A program made the position numbers and the translations under genes. This document shows, one piece after another, positions 1 through 45,268 of a stretch of DNA of 45,268 bases (position 1 is its first letter; each line of letters opens with the position of its first letter). The notes under the pieces are model-generated. The model made no database searches. It was not told the DNA's origin and saw only the letters and a program-made list of their open reading frames with translations. The DNA lies in contig DUVH01000021.1 in assembly GCA_012841145.1 (NCBI GenBank), positions 1-45,268 of the forward strand, written 5' to 3'. This stretch comes from Clostridiaceae bacterium. Lineage in GTDB: Bacteria > Bacillota > Clostridia > Saccharofermentanales > DTU023.

Positions 1-117
1 GAATCCTACGTTCGCCTTGTGACGATATACCTGATGGAATATTCGGAAGATTGGTCGGTCTCTCGCTCCTATCTAAGCGAACAATCGATCGCCGAGATTC
101 CGCAACTCGCTGCTTAG
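1..117 (+). CDS. C-terminal end of an ORF entering from the left, possibly an IS256-type transposase
   Basis: Frame 1 is open from the first base and stops at TAG 115-117, giving 38 residues that begin ESYVRLVTIYLMEYSEDW and end in IPQLAA. The spacing of a YL..Y.EDW.V.R.YL pattern resembles, from memory, the extreme C-terminus of some clostridial IS256-family (mutator-type) transposases, but the fragment is too short to prove it. If right, the element's right end lies between here and the adhesin, which would explain why the adhesin has lost its 5' end. It could equally be the tail of an unrelated chromosomal gene. Confidence 0.4.
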   Translation, partial: ESYVRLVTIYLMEYSEDWSVSRSYLSEQSIAEIPQLAA

Positions 118-137
118 CGGCATGGAACAAGCCGAAT

Positions 138-171
138 TTTTAGTTCAGGGGGGTACCCCCCTGAACTAAAA
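138..171. repeat. Perfect 34-bp palindrome
   Basis: Every base from 138 to 171 pairs with its mirror around the TA centre at 154-155. Each arm reads TTTAGTTCAGGGGGG, followed by the central TA. There is no U-tract 3' of the stem on either strand, because the A/T run is part of the stem, so this is not a classical one-directional terminator. It separates the ORF tail at 1-117 from the adhesin. It may be the end region of a mobile element or a bidirectional hairpin. Confidence 0.8.
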
Positions 172-217
172 CAACAACTACGACTTACATATAGGAGTCC
201 AAAGTTGCGAACATTAC

Positions 218-3200
218 TTGACAGTACTATCAGTTCCTAGCAATCTTTCAATAGGGGTAGGTTATAACAACAAATTAGAAGTTAGGCACACAAGGAACAG
301 CTATGACTTAGCATTCTATAGTTTCGGTGTAGTCAGAACGGAAAGTTTGAAATTTGAGGCACCATTGGTAAGTTTTGCTGGTTATGAACCTTCTAAACCT
401 GCAGGACTTCCGGACGTGTATGAATTTAAAGGTTGGTTTAAAGACGAGGCTTTTTCTGAGCCATTTAATTTTGCTTCAGAAACTATGCCATCAAACGACC
501 TAATGATCTATGCAAAATGGGCACCGCCAGTTCTAAAAGCCACGATACATCAAAATGTGGAAGGTACCGGTTCACCCATTATATTTGATGAATTACCCTA
601 TGAAAAAGCAATTCATCCGGATACAATGCCAATTGTTAAAGATCATCAAGGCATTGTTTTGTCCGATGGTGATGAAAATGCTGGCGTTGTCACAGTTCCT
701 GAACATCATACGTGGATCGGATGGGCGAAAAAAGTGGGCGATACGTATATTACATACAATTTCAACACAATTTTAGTTGAAGATATTGTCCTCTATCCGT
801 ACTATGTTGATAACAGGGTGTACAGTGTGTCCTACTTTGGCCCCGTTGGTGAAAGTTCAGGACCGCTTCCTGTGGATCACAACAAATATGCCAAAAATTC
901 ATTTGCCAATATAATGTCTGCATCGGGATTAACTCCACCAAGTATAGATCAAGTATTCCTTGGGTGGAGCAATGGCGGCATTGTCTATAGGCCTGGGGAC
1001 AAAATTAAAGTGACCGATAATATGCAGCTTTTTGCAACATGGGGTCCAAAACCCGCTGCCACGGGCATAACTTACAATCCGAACGGGGCGACAGGAGAAG
1101 AGAAAAAATATTCACCTCTTCCTAATAATGCGACTCATACGGTAATAGATAAGCCTAGTGATTGGTCTAAAGATGGCTATTATTTTGATGGTTGGAATAC
1201 GGCTGCTGATGCTGATGGTTCGGGTAAGTCATTCTCGCCTGGAGCAAAGGTAATGCTCGATAACGTGAATGCCCCGAATGTTCTGTACGCTCAGTGGAAG
1301 AAGTGTATATCTGTTGAGATCATCATCACAGGAACAAACAAATCACTACCCTACAATGGTTTAGAGCAAAGTAACGATGAATACAAGGTCAAATATAAAG
1401 TAAATGGCGCCACTGTGCCCGGCTTGCCGGAAGGTCTGACACTGAATGAGCCCACGGATGTTGTCGCGAAGGGTAAAAATGTCGACACGTACACAGACAT
1501 ATTGTCAGCTGACCAGTTCTCGGTGACCGGTACAGAGATGTATAAGTACAAAGTTACAGTTAATCTTATCGAACCGGATATTACGCTTGAGATTACGAAG
1601 GCTCCTGTAACGATCACGACGGGCAGCGACAGCAAGGCCTATGATGGCACACCTCTGACCGAGGGTACAGCGACGATCGACGGTCTGGTAGAAGGTGAGA
1701 GCGTAACGCTTAGTGCGACCGGTTCACAGACCGACGTAGGCGAGAGCGATAACACGTATAGCATTACGTGGGATAACGCAACGGCTGCAAACTACGAAGT
1801 GACGGATAGTCTCGGCAAGCTGAAGGTCACGGCATCCACAACGGAGCTGACGGTCTCGCTTGAAGGCGCGAGCTATCCCTACGACGGTGATGCGCATGCA
1901 CTACCGAACGCAGCGACGACGACCGCGTTGGGCGGCGCGACAACGATTGAGTACTCAAAGGATGAAGACACTTGGGTTACCGATCTGTCGACGTTGACGG
2001 CGACGAATGTCATGGACAGCTGCACGATCTATGTACGTGCGAGCAACCCGAACTACGCGAACGTAGCTAAGGGCAGTGCGGCGCTTGAGATTACGAAGGC
2101 TCCTGTAACGATCACGACGGGCAGCGACAGCAAGGCCTATGATGGCACACCTCTGACCGAGGGTACGGCGCGCATCGCTGGCCTGGTAGCCGGCGAGAGT
2201 GTGACACTGATCGCGACCGGCTCACAGACCGAAGTAGGCGAGAGCGATAACACGTATAGCATTACGTGGGATAAAGCAAAAGCCTCAAACTACAAAGTGA
2301 CGGATAACCTTGGCAAACTGACGGTGACGGATGCGCCTCCGGTGAACGTTAAAGTTGAAAAAGTCTGGGAAGACCAAAACAACGAGGCAGGGATCAGGCC
2401 TGACAGCATCACGATCAACCTGTACAAGCAGCTTGGTGAAGATGCCCCGATCGCCTTTGTTGATAGCATGAAGCTTGAGGCGAATGCTGATGGCAAGTGG
2501 ACGGGTGAGCTCTCTGACCTGAATAAATACGAGGATGGAGTTGAGATTATCTACTCCGTAGAGGAAGACGAGATCGACAGCCGCTACTATCCTTACGTTA
2601 AAGGTGATGCGAGCAATGGCTTCGTCATTACAAACTACATCGTGCTGTCAGAAACAGTGGTTGTTGTTCCGGTTGAAACAACGTGGGATGACGCCGACAA
2701 CCAAGACGGCATTAGACCCGATAGCATTACGATTGAACTCATAGCTGATGGCAAAGTCATTGACTCGAAGGAAATTACAGAAGCCGATGGCTGGGAATGG
2801 GCGTTCAAAGACCTGCCTAAGTTCAAAGATGGTAAGGAGATTGTCTACACCATCGCACAAAAACAGGTCGATGGATACGAAACAGCGATTGATGGCTACG
2901 ACGTAATCAACAAGCACGCGCCGATCAAGATCTCCGTCAATGTGACCAAGCATTGGGAGGATCAAGACAACAAGGCAGGCATCAGGCCTGACAGCATCAC
3001 GGTTCACCTGTTTGCTGATGGCGTTGATACGGGCAAGAAGTTAGTCCTGACTGAGCAGGTCGAATGGAAGGGTGTCTTCGCCGACTTGGATAAATTCAAG
3101 AAGGGCGTTGAGATCAAATACTCCGTCAAGGAAGATGAGGTCGACGGTTACACGGCTGAAATCGTAAGCAATGACGGCGTGGACTTCTCCATCACGAACT

Positions 3201-3349
3201 GCCCTGTTCTGGGCGAAGAGATCGTCGTTCCTACGACGGGTGAGAGCAGAGGCATCCACTGGATGATGGGTATCGGACTCATGGTGGCCGGAGCCGGCGG
3301 ACTGCTCCTGATCGAGATTCGTAGGAGAAAGGCTGCGCGTAAAAGCTAA
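218..3349 (+). CDS. Sortase-anchored multidomain surface adhesin, N-terminus missing
   Basis: Predicted cell-wall-anchored surface protein of about 1043 residues. In order: InlB/Listeria-Bacteroides beta-grasp repeats ending in YAKW, FATW and YAQW (residues about 40-360); two MBG-like repeats with KAYDGTPL (about 455-545 and 620-700) separated by a related domain; three Cna-B domains beginning KVWEDQNN, TTWDDADN and KHWEDQDN (about 705-1000); then VPTTGE, a hydrophobic segment and an RRRKAARK tail, the sortase sorting signal. The frame opens after a TAA at 167-169 and has no ATG or signal peptide before the repeats. The first possible start is TTG 218 without a good Shine-Dalgarno, so the 5' end is probably lost or frameshifted. 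The first 1.3 kb is visibly more AT-rich than the rest, suggesting a mosaic. A terminator follows. Confidence 0.85.
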   Translation: MTVLSVPSNLSIGVGYNNKLEVRHTRNSYDLAFYSFGVVRTESLKFEAPLVSFAGYEPSKPAGLPDVYEFKGWFKDEAFSEPFNFASETMPSNDLMIYAKWAPPVLKATIHQNVEGTGSPIIFDELPYEKAIHPDTMPIVKDHQGIVLSDGDENAGVVTVPEHHTWIGWAKKVGDTYITYNFNTILVEDIVLYPYYVDNRVYSVSYFGPVGESSGPLPVDHNKYAKNSFANIMSASGLTPPSIDQVFLGWSNGGIVYRPGDKIKVTDNMQLFATWGPKPAATGITYNPNGATGEEKKYSPLPNNATHTVIDKPSDWSKDGYYFDGWNTAADADGSGKSFSPGAKVMLDNVNAPNVLYAQWKKCISVEIIITGTNKSLPYNGLEQSNDEYKVKYKVNGATVPGLPEGLTLNEPTDVVAKGKNVDTYTDILSADQFSVTGTEMYKYKVTVNLIEPDITLEITKAPVTITTGSDSKAYDGTPLTEGTATIDGLVEGESVTLSATGSQTDVGESDNTYSITWDNATAANYEVTDSLGKLKVTASTTELTVSLEGASYPYDGDAHALPNAATTTALGGATTIEYSKDEDTWVTDLSTLTATNVMDSCTIYVRASNPNYANVAKGSAALEITKAPVTITTGSDSKAYDGTPLTEGTARIAGLVAGESVTLIATGSQTEVGESDNTYSITWDKAKASNYKVTDNLGKLTVTDAPPVNVKVEKVWEDQNNEAGIRPDSITINLYKQLGEDAPIAFVDSMKLEANADGKWTGELSDLNKYEDGVEIIYSVEEDEIDSRYYPYVKGDASNGFVITNYIVLSETVVVVPVETTWDDADNQDGIRPDSITIELIADGKVIDSKEITEADGWEWAFKDLPKFKDGKEIVYTIAQKQVDGYETAIDGYDVINKHAPIKISVNVTKHWEDQDNKAGIRPDSITVHLFADGVDTGKKLVLTEQVEWKGVFADLDKFKKGVEIKYSVKEDEVDGYTAEIVSNDGVDFSITNCPVLGEEIVVPTTGESRGIHWMMGIGLMVAGAGGLLLIEIRRRKAARKS
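1584..2166 (+). repeat. Two identical 85-bp segments 498 bp apart inside the adhesin
   Basis: Positions 1584-1668 and 2082-2166 are identical base for base and exactly 498 bp (166 codons) apart. They encode the start of each MBG-like domain (EITKAPVTITTGSDSKAYDG). Identity at the DNA level suggests recent duplication or gene conversion, and recombination between them would delete one domain in frame. Confidence 0.85.
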
Positions 3350-3377
3350 GCTGACAATCACATAGGCGTAAGCTTAG

Positions 3378-3408
3378 GGGGCCGTCTCAACATGAGGCGG
3401 CCCCTTTT
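3378..3408 (+). terminator. Intrinsic terminator of the adhesin
   Basis: An 11-bp stem GGGGCCGTCTC / GAGGCGGCCCC (3378-3388 and 3394-3404) with loop AACAT is followed by TTTT. It lies 29 bp after the adhesin stop. The rest of the gap to the ferredoxin holds only a candidate promoter. Confidence 0.85.
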
Positions 3409-3571
3409 CTGCAACACCTGTTGTCCCGTTGGTGTCATCGATCGGATATCTATTGTTGAAGTCAGACTTCATGTTGTGGACAATTCGTATCTCTCTATTC
3501 TCTTGGTCTATTCGCGAACGGCAGTTTGCCCTACCAATACAAAAGTCGTTCTAGAAATGGGTTGTTGCGTG

Positions 3572-3580
3572 TGGTATGAT
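3572..3580 (+). promoter_or_regulatory. Candidate extended -10 promoter for the ferredoxin
   Basis: TGG followed by TATGAT (3575-3580) has the TGn extended -10 form. It lies about 68 bp upstream of the ferredoxin ATG. No good -35 is visible at 17 bp. Confidence 0.35.
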
Positions 3581-3632
3581 TTAACCGTTATATTGTGAGA
3601 CTTAATGAGGTTCTTTGGAGTCTCAACCGTAA

Positions 3633-3818
<186 letters not shown>

Positions 3819-3848
3819 TAATCAGTCAGCGTTATAAGACGAACAGGG

Positions 3849-3877
3849 AGGCTGCCTTAGACGGGTGGCCTTTTTTT
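3849..3877 (+). terminator. Intrinsic terminator of the ferredoxin gene
   Basis: AGGCTGCC (3849-3856) pairs with GGTGGCCT (3864-3871), with two G-U pairs, and runs into seven T residues. The T-tract ends only about 25 bp before the rsmI start, so rsmI must have its own initiation or rely on readthrough. Confidence 0.75.
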
Positions 3878-3902
3878 GTCATGGTTGAAAGGGATGGAGA
3901 AG

Positions 3903-4808
3903 ATGTCGGAAGAGATTATTAATCGTGAATTAGGTGAAGGATCAAGAGAAGAGGTCGGCACGCTGTACCTCGTGGCAACGCCTCTTGGCAACCGCGAGGA
4001 CATGAGTCCGCGTGCAGCGGGCATTCTCGAACAAGTCGCTTATGTCGCGGCGGAAGATACGCGTACAGCGGCTCGGCTGTTGTCGGAGCTCGGAGTCGGT
4101 AATCGCCTCATCAGCTACTACGAGCAGAATCAGCACGCGCGCCACGAAATGTTTTTGCGCGATCTCTATGCCGGTCGCTCGATCGCCGTGATCTCCGAGG
4201 CGGGTATGCCCTGTATCTCCGATCCTGGTGAGGGGATCGTACGGTTGGCAGTCGAACACAGTATCCCGATCTCCGTCATCCCCGGGCCTTCGGCTTTTGT
4301 TTCGGCCGTAGCGGCTTCAGGCTTCGATACACGACGCTTCGTCTATTCGGGTTTCATTCCTGCTCGTGGAAGGGAACGGAGGATGCTCATCAAGGAGATC
4401 GCCTCGGAGCGCCGGACTATTGTCTTCTATGAGGCGCCCCATCGCATCGAGAAGACTTTTCGCGATCTTGTTGAGGCGGATCTGGGTGCTCGTCGCACCG
4501 TCATCGCTCGTGAACTGACGAAACGATACGAAGAGTTTATTCGGTTGACGGTCGCCGAAGCCGTCGCATACTACGAGACGGTTACACCGCGCGGCGAATT
4601 TACGATCGTGCTCGAGGGTGTTGCTGAATATGAGGCGCGTACAGGCGCTCGGGACGCTCATTCGGACGAAGAACTTATCGAATTGTTGAGAAACTGTCTC
4701 GACGAAGGCATGACGACGCGCGAGGCGGCGGCACATGTCGCTGCGGAGATGGGTGAATCAAAAAACAAACTTTATCAGTTGGCGTTGTCTGTGAAAGAGA
4801 CGCGTTAA
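3903..4808 (+). CDS. rsmI: 16S rRNA (cytidine-1402-2'-O)-methyltransferase
   Basis: RsmI 2'-O-methylates C1402 of 16S rRNA in the decoding centre using SAM. Family blocks in order: TLYLVATPLGN near the N-terminus, AAEDTRTAARLL, ISEAGMPCISDPGEG, VIPGPSAFVSAVAASG and FYEAPHRI. The length of 301 residues fits the family. The frame is open from TTG 3876 inside the preceding T-tract, but ATG 3903 is chosen because GGAG at 3896-3899 precedes it and the protein then begins like other RsmI. The order rsmI-metG-tatD is common in Bacillota. Confidence 0.95.
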   Translation: MSEEIINRELGEGSREEVGTLYLVATPLGNREDMSPRAAGILEQVAYVAAEDTRTAARLLSELGVGNRLISYYEQNQHARHEMFLRDLYAGRSIAVISEAGMPCISDPGEGIVRLAVEHSIPISVIPGPSAFVSAVAASGFDTRRFVYSGFIPARGRERRMLIKEIASERRTIVFYEAPHRIEKTFRDLVEADLGARRTVIARELTKRYEEFIRLTVAEAVAYYETVTPRGEFTIVLEGVAEYEARTGARDAHSDEELIELLRNCLDEGMTTREAAAHVAAEMGESKNKLYQLALSVKETR

Positions 4809-4957
4809 CAGCTTTTCGGTGGTGTATCGCCGCCATTTATGAGACAATAATACGCAGTGTGGTGAGCGTTGCCGCTCGCCATTTGAATGAGAAAAAGAAC
4901 ATCGCAAGGCGGTCGTTCGTGTCGTTTACGACAAGGACGCGCCGGGACGGAGGAATT

Positions 4958-6544
4958 ATGGCTAAAGAAACGTATTACATCACGACGCCGATCTATTACC
5001 CCAGCGGGCAATTGCATATCGGCCACTCATATTCGACGGTCGCCGTCGACGCAATGGCTCGATACAAGCGAATGCGGGGATACGATGTTTTCTTCCTGAC
5101 CGGTACCGATGAACACGGGCAGAAAATTCAGCAGACGGCTGAAAGCGTCGGAAAAAGTCCGCAAGATTACCTCGACGAAATGGCCGTTGAAATAAAGAAA
5201 CTCTGGAAAATACTCGATATCAAATACGACGGTTTTATCCGTACGACGGACGACTATCATGAGAAAGCCGTCCAGGCGATCTACCAACAGCTTTACGATC
5301 AGGGGGACATCTATAAGGGCAGCTACGAAGGACTCTACTGTACGCCGTGTGAGGCGTTCTGGACGGAAGGTCAGGCTGTCGACGGACTTTGCCCCGATTG
5401 CGGTGGGAAAGTCGAGATAACGAAAGAGACGAGCTATTTCTTCCGCCTGTCGGCATACGCAGACAGACTGCTGAAAATGTTCGAGGATGATCCCGAGTTC
5501 CTGCTGCCGCCTTCGCGAGCGAATGAGATGATCAGCAACTTCATCAAGCCGGGACTTGAAGACGTCGCCGTGACGCGCACATCGTTTGACTGGGGCGTTC
5601 GCATTCCGTTTGACCAGGATCACATCGCATACGTATGGATTGACGCACTCTCAAATTACATCACGGCACTCGGTTATCCTGATGATTTGACGCTTTTCAA
5701 CCGCTATTGGCCCGCCGACGTTCACGTGATCGGGAAGGAGATCGTGCGTTTCCACTCGCTCATCTGGCCGGCTCTCCTGATGGCGCTTAAGCTGCCTCTG
5801 CCGAAGCAGATTTTCGCTCACGGGTGGCTCCTTTTCGAGGGCGACAAAATGTCAAAATCAAAAGGCAACGTCGTCGATCCCGTCATCCTCACAGAGAAGT
5901 ACGGTGTCGATGCTATCCGTTATTTCCTTCTCCGTAATGTCCCGTTCGGCTCGGACGGCAACTTTACGAACCGCGCGCTGATTGAACGCATCAACAGCGA
6001 CTTGGCGAACGATCTGGGCAATTTGCTCAGCCGTACCGTCGCCATGATCGTCAAATCTTTCCCGGAAGGACTGCCGAGCGAATACGATGAGCATCCTGTT
6101 GACGTGGAGCTCGACGACTCCGCGGATGAGACGTTCAAACAAGTCGAAGCGACGATGGACCATTTGGAATTTAACCACGCGCTCGAGGCGATTTGGGCGC
6201 ATATCGGTCGCTGCAATAAATACATCGACGTGACGATGCCTTGGATCCTCGCAAGAGAAGAGAAGGACCGCGATCGACTGGCGTCCATCCTCTATACGCT
6301 CGCAGATAACTTGCGCCGCATCGCCGTCATGATCGCTCCGTTCATGACGAGGACTCCGGCACTCATGCGCGAGCAACTCGGTATCCCCGAGAGCGATCCG
6401 GAAGAGGCGGGAAGCCTGACATCGTGGGAATCGGCCGGGTGTCGCGATCTCTATCAAGGGAATGCCAATGTCAAGAAGGGGCGCCCCATGTTCCCGCGCA
6501 TCGATGTCGAAAAAGAACTTGAATCACTTGAAGCACTCCTATGA
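4958..6544 (+). CDS. metG: Methionyl-tRNA synthetase, short form
   Basis: Class I aminoacyl-tRNA synthetase charging tRNA-Met. Visible are TTPIYYPSGQLHIGHSY (HIGH motif near residue 20), a zinc knuckle with CTPC and CPDC (about residues 128-149), WIDALSNYI, HVIGKEIVRFH and KMSKSKGN (about residue 298). At 528 residues it ends after the anticodon-binding helical domain and lacks the C-terminal EMAP/tRBD dimerisation domain that many bacterial enzymes carry. ATG 4958 follows CGGAGGAATT; the frame upstream is open but unconserved in character. The stop overlaps the tatD start as ATGA, indicating translational coupling. Confidence 0.96.
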   Translation: MAKETYYITTPIYYPSGQLHIGHSYSTVAVDAMARYKRMRGYDVFFLTGTDEHGQKIQQTAESVGKSPQDYLDEMAVEIKKLWKILDIKYDGFIRTTDDYHEKAVQAIYQQLYDQGDIYKGSYEGLYCTPCEAFWTEGQAVDGLCPDCGGKVEITKETSYFFRLSAYADRLLKMFEDDPEFLLPPSRANEMISNFIKPGLEDVAVTRTSFDWGVRIPFDQDHIAYVWIDALSNYITALGYPDDLTLFNRYWPADVHVIGKEIVRFHSLIWPALLMALKLPLPKQIFAHGWLLFEGDKMSKSKGNVVDPVILTEKYGVDAIRYFLLRNVPFGSDGNFTNRALIERINSDLANDLGNLLSRTVAMIVKSFPEGLPSEYDEHPVDVELDDSADETFKQVEATMDHLEFNHALEAIWAHIGRCNKYIDVTMPWILAREEKDRDRLASILYTLADNLRRIAVMIAPFMTRTPALMREQLGIPESDPEEAGSLTSWESAGCRDLYQGNANVKKGRPMFPRIDVEKELESLEALL

Positions 6545-7365
6545 TTTGGTTTGATACGCACGCGCATATTCAGAGCGAGGATTTCAACGATGATTTCCCT
6601 GATGTTCTCGCACGTGCCCGTGCGGCAGGCGTAACGCGCATTCTGCTGCCGGGCTCAACCGAGGCTGACTCACGCGATGCCTGCCGATTGGCGGTCGACA
6701 ATCTGATGCTCTATGCTGCCGTTGGCGTTCACCCGCACGACGCGAAGACGTGGGACAGCGGGTCTGCAGATCGTTTTGTGAAACTCGTTCGCACGACGAA
6801 CGACAAGGCTCTCAAAGCCGGGCGCGATCGCTGTGTTGTCGCGTATGGAGAGATCGGGCTCGATTATTACCGCGATCTATCACCGCGCGATGTCCAGCGC
6901 ACTGTATTCAGAAAACAGCTGGAGCTCGCGCACGAGCTCCGGCTTCCCGTCATTATCCACATGCGCGAGGCGACGGAAGCGACACTTGATATGCTCCGCC
7001 AAGCGTACGAAGATGGACTGTTCTCGAAGGATCACCCTGCAGGCGTCGTGCATTGTTACTCGGGAAGTGCGGAGACGGTTCCTATTCTCTTGGAGCTCGG
7101 ATTCATGATCGGGTTTGACGGCCCGATCACATACAAAAATGCGCGCAAGCCGATTGAAGCGCTTGCCGCCGTTCCGCTCGATTCACTCGTCCTCGAGACG
7201 GACGCGCCGTATCTCACGCCGCACCCCCATCGCGGGAAGCGCAACGAGCCATCCTATTTGCCGTTCATCGGGAAAAAGGCGGCGGAGATTCATAACATGG
7301 ATGTCGAAGACATCGCGGCGCGCACGACGGCGAATGCCTTGAGACTTTTCAGAATAGTCAAGTAA
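6541..7365 (+). CDS. tatD: TatD-family metal-dependent deoxyribonuclease
   Basis: A 274-residue TIM-barrel hydrolase of the TatD (Mg-dependent DNase) family. Metal-binding and signature motifs: DTHAHIQ at the N-terminus, YGEIGLDYYRD, PVIIHMREA, GVVHCYSGS and VLETDAPYLTP. The start overlaps the metG stop by four bases. The family is linked to DNA repair or 3'-5' exonuclease activity; the exact substrate cannot be told from sequence. In many Bacillota, rnmV and ksgA follow tatD; here the rpn locus lies instead. Confidence 0.93.
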   Translation: MIWFDTHAHIQSEDFNDDFPDVLARARAAGVTRILLPGSTEADSRDACRLAVDNLMLYAAVGVHPHDAKTWDSGSADRFVKLVRTTNDKALKAGRDRCVVAYGEIGLDYYRDLSPRDVQRTVFRKQLELAHELRLPVIIHMREATEATLDMLRQAYEDGLFSKDHPAGVVHCYSGSAETVPILLELGFMIGFDGPITYKNARKPIEALAAVPLDSLVLETDAPYLTPHPHRGKRNEPSYLPFIGKKAAEIHNMDVEDIAARTTANALRLFRIVK

Positions 7366-7428
7366 TCAGCTGACAAGTAATCAGTCGAGATCTGCTTCGG
7401 TGACAGCGAAAAAGTTTCGGGATTCCAT

Positions 7429-7437
7429 GCTATAATT
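7429..7437 (+). promoter_or_regulatory. Extended -10 promoter of rpn copy 1
   Basis: TGC-TATAAT is a consensus extended -10 element 75 bp upstream of the ATG. The equivalent TGT-TACAAT is kept in copy 2 at 8603-8611. Confidence 0.5.
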
Positions 7438-7511
7438 AGACAAGCCATTTTTTATTTCATTTAAATTGAGTTGATTTTTGTTGGCTAATAACTCCGAAAG
7501 AGGAAATTAGC

Positions 7512-8447
7512 ATGAAAAAGAACAACTCGTCACCCATCACGGACTATCCGACTTTGAACGGAATCCCCGTAAGTATCCGCAACGACTATCTCTTCAAGAA
7601 GATTTTCGGATCAGAAGACAGTAAAAGCGCTGTCGCACATCTCATCCACCTGACGACAGGTATTCGCAAGGAAGATGTGAGCGATTTGACGATCTCGGAT
7701 CCGCATCTTACGTCCCGTAACGTAAGAGATAAGAGGGGCATCGTAGACATCCACATCAAATTGAAAGACGGCAAGAGAGTCAACATTGAGATGCAAAACC
7801 ACTGGCATCCCTTTTATCCCGAGCGGGTGATCTATTATTGGTCGCACATGTATCAGGAGACGTCACGCGCAGGGGAGGGCTATAATAGGCTGAGCAAGTG
7901 CATCGGCATACACTTGCTAAACGAAGTTTTCCGCTTGAGCGATAAACTGCAGTCGACCTACAAGATTCGTGAAGAAGACGGCTCCATCTTATCGGACGTC
8001 TTGGAATTACACTTCTTCGATCTTACGAGATTACCCGAAGAGACGAAAGAGCTATTACAAAGTGAGATCAGTGAACTGGAACGTTGGTTATTGTTTATTA
8101 GAACAGACAGCCAAGAGGTGCGTAACGTGCTGTCGGAAGGAGATGAACTCATGAGCGAGTGCAATGACAAAGTGAAATCTGTTTACTACACCCCAAGCGA
8201 ACGGGAGATCTACATCCGTGAACATATCGCTGAGATGGATCACTACTCCATCATGCAGGAGAAATATGAAAGCGGAAAGAAGGAAGGCCGAGAAGAAGGT
8301 AAAGAAGAAGGCAGAGAAGAAGGTAGGGAAGAAGGCAGAGAAGAAAAAACGATCGAGATGGCCAAGGCGATGTTACAAGACGGGATGGATAAAGAACTCA
8401 TCCAAAAGTATACAGGGATGGATTGGGAACAGCTCGAAAACTTGTGA
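7512..8447 (+). CDS. Rpn-family nuclease (RpnL), copy 1
   Basis: Rpn/PDDEXK_2-type protein of 311 residues (often annotated as PD-(D/E)XK transposase-like). N-terminal nuclease domain: RNDYLFKKIFG (about 23-33), GIVDIHIK with D79, and VNIEMQN with E93 and Q95, the D...ExQ variant active site. A helical part follows, then a C-terminal region (from 214) with five GREE/GKEE four-residue repeats and an end EQLENL. AGAGGAAATTAGC precedes the ATG. Rpn proteins in E. coli are reported as toxic endonucleases with antiphage activity, restrained by their separately translated C-terminal part; that role is inferred here. Copy 2 is near-identical. Confidence 0.9.
   Translation: MKKNNSSPITDYPTLNGIPVSIRNDYLFKKIFGSEDSKSAVAHLIHLTTGIRKEDVSDLTISDPHLTSRNVRDKRGIVDIHIKLKDGKRVNIEMQNHWHPFYPERVIYYWSHMYQETSRAGEGYNRLSKCIGIHLLNEVFRLSDKLQSTYKIREEDGSILSDVLELHFFDLTRLPEETKELLQSEISELERWLLFIRTDSQEVRNVLSEGDELMSECNDKVKSVYYTPSEREIYIREHIAEMDHYSIMQEKYESGKKEGREEGKEEGREEGREEGREEKTIEMAKAMLQDGMDKELIQKYTGMDWEQLENL
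8151..8447 (+). CDS. Intragenic RpnS-like product of rpn copy 1
   Basis: An in-frame ATG at 8151 (codon 214 of the large ORF) is preceded by AAGGAG at 8137-8142 with 8 bp spacing, a ribosome binding site at least as good as that of the full gene. It would give a 98-residue protein MSECNDKVKSVYY... holding the variable four-residue repeats. In E. coli, RpnS proteins made this way bind and block RpnL. That this start is used here is inferred from the signal, its conservation in all three copies, and the stand-alone third copy. Confidence 0.6.
   Translation: MSECNDKVKSVYYTPSEREIYIREHIAEMDHYSIMQEKYESGKKEGREEGKEEGREEGREEGREEKTIEMAKAMLQDGMDKELIQKYTGMDWEQLENL
8283..8342 (+). repeat. Five in-frame 12-bp repeats in rpn copy 1
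   Basis: Five units of form GAAGGYMRRGAA encode EGRE or EGKE. Copy 2 has one unit at the same place (9460-9471). Such four-residue repeats vary in number in the RpnS part of Rpn families. Confidence 0.9.
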
Positions 8448-8484
8448 TCCTTTGTCGCCCATCAAGTTTGCTTTCTCATCTAGC

Positions 8485-8556
8485 ACAAAGAGCTTGAGTG
8501 CTTTTCGGGATTATTGGGCACAGGGAATCCGTGCAAGTGTGCGTAAAGTACATGAG
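8485..8556 (+). pseudogene. 3' remnant of a GNAT acetyltransferase gene
   Basis: The stretch after rpn copy 1 matches the last 24 or so codons of the intact GNAT gene at about 10049-10120: ACAAAGAGCTTGA, TGCTTTTCGGGATTA and GGAATCCGTGC are shared apart from scattered changes. It reads KELECFSGLLGTGNPC, then a single-base deletion shifts the frame to a stop. No 5' part remains. It shows that copy 1 of rpn was once followed by its own GNAT gene. Confidence 0.8.
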
Positions 8557-8602
8557 AGGCAGAGGTATTTTTACGGACACCGAAAAAAGCCGTCGGATGT
8601 CA

Positions 8603-8611
8603 TGTTACAAT
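8603..8611 (+). promoter_or_regulatory. Extended -10 promoter of rpn copy 2
   Basis: TGT-TACAAT lies 77 bp upstream of the copy 2 ATG, at the place of TGC-TATAAT in copy 1. It differs from copy 1 in the hexamer, so the two copies may differ in strength. Confidence 0.4.
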
Positions 8612-8687
8612 CTAGGCAAGCCACTTTTTATTTTATTTAATTTGAGTTGATTTTTGTTGGCTAATAACTCCGAAAGAGGAAATTAGC

Positions 8688-9575
8688 ATGAAAAAGAACA
8701 ACTCGTCACTCATCACGGACTACCCGACTTTGAACGGTATCCCCGTAAGTATCCGCAACGACTATCTCTTCAAGAAGATATTCGGATCAGAAGACAGTAA
8801 AAGCGCTGTCGCCCATCTCATCCACCTGACGACAGGTATTCGCAAGGAAGATGTGAGCGATTTGACAATCTCGGATCCGCATCTTTCGTCCCGTAACGTA
8901 AGAGATAAGAGAGGCATCGTAGACATCCACATCAAATTGAAAGATGGCAAGAGAGTCAACATTGAGATGCAAAACCACTGGCATCCCTTTTACCCCGAGC
9001 GGGTGATCTATTATTGGTCGTACATGTATCAGGAGACGTCACGTACAGGGGAGGGCTATAATAGGCTCAGCAAGTGCATCGGCATACACTTGTTGAACGA
9101 AGCTTTCCGCTTGAGTGATAATTTGCAGACGACCTACATGATTCGTGAAGAAGACGGCTCCCTCTTATCGGACGTCTTGGAATTACACTTTTTCGATCTT
9201 ACGAGGTTACCCGAAGAGACGAAAGAGCTATTACAAAGTGAGATTAGTGAACTGGAACGTTGGTTATTGTTTATTAGAACAGACAGCCAAGAAGTACGTA
9301 ACGTGCTGTCGGAAGGAGATGAACTGATGAGCGAGTGCAATGACAAAGTGAAATCTGTCTTCTACACCCCGAGCGAACGGGAGATCTACTTCCGCCAACA
9401 TATCGCTGAGATGGATCACTACTCCATCATGCAGGAGAAATATGAGAGCGGAAAGAAGGAAGGCAGAGAAGAAAAAACGATCGAGATGGCCAAGGCGATG
9501 CTACAAGACGGGATGGATAAAGAACTCATCCAAAAGTATACAGGGGTGGATTGGGAACAGCTCGAAAACTTGTGA
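8688..9575 (+). CDS. Rpn-family nuclease (RpnL), copy 2
   Basis: A 295-residue paralogue of the upstream rpn gene, same start context and same D79, E93, Q95 active-site residues. Differences include L for P at residue 8, Y for H at 112, T for A at 120, and only one EGRE repeat in place of five, which accounts for the 16-residue shorter length. The nuclease domain is otherwise nearly unchanged, so both copies look intact. If the variable repeats govern dimer pairing of the antitoxin part, as proposed for Rpn, the two copies may differ in self-recognition. Followed at 88 bp by a GNAT gene. Confidence 0.9.
   Translation: MKKNNSSLITDYPTLNGIPVSIRNDYLFKKIFGSEDSKSAVAHLIHLTTGIRKEDVSDLTISDPHLSSRNVRDKRGIVDIHIKLKDGKRVNIEMQNHWHPFYPERVIYYWSYMYQETSRTGEGYNRLSKCIGIHLLNEAFRLSDNLQTTYMIREEDGSLLSDVLELHFFDLTRLPEETKELLQSEISELERWLLFIRTDSQEVRNVLSEGDELMSECNDKVKSVFYTPSEREIYFRQHIAEMDHYSIMQEKYESGKKEGREEKTIEMAKAMLQDGMDKELIQKYTGVDWEQLENL
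9327..9575 (+). CDS. Intragenic RpnS-like product of rpn copy 2
   Basis: The in-frame ATG at 9327 is preceded by GGAAGGAGATGAACTG, the same signal as in copy 1. The product would be 82 residues, with a single four-residue repeat. Evidence is the ribosome binding site and its conservation; expression is inferred. Confidence 0.55.
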   Translation: MSECNDKVKSVFYTPSEREIYFRQHIAEMDHYSIMQEKYESGKKEGREEKTIEMAKAMLQDGMDKELIQKYTGVDWEQLENL

Positions 9576-9662
9576 TCTTCTATCTCCCATCAAGTTTGCT
9601 TTCTCATCTAGCTAAACCATCTGTGCGAGATATACGTCTTATCAAAAAAAGGAAAGGTTTTG

Positions 9663-10127
9663 ATGGAAATTAAGGAAGTGACGGACTGCAATCAAAAAGA
9701 AATGATTGCAAGACGAGTTTTGCATGATCTTCCTGAGTGGTTCGGTATACCGGATGCCTTAGAGCATTACATAACCGAGTCGCGCAAAAAGCCTTTTTTG
9801 GCGTGCTTTGATAACGATCATGTTGTTGGGTTCGTTGTCTTACATGAGACGAGCAAAGACTGTGCGGAGATTTTCGTGATGGGCGTTGTGAGAGTCTACC
9901 ACAGAAAAGGAATAGGCAGACAGCTTAATGCTGCATATGAAGACTTAGCCCGAAGATCGGGGTATTCATATTCTCAAGTGAAAACAGTCCAGATGGGTCA
10001 CTATGAAGAGTATGATGCAACGAACAATTTTTATCTGGCTATGGGCTACAAAGAGCTTGAATGCTTCCCGGGATTATGGGACTCATGGAATCCGTGCCAA
10101 GTGTACGTAAAACACCTTAGAACATAG
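9663..10127 (+). CDS. GNAT-family N-acetyltransferase
   Basis: A 154-residue acetyl-CoA-dependent acyltransferase of the GNAT fold. The region GVVRVYHRKGIGRQLNAAYEDLAR (about residues 78-101) is motif A, with the R-x2-G-x-G acetyl-CoA loop as RKGIGR. The ending WNPCQVYVKHL resembles small-molecule or aminoglycoside-type GNATs. The frame also opens at TTG 9660, but ATG 9663 behind AAAGGAAAGG is preferred. It lies between rpn copy 2 and the detached rpn 3' gene, and a remnant of a second copy lies at 8485-8556, so it travels with the rpn unit. Substrate unknown. Confidence 0.88.
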   Translation: MEIKEVTDCNQKEMIARRVLHDLPEWFGIPDALEHYITESRKKPFLACFDNDHVVGFVVLHETSKDCAEIFVMGVVRVYHRKGIGRQLNAAYEDLARRSGYSYSQVKTVQMGHYEEYDATNNFYLAMGYKELECFPGLWDSWNPCQVYVKHLRT

Positions 10128-10179
10128 AGATGATTCATATTTTTAGCTGATAATAGGCGTTTTTGAAGGAGATGAACTA

Positions 10180-10569
10180 ATGAGCGAGTGCAATGACAAA
10201 GTGAAATCTGTCTTCTACACCCCAAGCGAGCGGGAGATCTACATCCACGAACACATCGCCGAGATGGATCACTACTCCATCATGCAGGAGATGTATGAGA
10301 GGGGAAGGGCTGAAGGCTATAAAGAAGGTTATGAAGAAGCCTATAAAGAAGGTTATGAAGAAGCCTATAAAGAAGGTTGTGAAGAAGCCTATAAAGAGGC
10401 TTTTGAAAAAGCCTTTAATGAGGATTTCCTAGAAATAGAAGACAGAGTGAAAATTCAACGATGCATCGTTAAGGTCGCGTTGCAAAGCGGTCTCGATAAG
10501 GAGCTCATCCAAAAGTATTCGGGACTGGACTGGGAACAGCTCGAAAAATTGTTAGACGCTAGCTCATGA
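10180..10569 (+). CDS. Stand-alone RpnS-like protein (rpn C-terminal part, copy 3)
   Basis: A 129-residue ORF starting at the ATG equivalent to the internal start of the two rpn genes, with the same upstream GAAGGAGATGAACTA. Homology begins within a few bases of that ribosome binding site (about 10163); an in-frame TAG at 10144-10146 lies upstream, so no nuclease domain can be made. The N-terminal part MSECNDKVKSVFYTPSER and the end SGLDWEQLEKLLD are conserved, but the middle has a different array, YKEGYEEA repeated, instead of GREE. It is either a degraded rpn or a free antitoxin/immunity protein. Its 3' end overlaps the convergent membrane gene by 11 bp. Confidence 0.8.
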   Translation: MSECNDKVKSVFYTPSEREIYIHEHIAEMDHYSIMQEMYERGRAEGYKEGYEEAYKEGYEEAYKEGCEEAYKEAFEKAFNEDFLEIEDRVKIQRCIVKVALQSGLDKELIQKYSGLDWEQLEKLLDASS

Positions 10570-11038
10570 AGGCGAACCAGGCCGATATGACGCCGGTCGT
10601 CGCCAAGTAGATAAGGAGTCCCGCGACTATGACGCCGCCCATGACGGCGATGACGCTCTTTTTGAAATCCATGTTCAGAATGCTTGCGGCGAGCGTGCCG
10701 GTCCACGCTCCGGTGCCGGGCAGGGGGATGGCGACGAACAAAAATAGAGCAACGTACAGTCCGTGTCCCGCCTTGCTCATTAACTTCTCGCCTCCGGCTT
10801 CTCCGCGTTTAAGAAAGAAACTGAATATTTTGCCGATGTATTTTTTGTCCTGTCCCCACACCAGAATTTTACGTGCGAAATAGAAGATAAGCGGCACCGG
10901 CAACATGTTCCCCAAGATCCCGATGAGCATTGAGGTGAGTAACGGTATTTCGTGTGCGCGGGCATAAACGACGGCTCCCCTGATTTCAACGAGCGGGAGC
11001 ATCGAGATAAAGAAAATCCAGAAGTATTTTTTCAACAT
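10559..11038 (-). CDS. COG2426-type small multidrug export-like membrane protein
   Basis: A 159-residue integral membrane protein matching the putative small multi-drug export family (COG2426). Features: N-terminal MLKKYFWIFFISMLPLVEIRGAV, a hydrophobic segment LLTSMLIGILGNMLPVPLIFYFA, a loop with basic residues, AIPLPGTGAWTG and a final hydrophobic segment from SVIAVMGGVIVAGLLIY. The PLVEIRGA and PLPGTGAW motifs are typical of the family, and it is distantly similar in layout to DedA proteins. Actual transport is unproven. It is convergent with, and overlaps by 11 bp, the stand-alone rpn C-terminal gene. Confidence 0.8.
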   Translation of the reverse strand: MLKKYFWIFFISMLPLVEIRGAVVYARAHEIPLLTSMLIGILGNMLPVPLIFYFARKILVWGQDKKYIGKIFSFFLKRGEAGGEKLMSKAGHGLYVALFLFVAIPLPGTGAWTGTLAASILNMDFKKSVIAVMGGVIVAGLLIYLATTGVISAWFAFMS

Positions 11039-11090
11039 ATGATTCAGTTAACGACGGAGATTCTTCCGCCGTCAAGTATCCACCCTTGTA

Positions 11091-11600
11091 TTATTTTCCT
11101 ACACCGCTGTGTGTGCAATCGGCGTCTGCGCATGAATCGCAGTCATCGCTTGGGACACAGGCTACATCACCATCGCTTTCGAATTCGTGGTGGTGATGGT
11201 CGTGATCGTGTGAATGGTGTCCGTCGCACACGTGTTCGTCCTGCCCCTTGCCTTGAAGCTCGAGCAGCTTACCCAAGGCGAATTCTGTCAGAAAGACGAT
11301 CTTCGTAGGCTGAGCCGCGAATGTTTCGCCCTTCAGGACGACGCCGTTGCTCGACTCGGAGTACTCAAGCGGCAGATGTCTCATAAACACTCTTCCCGTT
11401 GTGTTATCTTTCACGACGAGCCTGACGTTATCCGCGGAAATACGGCTGAGCGGCGGCAGTCCCGCCTCTCGTTCCGCCAACACAGAAGAGAGGACATCCC
11501 ACATCTCCGCATGGAGTTGCGTCACCTCCGTATCGTCGGCAGAGGCATCCTGCAACCACTCGGTGATGAGAGCCTTAAACTGACGGAGCTTTTCATTCAT
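11091..11600 (-). CDS. Hypothetical protein with His/Cys-rich metal-binding tail
   Basis: A 169-residue protein of unrecognised family. The first 105 or so residues look like an ordinary acidic soluble domain (LPPLSRISADNVRLVV, RVFMRHLPLEY). After KGQDEHVCDG comes HHSHDHDHHHH followed by an acidic Cys-rich end with CDSCADADC. Such a tail suggests binding of Zn, Ni, Cu or another soft metal, for storage, delivery or sensing. The ORF opens at GTG 11609, but ATG 11600 has GAGGTG eight bases upstream. No signal peptide or membrane segment, so cytoplasmic. Confidence 0.7.
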   Translation of the reverse strand: MNEKLRQFKALITEWLQDASADDTEVTQLHAEMWDVLSSVLAEREAGLPPLSRISADNVRLVVKDNTTGRVFMRHLPLEYSESSNGVVLKGETFAAQPTKIVFLTEFALGKLLELQGKGQDEHVCDGHHSHDHDHHHHEFESDGDVACVPSDDCDSCADADCTHSGVGK

Positions 11601-11636
11601 ATCGCACACACCTCATTCGGTCATCTAATTCGCATT

Positions 11637-11933
11637 CTATTGTCTCACAAAAGAGGGCGGTGCGTCGTGTGAATCCGCCACAAGTTTTGTAATTATGTCA
11701 CGTATGGATTTTGTGTGGAGTCCCGGATTTAGCAAGTTACAAATATATACAAGTCGGTCGAAGCGGCGCAGTTGTTTGAAGCTATAGCTGATATCGTATT
11801 CTGCAATCTTTCTGCTTGCTTTTCTTGACTCCGCCTTTGTTCTATATAAATACCTTTTCAAATTTGAATCAGTGTCATAAAAAATGCTGAAAAGATTGCA
11901 AATCAACTGTTTCAGTAAATTTATATCGCACAC
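11637..11933 (-). CDS. Small hypothetical ORF, doubtful
   Basis: A 98-residue frame opening at GTG 11933 with AAGGA six bases upstream, ending 37 bases before the His/Cys-rich gene on the same strand. The product is basic and leucine/isoleucine-rich (FKQLRRFDRLVYICNLLN) and matches nothing I recognise. The region is AT-rich and differs in composition from its neighbours, so it could be a recent acquisition, a decayed gene or a chance frame. Confidence 0.3.
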   Translation of the reverse strand: MCDINLLKQLICNLFSIFYDTDSNLKRYLYRTKAESRKASRKIAEYDISYSFKQLRRFDRLVYICNLLNPGLHTKSIRDIITKLVADSHDAPPSFVRQ

Positions 11934-11982
11934 TGATAATCCTTAATTTTTGAATTCTCGAAGTCATCCGATGAAGGCAAAC

Positions 11983-12011
11983 TTGACAAACTTGTCATAA
12001 AATTAGATTAT
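11983..12011 (+). promoter_or_regulatory. Sigma-A promoter with overlapping operator-like palindrome, upstream of the Mo-oxidoreductase
   Basis: TTGACA (11983-11988), 17-bp spacer, GATTAT (12006-12011). The -35 is overlapped by the inverted repeat TGACAA-AC-TTGTCA at 11984-11997, a likely repressor site. The start codon of the oxidoreductase is 67 bp downstream. Confidence 0.55.
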
Positions 12012-12077
12012 TAATTTGTAGAGAAAGTAGAGGAAATCGAAATAACCGATATTCTGTTTACAGGAGGTGTCTTTCCC

Positions 12078-14822
12078 ATGAAAATGAAAAAAATGCATTT
12101 GATTATCAACGGAGTCCAGCGAATTCTCGTTGTGGATCCTGATAAATCACTTGCCAGCGTACTGCGTGAGCAGCTGTTGCTCACCGGCTGTAAGGTAGGA
12201 TGTGAAGCGGGACAATGCGGAGCGTGTACGATCGTTTTGAACGGTAAGGCAGTACGCTCATGCATTCTCAAGATGAGCCGTGTTCCCGACTTCTCCGTCA
12301 TCGAGACGATTGAAGGTATCGGCACTCCTGACGATTTGCACCCTCTGCAAGTCGCTTGGATGGCACACGGATGTGCTCAGTGCGGCTTCTGCTCGCCGGG
12401 CTTCATTATGTCCGCCAAAGTCCTCTTGGAGGAAAATCCCGATCCGACGCGCGAGGAAATTCGCCGTTGGTTCCAAGTACACCGCAACCTCTGCCGCTGC
12501 ACCGGCTATAAGCCGCTTGTAGACGCTGTCATCGACGCCGCGAAAGTCATGCGCGGTGAGCTCAAGAAGGAAGATCTCCTGTTTGAGCCGAAGGACAACA
12601 AAATCATTGGAACAACGTATGCTCGTCCGTCCGCAGTCGCGAAAGTGACGGGAACATGCGATTACGGCGCAGACGTCGCGCTGCAGATGCCGGAAGGCAC
12701 GGCGCGCCTCGCTCTCGTTCAGGCAAAAGTGCATCACGGTCTCATCAAGGGCATCGACTTTGAAGAGGCGGAGAAGATGCCGGGCGTGTACAAAGTCATC
12801 ACGCACAAGGATGTCAAAGGAAAGAACAGAATATCCGGCCTGATCACGTTCCCGACGAACAAGGGAGACGGATGGGATCGCCCGATTCTCTGTGATGAGA
12901 AAGTATTCCAGTACGGCGACGCGATCGCGATCGTAGCGGCCGATACTCTTGAAAACGCAAAAGCGGCAGCGGAGAAAGTTGTCGTCGACATTGAAGAGTT
13001 GCCTGCCTACCTTGACGCGATGAGCGCCATGGCGGAGGACGCTATCGAGATTCACCCCGGAACGCCCAACGTCTACTTTGAAATCAATACGATTAAGGGC
13101 GATGAGGTGGAGCCTATCCTTGAGTCGGCACCGTACGTCGCCGAAATCAATTCGTTCTGCTCGCGGCAGCCTCACTTGTATCTTGAGCCAGACTGCGGCA
13201 ACGCCTACATCGATGAAGAGGGCAGACTGACCATCCACTCGAAGAGTATCGGACTTCACCTCCATCATGCGATGATCGTCGCCGGTATCGGCATTGAGCC
13301 CGAGAAACTTCGCCTCATCCAGAACCCCGCCGGCGGAACATTCGGATACAAATTCTCGCCGACGATGGAAGCGCTGCTTGGCGTCGCCTGCCTCGCGCTC
13401 GACGGACGTCCGTGCTCACTCGTCTACGATATGTACCAGACGATTACGTACACGGGCAAGAGGTCTCCGGGCTTCATGAATATCAAGATGGCTGCCGACG
13501 AAGAGGGCAAGCTGCTCGCGATGTGGGGCGATAACATTATGGATCACGGTCCGTACTCCGAGTTCGGAGACTTGTTGGCGATGCGTTTCTCACAGTACAC
13601 GGGCGCGGGATACGACATCAAGAACATCCGCAACAAAAACCAGGCCGTCGCGACGAACCATGCGTGGGGCTCAGCGTTCCGCGGTTATGGGTCACCGCAA
13701 TCGTTCATGGGCAGTGAAGTCTGTATGGACGTTCTCGCGGAAAAGATGGGCATCGACCCGTTCGAGTTGCGTTACCGCAACATTTACCGCCCGGGCGCGA
13801 CGACGCCGACAGGACAAGTTCCCGATGTCTACTGCCTAGAGGATATGTACAACAAGGCGCGGCCGTACTACGAAGAGGCGAAGGCACGTTGCGCCGAGCT
13901 GAATGCGAAATCGGACGGTCGCTACAAGTATGGAGTCGGCATCTCGCAAGGCATATACGGTTGCGGGATTGACGGACCCGACTCATCAGCCGCCAATGTC
14001 CAGCTGAATCCCGACAACACGATCACCTTGTTTGACTCGTGGGAAGACCATGGGCAGGGAGCCGATATCGGATCGCTGTCGATGGCGCACGGCACATTGC
14101 GCGAAGCCGGATTCAAGCCCGAAGATATCAAGCTTGTGAAGAACGACACGGCGCTCACGCCCGCATCAGGACCTGCCGGCGGCAGCCGTTCGAACGTCAT
14201 GGTCGGTAACGCCATCGTCACCGCTTGCCGTATGCTCGTCAACGCGATGAAACGCGAAGACGGTACATACCGCGACTACGACGCGATGATCGCCGAGAAC
14301 ATCCCCGTTTACTATGAGGGAACGTGGGTTGCATCCGCCAACACGGGCTGCGACCTCGAGACGGCGCAAGGAGCTCCGTTCTGCATCTACATGTACGAAC
14401 TCTTCATGCCCGAAGTCGAAGTCGACACGGAGACGGGTAAAGTTCGCGTCATCCGCTTCACGACCGTACCCGACGTGGGCACGATCATCAACCGCAGCGT
14501 TGTCGACGGTCAGATCTACGGCGGTCTCGCCCAGGGTATCGGATTAGCTCTTACCGAGGACTTCGAAGACTACAAGAAACATACATCACTCTTGGGCTGC
14601 GGCATTCCGTACATCGAGGATGTTCCCGACGAGCTCATCGTCGATTACGTCGAGACGCCGAGACCGCTCGGACCGTACGGTGCGGCAGGCTGCGGAGAAG
14701 CGCCGCTGACGGCGCCTCACCCCGCGATCCTAGGTGCTATCTTCGACGCAACGGGCGCTCGCATCACGAAAGTTCCGGCGAAACCGGACGTCGTTCTTGA
14801 GGCGCTCAAAAAAGTAAAATAA
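12078..14822 (+). CDS. Molybdenum aldehyde oxidoreductase (Mop/xanthine oxidase family), single chain without FAD domain
   Basis: A 914-residue enzyme matching the layout of Desulfovibrio gigas Mop (about 907 residues): plant-type [2Fe-2S] domain with CEAGQCGAC (from residue 42), helical [2Fe-2S] domain with CAQCGFCSPG (about 99) and CRCTGYKP (about 139), then the two molybdopterin domains. AFRGYGSPQSF (about 533) and GCGEAPLTAPHP, with the catalytic Glu at about 874, are typical. It would oxidise an aldehyde or N-heterocycle and pass electrons through the two clusters; no FAD domain is present, so a partner must take them. AGGAGGTG lies 8 bp before ATG. A terminator follows, then the flavoprotein gene. 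Confidence 0.93.
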   Translation: MKMKKMHLIINGVQRILVVDPDKSLASVLREQLLLTGCKVGCEAGQCGACTIVLNGKAVRSCILKMSRVPDFSVIETIEGIGTPDDLHPLQVAWMAHGCAQCGFCSPGFIMSAKVLLEENPDPTREEIRRWFQVHRNLCRCTGYKPLVDAVIDAAKVMRGELKKEDLLFEPKDNKIIGTTYARPSAVAKVTGTCDYGADVALQMPEGTARLALVQAKVHHGLIKGIDFEEAEKMPGVYKVITHKDVKGKNRISGLITFPTNKGDGWDRPILCDEKVFQYGDAIAIVAADTLENAKAAAEKVVVDIEELPAYLDAMSAMAEDAIEIHPGTPNVYFEINTIKGDEVEPILESAPYVAEINSFCSRQPHLYLEPDCGNAYIDEEGRLTIHSKSIGLHLHHAMIVAGIGIEPEKLRLIQNPAGGTFGYKFSPTMEALLGVACLALDGRPCSLVYDMYQTITYTGKRSPGFMNIKMAADEEGKLLAMWGDNIMDHGPYSEFGDLLAMRFSQYTGAGYDIKNIRNKNQAVATNHAWGSAFRGYGSPQSFMGSEVCMDVLAEKMGIDPFELRYRNIYRPGATTPTGQVPDVYCLEDMYNKARPYYEEAKARCAELNAKSDGRYKYGVGISQGIYGCGIDGPDSSAANVQLNPDNTITLFDSWEDHGQGADIGSLSMAHGTLREAGFKPEDIKLVKNDTALTPASGPAGGSRSNVMVGNAIVTACRMLVNAMKREDGTYRDYDAMIAENIPVYYEGTWVASANTGCDLETAQGAPFCIYMYELFMPEVEVDTETGKVRVIRFTTVPDVGTIINRSVVDGQIYGGLAQGIGLALTEDFEDYKKHTSLLGCGIPYIEDVPDELIVDYVETPRPLGPYGAAGCGEAPLTAPHPAILGAIFDATGARITKVPAKPDVVLEALKKVK

Positions 14823-14887
14823 GACACCGATATTTGGAGGAGATGATCTTCTCCGAATAGCTAAGCAGATGTCCTACAAAGTGTAGC

Positions 14888-14922
14888 AAGGCGGGATCTG
14901 ACGAGCGGATCCCGCTTTGTCT
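14888..14922 (+). terminator. Intrinsic terminator of the aldehyde oxidoreductase gene
   Basis: GCGGGATC (14891-14898) pairs with GATCCCGC (14908-14915), extended by AAG/TTT, with tail TTTGTCTCG. It makes the oxidoreductase a separate transcript from the following genes, or sets a readthrough ratio. Confidence 0.75.
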
Positions 14923-15035
14923 CGCTGGAGTTATTTCATTGAATATATTGCCGCTGCAATCTTCTTCGCACCGCTGTTTGGAGCGTGTGAAGAAGCGATT
15001 GTTATGCGATAGAATGAGAACTATGGGAGGTGTTT

Positions 15036-17249
15036 ATGAAAATGTTCGATCAAGACAAACTCCTCGAGTTGGAATCTCTCTGTGTACAAGAGCAACCTCC
15101 TGCCGCGATGGCGGCCTGTCCTCTTCACGTAGAGTGCAGAGCGGTTTGTCAGGCAGTTGCCGACGGAAAATATGACATCGCGCGCTCCGCTTATACGAAG
15201 ACAGTTCCCTTACCGCATATTCTTTCCCATCTCTGTGAAATGCCCTGTGCGTCTTCATGTATCCGTAAAGAGTACGGCGGCTCGATTAATCTTCGCGGCG
15301 TTGAATGGGCGGCGATGCAATTCGGCAAACAGTTACCGAGACGTCGTCTGCCGATGCGAAAAAGCGGTACGGCGGCGATCGTCGGCGCCGGACCGTTCGG
15401 ATTGACGACGGCGCTGGAGCTCGCGAGAAAGGGTTTCTCCGTTACCGTTTATGAGAAAAATGAGCGCGCCGGAGGCAGCCTCCTCGAAGCGAATCTCCCG
15501 ATAGAGGCGATCGACGAGGACATGAAACAGTTCAGAGATGAGGATGTGACGTTTTGTTTCAATGAGTACATCGATGACCTCGGTACGCTGTCAGACTTCG
15601 ACGCCATCTTGTTGGCGACTGGAAGCGCTAGAGACGATTCCGATTCCGTGACGATGATCACGTCAGACGACGGCATATTCTCGGGAGGAGATTTTCCTTC
15701 TCTCATCGAAGCGCTCGCCGCGGGAAAGCGCGCCTCAAATACGATTAACCGGTATGTCAAGCGAGTGTCGATGACGGCGGCGCGCGGCGATGAGATGAAA
15801 CGCACGACGAGCCTCTACGTCGAGACACAAAAGATCTCTTTCACGCCGCCGAAAACGGAGGCGGTGACAGATCGTGAGAGTGCTGAAGCAGAAGCGTCAC
15901 GCTGCATTCAGTGTGAATGTATGGAATGCGTGAAAGCTTGTGCGTTTATGGCGCATTACAAGCGCTACCCGAAGCTCTATCTTCGCGAAGTCTACAATAA
16001 TCTCGCCATCGCCATGGGCGACCGTATTTCAAACACGCTGATCAACTCGTGTTCTCTCTGTGACCAGTGCGCGGCTGTTTGTCCGCACGGGCTCAATCTC
16101 GGCGAATGGATCCAGACGGCGCGCGAGATTATGGTCAAAACGGAGAAAATGCCTCCCTCTGCTTTTGAGTTCGCGGTCGATGACATGCGGCAAGCGAATG
16201 GCGTGTCGTCCTTTTTTGTAAGACACCAACCGGGCATGGAGGCAAGCCGCTATCTTTTTTTCCCCGGTTGTCAACTCGGAGCGTCGGCTCCCGACATTGT
16301 CAGGAAAACGTACGATTATCTCTGCGGTTCACTTGAGGGCGGTGTTGCTTTCATGCACGGCTGTTGCGGCATCATGGCGAAATGGGCGGGGGAAACGGAA
16401 CTCTTCGAAGAGACAAAGGCGATGCTGAAGAACGAGTGGGAGGCGCTCGGTTGTCCGACCGTCATCGTCGCCTGTTCAACATGCCGCAAATCGCTCGCAG
16501 ATATCATAGACGATGTGCGCGATGTGTGGACGGTTCTGTTAGAGACGGGTATACCCGATACGAACAGGGATCTTCCCGTGACGATTCATGACGCATGTGG
16601 CGCACGCGATCAGGAAGAGACGCGCTATGCCGTAAGAGAACTGCTCTCTCGGCTCGGATGTCGCGTTCAGGAACCGAAGTATTCAGGCGAGGAGACGCCT
16701 TGTTGCGGGTACGGAGGTCTTGTTCAATTCTCGCATATCGACGTGGCAAACAAAATGACGGAGTTCTGTCTCCGAGATGTCGACGAGACGAGGCTGACGT
16801 ACTGTATGGGGTGTCGCGATCGATTCAGCAAAGCGGGCGCTCGCGCCGTACATCTGCTCGAGTTGATCTTCGGCACGAATACCGGCGAGGAACGCGCCCC
16901 CGGTTATTCTCTGCGACAAGACAATCGGGCCTTGCTCAAGCGTACAATGTTGCGCGATTTGTGGCATGAGGAACAGGAGGAGGAAGATAGATTGATTTTG
17001 ATTTACGATGACGATCTCGGCGAACTGCTTGAGAAGAGATTGATCCTCGAAGAGGATATTCGCGAGGTAATTGAAGAAGCCGAGGCGACGAGCCGCTTTA
17101 TCGAGGAGGTCAAGTCGGGACTCCGTATCGCGTACAAGCAGATCGGCCATGTTACCTATTGGGTGTATTACGCACCTGAAGGCGAGGCGTGGCGCGTCAA
17201 GCGCGCATATAGCCATCGGATGGAAATCCGGTCAGATCAGGGGGTGTGA
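15036..17249 (+). CDS. FAD/NAD(P) oxidoreductase fused to Fe-S dicluster and CCG domains
   Basis: A 737-residue cytoplasmic redox protein corresponding to the family I know as pyridine nucleotide-disulfide oxidoreductase/dicluster-binding protein. In order: GltD-like Cys-rich helical domain (CPLHVEC, CEMPCASSC; about 28-90), Rossmann motif AIVGAGPFGLTTALE (about 110), two cluster motifs CIQCECMECVKAC (about 290) and CSLCDQCAAVCP (about 339), then two CCG domains with FPGCQLG (408), GCCGIMAKW, HDACGARD (517) and CCGYGGL (about 554), as in heterodisulfide reductase HdrB. It probably carries electrons between the Mo enzyme, a nicotinamide cofactor and another acceptor. GGGAGG lies 5 bp before ATG; the stop overlaps the next start. 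Confidence 0.88.
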   Translation: MKMFDQDKLLELESLCVQEQPPAAMAACPLHVECRAVCQAVADGKYDIARSAYTKTVPLPHILSHLCEMPCASSCIRKEYGGSINLRGVEWAAMQFGKQLPRRRLPMRKSGTAAIVGAGPFGLTTALELARKGFSVTVYEKNERAGGSLLEANLPIEAIDEDMKQFRDEDVTFCFNEYIDDLGTLSDFDAILLATGSARDDSDSVTMITSDDGIFSGGDFPSLIEALAAGKRASNTINRYVKRVSMTAARGDEMKRTTSLYVETQKISFTPPKTEAVTDRESAEAEASRCIQCECMECVKACAFMAHYKRYPKLYLREVYNNLAIAMGDRISNTLINSCSLCDQCAAVCPHGLNLGEWIQTAREIMVKTEKMPPSAFEFAVDDMRQANGVSSFFVRHQPGMEASRYLFFPGCQLGASAPDIVRKTYDYLCGSLEGGVAFMHGCCGIMAKWAGETELFEETKAMLKNEWEALGCPTVIVACSTCRKSLADIIDDVRDVWTVLLETGIPDTNRDLPVTIHDACGARDQEETRYAVRELLSRLGCRVQEPKYSGEETPCCGYGGLVQFSHIDVANKMTEFCLRDVDETRLTYCMGCRDRFSKAGARAVHLLELIFGTNTGEERAPGYSLRQDNRALLKRTMLRDLWHEEQEEEDRLILIYDDDLGELLEKRLILEEDIREVIEEAEATSRFIEEVKSGLRIAYKQIGHVTYWVYYAPEGEAWRVKRAYSHRMEIRSDQGV

Positions 17250-17476
17250 TGATGTCTGAAGTGAAGTACCACGAGGTATTCGACTTATCGGAAGGTGAGC
17301 TCTGCTGCGGACTTTGCAACGTCCCGCTCGAAAACGGCCCGATCACCCTCCGTTACATGGGAAATGACTTCCCGATCTTAATGCCGAAATGTCCGATCTG
17401 TGGACTTGGTTTAATTCCCGAGGAGCTCGCGACGGGAAAAATTCTCGATGTCGAGCGTGCGCTGGAAGACAAATAG
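17249..17476 (+). CDS. Small CxxC redox/zinc-ribbon-like protein (DVU_1557 type)
   Basis: A 75-residue protein with two paired-cysteine motifs, CCGLC (about residue 19) and CPIC (about 49), an arrangement suited to a rubredoxin-like iron site or a zinc ribbon. Its position right after the dicluster flavoprotein and before the methyltransferase matches, from memory, the DVU_1557 family. The stop of the preceding gene and the ATG overlap (TGATG) behind GGGGG, so it is translationally coupled. Likely a small electron carrier or assembly factor for the neighbouring enzymes; the metal is not determined by sequence. Confidence 0.8.
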   Translation: MMSEVKYHEVFDLSEGELCCGLCNVPLENGPITLRYMGNDFPILMPKCPICGLGLIPEELATGKILDVERALEDK

Positions 17477-17484
17477 TAGTTACA

Positions 17485-18072
17485 ATGAACGATTTCTATG
17501 CAAGCGAGGAGTGGCGGGCGTTTGATCTCGGGCATCCGGGCGGAGCTGAGTCGACGAAAAAGCTATTGTCAAAGGGTAATGTCACGTGTGATGACCGTAT
17601 ACTCGATCTTTGTTGTGGAGCGGGGGAGAGCGTGAGAGTTTGCGCAGAGTTAGGATTTGACGTTTGTGGCGCCGACCGTGCCTCTGTCATCGAATATACG
17701 CGCAAAAACGATCCTGATCACCGCTATCGCGTATGGGAAACGTCGGAAGAAATGGGGGCGAACCTTCCTTATGAGGACGGTTCGCTTGACGTTGTGCTCT
17801 GTGAGTGCAGCCTTTCATTACTGAAAGATAAGGCAAGTGTCGTAAATGAAATACATCGCGTTTTATCACGTGGCGGAAGGTTTCTCATTTCTGACGTATA
17901 TGACGGGATTCCACCCGACTTTGAGGGATTCCGACGCGTATGGTGGGAAGATGCGACGGACACGCTGCGTACGTTCATCGCCTCTTGGATATGGGAGACG
18001 GGGACGGCATTTCCGTCTCCATCGTGTCGAGGAGGAACAAAGTATTTTCTCGGCGTGTACGAAACGGTCTAG
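17485..18072 (+). CDS. trsM: Class I SAM-dependent methyltransferase (DVU_1556/TrsM type)
   Basis: A 195-residue Rossmann methyltransferase. Motif I is ILDLCCGAGES (about residues 33-43), with an acidic residue in VCGADRA after strand 2 and DVVLCECSLS (motif IV region), followed by LSRGGRFLISDVY. It ends LGVYETV. ATG 17485 lies 8 bp after the preceding stop; the frame is open upstream, but that part overlaps the previous gene and looks unlike protein. The symbol reflects cluster context (next to a CxxC protein, a C_GCAxxG_C_C protein and a TrsS-like protein) recalled from annotation of Desulfovibrio-type clusters; substrate unknown. Confidence 0.8.
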   Translation: MNDFYASEEWRAFDLGHPGGAESTKKLLSKGNVTCDDRILDLCCGAGESVRVCAELGFDVCGADRASVIEYTRKNDPDHRYRVWETSEEMGANLPYEDGSLDVVLCECSLSLLKDKASVVNEIHRVLSRGGRFLISDVYDGIPPDFEGFRRVWWEDATDTLRTFIASWIWETGTAFPSPSCRGGTKYFLGVYETV

Positions 18073-18202
18073 CGGTATCATATCGAAAACGATTGATGTG
18101 CGCTGTAATATCGCTGTATGAATGATCGTAGCGATTCTCCAGAAGGGGATGTCATCATTAAAAACGGCCAAGAGCATGACGGCATGATGTATGGAGGACA
18201 GT

Positions 18203-18622
18203 ATGGATTTCGATAAAATGGTTTTTGAAATGAGGCGCCAAGGTTTCAAGTGTGCGCAGATTATGGTGAAAGTAGCGCTTGAAATCGACGGTAAGAATAA
18301 CCCCGATCTCCTCCGTGCGATGTCGGGACTCAATACAGGTATGGCTGAAACGGGCGGAGCGTGTGGCGTTTTGACCGGCGGCGCCGCGGCGTTAGGTTAT
18401 TTCACCGGTCGCGGTGAGCCTAACGAATTACCGCACGAGCGCGCGACGGAGATTGTAGCAGCTTATGTTAACTGTTTTCGAGAAACGTACGGAACGGATA
18501 CTTGTTATGGACTGATCGGCGGTGATTTTTCCCGTTGTCCTTCGATATGCCCCGGTGTCATACAAGCGGGGTATGAAATGTTGATTGAAATCATTACGGA
18601 ATACGAGATCCTCGAGTCATGA
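18203..18622 (+). CDS. C_GCAxxG_C_C family redox protein (DVU_1555 type)
   Basis: A 139-residue protein of the C_GCAxxG_C_C family. Cysteines: FKCAQ, TGGACGVLTGG (the family signature), NCF, DTCYG and RCPSICPG. The pattern suggests Fe-S or redox-active binding, but the biochemical role of the family is not settled. The start is placed at ATG 18203, which has GGAGG five bases upstream; an in-frame ATG at 18191 has no comparable signal. It lies 130 bp after the methyltransferase and before the 57-bp repeat array. Confidence 0.85.
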   Translation: MDFDKMVFEMRRQGFKCAQIMVKVALEIDGKNNPDLLRAMSGLNTGMAETGGACGVLTGGAAALGYFTGRGEPNELPHERATEIVAAYVNCFRETYGTDTCYGLIGGDFSRCPSICPGVIQAGYEMLIEIITEYEILES

Positions 18623-18720
18623 TCGCGGTGAGCATTATGGTGAGGTCGATTAGTCGGATATACGCATGTAAGTAGATGATGGATGAGCGAGCATACGTTT
18701 AAGTGTCATGGACGGTGCGA

Positions 18721-18891
18721 GGCGGCTTACATAGGATAGCTCAGCATGTGAAAACACGTAGTGCGAGCTGCTGTAGAGGCGGCTTGCGCAGGAAAGTCCA
18801 GCGTGTGAAAGCCGAAGTTTGAGCTGCGGTGCGAGGCGGCTTACACAGGAGAAACTAACGTGTGAAAATGCGTAGTTCGAGCGGTGATAGA
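18721..18891 (+). repeat. Three tandem 57-bp repeats
   Basis: Three units beginning GGCGGCTT at 18721, 18778 and 18835, followed by GGCGACAG at 18892. Conserved parts are GGCGGCTT, CGTGTGAAA and a CGAGC/TGAGC end; the middle diverges. The second unit contains an in-frame stop, so the array is not coding although 57 is a multiple of three. It fills most of the 293-bp gap between the C_GCAxxG_C_C gene and trsS; nothing else is seen there. Confidence 0.85.
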
Positions 18892-18915
18892 GGCGACAGA
18901 AATGAAAGAGAGTGG

Positions 18916-20310
18916 ATGATGAAGGATCAAATTGTAAGGCATGTGTTGAGCGAGACGGAGAGTGTCTGCCCCGTCTGTCTCAAAAAGATCAAGGCATACC
19001 GCGTTGCGGAGGGCGGGAGCGTATGGCTCGAAAAGACGTGTCCAGACCATGGCGGCTTTTGCGTTGAGGTATGGGGCGATCACGTTCCGTACGAAGAGTG
19101 GAATCGTGTAAAAAAACCATCTGTTCCTGTGAACCCTGCAACGACCTTTCAGCGGGGATGTCCCTACGATTGCGGGTTATGTCCCGATCATCGTCAGCAC
19201 AGTTGCTGCGTTCTGCTCGAAATCACGGAACGCTGCAATCTCAAATGTCCAGTCTGTTTTGCGTCAAGCGGTAGGGAGACCGCTGATCCGCCGATTGGGG
19301 AGCTCATGGAGACGCTCGCCGATCTTTTGACGCGCGGCGGGCCGTTGAACATTCAACTCTCGGGCGGTGAACCGACGGTGAGAGATGACTTGCCGGAGAT
19401 CATAAAGCGTGGAAAGGAGATGGGGCATCCGTTCTTCCAAGTTAATACGAACGGATTGCGCCTCGCAAGCGAGCCGGATTACGCTCGATTACTCGCCGAT
19501 GCGGGACTTGACTGTGTATTTCTGCAGTTCGACGGAGTATCGGACGATGTCTATCGAAAGATCCGTGGGCGCGATCTTCTCTCGGAAAAAAGGACAGCGA
19601 TAGAGCGGTGCGAGGAGGCGGGAATCGGTGTCGTGCTCGTTCCGACTGTTTGTGCCGGCATAAATACACATGAAATCGGGGCGATTCTCGATTTTGCCGT
19701 GGAAAATATATCAGCCGTTCGCGGAGTGCACTTTCAGCCGATGACGTACATGGGACGCTATCCGGAAGGAGCGCCTGTTCGTCGTTTTACGCTATCGCAT
19801 TTGTTATACGAGATTGAAAAACAGATGGACAGTCGCATGAAGAGGACCGACTTTTCACCGGGTGGTGCGGAAAATGCGTATTGCTCGTTTTCCGCTTCTT
19901 ATTTTGTCAATCCTGACGGAACGTTGAAGACTAAGACAGATCCTGCCGCTTGCGGTTGCGGCTGCGGAAGTCCGATCCCTGAGGCGGCAGACCGCGCGCG
20001 ACAAGCGCGTGCCTACGTTGCGAAGGCTTGGAAAGGCGCCGGCAGGAAGAAGATTGATGTCGGTAAAATGAGTATCGGAGGTAGCGTTTCGGCGAAACGT
20101 CTGACCGATACGTCGTCACTCGACAATTTCCTCGAGAATTTTCAGAGAAGACAACTCGCTGTCTCGGCGATGTATTTTATGGACGTGTGGAATCTCGACC
20201 TCGACCGACTTCGCGACTGCTATATCCACGTCGCCGACGGCAAGCGGTTAATTCCGTTTTGCGCGTATAATCTCACCGCCCAAAACGGCAAGACGCTATA
20301 TCGGCGTTGA
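18916..20310 (+). CDS. trsS: Radical SAM protein, TrsS type
   Basis: A 464-residue radical SAM enzyme. N-terminal cysteine pair CPVC and a GGFCVEVWGDHVPYEEW block, then CPYDCGLCPDH, then the radical SAM motif ERCNLKCPVCFAS with C107, C111 and C114 holding the [4Fe-4S] cluster. LSGGEPTVRDDLPE and HFQPMTYMGRYPEG follow. Near residue 350 there is an unusual ACGCGCGS run that may ligate another cluster; related proteins are known as selenoproteins, but here only cysteine codons occur. ATG 18916 (or 18919) follows AAAGAGAGTGG; the frame is open further upstream into the repeats. The stop lies 5 bp before the ligase ATG. Product of the reaction unknown. Confidence 0.85.
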   Translation: MMKDQIVRHVLSETESVCPVCLKKIKAYRVAEGGSVWLEKTCPDHGGFCVEVWGDHVPYEEWNRVKKPSVPVNPATTFQRGCPYDCGLCPDHRQHSCCVLLEITERCNLKCPVCFASSGRETADPPIGELMETLADLLTRGGPLNIQLSGGEPTVRDDLPEIIKRGKEMGHPFFQVNTNGLRLASEPDYARLLADAGLDCVFLQFDGVSDDVYRKIRGRDLLSEKRTAIERCEEAGIGVVLVPTVCAGINTHEIGAILDFAVENISAVRGVHFQPMTYMGRYPEGAPVRRFTLSHLLYEIEKQMDSRMKRTDFSPGGAENAYCSFSASYFVNPDGTLKTKTDPAACGCGCGSPIPEAADRARQARAYVAKAWKGAGRKKIDVGKMSIGGSVSAKRLTDTSSLDNFLENFQRRQLAVSAMYFMDVWNLDLDRLRDCYIHVADGKRLIPFCAYNLTAQNGKTLYRR

Positions 20311-20315
20311 GCAGT

Positions 20316-21353
20316 ATGTCTTTAGGGATAATGCGAACAACCTTGGATCAGTGGATCCGCGAAAAGCACGGATTCGATACCGATGATCGGCAAGCGATTG
20401 AATCGTATCAGCTTGCCCGGATACGTGCGGTGATCGATTACGCGAAAGCTCAGTCTTCATTTTATCGTCGCTTGTACGAGGATTGGGCTGTACCCGAATC
20501 GTTCGATGCTTTCTCCCAGTTCCCGATGATCGATTCCGGAGATCTCGTGCAACACGGGCTATTAATGCTTTGTGTCAAGCAAAGCGAGATCTCGCGGATC
20601 GTAACATTTGAATTTCCTCAACGAGGCGCCCCGGAGGAGTTAACGACAATGCGGACTTCCGGAACGGTAGAGTCGCCAAAACGCATCTATTTCACGCGTG
20701 AAGATATCGAGCTGACGCTCGATTTTTTTGAGCACGGGATGAAGACGCTGTGCCGACCGGGCGAACGTGCTCTTATTCTTTTTCCGGCAAAGACTCCCGA
20801 CAGCGTGGGGGCGCTTTTATCGGAGGCGCTGACGCGACTCGGACTTACCGTGCATTGCGAAGATTGCGAGACGGCCGTCGCTCTACTCCGCGAAATTCCG
20901 GTTGATGTTGTTTGCGGTTCCGCATCTTACCTTATGGCGGTGTCGAAACGAACAGAGGACACTCGTGTTCGCGCTGTCCTGAGTAGTAGTGAAAGTCTTT
21001 CCTCGGAGGACAGACAAAGTCTGGAGCGCGCTTGGCATTGTCAGATTTTCGATCATTACGGCATGACGGAGACGGGGCTCGGAGGCGCCGTCGAGTGTGA
21101 CGCGCATTGCGGGATGCACATCCGCGAGAACGATCTCTACTTCGAGGTCGTTGACGGCGAAGGGATGACGGTCCCGGACGGCGCGATGGGGGAACTCGTC
21201 GTTACGACGCTGACTCGGCGTGGGATGCCTTTTATCCGTTATCGGACGGGAGACAACGCGATTTTAACAGGCGAACGGTGTCCGTGCGGCAGCCTTTTAC
21301 GCCGTATTCTTTACGTCAAACGAAAAGATTCAGGGGCGCTTTGCGCTAATTGA
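20316..21353 (+). CDS. Short AMP-dependent CoA ligase-like protein (DVU_1553 type)
   Basis: A 345-residue protein of the adenylate-forming superfamily, related to phenylacetate-CoA ligase but shorter than the usual 430 or so residues. Seen: LTTMRTSGTVESPKRIYFT (phosphate loop region, though with TSGTVESPK rather than the usual SSGTTGKP), HYGMTETGLGGAVEC (adenylate motif), ELVVTTLTRRGMPFIRYRTGD (hinge region) and ERCPCGS. The C-terminal lid domain is largely missing. TTG 20307 also opens the frame, overlapping the trsS stop. Last gene of the redox cluster; it may activate the carboxylate formed by the aldehyde oxidoreductase, but this is inference. Confidence 0.85.
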   Translation: MSLGIMRTTLDQWIREKHGFDTDDRQAIESYQLARIRAVIDYAKAQSSFYRRLYEDWAVPESFDAFSQFPMIDSGDLVQHGLLMLCVKQSEISRIVTFEFPQRGAPEELTTMRTSGTVESPKRIYFTREDIELTLDFFEHGMKTLCRPGERALILFPAKTPDSVGALLSEALTRLGLTVHCEDCETAVALLREIPVDVVCGSASYLMAVSKRTEDTRVRAVLSSSESLSSEDRQSLERAWHCQIFDHYGMTETGLGGAVECDAHCGMHIRENDLYFEVVDGEGMTVPDGAMGELVVTTLTRRGMPFIRYRTGDNAILTGERCPCGSLLRRILYVKRKDSGALCAN

Positions 21354-21477
21354 TCAAATTTCCTGTGATCGCGTCATCCGTTTGATATACTTAGACTAAT
21401 AGTCTCGATGACGACGCCTTAACTGTTGTCGCGAGACAGTCTTAATCGCTTGCCGTGAGGCGTGTAAGGAGTTTTCG

Positions 21478-22431
21478 ATGGTAGAAAAAACTGAATATTA
21501 TTCGTCTTCCGACGGCAGGACGGATATCTACGTAGCGGTGTGGGAACCTGGAGGTGAACCCGTCGCACTGCTGCAGGTTGTGCACGGCATGGCGGAATTT
21601 ATCGATCGTTATGATCGTTTTGCCCGTGTGCTGGCTGAACACGGAATTCTCGTCGCGGGCAATGACCACTTGGGACACGGCTATTCCGTGAAGAGTAAAG
21701 ATGATTGGGGATACTTTGCAGACTATCACGGAAACCGTTGCGTGCTTGAGGATATGCGTTCGCTGTACGGCATCCTGAAAAGCCGCTACCCCGAAACGCC
21801 TTGTTTTATGATGGGGCATTCGATGGGGTCTTTCCTTGTGAGACAGTATCTCCACGTCTATCCGGCAGACAAGCTTGACGGCGTCATTTTGACGGGAGTC
21901 GGCATGCAGCCGAAGGCCTTGATCGCGACGGCTCTTACTTTGGCGAAATTATTGCGACGTGTTCAGGGTAAGCGTCATCGGAGTCAATTGCTCACCGCGA
22001 TGGCGCTCGGCAACAACAACCGCTTTTTCAAGCCGAATCGCACGCCGTGTGACTGGCTGACACGCGATGAGGCGATCGTCGACGCATATGTGGCCGATGA
22101 GCGCAATCAATTCAAGTTTACGACGGGCGCTTTTGTCGACATGTTTACCGGCTTTTACTCGCTTTACGATAAAAAGAATCTCGCGCTCATGGACAGGGCG
22201 ACGCCCGTCATGATTGCCAACGGCGACCACGATCCCGTGGGCGACATGGGGAAGGCCGGTCCTAAGCTGTATGATCAGTTCAAAGACCTCGGCTTTGACG
22301 ATGTCGTCATGAAACAGTACGAGGGTGCCCGACACGAGATCGTCAACGAGATTAACAACGATGAAGTCGATCGCGACATCATCGACTTCATCCTTTCACG
22401 AGCAGAAAACGCTGCGTCCGTCGAAGCGTGA
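21478..22431 (+). CDS. Alpha/beta hydrolase, monoacylglycerol lipase-like
   Basis: A 317-residue serine hydrolase of the Hydrolase_4 group. Motifs: VVHGMAEFIDRYDRF (oxyanion-hole HG), NDHLGHGYS, nucleophile elbow GHSMGS, acid in NGDHDPVG and His in GARHEIVNE. No signal peptide, so cytoplasmic. Likely lysophospholipase or monoglyceride lipase-like; exact ester unknown. AAGGAG lies 8 bp before ATG. Its last codons lie inside a tandem repeat of about 70 bp that continues past the stop. No operon partner: 124 bp separate it from the ligase upstream and 173 bp from tnaA. Confidence 0.88.
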   Translation: MVEKTEYYSSSDGRTDIYVAVWEPGGEPVALLQVVHGMAEFIDRYDRFARVLAEHGILVAGNDHLGHGYSVKSKDDWGYFADYHGNRCVLEDMRSLYGILKSRYPETPCFMMGHSMGSFLVRQYLHVYPADKLDGVILTGVGMQPKALIATALTLAKLLRRVQGKRHRSQLLTAMALGNNNRFFKPNRTPCDWLTRDEAIVDAYVADERNQFKFTTGAFVDMFTGFYSLYDKKNLALMDRATPVMIANGDHDPVGDMGKAGPKLYDQFKDLGFDDVVMKQYEGARHEIVNEINNDEVDRDIIDFILSRAENAASVEA

Positions 22432-22545
22432 AGGCTGTAAGACAAGAAACATTTTAGACGGTAGGCGCGAGCGGAAAACGCTGCGTCCGTCAAAGCGTGA
22501 AATGACTGTAAGACAAGAAGCATGTTAGGCGGTAGGCGCGAGCGG
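22406..22545 (+). repeat. Two tandem repeats of 69 and 71 bp across the lipase stop
   Basis: Units 22406-22474 and 22475-22545 both start AAAACGCTGCGTCCGTC, contain CTGTAAGACAAGAA, and end GGTAGGCGCGAGCGG. The first unit holds the last eight codons and stop of the lipase gene, so the second is an untranslated copy of the gene's 3' end. Confidence 0.9.
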
Positions 22546-22604
22546 TGACGGTGTCGCCCGTGCCGCGGTATCCGCCGTAAAGAAATAACAACCGAGGGGA
22601 TTAT

Positions 22605-23984
22605 ATGGCTCGTTATTTACCTGAACCTTACAGGATCAAGATGGTTGAACCCTTAAGGGTTACGACGAAAGAGGAGCGCAGCGCGGCGATACGCAAGGCG
22701 CATTACAATTTGTTCGGCCTGAAAAGCGATGATGTCTACATCGACATGCTTACCGACAGCGGAACGGGAGCGATGAGCGACCGGCAGTGGGCGTCGATGA
22801 TGATGGGTGATGAGAGCTACGCCGGTTCGCGCAGCTATTACCGTCTGATGGACGTCTGCGATGAGTTATTCGGCTGGAAATTCTACCAGCCCGTTCACCA
22901 GGGGCGAGCGGCGGAACACGTGCTCTTTCCACATTTGATTAAGAAAGGTCAAGTTTCGATATCGAACATGCATTTCGATACGACGACAGGGCATGTCACG
23001 CTCGCCGGCGGAAAGGCGGTCAACTCTGTTGTGCCGGAGGCGAAAGATATCTCGACTTACCATCCGTTTAAGGGGAACATGGATACGGAGCGCCTTGTCG
23101 AGCTGATCGAAATGTACGGTCGTGAAAAAGTCGGCATGATTGTCATGACGGTGACGTGCAACTCGGCGGGCGGCCAGCCCGTGTCCCTCGCCAACATACG
23201 CAAGACGGCAGAGATCGCGCGCCGATACGGCATCCCGTTCGTGATCGACGCGGCGCGATTTGCCGAGAACGCTTTTTTCATCAAAGAACGGGAAGAAGGT
23301 CAAAGCGATCGCCCGATCGGCGATATTGTCCGCGATATATTCAAAGACGCGGACGCATTTACGATGTCGGCAAAAAAGGACGGCCTCGTTAACATGGGCG
23401 GGCTCGTCGGCATTCGCGAAGACGAGGAGCTCTTCAGAAAGGCCAGAAGCCTCGTCGTTCCGTATGAGGGCTTTGTCTCGTACGGCGGACTCTCCGGGCG
23501 CGACCTCGACGCGCTCGCCGTGGGGTTGATAGAGGGCATTGACGAAGATTTCCTCCGCTCTTACATCGGACAGACGCGCTATTTGGCGGAACGGCTGACG
23601 GAACTCGGTGTTCCTTGCCAGCTGCCTGCCGGCGGACACGCCGTCTTCGTCGACGCGCGCGCGATTTTGCCGCATGTCCCGTACGATCGCTTCCCGGGAC
23701 ATTCTCTCTGTGTCGAGCTGTATCGCGAGGCGGGGATCCGCGGGTGTGACGTCGGGTCTTTCATCCTTGACCCCGATCCCGAGACGGGCGAGCAGCCGGA
23801 GGCCGAGATGGAGTTTTCAAGATTCTGTATACCGAGGCGGACCTACACGCAGGCGCATCTCGATTACGTCGCGACATCATTGCAGAAAGTGATGGCCGAC
23901 AGCGAGCGCGTAAAAGGCTTCCGCATCGTCAAACAAGAAAAAGTTCTGCGTCATTTCACGGCAGAACTTGAACCGTACGAATGA
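22605..23984 (+). CDS. tnaA: Tryptophanase (tryptophan indole-lyase)
   Basis: A 459-residue PLP enzyme cleaving L-tryptophan to indole, pyruvate and ammonia. Seen: LPEPYRIKMVEP at the N-terminus, YIDMLTDSGTGAMS, HQGRAAEHVLFP, FDTTTGH, CNSAGGQPVSLAN, IDAARFAENAFF, SAKKDGLVNMGG with the PLP lysine, and LRHFTAEL at the end. The Asp in FDTT and the absence of the MERG arginine found in tyrosine phenol-lyase favour tryptophanase. GAGGGGA precedes the ATG. No tnaC-like leader peptide or tnaB transporter is adjacent. Indole production would suit a gut or mucosal anaerobe. Confidence 0.93.
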   Translation: MARYLPEPYRIKMVEPLRVTTKEERSAAIRKAHYNLFGLKSDDVYIDMLTDSGTGAMSDRQWASMMMGDESYAGSRSYYRLMDVCDELFGWKFYQPVHQGRAAEHVLFPHLIKKGQVSISNMHFDTTTGHVTLAGGKAVNSVVPEAKDISTYHPFKGNMDTERLVELIEMYGREKVGMIVMTVTCNSAGGQPVSLANIRKTAEIARRYGIPFVIDAARFAENAFFIKEREEGQSDRPIGDIVRDIFKDADAFTMSAKKDGLVNMGGLVGIREDEELFRKARSLVVPYEGFVSYGGLSGRDLDALAVGLIEGIDEDFLRSYIGQTRYLAERLTELGVPCQLPAGGHAVFVDARAILPHVPYDRFPGHSLCVELYREAGIRGCDVGSFILDPDPETGEQPEAEMEFSRFCIPRRTYTQAHLDYVATSLQKVMADSERVKGFRIVKQEKVLRHFTAELEPYE

Positions 23985-24001
23985 TACGCGCTAACATGCG
24001 G

Positions 24002-24007
24002 TATAAT
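24002..24007 (+). promoter_or_regulatory. Candidate -10 box of the EF-G paralogue
   Basis: A consensus TATAAT lies 31 bp upstream of the ATG, between the tnaA stop and the gene. No convincing -35 is seen at 17 bp, so activity may be weak or need an activator. Confidence 0.4.
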
Positions 24008-24038
24008 AGCAAAAAGCAACTTCTCAAAGGGGGAAAAT

Positions 24039-26117
24039 ATGAAATTTACGACAGACAAAATCAGAAACATCACCGTGATGGGTCACGGCGGCGTCGGCAA
24101 AACAGCTTTTGTCGAAGCCGCGCTCTACAATGCAGGCGTGATCGACCGTATGGGCCGTTCGAACGACGGGAATACGGTGACCGACTTCGATGCGGAGGAA
24201 ATGCGCCGCGGGTCGTCGATCAGCACATCCGTCGCATGGTGTGAATGGAAGAAACACAAGCTCAACTTTATCGATACACCCGGTGATTTTGATTTTCTCG
24301 GTGAACAGATCCTCGGTATGTTCGCGGGCGACACGGCATTGATCATCATGTCGGCGAAAGACGGTTTATCTGTCGGCGCTGAAAAAGCGGTGCGCAATGC
24401 AGGAGGTGAGAATATCCCCGTCGCGTTCTTCGTCAACCGTATGGACGAGGCGAACGCCAACTTTGAGAAGACCGTGGGCGAATTGCGAGACGCCTATGGG
24501 GCGCGAGTTCTGCCGCTTTCGTTGCCGATCATGCAAAATGAGAAAATGACGGGAATCGTCGATGTGCTCAGCGCAAAAGCTTATTCCTTTACCGGGAAAC
24601 GCGGTGAGATGAAAGCGACGGATCTGCCGGACGCTCTGGCGGGAGTCGTCGAAGAGTACGCCGAGACGCTCAAGGAGCAAATGGCGGAGAACGACGAACA
24701 CCTCATGGAGAAATATTTCGAGGGTGAAGATTTCACGCCAGAAGAAGAAGCGTATGGAATGCGCAAAGCGATCGCTGCCGGATCCATCATGCCCGTCTTC
24801 GCCGGTTCGGCGCAAGAGAATTTGGGTGTCTCATTCGCGCTCGATTCCATAGCCAAGTTTTTCCCGACACCTACCGACGGTCATCCCGTTAAAGCAATTA
24901 ACAAGAACGGCGAAGAAATTCTTCTTCACTCCGAAACGGACGGCCCTCTTGCGGCATTCGTGTTCAAGACGTTCGTCGACCCCTTCGTCGGCCGTATCTC
25001 TCTGTTCCGCGTCTTTTCGGGCACGTTCAAAGATGAGGGCACCGTCTACAACGTGAATCAGGAGAAAGAAGAGCGCCTGATCGGCCTCAACTACCAGAAC
25101 GGCAGCAAGCAGACATCGACGGAAGAAGTCGTCGCCGGAGACATCGGCTCGATCGCAAAATTGTCGGACACGGTGACGCTCAATACGCTGACGATGAAGG
25201 CCGATCCTCTCAGGATCATCGCGCCTGAACTGCCGATCCCGTGCTTGACGCTCGCCATCTCGCCTGTCAATAAGGGCGATGAAGAAAAAATCATGCAGGG
25301 TCTCATCCGTTTGAAAGATGAAGATGTGACGTTTGATATCGTAAACGACCCCGAGACGAGACAGTTCCGTCTCTCGGGACTCGGCGAAGTGCAGCTCGAC
25401 GTGCTTTGCGCTCGACTGAAATCAAAGTTCGGTGTCGAGGCTGAGCTTAGCGAGCCGCGTATCGCGTACAGAGAAACGATTCGCAGACAAGTGCGCGTGC
25501 AAGGCAGGCATAAGAAACAGACGGGCGGCCACGGCCAATTCGGAGATGTGTGGATTGTCTTTGAACCCGGTTCCGGCACGTCGGAAGGCCTAGAATTCGC
25601 TGAAGAAATCTTCGGCGGAGCCGTTCCGAGAAACTACTTCCCCGCCGTCGAAAAAGGTCTCCAGGAGGCGATCGAAGAGGGTGTCCTCGCCGGCTACCCC
25701 GTCGTCAACCTGAAAGCGACGCTCGTTGACGGCTCCTACCACGCTGTCGACTCGAACGAACTCTCGTTTAAGCTCGCCGCACGGTTGGCGTACCGCGCCG
25801 GATTGCCGCAGGCCGATCCCGTTCTTCTCGAGCCGATCGACAAGCTGATGGTTCACATCCCCGACGATTTTCTCGGCGATATCATGGGTGACCTGAATAA
25901 GCGTCGCGGACGCATCATGGGCATTCATCCCGATACGATTCCGGGACACCAGATCGTGGAGGCGGAAGCGCCCAGAGCTGAGATTGCAAAATACGCAACC
26001 GACTTGAAGTCCATGACACAGGGTCGCGGCTGGTTTACGGTAGATTTTGTTCGCTACGAACAGGTCCCGCAGAATATTGCAGATCGCATTATCGCCGCCG
26101 CGCAGAGCGAAGAATAA
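24039..26117 (+). CDS. EF-G paralogue (translational GTPase, EF-G2-like)
   Basis: A 692-residue translational GTPase with full EF-G domain order. G1 is GHGGVGKTAF (about residues 15-24) in place of the AHIDAGKT of housekeeping EF-G, G3 is DTPGDFDF, G4 is NRMD and G5 lies at GSAQ. Domain IV has GGHGQFGDV and domain V ends with the MTQGRGWFTVDF block. This fits the second EF-G class found beside FusA in many Bacillota, whose function is less clear (translocation variants, ribosome recycling or stress). AAAGGGGGAAAAT precedes ATG. It stands alone between two terminator-like hairpins and tnaA, not next to rpsG or tuf. Confidence 0.92.
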   Translation: MKFTTDKIRNITVMGHGGVGKTAFVEAALYNAGVIDRMGRSNDGNTVTDFDAEEMRRGSSISTSVAWCEWKKHKLNFIDTPGDFDFLGEQILGMFAGDTALIIMSAKDGLSVGAEKAVRNAGGENIPVAFFVNRMDEANANFEKTVGELRDAYGARVLPLSLPIMQNEKMTGIVDVLSAKAYSFTGKRGEMKATDLPDALAGVVEEYAETLKEQMAENDEHLMEKYFEGEDFTPEEEAYGMRKAIAAGSIMPVFAGSAQENLGVSFALDSIAKFFPTPTDGHPVKAINKNGEEILLHSETDGPLAAFVFKTFVDPFVGRISLFRVFSGTFKDEGTVYNVNQEKEERLIGLNYQNGSKQTSTEEVVAGDIGSIAKLSDTVTLNTLTMKADPLRIIAPELPIPCLTLAISPVNKGDEEKIMQGLIRLKDEDVTFDIVNDPETRQFRLSGLGEVQLDVLCARLKSKFGVEAELSEPRIAYRETIRRQVRVQGRHKKQTGGHGQFGDVWIVFEPGSGTSEGLEFAEEIFGGAVPRNYFPAVEKGLQEAIEEGVLAGYPVVNLKATLVDGSYHAVDSNELSFKLAARLAYRAGLPQADPVLLEPIDKLMVHIPDDFLGDIMGDLNKRRGRIMGIHPDTIPGHQIVEAEAPRAEIAKYATDLKSMTQGRGWFTVDFVRYEQVPQNIADRIIAAAQSEE

Positions 26118-26127
26118 TAACAAGGAG

Positions 26128-26199
26128 AATCTCGGCGCGCCCGTCGCGGGGCGCCGAGATTCCGATGTCCGAAAGGTCGGCCGTTATGACTGACCTTTC
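26128..26199 (+). terminator. Two consecutive hairpins after the EF-G paralogue
   Basis: First: AATCTCGGCGC (26128-26138) with GCGCCGAGATT (26151-26161), a perfect 11-bp GC-rich stem without a T-tract. Second: GAAAGGTC (26171-26178) with GACCTTTC (26192-26199), followed by TTCTC. Together they probably end transcription. Confidence 0.65.
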
Positions 26200-26224
26200 T
26201 TCTCATTAATCAGGTAATACCGCC

Positions 26225-26434
26225 AAGCTGTCGAGCGACACAGCTTCGGAATTTATTAGTACCATCAAGCTGTTGAGTGACACAGTTTCGGAATTTATTA
26301 GTACCATCAAGCTGTCGAGCGACACAGCTTCGGAATTTATTAGTGCCATCAAGCTGTCGAACGACACAGCTTCGGAATATGTTAGTACCATCAAGCTGTT
26401 GAGCGACACAGCTTCGGAATTTGTTCGGTACGTA
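26225..26434 (+). repeat. Five tandem 42-bp hairpin repeats
   Basis: Units begin AAGCTGT at 26225, 26267, 26309, 26351 and 26393, exact period 42, with few substitutions. Each unit holds AAGCTGT...ACAGCTT, a 7-bp stem with 8-base loop. The array is open in more than one frame on both strands because 42 is divisible by three, but no start codon with ribosome binding site serves it on the plus strand. It fills the 356-bp gap before the CorC-like gene together with the hairpins upstream. Confidence 0.9.
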
Positions 26435-26473
26435 CCGCGAGGAGCGGGCTGAACGACTCAGGGAGTCCAAACC

Positions 26474-27850
26474 ATGTACTTAAACTCAATGACCGTCTCA
26501 TCACTCGAGTTTGTGATCCGACGATCGTGTCTCGCCACCCTTCCATCTTGGGGTGCTGTTGTTGTGGCGTTTCTCCTGCTCTTATTATCGTGTTATATCA
26601 CCACTTTTATAAAATCCGCGCGCGTCATCAATATGGAGCGGTTGAGAGAGCGCGTCGAAGCGGGCGGTTCACGTGCGAAAGCCCTGTTGAGACGCTTGGA
26701 ATCACACGAGAAGTTCTATCGCGAACTGACGACGGCTTCTGTGCTCGTGGCAGCGATGTATTTCTTCGTGGGCGCCGTATATTCCATCCCGTCCGTCGCA
26801 ATGTTCTTGTCGCGTTCCGCTGTCGGATACCGTTGGGTTTACGTCGGCGTGATCATCGTTCACGCGCTGTTATTTCTGGTCATCGGGAAGAGTTTGCCCG
26901 AGCGCGTTGCAGGAGGAAATGGCGGTGTTTTCGCCGTAAAGTACTGGTATTTGATGGCGGCGCTTTTGCTTATCGTGAGGCCGATTGAATGGCTCGTGCA
27001 TTACATCGCCACGGCGCTCATGCGCCTGTTTCGCATGCGCGAAGTCGAGGCCGTCGCGCTCGCTCCGACGGAGGAGGAGTTCCTGCGAATGCTGGAAGAC
27101 GGCCGCGACCGAGGCGCGATTGTCGAAGACAACATCGAGCTGTTCGCCAACCTTTTCGATTTCGACGATAAGATTGCTGCCGATATCATGACGCATCGCA
27201 CTGATATTGAAGCGCTTCCCGTCGACGCCGACTACAGATCGACCGTCTCATTCGTGAACGAAACGGGATACACGCGATTCCCTGTTTATCGGGGATCGGT
27301 CGACAACATTATCGGTGTCCTGCACGTTAAAGACCTCCTCTTTACCGACCGCGACAAATTTTCCTTGGAAACGATTATGCGCAAAGCGTGGTTTACGCCT
27401 GAATCGCGTATCATCAGCGACTTATTCAACGATATGCAGCAAAACCATATACAAATGACGATCGTGATCGATGAATACGGCGGAACGGCGGGGCTTCTCA
27501 CGATTGAGGATCTCGTCGAACAGATCGTCGGCAATATTGAGGACGAGTATGACGAGGTGGAGCAGGAGATTGTTGAAATCACTCCCGGATCGTGGCTTGT
27601 GGCAGGGTCTTTCACGCTTGACAAGCTTTCGAAAGTGACAGGTGTCACGTTCGAAGATGACGATTACGACTCCGTCGCCGGATTCCTGATTGAACTGCTC
27701 GACAGAATCCCCGAGGAGGACGAGCAACCGTCCGTGCGCTATGAGAATCTCGTCTTTCATATTCTCTCCGTCTCCGATAACCGCATCGTCCGCGTTCGCG
27801 TGACGCGCCTACCGGCATCCGAACAGGAAACGAAAGGGAGCGCGGAATGA
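26474..27850 (+). CDS. CorC/HlyC-like membrane protein (DUF21-CBS pair)
   Basis: A 458-residue protein of the CNNM/CorC/hemolysin-C group. The N-terminal DUF21-type membrane domain has hydrophobic segments near residues 25-45, 85-110, 115-135 and 155-175. A cytosolic CBS pair follows (ADIMTHRTDIEALPVD, TRFPVYRG, DNIIGVLHVKDLL, TIVIDEYGGTAGLLTIEDLVEQIVG), then a C-terminal CorC_HlyC domain (DSVAGFLIELLDRIP). The family is linked to Mg or Co efflux and resistance. GGGAG precedes ATG directly after the 42-bp array. The stop overlaps the HAD gene start (ATGA), so the two are coupled. Confidence 0.9.
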   Translation: MYLNSMTVSSLEFVIRRSCLATLPSWGAVVVAFLLLLLSCYITTFIKSARVINMERLRERVEAGGSRAKALLRRLESHEKFYRELTTASVLVAAMYFFVGAVYSIPSVAMFLSRSAVGYRWVYVGVIIVHALLFLVIGKSLPERVAGGNGGVFAVKYWYLMAALLLIVRPIEWLVHYIATALMRLFRMREVEAVALAPTEEEFLRMLEDGRDRGAIVEDNIELFANLFDFDDKIAADIMTHRTDIEALPVDADYRSTVSFVNETGYTRFPVYRGSVDNIIGVLHVKDLLFTDRDKFSLETIMRKAWFTPESRIISDLFNDMQQNHIQMTIVIDEYGGTAGLLTIEDLVEQIVGNIEDEYDEVEQEIVEITPGSWLVAGSFTLDKLSKVTGVTFEDDDYDSVAGFLIELLDRIPEEDEQPSVRYENLVFHILSVSDNRIVRVRVTRLPASEQETKGSAE

Positions 27851-28536
27851 GAACGTACGGCAACGCTCTCGGCACGCGTGACGGCGACAAAATCGGCGTG
27901 TCCGCCGTCCTCTTTGATCTCGACGGCACGCTTCTCAACACCATCCCTCTCATACTCGCGACGAACCGACATACTTTTGAAAAAGTGCTCGGTTGGGTTC
28001 CTTCTGATGATGCGATTCTCGCGACGATCGGTGAACCGCTCATGACGGCCTTTAATCGATACAGCGAAGAAAAGAGCCCTGAAATGTTTCGCGAGTACGT
28101 TGAGTGGAGCGCCTCGCGAACGACATCGCATGTGGGGATTTTTCTCGATATCGTTCCCTTGATCGAGCAGCTGCGCCGAGATGGATTCAAGACGGGCATT
28201 GTTACGTCGAGACGGGGAGAGAGTACGATCGAACATCTGAAGGCGTTCGAGATCATACATTTATTCGATGTGATCGTAAGTGTTGACGACACGGAGGAGC
28301 ATAAACCGTTGCCTGCACCCCTGTTGTGCGCGATGGAGCGCCTTGAGATGGACAATCCGGAAGACCTGATCTACGTGGGCGACACGATCCACGACTTGCA
28401 ATGTGCGAGGAACGCCGGAATGCATTTTGCCGCGGTCAGCTGGACGGCGATGGATAAAGACGCGCTCGATCGCGCCGCGCCCGATTTTTGGCTCGATACC
28501 CCCTTTGATCTTCTCAGTAAAATCGAACTGTGCTAA
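27847..28536 (+). CDS. HAD-superfamily phosphatase (PpaX/Gph-like)
   Basis: A 229-residue HAD hydrolase. Motif I is LFDLDGTLLNT (nucleophile Asp), motif II is VTSRRGES, motif III lysine is in EHKPLPAP and motif IV is YVGDTIHDLQCARNAG. A helical cap lies between motifs I and II. This is the pyrophosphatase PpaX or phosphoglycolate phosphatase type; substrate not determinable. The ATG overlaps the TGA of the CorC-like gene, so its translation is coupled to it. Confidence 0.9.
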   Translation: MRTYGNALGTRDGDKIGVSAVLFDLDGTLLNTIPLILATNRHTFEKVLGWVPSDDAILATIGEPLMTAFNRYSEEKSPEMFREYVEWSASRTTSHVGIFLDIVPLIEQLRRDGFKTGIVTSRRGESTIEHLKAFEIIHLFDVIVSVDDTEEHKPLPAPLLCAMERLEMDNPEDLIYVGDTIHDLQCARNAGMHFAAVSWTAMDKDALDRAAPDFWLDTPFDLLSKIELC

Positions 28537-28677
28537 ACTTTGTTGCACGCAATTTAATATAGGAACTCGCGACAGGCGTCTTTCAGCTCGTTCATAAGTA
28601 CCGTGTTCGTTGTATCATTAGGCGAGACGGCATAGATGAGAGGTGAAGCCTCTTGTGTCGCGGAGGGAAGGGAATAT

Positions 28678-30303
28678 ATGGCTAAAAAAGAATCTACAGA
28701 ATGGAAACAGGACGTAGCGAGGGCGGAAAGAAAAGATCGACTCGCCCGCCTGAAAGGCAGTGACGGCCAGAAGAAGAAAATCGAAGCGCGCAGTACCGGA
28801 AAAAAAGTGGCACTCATAGTGGTCGCCGTCATCGTCGTGCTCGCACTTGCCGTCTGGCTCATCGCAAGTACCGGGCTTTTGACACGCTACTCGATAGCGT
28901 TAACTGTAAACGATAAGAAGGTTACGGCCGGCCAAGTCAACATGTACTTTGGAAACTATGCGGCGTCGAACCAGTGGGGAATGGCCTTTACGGAAGAGTT
29001 CCAGTTGATGCTCGATCAAAAGTCACAGGCCTCCGCATCGGGCACACTGCGCGACGACTTGGTCAACAGCGTCATCCCCGGGGTGGTTTACGCGATGGCG
29101 ATACTCGATGACATGGAGAAAAGCGATTTTGAATTGACGGAAGAGCAGCAAGAGGAAATCGACGGCATGCTCGAGAATATGGAATTTCAGATTACGCAAT
29201 TAGCTCTCCAAAACGGCACGACACTAGCCAGTTTCCTAAAAATGTACTTCGGCCCCGGCGTCAACATGAAGATGGTGAAGCAGGACTTCGTCAACTCGAT
29301 GATGATCTCGTATTATAACGATTACGTTGCCGAACAGGCCGATCTCACTGATGCCGAGATCTCAAAATACTATGAAGAGCACAAGGACGAGCTCGATGTC
29401 TATACGTACAATTCCTATCAGTTCAAAATTGACGTAGGAGAAGACGCTACGGAAGACGAGAAACTTGAGGCGCTTCTTAAGTTGAAGGCAGACGCCGGAG
29501 CGGCGCTCACCGAGATTGAAAACAGTTCATTCGTTGAAGCCGTGAAGAAGTATGTTTCGGAAGAAGAGGCGAAGAAGCTTGAAGAGAACCCCGATTCCGT
29601 CTTGGAGGAGAAGGTGCTCGGAAGCGAATTGGCAAGTCAAGTCGCTGAGTTCGTGAAAGATTCCGCGCGCAAGACCGGTGACGCGAAGGTAATTGAAGGA
29701 ACGGACACGATGACGCTCGTTCAATTCGTCGGTCGCCAAAAAGACGACAGTCGCCCGTTCTATTCCGTCCGACACATTCTGATCGCCAATGATCAGGATG
29801 CAACGTCAGAGGAACCCGCGCTGACGGATGAGGAGCTCAAGAAAGAAGCCGAGCGTGTGCTCGATGAGTATAAAGCCGGCGACATGACGGAAGAATCGTT
29901 TGCCGAATTGGCGAAGAAGTACAGCAAAGATATGGGCAGCGCCGCTCAAGGCGGACTCTACGCGGATATGGACGAAGCGTTTCAAGAGGGGCTTGTGAAA
30001 GAATTCCGCGATTGGTTCAGAGAAACACCTCGTAAACCGGGAGAGACGGGAATCGTCAAAACAACGTTCGGCTACCACATCATGTATTTCGTCGAGCACT
30101 CCGACGAGAAGGCGCTCGACAGAAAGATCAAGGACGTTCTGAAGAATGCATTCGTCAATGACTGGAACGATCGCGTAAACAAGGCGGCAGTCGTTGAGCG
30201 TCACCCGTTCGGCATGAAGTTTGTCGCAAAACTCGACTTTTTTGACTGCATTTTCGGAAAAGCGCCTGAGCTTCCCACATCGGTCACGAATCCGATTCAG
30301 TAA
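28678..30303 (+). CDS. Membrane-anchored parvulin-type peptidyl-prolyl isomerase (PrsA-like foldase)
   Basis: A 541-residue extracytoplasmic foldase. A charged cytoplasmic head of about 40 residues is followed by the hydrophobic anchor VALIVVAVIVVLALAVWLIA; there is no lipobox, unlike classical PrsA. Then a SurA_N-like chaperone region starting ALTVNDKKVTAGQVN, and a parvulin domain VRHILIAN ... FAELAKKYSKDMGSAAQGG ... TTFGYHIMYF. A long acidic insertion lies inside the domain's first loop. ATG 28678 follows GGAGGGAAGGGAATAT; the upstream 14 codons lack such a signal. It should help fold secreted proteins, for instance the surface proteins of this window. Confidence 0.9.
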   Translation: MAKKESTEWKQDVARAERKDRLARLKGSDGQKKKIEARSTGKKVALIVVAVIVVLALAVWLIASTGLLTRYSIALTVNDKKVTAGQVNMYFGNYAASNQWGMAFTEEFQLMLDQKSQASASGTLRDDLVNSVIPGVVYAMAILDDMEKSDFELTEEQQEEIDGMLENMEFQITQLALQNGTTLASFLKMYFGPGVNMKMVKQDFVNSMMISYYNDYVAEQADLTDAEISKYYEEHKDELDVYTYNSYQFKIDVGEDATEDEKLEALLKLKADAGAALTEIENSSFVEAVKKYVSEEEAKKLEENPDSVLEEKVLGSELASQVAEFVKDSARKTGDAKVIEGTDTMTLVQFVGRQKDDSRPFYSVRHILIANDQDATSEEPALTDEELKKEAERVLDEYKAGDMTEESFAELAKKYSKDMGSAAQGGLYADMDEAFQEGLVKEFRDWFRETPRKPGETGIVKTTFGYHIMYFVEHSDEKALDRKIKDVLKNAFVNDWNDRVNKAAVVERHPFGMKFVAKLDFFDCIFGKAPELPTSVTNPIQ

Positions 30304-30384
30304 TTCATCGTCTTTCGATCAGCGATGGCAGATTAACAATCGAAGATCAATAACCTTAAATCAAAAACTGTAGATTAACAACGG

Positions 30385-30418
30385 CTAAGGGGGTTCTCAA
30401 AGCGAGACACCCCCTTAA
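30385..30418 (+). terminator. Intrinsic terminator of the foldase gene
   Basis: CTAAGGGGGTTCTC and GAGACACCCCCTTAAG form a long stem with loop AAAGC. It shares the GGGGG..CTCAA shape with other terminators in this window; the T-tail is weak. Confidence 0.7.
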
Positions 30419-30543
30419 GTTTGCCCGCATACACCTGCCACTTTCAATCGAACGAGGACTGCTAAAACACTTAGCCCCCTAAGCTGTGCAAAATTTCAAC
30501 TTAACTTGAAAAACCGTCGCCATATGCTGCAAAAACTCACATT

Positions 30544-30885
30544 CGGGTACCGGGGGCCGAGCGTGCAGTCCAAAAATTCGATATTAACTGCAAAACTGAA
30601 CACCCCGGATACCGGGTGCCGGACGTACAGTCCAAAAATTCGATATTAACTGCAAAATTGAACACACCGGATACAGGATTCCGAGCGTACAGTCCAGAAA
30701 TTCGATATTAACTGCAAAACTGAACACACCGGATACCGGGTGCCGAGCGTACAGTCCAGAAATTCGATATTAACTGCAAAACTGAACACACCGGATACCG
30801 GGTGCCGAGCGTACAGTCCAGAAATTCGAAATTAATTGAAAAATCGCACACCCCGGGTGCGGGGGTGCCGGGCGACGGCTGCAGG
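30544..30885 (+). repeat. Tandem array of five 62-bp repeats plus a diverged sixth
   Basis: Units begin CGGRTACCGG/CGGATACAGG at 30544, 30606, 30668, 30730 and 30792; a diverged unit starts at 30854. Conserved parts are CAGTCCARAAATTCGATATT and ACTGCAAAACTGAACAC. 62 is not a multiple of three and the frame changes each unit, so it is noncoding. Within units TGCAGT/ACTGCA can pair. It lies in the 785-bp region between the convergent foldase and gatD genes; 30886-31088 shows nothing recognisable. Confidence 0.9.
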
Positions 30886-31088
30886 ACAAAAAGTAGAAAT
30901 TTTGAACAGAAGCAGCTTGAAAACGATGGCGGAACTAGATTGAGTGCATATAGTGGGATGCATCGAACTTGAATCAATAGACGCCTTTACGTCCCGAAGC
31001 TAAGGTCTTGAATACAACCCGCAAAAGAATGCAGGAATTACTACCAAATTCCGGACGTGACTTGAAATTGCAGTTTCTGCGGACTCGG

Positions 31089-31790
31089 TCAGAGAGAGAA
31101 TGATTTGCGGAAACCTTTTATTCGCACGTCATACGCTCCGAGAAGCGCTTCTTCGAAGGGGAGTTGTCCGTCAAAGCCGATGAGGGAGAAAAGCCACTTT
31201 GTAAAGTGCGGGTTGAGCATCAGGAACGGTCCGAGAAGCTCCGTCGCGAAGAAATGATTGTCGCGGATGCCTTCAATCCGACTTCCGGGAATTGTCCCGT
31301 CTCCATGTGTTAATTGGATAAACGCATATTTTTGTAAATTGCCACAGTGTGTCGTGAATTGCGAGCGAAAGCCCATTACGTCCGCAGACCGGAAGTTGCC
31401 GTAAATGATTTCATTTCTGCGCTCGTATCGATGACAGTATGTGTCGAAAGGAAAAAGACCGAGCGCTTCGATCGTTTTCCCTTCTTCGTACTCAATCGAT
31501 CGTCCGACGAGATCGAGTGCGTTGCCTGCAAAGAAGAACACTACGCCGCGGTCAATCGCATCTCTAAAGTCGCCGCTAAGTCCGCTCCATCGATCAAGGA
31601 CGAGTCTTTGCGACTGCTCCGTCATCGGTCCCATATAAACAAAATCGACGTCGCCTTTCATGAATGCAGGTCGCTCGGGGAAAGCCGTCCGGACAATCTT
31701 TGATTCGCCAAATGTCTGGGCGAGCAGATTCTGTGTGCCGTGTTCTCCGAGGAGATTCGCAAGTTCTCCATACAATATCTCAACTCTCAT
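31089..31790 (-). CDS. gatD: GatD-like glutamine amidotransferase subunit lacking catalytic Cys and His
   Basis: A 233-residue class I (CobB/CobQ-like) amidotransferase homologue, normally supplying ammonia to MurT for lipid II D-Glu amidation. Similarity to GatD is seen in the start VEILYGELANLLGEHG, IDRG before the elbow, EALGLFPFDT, and EGIRDNHFFATELLGPFLMLNP near the end. The nucleophile elbow, usually ICGGYQ, reads FFAGNALDLVG with A88 at the Cys position, and the usual LHGP reads LLGP with L186 at the His position. Glutamine hydrolysis is therefore not expected. The gene starts 4 bp after the murT stop, as in normal murT-gatD operons, and the frame is otherwise intact. Confidence 0.8.
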   Translation of the reverse strand: MRVEILYGELANLLGEHGTQNLLAQTFGESKIVRTAFPERPAFMKGDVDFVYMGPMTEQSQRLVLDRWSGLSGDFRDAIDRGVVFFFAGNALDLVGRSIEYEEGKTIEALGLFPFDTYCHRYERRNEIIYGNFRSADVMGFRSQFTTHCGNLQKYAFIQLTHGDGTIPGSRIEGIRDNHFFATELLGPFLMLNPHFTKWLFSLIGFDGQLPFEEALLGAYDVRIKGFRKSFSL

Positions 31791-31794
31791 GGAA

Positions 31795-33414
31795 TCACTC
31801 CTTTTTCAAGCGCTCATGGAGATGCTTCTCGCGTCTGGTGTTGTCCGTTTTGAGAGCCGTCTTTTCCAAGCGCTCATGGAGATGCTTGTCGCGTCTGGCG
31901 TTGTCCGTCTTGAGAGCCGTCTTTTCCAAGCGCTCATAGAGACGCTTCAGGACGATGCGTGAGATGGGTTCCGAGTAGAGTGAGTAGAGTATCGCGATCG
32001 TCTCCGGTTCCTCTTCAAAGAGTAACGCGTCGGCCGCATCGTGCCTGTCTCGTCGCGTCACAATTTTCCGGTCATCAACTCCCGCAAACAGGAGCGCTAG
32101 GCGAATATCTTCACAGCGATTGCCCGCGACGACCACGCGCGTGATGTCATCATCGTTTAGAAGGCCGAGGTCGGCGTCGAAAATCCATGCGGCATTATCT
32201 TCTGACGTGACCGTATCCGAACTCGTATCGACGAGCAGGATGAACTGCTTTTTCCCCGGTATGGCGTGGACGGCGCTCACCACGCGACTTACCGCGATAG
32301 GGTTTTTCCCTTTGGCGAGCATTCGATAGATACGTTTGTCGCCGACTTTGATTACTTCTCTGCGAGATTTGCCGATGACGATACCGGAGAGAGCCTCAGC
32401 GATCTCATCGCGCGTTCTGCCCGATGTTCTGAACAATGTGATGGCGGCGAGCTCGTTGTAGAGATCGAGGATATTCTCTCCGCGGAACGGGTAACGTTCC
32501 TCGCCGTCTTTCGTGTTGAGCGCGAGCATCTCGGTGTCCTGTAACTTGTTGATCGGCAACGCATCACGCGAGCCGTCAGCAAAGACCGCTTTCGTGTTGA
32601 GCGCGAGCGTATCGGCGTCCTGTAACTTGTTGATCGGCAATGCATCACGCGAGCCGGCCGCAAGAACCGCTGTGATCTCATAGTCCGGGATGAGCGAGTG
32701 CCATCCGCAAGCTTCACAACGCGATCGCCCGATATGGTGATACCGGATAAAAGAATCTGTCAGCGGGCCGTGGCAGCGAGGGCAGAGCACAACATCGCGT
32801 ATCTGACTTTCGGTGATCGCCTTCTCGCCGGGAAGGCGCGCAATGCCGAATGACGTATGCGACCGGCCGATAGCCAAATTCTGCGACAAAAGGTCGTCGG
32901 CATTAACGATGACGTGCGTGCCGGCAGGAATGCTCTCATTTAATAGGTTATAGATAAACTCGCCGTGGCCGTTTCTCAAATAAGATTCACGGAAGAGATT
33001 CGTGACGATGAGGTAATCGGGATGAACCGCTCTAAATATGATGCGCGTCAGCCGCTCGTCAATTTCGAGGATGGCGAGCGGGAGTTTCTTTTTTCCTGTC
33101 AAGGTGGTCGCGTCGAGGAGCGTTGTGATGATGCCCTCTTCGATATTGCTCCCGTACGCGTTGTGCGCAAACGTCAACCCGAGAGTTCTCGCCAGATCGG
33201 CGACCATGTTGGCAACCGTCGTTTTGCCGTTCGTCCCCGTGACAGCGATGATCTTGTCAGGTTTTTCGATACGCATGAGAAAATCGGGGCACAGCTTCTT
33301 GGCAAGCTGTCCGGGAAAGTGAGTTCCTTTCAGACGTAAGAGCTTCATAAAGACTCGCGTCGCCCGCACAAACAGGATTGACGCGATAAAACGGATGGAA
33401 CGTCGCGATTTCAC
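31795..33414 (-). CDS. murT: MurT-like Mur-ligase subunit (lipid II isoglutaminyl synthase) with tandem repeat insertions
   Basis: A Mur-ligase-like protein that with GatD amidates D-Glu of lipid II. Seen: RGTHFPG-type start (LKGTHFPGQLAKKLCPDFL), P-loop VTGTNGKTTVANM, zinc ribbon CPRC...CEAC, and WIFDADLG near the C-terminal catalytic Asp. At 539 residues it is about 100 longer than usual: an 81-bp in-frame duplication follows the zinc ribbon (27 residues twice, with RDALPINKLQD) and a 60-bp one makes up the C-terminus (HERLEKTALKTDN twice plus a partial). GTG 33414 behind GGGAGAG is chosen; the longer ATG start would overlap the rpoB promoter. Divergent from rpoB. Confidence 0.88.
   Translation of the reverse strand: MKSRRSIRFIASILFVRATRVFMKLLRLKGTHFPGQLAKKLCPDFLMRIEKPDKIIAVTGTNGKTTVANMVADLARTLGLTFAHNAYGSNIEEGIITTLLDATTLTGKKKLPLAILEIDERLTRIIFRAVHPDYLIVTNLFRESYLRNGHGEFIYNLLNESIPAGTHVIVNADDLLSQNLAIGRSHTSFGIARLPGEKAITESQIRDVVLCPRCHGPLTDSFIRYHHIGRSRCEACGWHSLIPDYEITAVLAAGSRDALPINKLQDADTLALNTKAVFADGSRDALPINKLQDTEMLALNTKDGEERYPFRGENILDLYNELAAITLFRTSGRTRDEIAEALSGIVIGKSRREVIKVGDKRIYRMLAKGKNPIAVSRVVSAVHAIPGKKQFILLVDTSSDTVTSEDNAAWIFDADLGLLNDDDITRVVVAGNRCEDIRLALLFAGVDDRKIVTRRDRHDAADALLFEEEPETIAILYSLYSEPISRIVLKRLYERLEKTALKTDNARRDKHLHERLEKTALKTDNTRREKHLHERLKKE
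31801..31947 (-). repeat. 60-bp tandem repeats at the murT 3' end
   Basis: Units 31801-31860 and 31861-31920 differ at few bases, with a partial unit 31921-31947. They encode 20-residue charged helices (LHERLEKTALKTDN...) after the end of the conserved MurT domain. Confidence 0.95.
32509..32670 (-). repeat. 81-bp tandem duplication inside murT
   Basis: Units 32509-32589 and 32590-32670 encode AVxAxGSRDALPINKLQD followed by xxxLALNTK, 27 residues each. They lie between the zinc ribbon and the central domain continuation. Confidence 0.95.
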
Positions 33415-33443
33415 AAAAACTCTCCCAAAAAATAAAAAAGCTG

Positions 33444-33472
33444 TTGACTCGCAAGCCAAAGCGTGTTAGAAT
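33444..33472 (+). promoter_or_regulatory. Sigma-A promoter of rpoBC
   Basis: TTGACT (33444-33449), 17-bp spacer, TAGAAT (33467-33472): five of six matches in each hexamer. It lies 166 bp upstream of the rpoB ATG and overlaps the long-start alternative of murT. Confidence 0.75.
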
Positions 33473-33510
33473 CGTCTGATGTGTCGCAAGGCTTGTTTTG
33501 TTGTGCCCAT

Positions 33511-33548
33511 CTTGTCAAAGAAAACGGGCCGCGAAGTCTTTCGACAAG
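33511..33548 (+). promoter_or_regulatory. Hairpin in the rpoB 5' leader
   Basis: CTTGTC (33511-33516) pairs with GACAAG (33543-33548), extended by AAAGA/TCTTT with a bulge. It lies about 35 bases into the predicted transcript. A regulatory role, such as attenuation or autoregulation, is possible but unproven; no T-tract follows. Confidence 0.4.
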
Positions 33549-33637
33549 GTAATTATATCACGTAGGACAGCATCGTCAATGCCGGTTGTCGGTGCATCTG
33601 CCATAAAATGCCGGTTCGATTTGTGAGGTGAACGCCA

Positions 33638-36600
33638 ATGGTAAAGCCCGTTCAATATGGACGCGTGCAGAGAATGTCATATTCAAAGATTGACGAAATC
33701 CTCGATATACCTGATTTGCTAGAAATTCAAAAAAGCAGTTATCAATGGTTCCTCGATGAAGGACTCATGGAAGTTCTTGAGGAGGCATCGCCCATTTCCG
33801 ACTTTTCAGGTGATATCGAGCTTTCTTTTGTCGATCGCGAGTTTGACATTGACAATCCAACGTATTCGATTGAAGAGTGTAAGGAACGAGACGCCAATTA
33901 CGCGGCGAAGCTAAATATGAAAGTCCGTCTGCATGATCGTAAGACGGGCGTTATGAAAGAGTCGGATGTCTACGTCGGTGAATTTCCGATTATGACGGAA
34001 ACGGGGAGCTTTATTATCAACGGAGCCGAGCGTGTCATCATCAGCCAGCTCGTCCGTTCTCCCGGCGCCTATTTCGACATCACACGTGACAAGAACGACG
34101 TTGAGCTCTACACTGCCCAAGTGATCCCGAATCGCGGCGCCTGGATCGAGTTTGAGTCGGACGCCAAACGCCTTCTCTGGGTTCGCGTCGATCGCCAGAG
34201 GAAATTCCATTTGACGATCTTCCTCCGCGCTCTCGGTATTGGGACGGATGAGGAGATCATCGATGTATTGGGCGAAGAAGAATCGCTCCTCTTGACCATG
34301 CAAAAAGACGGTTGTAAGACGAGTGACGAGGGACTTCAGGAGATGTTCCGCAAACTTCGTTCGGGAGAGGTATATACGCGTGAAGGCGCGCAGGCGCTTT
34401 TGCACAATAATTTCTTTAATCCCAACCGCTACGATCTTGCGAAGGTCGGTGTCTATAAGCTGAATAAAAAACTCGCGATCGCACAACGTCTCGTCGGTCA
34501 CGTCGCCGCCGAAGATATCATCGCCGATGATGGCGAAGTTCTCGTTCTCGCCGACGAAATTATCACGAGAGAGGCGGCGGAGGCCATTCAGCAGGCGGGA
34601 ATTAACAGTGTCGATGTTTTCCCGATCCACAGGATGGGTGATACGGTAACGCAGTTTGATCATCGTCTCCGTATCGTCGGCAATGAGCGCGTCGATGCGC
34701 GATATTTTCTCGAGCGCTACGTCAAGGCTGACGTTCTCGACAATATCGACTTTGAAGAGCTCGGTGTGACGGAAAGTGTCTACACGCCGGTGCTCCGCGA
34801 AATTGTGGAAGAAGTGCTTGAAGCGCCGGAGCAGGAAGAGAAGCTTCGTGCACTCCTCGACTCGAGAAAGAACGAGTTGATTCCGCGCCATCTGACGCTT
34901 CACGATATTCTCGCCACGATGAGTTACTACATCGGACTCGAGTACGGCGTCGGTGAGCGAGACGATATTGACCACCTCGGCAACCGCCGTATTCGTTCTG
35001 TCGGTGAACTCCTGCAGAACCAGATGCGTATCGGTTTTTCGCGTATGGATCGCGTCGTGCGCGAGCGCATGCAAACGATACCCGATATTTCCTCGACGAC
35101 GCCGAAAGACATCGTCAATACGCGTCCGATTTCTGCCGCCATCAAAGAATTCTTCGGTTCAAGCCAGCTTTCGCAGTTTATGGATCAGCCGAATCCCTTG
35201 GCGGAGATGACGCATAAACGCCGCCTCTCGGCGCTCGGCCCGGGCGGTCTTTCGCGCGAGCGCGCCAACTTCGAAGTGCGTGACGTCCACTCGTCCCACT
35301 ATGGCCGCATGTGTCCGATCGAGACGCCTGAGGGACCGAACATCGGTCTGATCAACTCGCTTGCGACCTATGCGCGCATCAATCGCTACGGATTTATCGA
35401 AACACCATACCGCATCTACGATAAATCAAAAGGCATCGTAACGAGTGAAGTTCGCTATTTTACTGCCGACGAAGAGGACCAATTCTACATCGCGCAAGCG
35501 AACGAGCCTCTCGATGAGGATGGTCGTTTCATCAATAAAAAGATTTCCTGTCGTTTCCGCGACGAGTTCTTTGAGCTTGATCCGGATAAAGTCGACTTGA
35601 TGGACGTATCGCCGAAACAGCTCGTTTCGGTGGCGACGTCACTTATCCCGTTCCTCGGCAACGACGACGCGAACCGTGCCCTGATGGGCTCGAATATGCA
35701 GCGTCAGGCAGTTCCTTTGATCGAAACGGAAGCGCCTATCATCGGTACGGGAATGGAACACCGCGCGGCGAAAGACTCAGGTGTCTGTGTCGTCGCCAAA
35801 ACTGACGGAATCGTTGATCATGTTGCAGGAGACCGAATCGTCGTAAGCGGAGCAGATGGCGTTAATCAATACTATCCGCTCAAAAAATATACGCGCTCGA
35901 ACCAGGGAACCTGTATCAACCAGAAGCCGCTTGTCAAGGTCGGCGATACTGTTAAGGCGGGCGATATTATCGCCGACGGTCCGTCGGTCGATAACGGTGA
36001 GCTCGCATTGGGCCGCAACGTATTGATCGGGTTCATGATGTGGGAAGGCTACAACTACGAAGACGCCATTTTGCTTAGCGAACGACTGGTGCGAGACGAC
36101 GTCTATACATCGATCCATATCGCCGAGTATGAGTGCGAGGCGCGCGACACGAAGCTCGGTCCGGAAGAGATTACGCGTGAAATTCCGAACGTTGCCGATG
36201 ACGCGTTGAAAGACCTCGACGAAGAAGGCGTCGTCCGCATCGGTGCGGAAGTACACGCAGGCGATATCCTCGTCGGTAAAGTGACACCGAAGGGCGAAAC
36301 GGAACTGACGCCTGAAGAGCGCCTCTATCGCGCCATTTTCGGTGAGAAAGTGCGCGAAGTCCGCGATACGTCTGTACGCGTCCCGCACGGCGAGTCGGGT
36401 GTTGTCGTCGACATCAAGATCTTTACGCGCGATCATGATGAGCAGCTGAAACACGGCGTGACGAAACTCGTCCGCGTCTACGTTGCGCAAAAACGCAAGA
36501 TCTCGGTAGGAGACAAGATGGCGGGGCGTCACGGAAACAAGGGCGTCGTCGCCAAGATACTGCCTGAAGAAGATATGCCCTTCCTGCCTGACGGCACACC

Positions 36601-37423
36601 GCTTGACATCGTGCTCAATCCGCTCGGCGTACCGTCGCGTATGAACGTCGGACAGTTGCTCGAGGTTCATCTCGGTGCCGCCGCCAACAAGCTCGGCTGG
36701 AAAGTCGCCACTCCCGTCTTTGATGGCGCTGATGAACAGGATGTCGTCAATGCCTTCATTGAGGCAGGCATGGAGACAGACGGGAAGACTGTCCTGTACG
36801 ACGGACGAACGGGCGAACCGTTTGAAAATCGCGTTACGGTAGGCATCATGTACTACATGAAACTGCTCCACCTCGTCGATGATAAAATCCACGCTCGGTC
36901 CATCGGTCCGTATTCGCTCGTCACTCAGCAGCCGCTCGGCGGTAAAGCGCAGTTCGGCGGTCAGCGTTTCGGCGAAATGGAAGTCTGGGCACTTGAAGCA
37001 TATGGAGCTGCGTACACGTTGCAGGAGATTTTGACCGTTAAATCGGACGACATCTGGGGTCGGACGAAGACATATGAGGCGATTGTCAAGGGTGAGAACA
37101 TCCCCGAGCCCGGTATCCCCGAGGCATTCAAGGTCTTGATTAAAGAACTTCAATCGCTTTGTCTCGACGTTCATATCCTTTCAGATCTGAATGAAGAACT
37201 GCCGATCCCCGAAGGCGATGAAGATGATCGGGAAGCGGAAGGAACGATCACCGGCCGCACATTGGCCGACCTCGCCGGTATTGAGACGATCGGAGAAATC
37301 TTCGACGCCGACGGGTTCGCGGAAGGTCTTCTCGATGAAGAGGGCGGCGTCCTCGAAGATGAAGATGAGGACACCGAAGAATTCGATCAGCTTGAAGACA
37401 CTGAGGATGAAAATATAGGATAA
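33638..37423 (+). CDS. rpoB: DNA-directed RNA polymerase subunit beta
   Basis: The 1261-residue beta subunit of RNA polymerase, forming the active cleft with beta prime. The start [20 protein letters not shown] follows GAGGTGAACGCCA. The rifampicin region reads [20 protein letters not shown] then [13 protein letters not shown], with the D, H and S residues of the drug-sensitive form kept. [31 protein letters not shown] and [24 protein letters not shown] are all present. The C-terminus adds an acidic tail ([19 protein letters not shown]). Upstream lies divergent murT rather than rplJ-rplL, which usually precede rpoB in Bacillota. rpoC follows after 12 bp. Confidence 0.98.
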
Positions 37424-37435
37424 GGAGGCTGCACA

Positions 37436-40400
37436 ATGTCTGAAATGGGAAATTTTGAAGCACTCGGCATCGGCCTCGCTTCTCCGGAAAAAATTCTCGC
37501 TTGGTCGAAAGGCGAAGTGAAGAAACCGGAAACGATTAATTATCGGACACTTAAACCGGAAACGGACGGTCTGTTTTGTGAGAAGATTTTCGGACCTTCT
37601 CGAGACTGGGAATGTTTCTGTGGTAAATACAAAACGAAACGTTACCGCGGCATTATCTGCGACAAGTGCGGCGTCGAAGTGACGCTGGCCAAAGTCCGCC
37701 GTGAGCGTATGGGTCATATACGCCTTGCCGCGCCCGTAACGCATATCTGGTACTATCGCGGAATTCCGAGCCGCATGGGGCTCATCCTCGATATGTCGCC
37801 GCGCAATCTCGAAAAGATCATTTATTTTGCGGCTTACATTGTGATTGATCCGGGCGAGACATCGTTCGCCAAGATGCAAATCATTAATGAGCGCGATTAC
37901 CGTGAAGCCGTTCAGATTTACGGTCGCAATTCTTTCGTCGCCAAGATGGGGGCGGAGGCGATTCGCGATTTGCTCGCCGACATTGACATCGAAGCTCTTG
38001 CGAAGAGCCTTCGCGAGGAACTTGAAGCCGGCGCGCGCGGTCAGCGCAAGCAGCGTATCATCAAGCGCCTTGAAGTCGTCGAGGCGTTCAGGAATTCAGG
38101 TCATCAGCCGAGCTGGATGGTGCTCGATGTCCTGCCCGTCCTGCCGCCCGATCTTCGTCCTATGGTCGAGCTCGACGGCGGACGTTTCGCGACATCGGAC
38201 TTGAACGACCTCTACCGCCGTGTGATCAACCGTAACAACAGGCTGAACAAACTTCTGCAGCTGGGTGCGCCGAACATCATCGTTCGCAACGAAAAGCGAA
38301 TGCTGCAGGAAGCCGTCGATGCCCTGATCGATAACGGACGTCGCGGACGCCCCGTCACCGGCGCCGGAAACAGACCGCTGAAATCGCTCTCCGACCTGTT
38401 AAAAGGTAAGCAAGGGCGTTTCCGTCAGAACTTGCTCGGTAAGCGCGTCGACTATTCAGGACGTTCCGTTATCGTCGTCGGTCCCGAGCTGAAGCTGCAC
38501 CAGTGCGGTCTCCCGAAAGAGATGGCGCTTGAGCTGTTCAAGCCGTTCGTCATGCGCGAAATCATGCGCCACGGCTATGCGCAGAACATCAAGTCGGCCC
38601 GCAGACAAGTTGAGCGCGGAGGTGATATCGTCTGGGATATGCTGGATGAAGTCATCAAGGACCATCCCGTTCTTCTCAACCGTGCGCCGACGTTGCACAG
38701 ACTCGGCATTCAAGCATTTGAACCGATTCTCGTGGAGGGCAGAGCCATTCATCTGCACCCGCTCGTCTGTACGGCTTTTAACGCCGACTTTGACGGCGAC
38801 CAGATGCCGGTACACGTACCGCTTTCCGCTGAAGCGCAGGCAGAGGCGCGCTACTTGATGCTGTCATCGAACAACCTGTTGAAGCCGCAGGATGGCAAAC
38901 CCGTTACGGTGCCGACGCAGGATATGGTTCTCGGGTGTTACTACTTGACAATCGAGAAGCCGAATCCCGACGTGCCTGAAGATGCTCCGCCGCGCGCTTT
39001 TTCAAGTGTCGAGGAGGCCGAAATGGCATACGGCGAAGGGATGATCACGCTAGGTCAGAAGATTCGCGTGCTCCGGGAAGTTGAGCGTGACGGAAAGCTC
39101 TATCGCGGAATCGTAGATTCAACGCTCGGGCGTTTCCTGTTTAACAGCATCATTCCGCAAGATCTCGGTTTTGTCGAGCGCGGCGATGATGATGCGAGCC
39201 AGGTTGCCCTCGAGTGCGATTTCGTCGTCGGGAAGAGGGAATTGGCCGTCATTATTGAGCGATGCATCGACGTTCGGGGCATCACGGAGACGGCGGCAGT
39301 CCTTGACGAGATCAAGGAAATGGGTTTCCACTACGCGACGGTGGGAGGCGTTTCGATCGGCATTTTCGATATGGTCGTCCCCGAAGTCAAAGAGAAATTG
39401 ATCGCTGTTGCGGAAGAACGCGTTGAATTTATCAACAAACAGTACCAGCTGGGATTGCTGAACGAAAACGGGCGCTACGAAGCCGTCGTCGGTATCTGGC
39501 GTAAAACGACGGACGATATCACCGAAGCTCTTAAAGAGAGACTCGGTATCTATAACCCGATCTACATGATGTCGCAATCGGGCGCAAGAGGAAATATCGA
39601 CCAGATCAAGCAGTTGGCGGGTATCCGCGGTAATATGACCGATACTTCGGGACGCACGATCGAGATTCCGATCAAGTCGAACCTCCGCGAGGGGATGAAC
39701 GTACTCGAGTTCTTTATCTCGTCGCACGGTGCCCGTAAATCGCTTTCCGATACCGCGTTGAAAACGGCCGACTCAGGATATTTGACGAGACGTCTCGTCG
39801 ACATTTCGCAAGACGTCATTATCAGAACTGAGGACTGCGGAACAGAAGATTACGTCGAAGTTTCGCCTGTCGTCGTCGGCGGTAAAGTCAAGCGCGTCGT
39901 CGAGAAACTCGCCGATCGTATTGAAGGACGCTTTGCCGCATTGCCGGTTCTCCATCCCGAGACGGGCGAAGTGCTCGTCAACAAGGGCGAGATGATCAGT
40001 AATACGATGGCGACGAAGATTGAACAGCTCAACATCAGCAAAGTGGCGATCAGGAGCAACCTCACATGCCAGTGCGACAAAGGCGTCTGTGCGAAATGCT
40101 ACGGACGTAACCTCGCGACAGGCGGCCTTGCCGTCGTCGGAGAGGCTGTCGGCATCATGGCTGCGCAATCGATCGGTGAGCCTGGAACGCAGCTGACCAT
40201 GCGTACGTTCCACACGGGCGGTATCGCGTCGGGCGGTGACATCACACAGGGTCTCCCGCGCGTTGAAGAGCTGTTTGAAGCGAGAAAGCCGAAAGGTCAG
40301 GCGATTATCTCCGAGGTAGGCGGGACGGTTCAAGTCGTCGAGACGGAGAAGCGTCGTCGTGAAGTCACCGTGACGTCTGAAGACGGCCAGTCGAAGACGT

Positions 40401-41239
40401 ATTCCATTCCGATTTCGACGCCTCTTATCGTCGATACCGGTGATGTTATTGAAGCCGGCGACCTCCTCACGGACGGCTCCGTCAACCCGCACGACATCAT
40501 GAAAATAAAGGGTGCCCGCGGTGTCCAAAAATACATCATCGCAGAGGTTCTCAAAGTCTATAAAAATAACGGCGTTGAGATCAACGACAAGCACATTGAG
40601 ATTATCGTGAGGCAGATGTTGCGCAAGTACAGGATTGAAGATCCCGGCGATACGCAGCTGTTGACCGGAAGCACGGTTGATATGTCGGAATACCGCAGCG
40701 CCAATAAACTTGCGAAGGAACAGGGTCTTGAACCCGCTACGGGAACGCAAATCCTGCTCGGTATCACGAAGGCGTCGCTTGCGACAGAGTCGTTCTTGTC
40801 CGCCGCTTCTTTCCAAGAGACGACACGCGTCCTGACAGACGCCGCCGTCAAAGGCAAGATCGATCCGCTTGAAGGTCTGAAAGAAAACGTCATCATCGGC
40901 AAACTTATTCCCGCCGGAACAGGCTTGAAGCGCTACCGCGAGATCAGCGCTGTTCCTGTCGTGCCCGCCAACATGCCGCTACTCAATGCGACGGTCGATG
41001 ATAAGATCTTCCGCACCGAATACGAACAACGCGCACTTGACCTCGGGTTCGTGCAGGACACAAAAGAAGAATTCGAATCATACATGAAATCACGCGGATT
41101 CAGCCCCGAGGAATATCAGGACGCATGGTCCTTCGACTTGGAGCCGTCACGGAGCGAAAGTCCTTTGATCGAAGAATACAATCCGCTGCTCGAACTGTTC
41201 GACTTCTCGAATACTTCGGCGGAAGACGCGGGACACTGA
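37436..41239 (+). CDS. rpoC: DNA-directed RNA polymerase subunit beta prime
   Basis: The 1267-residue catalytic subunit. Zinc site 1 is CFCGKYK...CDKCG near residues 62-80; the active site NADFDGDQM carries the three Mg-binding aspartates; the bridge helix/trigger loop region is around [19 protein letters not shown]; zinc site 2 is C...[32 protein letters not shown] follows. ATAAGGAGGCTGCAC precedes the ATG, so it has its own strong ribosome binding site within the rpoBC operon. No large lineage insertion is evident. A strong terminator follows at 29 bp. Confidence 0.98.
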
Positions 41240-41267
41240 GAAGCTATCGGCAATTAGAGAATTATTT

Positions 41268-41297
41268 AAGGGGGTGCCTCAAAAGAGGCGCCCCTTT
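41268..41297 (+). terminator. Intrinsic terminator of rpoBC
   Basis: GGGGTGCCTC (41271-41280), loop AAAA, GAGGCGCCCC (41285-41294), then TTT and further T-rich sequence. Shares the GGGGgtgYCTCAAAA pattern with other terminators here. Confidence 0.88.
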
Positions 41298-41454
41298 CAC
41301 TTTTAGGACGACACAAATATGAAATCTGCTGACCTATTTGCGGATATTTATAAATAGCCCGACAGAAATAGGTGTTGATTAGTTTTATTTCAAATAGCAC
41401 TCAAGAATAATCAAGCTATTATCAAGCTTTACGTATAGTTTACTTTGAATGACA

Positions 41455-41483
41455 TTGCGGATTATATACATATAGGATAAAAT
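41455..41483 (+). promoter_or_regulatory. Candidate promoter of the LRR gene
   Basis: TTGCGG (41455-41460), 17-bp spacer, TAAAAT (41478-41483), in an AT-rich stretch 230 bp upstream of the LRR start. The rest of the 41298-41712 gap shows no supported gene. Confidence 0.35.
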
Positions 41484-41712
41484 GCCTTTAATTGATAGTA
41501 GACAGGTTAAATCGATATGACTGTTCTGTTCGGCAGAAGCGCCTGTCTATTTCTTTTAAGTAGTGATATTGGTTCGAGGATTGGGATTGCTTTTAGGAGA
41601 GTAGGTGCGTATTTTTGTTGCGCCATTACTCTTTCTGTATTGTGGAGATTTAGTGGAATAGCCTTCAAATGTAGACGTAAACGAGCAGATAAGGGAACGA
41701 GGAGACAAAAGA

Positions 41713-44466
41713 ATGAGGAAACAAAGTAGAATAATCGTCATGATTCTGGTGCTTGTAGCATCGCTTATGATGCCGGTCTTGCGACCTATCCCCAAAGTGC
41801 ATGCGGCAGATGTGCCGATCGATGAGACAAACTTCCCCAATGCAAATTTCAGAGAATTTGTGAAACATTATGATACGAATAATGATGGGATTTTGCAGCA
41901 AGCCGAGTTGAATGTAGTAACCTCAATGGACTGCGGTTTCCAAGGAATTACGGATATTACCGGCGTTGAGCACTTTGTAAATCTGGAAACTCTCTATTGT
42001 TATTACAATGGGATGGAATCTCTGGATGTTTCTAGTCTGACAAATCTTGTGACGCTGGACTGTTCTATTAATCAGCTAACCTCACTGGACGTGTCTAGTT
42101 TGATAAATCTTGAAACGCTTTCGTGTTGGAGTAACGAATTAACCTCACTGGACGTATCTGCTTGTGCAAATCTGAAAACTCTTAATTGTATCAACAACTA
42201 TGTGCTAGAGACATTGGTTGTAACCGGTTGCGATAATCTAGAAACTATTTGGTGTGCTACCAATAAGCTGTCGGAGCTTAATGTATCCGGATTGACAAAT
42301 CTTACGACTCTTTCGTGCTGGGATAACGAGTTAACCTCACTGGATGTGTCAGGTAGAGCTAATCTGAAAAACCTTTACTGTGACCAGAATAAGATTTCGG
42401 AGCTTATTTTGTCCGGCTGTGATAGTTTGGAAAAACTATCTTGTAAAGAGAATCAGCTAACTACTTTAGATGTATCCGGTTGTACAAATCTGGACACTCT
42501 TTTGTGTCAGGAAAATCAGCTGTCGGAACTTATCGTGTCCGGTCTAACCTTCTTGACTGAACTTAATTGTTACCTGAATCAGTTGAACTCACTGGACGTT
42601 TCTGGCTGCACGAGTCTGACAAAACTGCCGTGTTGGACTAACAAGCTGAAATCGATTGATGTGACCGGTTGTGTTAATTTGGAGTCTATTGATTGTTCTA
42701 CGAATATGCTAACAACTTTTGACGATTCCTCCATAAAGGGGTTATACTCCTTGGTTAAGTTAGATGATCTTCAATGCCATGATAACCAATTGACAACGTT
42801 GAACGTTACCCTTTTAGATGAATTGGGACTAAGTAGCCTCGGTTGTTCGGGCAATCAATTGACATCGCTAGACGCCTCTGACTGTTCAAATCTGGAATTT
42901 CTTAATTGTGAAGGAAACAGATTAGTTTCACTGGATGTGACTGGTTGTTCAAATCTGAATGGGCTCTATTGTGCTACTAACCGTTTGACATCATTGGATT
43001 TGTCTAACTGCCCAAATCTGGATTTTCTTGATTGTTCTGACAATCAACTGACGTCATTGGACGTATCCGGTTGCTCAGATCTATATGATCTTGACTGTTA
43101 CGACAATCAGCTTACGTCATTGGACGTATCTACCCTTAACGAGCTGATGTTTTTTAACTGTTCGGACAATCAGCTGACAACCCTAAACGTAGCAGGTTGT
43201 GCAAACTTAGCTGATCTTTCCTGCTCCAATAATCAGCTGACATCATTGGATGTTTCTGATTATACAAATCTAGAGTTTCTTTTTTGTTCGGGTAATCAGT
43301 TGGTCTCTCTGAAGGTACCCAAAAATCTGCTTAATCTTGCTTGTGACAAAAACCTGCTAACATCGCTCGATGTGTCCGGTTGTGAAGATCTGAATTGGCT
43401 TGACTGTTCTCGTAACCGGATAACATCGTTGGATGTATCAAACAGTGAAGGTTTGTTGGAGCTTTTGTGTTCTCACAATAATTTGGCGTCGCTGGACGTG
43501 TCTGCCTGCACATCGCTGTGGCAGTTAGATACTTGCCCGCAAACATTAGGCGTAATCGAAGCGATTCAAAACGGTGATCGACACGAGATTGATCTAAGTA
43601 ATCTTCCCAGGGTTCATGTCGCAAATATCAAGGCGGTTACACTTAAAAACGGCAAACCATTGCCGACAGGCTATAGTTATGATGAGACCAAAGGTCTGCT
43701 GACCATAGGGATCGGCATGGAACCGGCAGAACTCAAATATGTGTATGACACGAAAGCAGATAGGGATATCCTCGATCAGGATCCGTATGGAGAAGGATAT
43801 GATGACATATTCACATCCACTCCCGATATGGATGTCTACTTCACTGTTGAGCTTAAAGTGGCTCCGCCCGAACCAACAAAACCGGCACCTGAGCCTACGC
43901 CTACCACACCCGTCACGACCGCACCTGATCCTACACCCGCGCCCACGACGCCCTCTCCTGAGACTACACCCGCGCCCATGACGACCGATCCTTCACAGCA
44001 AGCGTTGGATGTTGAGATACCTGCGGCTTTGAACGAGGGCAATGATATCGATGCGGCAGGCGACAGCGTTGTGTATCATCAGGGTACATCCACGGGAGCT
44101 GCTTTCAGAGTGATCGGTGCGGAAGTCGCTGACTTCGTGCGTGTAGAGGTAAATGGCAAGGAGATACATAGCAGCAACTACACCGTGGAATCGGGCAGCA
44201 TTATCGTCAAGTTGAAGCAGGCCTATTTGAACAGTCTGCCGGTAGGTATGTACAAAATCGGAATCGTCACCTCCAAAGGTACCGGCATTAAGGACCTTGA
44301 AATTAAGGCTCCAACGCCTACTACCACTGAGGCAAAGAAGCCTGTGACGCCTGCGACAGGTGAAGCAAAGTTCACTCAGTTCTGGTGGTTGGCTGTGCTG
44401 CTGTTGGTGGTCGGTGCGGCACTGTTGCTGAGCTCTGTCTACCGTCGCAGGAGAGAGAGTCGATAG
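41713..44466 (+). CDS. Secreted, sortase-anchored leucine-rich repeat protein
   Basis: A 917-residue surface protein. Signal peptide: MRKQSR, hydrophobic IIVMILVLVASLMMPVL, cleavage near VHAAD. An EF-hand-like DTNNDGILQQAE block and an N-cap precede about 24 LRRs of about 21 residues, consensus NQLTSLDVSGCTNL with a Cys at two positions per repeat (residues about 75-620). Then a small conserved domain, a Pro/Thr-rich linker (about 715-760), another folded domain, and TPATGE followed by a hydrophobic segment and RRRRESR, a variant sorting signal. GAGGAG lies 8 bp before ATG. The type recalls internalin-like proteins of gut Bacillota and Bacteroidota; ligand unknown. Confidence 0.92.
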   Translation: MRKQSRIIVMILVLVASLMMPVLRPIPKVHAADVPIDETNFPNANFREFVKHYDTNNDGILQQAELNVVTSMDCGFQGITDITGVEHFVNLETLYCYYNGMESLDVSSLTNLVTLDCSINQLTSLDVSSLINLETLSCWSNELTSLDVSACANLKTLNCINNYVLETLVVTGCDNLETIWCATNKLSELNVSGLTNLTTLSCWDNELTSLDVSGRANLKNLYCDQNKISELILSGCDSLEKLSCKENQLTTLDVSGCTNLDTLLCQENQLSELIVSGLTFLTELNCYLNQLNSLDVSGCTSLTKLPCWTNKLKSIDVTGCVNLESIDCSTNMLTTFDDSSIKGLYSLVKLDDLQCHDNQLTTLNVTLLDELGLSSLGCSGNQLTSLDASDCSNLEFLNCEGNRLVSLDVTGCSNLNGLYCATNRLTSLDLSNCPNLDFLDCSDNQLTSLDVSGCSDLYDLDCYDNQLTSLDVSTLNELMFFNCSDNQLTTLNVAGCANLADLSCSNNQLTSLDVSDYTNLEFLFCSGNQLVSLKVPKNLLNLACDKNLLTSLDVSGCEDLNWLDCSRNRITSLDVSNSEGLLELLCSHNNLASLDVSACTSLWQLDTCPQTLGVIEAIQNGDRHEIDLSNLPRVHVANIKAVTLKNGKPLPTGYSYDETKGLLTIGIGMEPAELKYVYDTKADRDILDQDPYGEGYDDIFTSTPDMDVYFTVELKVAPPEPTKPAPEPTPTTPVTTAPDPTPAPTTPSPETTPAPMTTDPSQQALDVEIPAALNEGNDIDAAGDSVVYHQGTSTGAAFRVIGAEVADFVRVEVNGKEIHSSNYTVESGSIIVKLKQAYLNSLPVGMYKIGIVTSKGTGIKDLEIKAPTPTTTEAKKPVTPATGEAKFTQFWWLAVLLLVVGAALLLSSVYRRRRESR

Positions 44467-44501
44467 CGGTAACAACTCAGAATATTAGTTTGTGCAAAGA
44501 A

Positions 44502-44547
44502 AAGGGGGGTGTCTCAAAAGAGCCCCCTCTTGTTGAGATACCCCCTT
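44502..44547 (+). terminator. Terminator of the LRR gene with alternative folds
   Basis: GGGGGTGTCTCAA (44505-44517) pairs with TTGAGATACCCCC (44533-44545). The left arm can instead pair with the inner GAGCCCCC across an AAAA loop. The 270 bp after it (44548-44816) show no supported gene. Confidence 0.7.
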
Positions 44548-44816
44548 GTACACGATCGTGCTGCCTCGTATTGAGACAGTCTCTCCTTTTAAGAGTCGAT
44601 TCTGGTCAAAATTTGAACTTAGAGCAGGATTTTATGGCTGAAGAGTCGGTCTTTATGCAAATTTGCGCGTTTATACACTATTTTCGACCTGTTTATACGT
44701 CTTTAGCGCTGTTTTATTGCTCAAAGTTCGATTTTTGATCAACTTAGCAGGCTAAGCTTCTTTTTAATATAAAGGGCACCTCATTTTTGACCAATTTCAC
44801 GTAATATTTCTGCTTA

Positions 44817-44854
44817 CTAAAGGAGGTGTCTCATTTTTGAGACACCTCCTTTAG
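44817..44854 (+). terminator. Perfect 17-bp terminator-type hairpin, target of the intron
   Basis: The arm CTAAAGGAGGTGTCTCA (44817-44833), loop TTTT, then the exact reverse complement at 44838-44854. The group II intron begins one base later, so the natural T-tail has been displaced or replaced. Confidence 0.85.
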
Positions 44855-44855
44855 G

Positions 44856-45268
44856 GTGTGCCGGGCATGGCGCTTCATATGGGGGTGCAAGTCCCCTGCA
44901 CGGGTAGGTAACGACCAAGTGCAAGCCAAGGACAAGGGTGTCCGTCGCGAGGCGGAATCTGAAGGAAGTCCAAGGCACAATTCCGGCCTGAGGAACACGA
45001 ACCGCATCAGGCATATCGAGGTTGGGCAAGGCTGCATAACAAGCTAAACCCAAAAGTTACCCGGAACCGAGAGTGTAAATGCGGCAGGTAAATGGAAGGA
45101 AAGATGAAGCGTCTTACCCCGGGAGGTCTCATCGACGAGGTAGTAGTAACAACGAACGATGAGAAGTCAGCCGAAGCCATAGTAGCAGGCGAGAGCCAGT
45201 GAAGGGCAGAACCAAATGAGGTGGAGGTCAATGAAGACTACCGACCGTGACGAGTTAAAACACAGCCA
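44856..45268 (+). mobile_element. Group IIC intron, 5' part, truncated by the window end
   Basis: The sequence starts GTGTGCCGGGCATGG, the GUGYG 5' splice-site consensus and start of domain I. It then shows AAGGGTGTCCGT, GGAATCTGAAGGAAG, CTGAGGAACACGAAC, GCATAAC and CTTACC with GGGAGGTCTC, all in the order I remember for the Oceanobacillus iheyensis group IIC intron. Domains I-III would fit in the 370 bases before the encoded protein starts. Insertion right behind a terminator stem is the known habit of class C introns. The 3' end lies outside the window. Confidence 0.9.
45229..45268 (+). CDS. Intron-encoded reverse transcriptase/maturase, first 13 codons
   Basis: ATG 45229 follows GAGGTGGAGGTCA and reads MKTTDRDELKHS before the window ends. 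Position inside domain IV of the intron is where the group II maturase (reverse transcriptase plus X domain; class C lacks an endonuclease domain) is encoded. The assignment rests on the intron context, not on the few residues seen. Confidence 0.6.

Follow-up and report, generated by a model that had tools for sequence, protein, structure and literature searches.

The murT-gatD locus

The window, that is, the whole stretch of 45,268 nucleotides that was analysed, carries a murT gene and a gatD-like gene side by side on its minus strand. Its closest known counterparts are the MurT-GatD pairs (lipid II isoglutaminyl synthase) of S. aureus, S. pneumoniae and S. pyogenes (PDB 6gs2, 6h5e, 7q8e, 6fqb, 9sq9 and 9sqj). 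The gatD-like gene (31089..31790, minus strand), a real frame of 233 codons with an ATG start, was assigned by sequence matches and a fold model as coding for a pseudo-glutaminase subunit of 233 aa. The murT gene (31795..33459, minus strand; sequence matches and model) is an ORF of 554 aa with a TTG start, and its true start probably lies downstream of this TTG. The murT stop codon and the gatD start are separated by a 4-base gap, and the two genes are also adjacent in relatives. The intergenic region downstream of gatD holds a repeat array with a 62-bp unit in 4.8 copies (30544-30843), and a second array in the window has a 42-bp unit (26224-26422).

The window ORF is a genuine though remote GatD. 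Its match to S. aureus GatD (5n9m/6gs2_A) is weak but consistent (28 bits), and hhalign aligned it to canonical GatDs with a probability of 99.9%. The AF2 model, built from 23 relatives, reached pLDDT 93.7 and pTM 0.92, and in the PDB it most resembled GatD chains, those of S. aureus, S. pyogenes and S. pneumoniae; 6gs2_A (S. aureus GatD) came first (TM 0.82, identity 20%), and the protein has a GatD-type class I glutaminase fold. The NCBIfam GatD models NF045636 and NF052463, which are narrow, gave 22.7 and 25.6 bits against cut-offs of 400 and 450. Pfam GATase_3 (PF07685) gave 18 bits, below its cut-off of 27, and matched 17 of the 23 relatives at E <= 0.01. The TM of 0.82 to 6gs2_A, the hhalign probability and the short gap to murT bear out the earlier note, made from the same DNA, in its statement that the fold signatures and the murT-gatD linkage are retained.

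Active site of GatD

The canonical Cys-His-Asp triad is spread over both subunits, two members on GatD and one on MurT, and all three are missing in the window. Pairwise and profile-profile alignments agree on both GatD positions. The column of the nucleophile Cys (C94 in S. aureus) at the nucleophile elbow holds Gly89 (codon GGC, 31524..31526, minus strand), as seen in FFFAGNALDLVG versus FLCVCGGYQLLG, and Leu186 of LLGP (codon CTC, 31233..31235, minus strand) stands where canonical GatD has its catalytic His (H189 of the HGP motif in S. aureus). The earlier note had placed the lost His correctly at L186. It had rightly reported loss of the Cys and had put it at A88, which is the residue before the Cys column; the correction to G89 does not alter the conclusion on the lost nucleophile. 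As it had asked, relatives were compared, and they share the loss: among the 73 non-canonical rows of the tree described below, none has His at column 186 and two have a stray Cys at column 89. These two, both of clade A, are the dead GatDs L046 and L049 of genomes G017 and G023, in which the nucleophile column again holds Cys while the His is missing. Since Cys and His are gone on GatD and the triad Asp is gone on MurT (N422), hydrolysis of glutamine is not expected, as had been proposed, and loss of the canonical glutaminase in this MurT-GatD pair is well supported.

Other pocket positions were kept or changed in a regular manner. Arg124 (31419..31421, minus strand) stands by alignment in the column of S. 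aureus R128, which sequesters glutamine (PMC5871853), and this column is Arg in 25/25 canonical, 42/45 clade A and 25/25 clade B rows. By column counts Glu58 (31617..31619, minus strand) is present in 70/70 rows of the dead clades A and B and is mostly Asp in canonical GatD. Leu14 (31749..31751, minus strand) aligns with Y30 of S. pneumoniae GatD, the Tyr serving there as plug of the ammonia channel (PMC6085368). In clades A and B the former active-site columns are more conserved than the other GatD columns (0 of 20000 permutations as low), which is suggestive only as a sign of a retained pocket role, many of these columns being also structural. The pocket could in principle bind glutamine or another amino acid uncleaved and gate MurT allosterically; near invariance of E58 and of R124, in the glutamine-sequestering column, and the conserved pocket would fit such a sensor, but both residues may be structural, and we regard this reading as improbable.

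It may also be asked whether a glutaminase was relocated, with C119 and either H17 or H148 replacing the lost dyad in the window's own subclade. By column counts Cys119 (31434..31436, minus strand) is invariant only in this 14-member subclade, where H17 is also found in 14/14 and H148 in 13/14 rows, and it lies five residues before R124. However, the other 31 clade A rows and clades B and C, all equally without the dyad, do not have C119; the residue is away from the nucleophile elbow, and Asn occupies the third triad position, so that we hold relocation to be highly doubtful. The earlier note had named an alternative Cys-His pair, for instance with C119 or C149, as what would overturn its view; such a pair is excluded for C149, which is not conserved among relatives, and for the family as a whole.

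MurT partner

The ligase partner is readily recognised. MurT of the window matched 7q8e_A with 145 bits, its model (pLDDT 86) had MurT chains as best PDB matches, and Pfam detected the Mur ligase middle domain (PF08245, 28.1 bits, cut-off 24) and the MurT_C domain (PF08353, 67 bits, cut-off 25). By alignment the P-loop TGTNGKTT (residues 74-81; 33217..33240, minus strand) and the Cys4 zinc ribbon CPxC...CxxC (C226, C229, C248 and C251; 32707..32784, minus strand) are intact. The P-loop, E132, D134, E135, R162 and the zinc Cys are invariant or nearly so and, like N105, are kept in all clades, so the ligase half would be expected to work. The gene also has two in-frame tandem duplications with periods of 60 and 81 bp (31801-31948 and 32508-32671); the first falls within the C-terminal helix, the second within a disordered linker (pLDDT < 50, residues 282-305).

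The third triad residue sits on MurT, D349 in S. aureus (Noldeke and colleagues, PMC6113224). In place of this Asp and its GRDxSW motif, the window MurT has by alignment Asn422 in EDNAAW (codon AAT, 32194..32196, minus strand). The column is Asn in 38/45 clade A rows, but every clade B row has Asp or Glu there; therefore the loss of Cys and His defines the dead group and the loss of Asp does not.

Other MurT residues are specific to the dead clades. Arg136 (33052..33054, minus strand), which adjoins the Mg-binding D134-E135, is Arg in 36/43 readable rows of clade A and 25/25 of clade B (61/68 together) and in 3/3 of clade C, and mostly Ala or Gly in canonical MurT. The segment N163-x-H165 is conserved in the dead clades, with His165 of RN[AG]H (32965..32967, minus strand) in 40/43 clade A and 25/25 clade B rows and Glu in canonical MurT; the equivalent loop in S. 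pneumoniae faces GatD and could form an ammonia path (PMC6085368). Moreover, the canonical DNAADGRD stretch and the KNP loop are replaced in dead pairs.

These changes raise the alternative of a donor switch, in which MurT would join an amino acid or another amine, not ammonia, to the D-Glu alpha-carboxyl, and the dead pocket with E58 and R124 would bind or position that amine. Ordinary Mur ligases use amino acids as substrates, and MurT is a member of this amino-acid ligase family. The gain of R136 by the Mg-binding pair and of N163-x-H165 in the GatD-facing loop, the replaced DNAADGRD and KNP segments and the extra conservation of the former active-site columns would all be consistent with it. 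On the other hand, the dead pair is found both with MurE of the DAP type (DNPR motif; G310, G463, G371, G045 and G048) and with other MurE motifs, which argues against a straightforward tie to any single type of wall, for instance type B. Type B peptidoglycan, in which an amino acid on the D-Glu alpha-carboxyl forms the cross-bridge, was for this reason rejected as a general explanation. A search of the literature found no link between MurT and type B walls, and the gene neighbourhood of dead pairs, viewed for substrate hints, had no recurrent neighbour with a wall function. On balance we consider a donor switch rather unlikely, though it is the chief competitor of the reading preferred below.

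Distribution, phylogeny and selection

MAGs of Clostridiaceae and Clostridiales make up the named relatives at 54-76% identity; three carry the name Mageeibacillus sp., a genus placed by NCBI in Clostridia, Oscillospiraceae. At least 30 of the 392 sampled genomes of the class have motif-confirmed dead pairs, namely 28 read among the 30 strongest matches plus G216 and G461. Dead pairs occur in families f1, f2, f4, f5, f11, f30, f31, f33, f36, f39, f44, f54, f57, f61 and f74, and the family and order of the window contain both dead and canonical pairs. Among 398 genomes sampled across the phylum, the strongest matches beyond the class all came from one family, f98, and turned out to be canonical, so that at this depth of sampling no dead type appeared beyond the class. 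Family f98 scored 129-154 bits with the dead profile in spite of its canonical motifs; classification by score alone was therefore rejected and motifs were read. Some genomes hold more than one dead pair: G017 has two in tandem, G432 (L148/L133) and G506 (L151/L134) each have two different ones, of clades A and C, and in G133 (L109/L110) one pair falls in clade A and the other in clade B. Fusion of murT and gatD to one ORF, with a canonical active site, was observed at L060:3340-5805 (822 aa, G019) and L064:3659-5869 (737 aa, G025).

A tree was made by a quick method from 98 concatenated MurT-GatD pairs with the active-site columns excluded, and it is unrooted. The 25 canonical pairs form a single clade (SH-aLRT 99) with Cys in 25/25 and His in 24/25; on the other side are clade A with 45 rows, the window among them, clade B with 25 rows and the small clade C with 3 rows. 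A separate partial loss was noticed in the canonical-clade GatD L162:4010-4747, which keeps the Cys and has Asp for the catalytic His (LDGP). Related families normally have Cys-His glutaminases, which makes a single old loss the natural reading of this unrooted tree. The earlier note had expected an effect in "this lineage", which is too narrow for an old split that is widespread in Clostridia.

Both murT and gatD are under purifying selection. Within the genus of the window gatD has a dN/dS of 0.05-0.19, and other dead pairs gave 0.04-0.12, with several dS values near saturation. Loss of all triad residues might be thought to reflect a decaying pseudogene pair or an assembly error, but the frames are open in dozens of genomes that are independent of each other, dN/dS is low and new motifs are conserved, which makes this hardly tenable, and decay at the level of the genus is ruled out by dN/dS and the tree.

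A canonical-GatD profile was run on 50 genomes, 47 with a dead pair and three canonical controls. The controls gave 320-361 bits. No canonical GatD was found in the 47 dead-pair genomes, where the dead gene itself scored highest, with at most 198 bits, and G402 had no match at all. Further matches there were second dead pairs or weak ones in long frames, mostly of about 500 residues, a length that we take to be typical of CobB/CobQ-type synthases. A hidden canonical GatD elsewhere was thus rejected for these genomes and for the window genome. Since no canonical GatD occurs alongside the dead pair in these genomes, the two kinds of pair replace each other, and with a dead GatD and no working copy the wall must be modified by some other means or from a different source of nitrogen. 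This strict alternation and the conserved N105, D134 and E135 favour the same role for both kinds, and they speak against the proposal that the complex acts on another carboxylate and no longer on lipid II. That proposal could draw on the remodelled MurT motifs, which are in a region proposed to contact the stem peptide (PMC6113224); we consider it very improbable.

Discussion

Our preferred reading, held tentatively and at somewhat less than an even chance, is that the complex would still modify the alpha-carboxyl of D-Glu in lipid II, that its nitrogen would come from free ammonia, and that GatD would be an obligatory scaffold. MurT would activate the D-Glu alpha-carboxyl in lipid II with ATP, and the activated D-Glu would be amidated with cytosolic ammonia instead of glutamine-derived ammonia. 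GatD would be retained since MurT is inactive without its partner, and its conserved pocket may now serve the interface, the entry of ammonia or the sensing of a ligand. Ammonia-rich digesters and guts, presumably the habitat of these MAG series, would be a fitting setting for such a system. In S. aureus, GatD C94G lost glutamine-dependent amidation and kept NH3-dependent amidation at pH 8.5, and MurT without GatD was inactive (Munch and colleagues, PMC3266927), while C94A and H189A GatD still formed the complex with MurT (PMC5871853). Human CPS1 keeps a glutaminase-like domain with Cys changed to Ser and takes ammonia from outside (PMC4655335). The C94G result together with the CPS1 precedent makes an ammonia-fed MurT with a scaffold GatD the most economical account. 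The earlier note had listed free ammonia, a scaffold role and a new substrate side by side; sequence does not settle the choice among them, and the first two in combination are favoured on precedent.

Several points count against this preferred reading. NH3 was not used at pH 7.5 in S. aureus (PMC3266927), and the severely reduced activity of S. aureus MurT D349N may also weigh against it, though this was a glutamine assay (PMC6113224). The new R136, N163 and H165 with the lost DNAADGRD appear to be more remodelling than simple glutaminase loss would need, and E58 and R124 are almost invariant although no glutamine hydrolysis is expected. The lack of NH3 use at pH 7.5 and the new MurT residues leave real room for a change of donor or a sensor role. 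It is conceivable, though unlikely, that Clostridia have a widespread second kind of MurT complex that ligates an amino acid or another amine, not ammonia, to the lipid II D-Glu alpha-carboxyl with GatD as amine-binding or regulatory subunit; if true, this would be a peptidoglycan-modifying enzyme that has gone unrecognised.

Pneumococcus cannot do without MurT-GatD, which is studied as a drug target. To our knowledge, all MurT-GatD complexes of known structure depend on glutamine. A GatD that is dead by nature and that many families of Clostridia keep instead of the active one makes it testable whether GatD does more than supply ammonia and how MurT reaches free ammonia or another amine. It likewise becomes testable whether a set of gut and digester bacteria has a wall chemistry that gene annotation would miscall as D-isoglutamine from glutamine.

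In the incomplete collection of open literature that was searched, no description of a dead GatD was found. The window pair shares with known MurT-GatD the gene pair and its order, the GatD fold, the MurT fold with zinc ribbon, the ATP and Mg residues and the Arg for glutamine sequestration. It differs in having no catalytic Cys, no His and no MurT Asp, in the oxyanion-loop motif (GPMTE for GGGQD), in SQFT for ENH-GRT, in the MurT loop (RES..RN(G/A)H for RDQLDRYGE), and in NCBIfam and Pfam GatD scores below cut-off. Like human CPS1 (PMC4655335), it keeps a dead class I glutaminase domain whose partner activates a carboxylate with ATP; ammonia comes from outside in CPS1 and is only proposed to do so here. 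Unlike the window pair, CPS1 is a fused polypeptide with a non-homologous synthetase side and has, in the human enzyme, Ser for the Cys. The laboratory changes GatD C94G and MurT D349N of S. aureus are the natural residues here (Gly89 and Asn422), whereas each of those mutants was engineered by one change to a complex that is canonical in all other respects (PMC3266927, PMC6113224). Finally, archaeal MurT-like proteins (pseudomurein) are likewise MurT-family ligases without a working glutaminase partner, but no GatD homologue was found there (PMC11915815), whereas GatD of the window is kept and conserved.

Follow-up and report, generated by a model that had tools for sequence, protein, structure and literature searches.

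The 3′ end of a 45,268-nucleotide contig from a Clostridiaceae genome almost certainly carries the first part of an ordinary group II intron of class C (IIC), i.e. a retro-intron of about 1.9 kb lying behind a DNA hairpin, where it was presumably inserted in the ribonucleoprotein (RNP) manner. This contig (C41 of an assembly that comprises 1.57 Mb in 41 contigs and is 91% complete) is, in its full length, referred to as the window. The intron occupies its last 413 bases (44856–45268, + strand), spans domain I to the beginning of domain IV and then runs off the contig, and was recognized by Rfam matches, alignment to relatives, a consensus fold, a second copy in the same genome and a 127-base suffix identical to that copy. 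It is one more copy of an already known kind of intron and does not point to a new type of system.

The window ends within the 5′ part of a group II intron

The preliminary description of this DNA had placed the intron start at GTGTG behind a perfect stem, and this boundary was confirmed: GTGTG begins at 44856, one base past a 17-bp stem, with a single G separating the stem from the intron start (GTGTGCCGGGC). The domain order was examined through Rfam and an alignment of relatives. RF02001 (group-II-D1D4-3) matched 44941–45112 (+) with 121.8 bits (cut-off 32), and RF01998 (group-II-D1D4-1) matched 45136–45207 (+) with 52.9 bits (cut-off 35). In the consensus fold of a 16-sequence alignment (A1, the sequences picked by us; L050 and L061 were cut one base late and have a gap at column 1), both bases had changed with pairing retained at 38 of the 86 consensus pairs. 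The reading frame starting at 45231 (MKTTDRDELKHS...; 45231–45268, +), previously taken for the start of the reverse transcriptase (RT)/maturase, lines up with the starts of full-length relatives of ∼1.9 kb (MKVTESDKLKHRQ...) and so proved to be correctly read; its first 12 codons are present and the contig end cuts the remainder. Related loci numbered 53, mostly in Clostridia and Bacilli genomes, and the complete relatives, 17 loci with the YADD motif, measured 1896–1911 nt.

Hairpin shape is the common feature of the insertion sites

The target hairpin (44817–44854, +) consists of two 17-nt arms (44817–44833 and 44838–44854) that are 100% complementary and enclose a 4-nt loop. The fold of 44814–44860 reached −31.1 kcal/mol (z = −7.4), and none of 200 shuffles was as stable. 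The hairpin is a possible intrinsic terminator: its stem is strong, but no more than TTTAGG is left ahead of the intron, the T run falls inside the A–T end of the stem, and the hairpin was absent from the list of a consensus scan.

Insertion of IIC introns behind intrinsic terminators has long been known, as excerpts of PMC4424553, PMC8919778 and PMC7161350 relate, and the family examined here behaves likewise. The 50 bases upstream of 39 distinct 5′ boundaries (four of them re-found through a GTG[CT]GCC pattern; L020 and L025 lacking controls of their own) folded with a mean of −19.8 kcal/mol versus −9.0 kcal/mol for 1480 control 50-mers, and 27 of the 39 sites lay at or below the 5% level of the controls (−17.0) and 12 above it. 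Thus, the proposed targeting of a hairpin holds, both for the window, with its perfect stem one base upstream, and for most of the 39 family sites. Exon bases −4 to −8 were mostly T, as was, in the family, the base following the terminal CCGAT, where the one-base EBS3–IBS3 contact would fall; for the window copy, that exon would start past the contig end.

The further proposal that related terminators recur in the window, and may serve as additional sites, stood in part. One other related palindrome was found (44502–44549, strand unassigned; identified by its fold, and with 89% complementarity to the second arm of the target hairpin), with no intron behind it, whereas the GGTGTCTCA site at 24825, which is within an ORF, does not fold into a hairpin of this type. 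This palindrome is the first hairpin after the upstream gene for a leucine-rich-repeat (LRR) protein (GGGGGGTGTCTCAAAAGAG...). That gene (41713–44466) encodes a 917-aa internalin-like surface protein, with paralogues in contig C28 (74% identical across the final 199 residues). Genome-wide, GTGTCTCA...TGAGAC palindromes occur in four places including the window, plus one loose match in contig C1, and a search of the genome for intron sequence found an intron behind the window one only, so their role as further sites is weakly founded. The other two intron 5′ ends in the genome sit behind stems of unrelated sequence, and in another genome of the same order (G045) an intron follows a GGCTGTCTCA palindrome. 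What the intron sites have in common is the hairpin shape, not the palindrome sequence.

EBS1 and IBS1 are located by covariation

By scanning the complementarity of introns to their own versus swapped exons at 27 sites, we obtained a peak at intron positions 181–184 with exon positions −1 to −4. In the window, this places EBS1 (ATAA) at 45036–45039 (+), a segment that falls in the loop of a covarying hairpin, and IBS1 (TAGG, exon −4 to −1) at 44852–44855 (+). Over the 27 sites, pairing occurs at 86 of 108 positions (permuted mean 52.4); when a single one of the eight Acididesulfobacillus acetoxydans copies is kept, it occurs at 67 of 80 over 20 sites (permuted mean 42.7), and without both copies of the source genome, at 64 of 72 over 18 sites (permuted mean 38.5). 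No permutation among 10,000 reached the observed value in any of the three sets, a post hoc count in that the EBS1 position was itself chosen from 405 positions × 4 offsets. From the 39 sites, L018, L023, L024, L025, L033, L035, L038, L041, L044 and L045 were left out as mini, decayed, divergent or partly covered, and L021 and L039 (identified by elimination) were dropped for having <400 nt of intron. In the cryo-EM structure of the Eubacterium rectale intron, EBS1 was located at 184–187, pairing with the four nucleotides that precede the point of insertion (PMC10190682, excerpted text); the register found here agrees with it and is an independent confirmation drawn solely from sequences.

The window EBS1 pairs with its own 5′ exon at two of four positions and that of a second copy on contig C36 (CTAA) at one of four, while the remaining 25 introns pair at two to four. 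Because of these poor matches, the window copy is predicted to splice probably weakly at its present site, and the C36 copy likewise. The C36 site is occupied in a genome of the same genus (G009) as well, with an identical EBS1, so the C36 insertion was probably inherited.

Two other assignments were considered. CCAAAAG (intron position ∼195) appears by eye complementary to the T-rich exons and was not favoured by the own-versus-swapped scan. With the register shifted by one (intron 180–184, exon −1 to −5), the window pairs at four of five positions and one Heyndrickxia site at five of five, and a C36-type EBS1 would pair at all five with the window exon and with that of a shortened element on contig C27; this register was not adopted as the main one, as base 180, judged by position, would correspond to the base of the δ–δ′ contact in the E. 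rectale structure (PMC10190682, excerpted text).

The contig breaks at a repeated element, and a 3′ half lies on another contig

The second copy, 98% identical, ends contig C36 behind another stem. The window and C36 are identical over precisely their terminal 127 bases and diverge upstream of these; the contig therefore stops at 45268 because the assembly breaks at a repeated element, and the window illustrates how such repeats end contigs. At a repeat, de Bruijn assembly would leave a shared suffix of this length if k were 127, a value we infer. A chimera of the window and C36 introns was considered, since the C36-type EBS1 fits the window exon better, and was judged unlikely: differences between the two copies lie closer together than 127 bases, and G009 carries the C36-type EBS1 at the C36 site.

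Contig C7 starts inside an intron of the same family and encodes the last 273 aa of an RT/maturase with RVT_1 and GIIM domains. Its domain V matched RF00029 with 41.9 bits in a cmscan of the C7 stretch (cut-off 40, a margin of 1.9 bits), while an RF00029 search of the whole genome gave no match at E ≤ 0.001; the fold displayed domain V and, in domain VI, a bulged A, and the 3′ end reads CCTACCCGAT. These pieces of the same genome give an indirect answer to whether a maturase end and domain V, together with domain VI, follow beyond the window, their continuity with it being unproven. By our estimate from the lengths, the window and C7 pieces would be separated by ∼580 nt, and they may belong to different copies.

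The C7 RT fragment, in which no domain besides RVT_1 and GIIM was found, i.e. no endonuclease domain, had its best PDB matches in 7uim_D (E = 5.8e-67) and 6ar1 (GsI-IIC, 6.6e-65), and matched 6me0 (2.7e-17) and LtrA (5g2x, 6.4e-17) far more weakly. It scored 222 bits against TIGR04416, below the cut-off of 300, as a fragment would be expected to. The assignment to class C made beforehand is upheld by the proximity of this RT to IIC proteins (E about 1e-66 versus 6e-17 for LtrA), by the hairpin sites and by the EBS1 register.

A search of 39 genomes with the 917-aa LRR neighbour as query gave no clean empty site corresponding to the window insertion. The best match within the genus, on contig C136 of G009 (49–54% identity in pieces, orthology unproven), was not accepted as one; a gene that we read as an ABC transporter ATP-binding gene directly follows it, with no hairpins or intron. 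Contig C6 of G018 ends inside the LRR gene.

Elsewhere in the source genome (L017, contig C3:42000–47000), a 366-aa reverse transcriptase has as neighbours an Rfam RT-17 RNA (55.1 bits) and a 590-aa protein with, judged by eye from its letters, a lectin-like end. This locus is possibly a diversity-generating retroelement.

A gutted copy behind a permease gene

Behind the terminator of a permease gene on contig C27 (L010:1781–1934), intron bases 1–102 are fused to the last 52, giving an element of 154 nt that keeps both ends and is devoid of EBS1, the maturase and the greater part of domain V. Damage extends to its domain VI, the fold of the last 75 bases having a z of −1.2 versus −6.6 for the C7 piece. 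A 177-base query of 98 genomes and a junction-centred 97-base query of 188 genomes of the order (overlapping the 98) both retrieved the fusion from this contig only; a mini-intron family was rejected, given that each set, of 98 and of 188, contained the fused form in a single genome. Two of 39 genomes have a related gene without the element: in G001, a related permease gene has a terminator with no intron behind and a 3′ flank that does not align, and on contig C110 of G009, a terminator-like piece follows the related gene.

Because the fusion is confined to one of the 188 genomes searched, the C27 element is most likely a deletion relic. It is very improbable that introns of this lineage select their sites through the DNA hairpin, EBS1–IBS1 contributing little, and that the 154-nt form (5′ 102 nt, domain VI and 3′ end) was moved by a maturase and ribozyme parts acting in trans. 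If it was so moved, the C27 form would be a bacterial counterpart of the stripped group III introns found in Euglena. None of the papers found on non-autonomous or miniature group II introns describes, as far as titles and abstract openings tell, such an element in IIC introns; group III introns are named in excerpts of PMC4424553.

Other shortened or irregular relatives were observed. L045/L126 (G039, contig C93) is an intron of this family, 702 nt in length, that retains both ends and a domain V region and has no long ORF, and L090 is a shortened relative of 1017 nt. L025/L121 (G029, contig C129) is a decayed 5′ piece in which the first 47 nt are fused to positions 323–372, behind a hairpin just after an apparent tRNA gene. 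In L066 (1109–4914), the distance from the intron 5′ end to the nearest 3′ end is ∼3.8 kb, twice the usual, perhaps by an insertion inside the intron.

DISCUSSION

The intron in the window would continue into a full-length element, and the main competing reading is that it is a truncated or decayed fragment truly ending near the contig end. Truncation or inactivation is said to have befallen the majority of intron copies in bacteria (PMC4424553, excerpted text), and decayed relatives such as L025 and L090 exist; however, the exact match of 127 bases to C36 stops right at the contig end, and the ORF start is intact up to that end, which makes truncation unlikely, though of all the alternatives this is the one to be taken most seriously.

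Doubts about the hairpin and about the class carry far less weight. The four GTGTCTCA...TGAGAC palindromes would suit a dispersed repeat with which the intron became associated by chance, but other family members lie behind unrelated stems, mostly 0 to 8 bases away, and the hairpin signal extends across the 39 family sites, leaving a chance association exceedingly improbable. Equally hard to credit is an intron of another class (IIA, IIB or another RT class) that merely happens to follow a hairpin: the Rfam matches to domains I–IV do not by themselves name the class, but the E-values for IIC RTs are better than those for LtrA and 6me0 by almost 50 orders of magnitude, the C7 RT has the RVT_1 and GIIM domains only, hairpins stand at most family sites, and the four-base EBS1–IBS1 pairing lies in the E. 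rectale IIC register. We therefore retain the class C retro-intron.

By analogy with the pathway in the literature, the intron RNA and its endonuclease-free RT/maturase would form an RNP whose target is single-stranded DNA in the shape of a terminator-type stem-loop with a few adjoining bases, reading IBS1 through EBS1 and IBS3 through EBS3; the RNP would reverse-splice the intron behind the stem, and a DNA copy would then be made. The window copy may be mobile or spliced.

The present work adds a class C intron family in an uncultured Clostridia-related lineage. The closest solved RT to the C7 fragment is that of the E. rectale IIC RNP (7uim; PMC10190682), whose excerpted description likewise has a four-base EBS1 and an IBS1 at −4 to −1 behind a DNA stem; the host and the EBS1 letters differ, and the protein comparison covers the 273 aa of RT from C7. 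The Geobacillus stearothermophilus GsI-IIC enzyme (6ar1) is a class C RT as well, compared at the protein level only. The IIC introns of A. acetoxydans and other Clostridia (L048–L075) belong to the same family, with a length of ∼1.9 kb, the termini GTGYG...CCGAT and, in most, the maturase start MKVTES..KHRQ; the window intron shares ∼70% DNA identity with them in the 5′ region, and its lineage, unlike theirs, is without a stretch of ∼21 nt after intron position ∼305.
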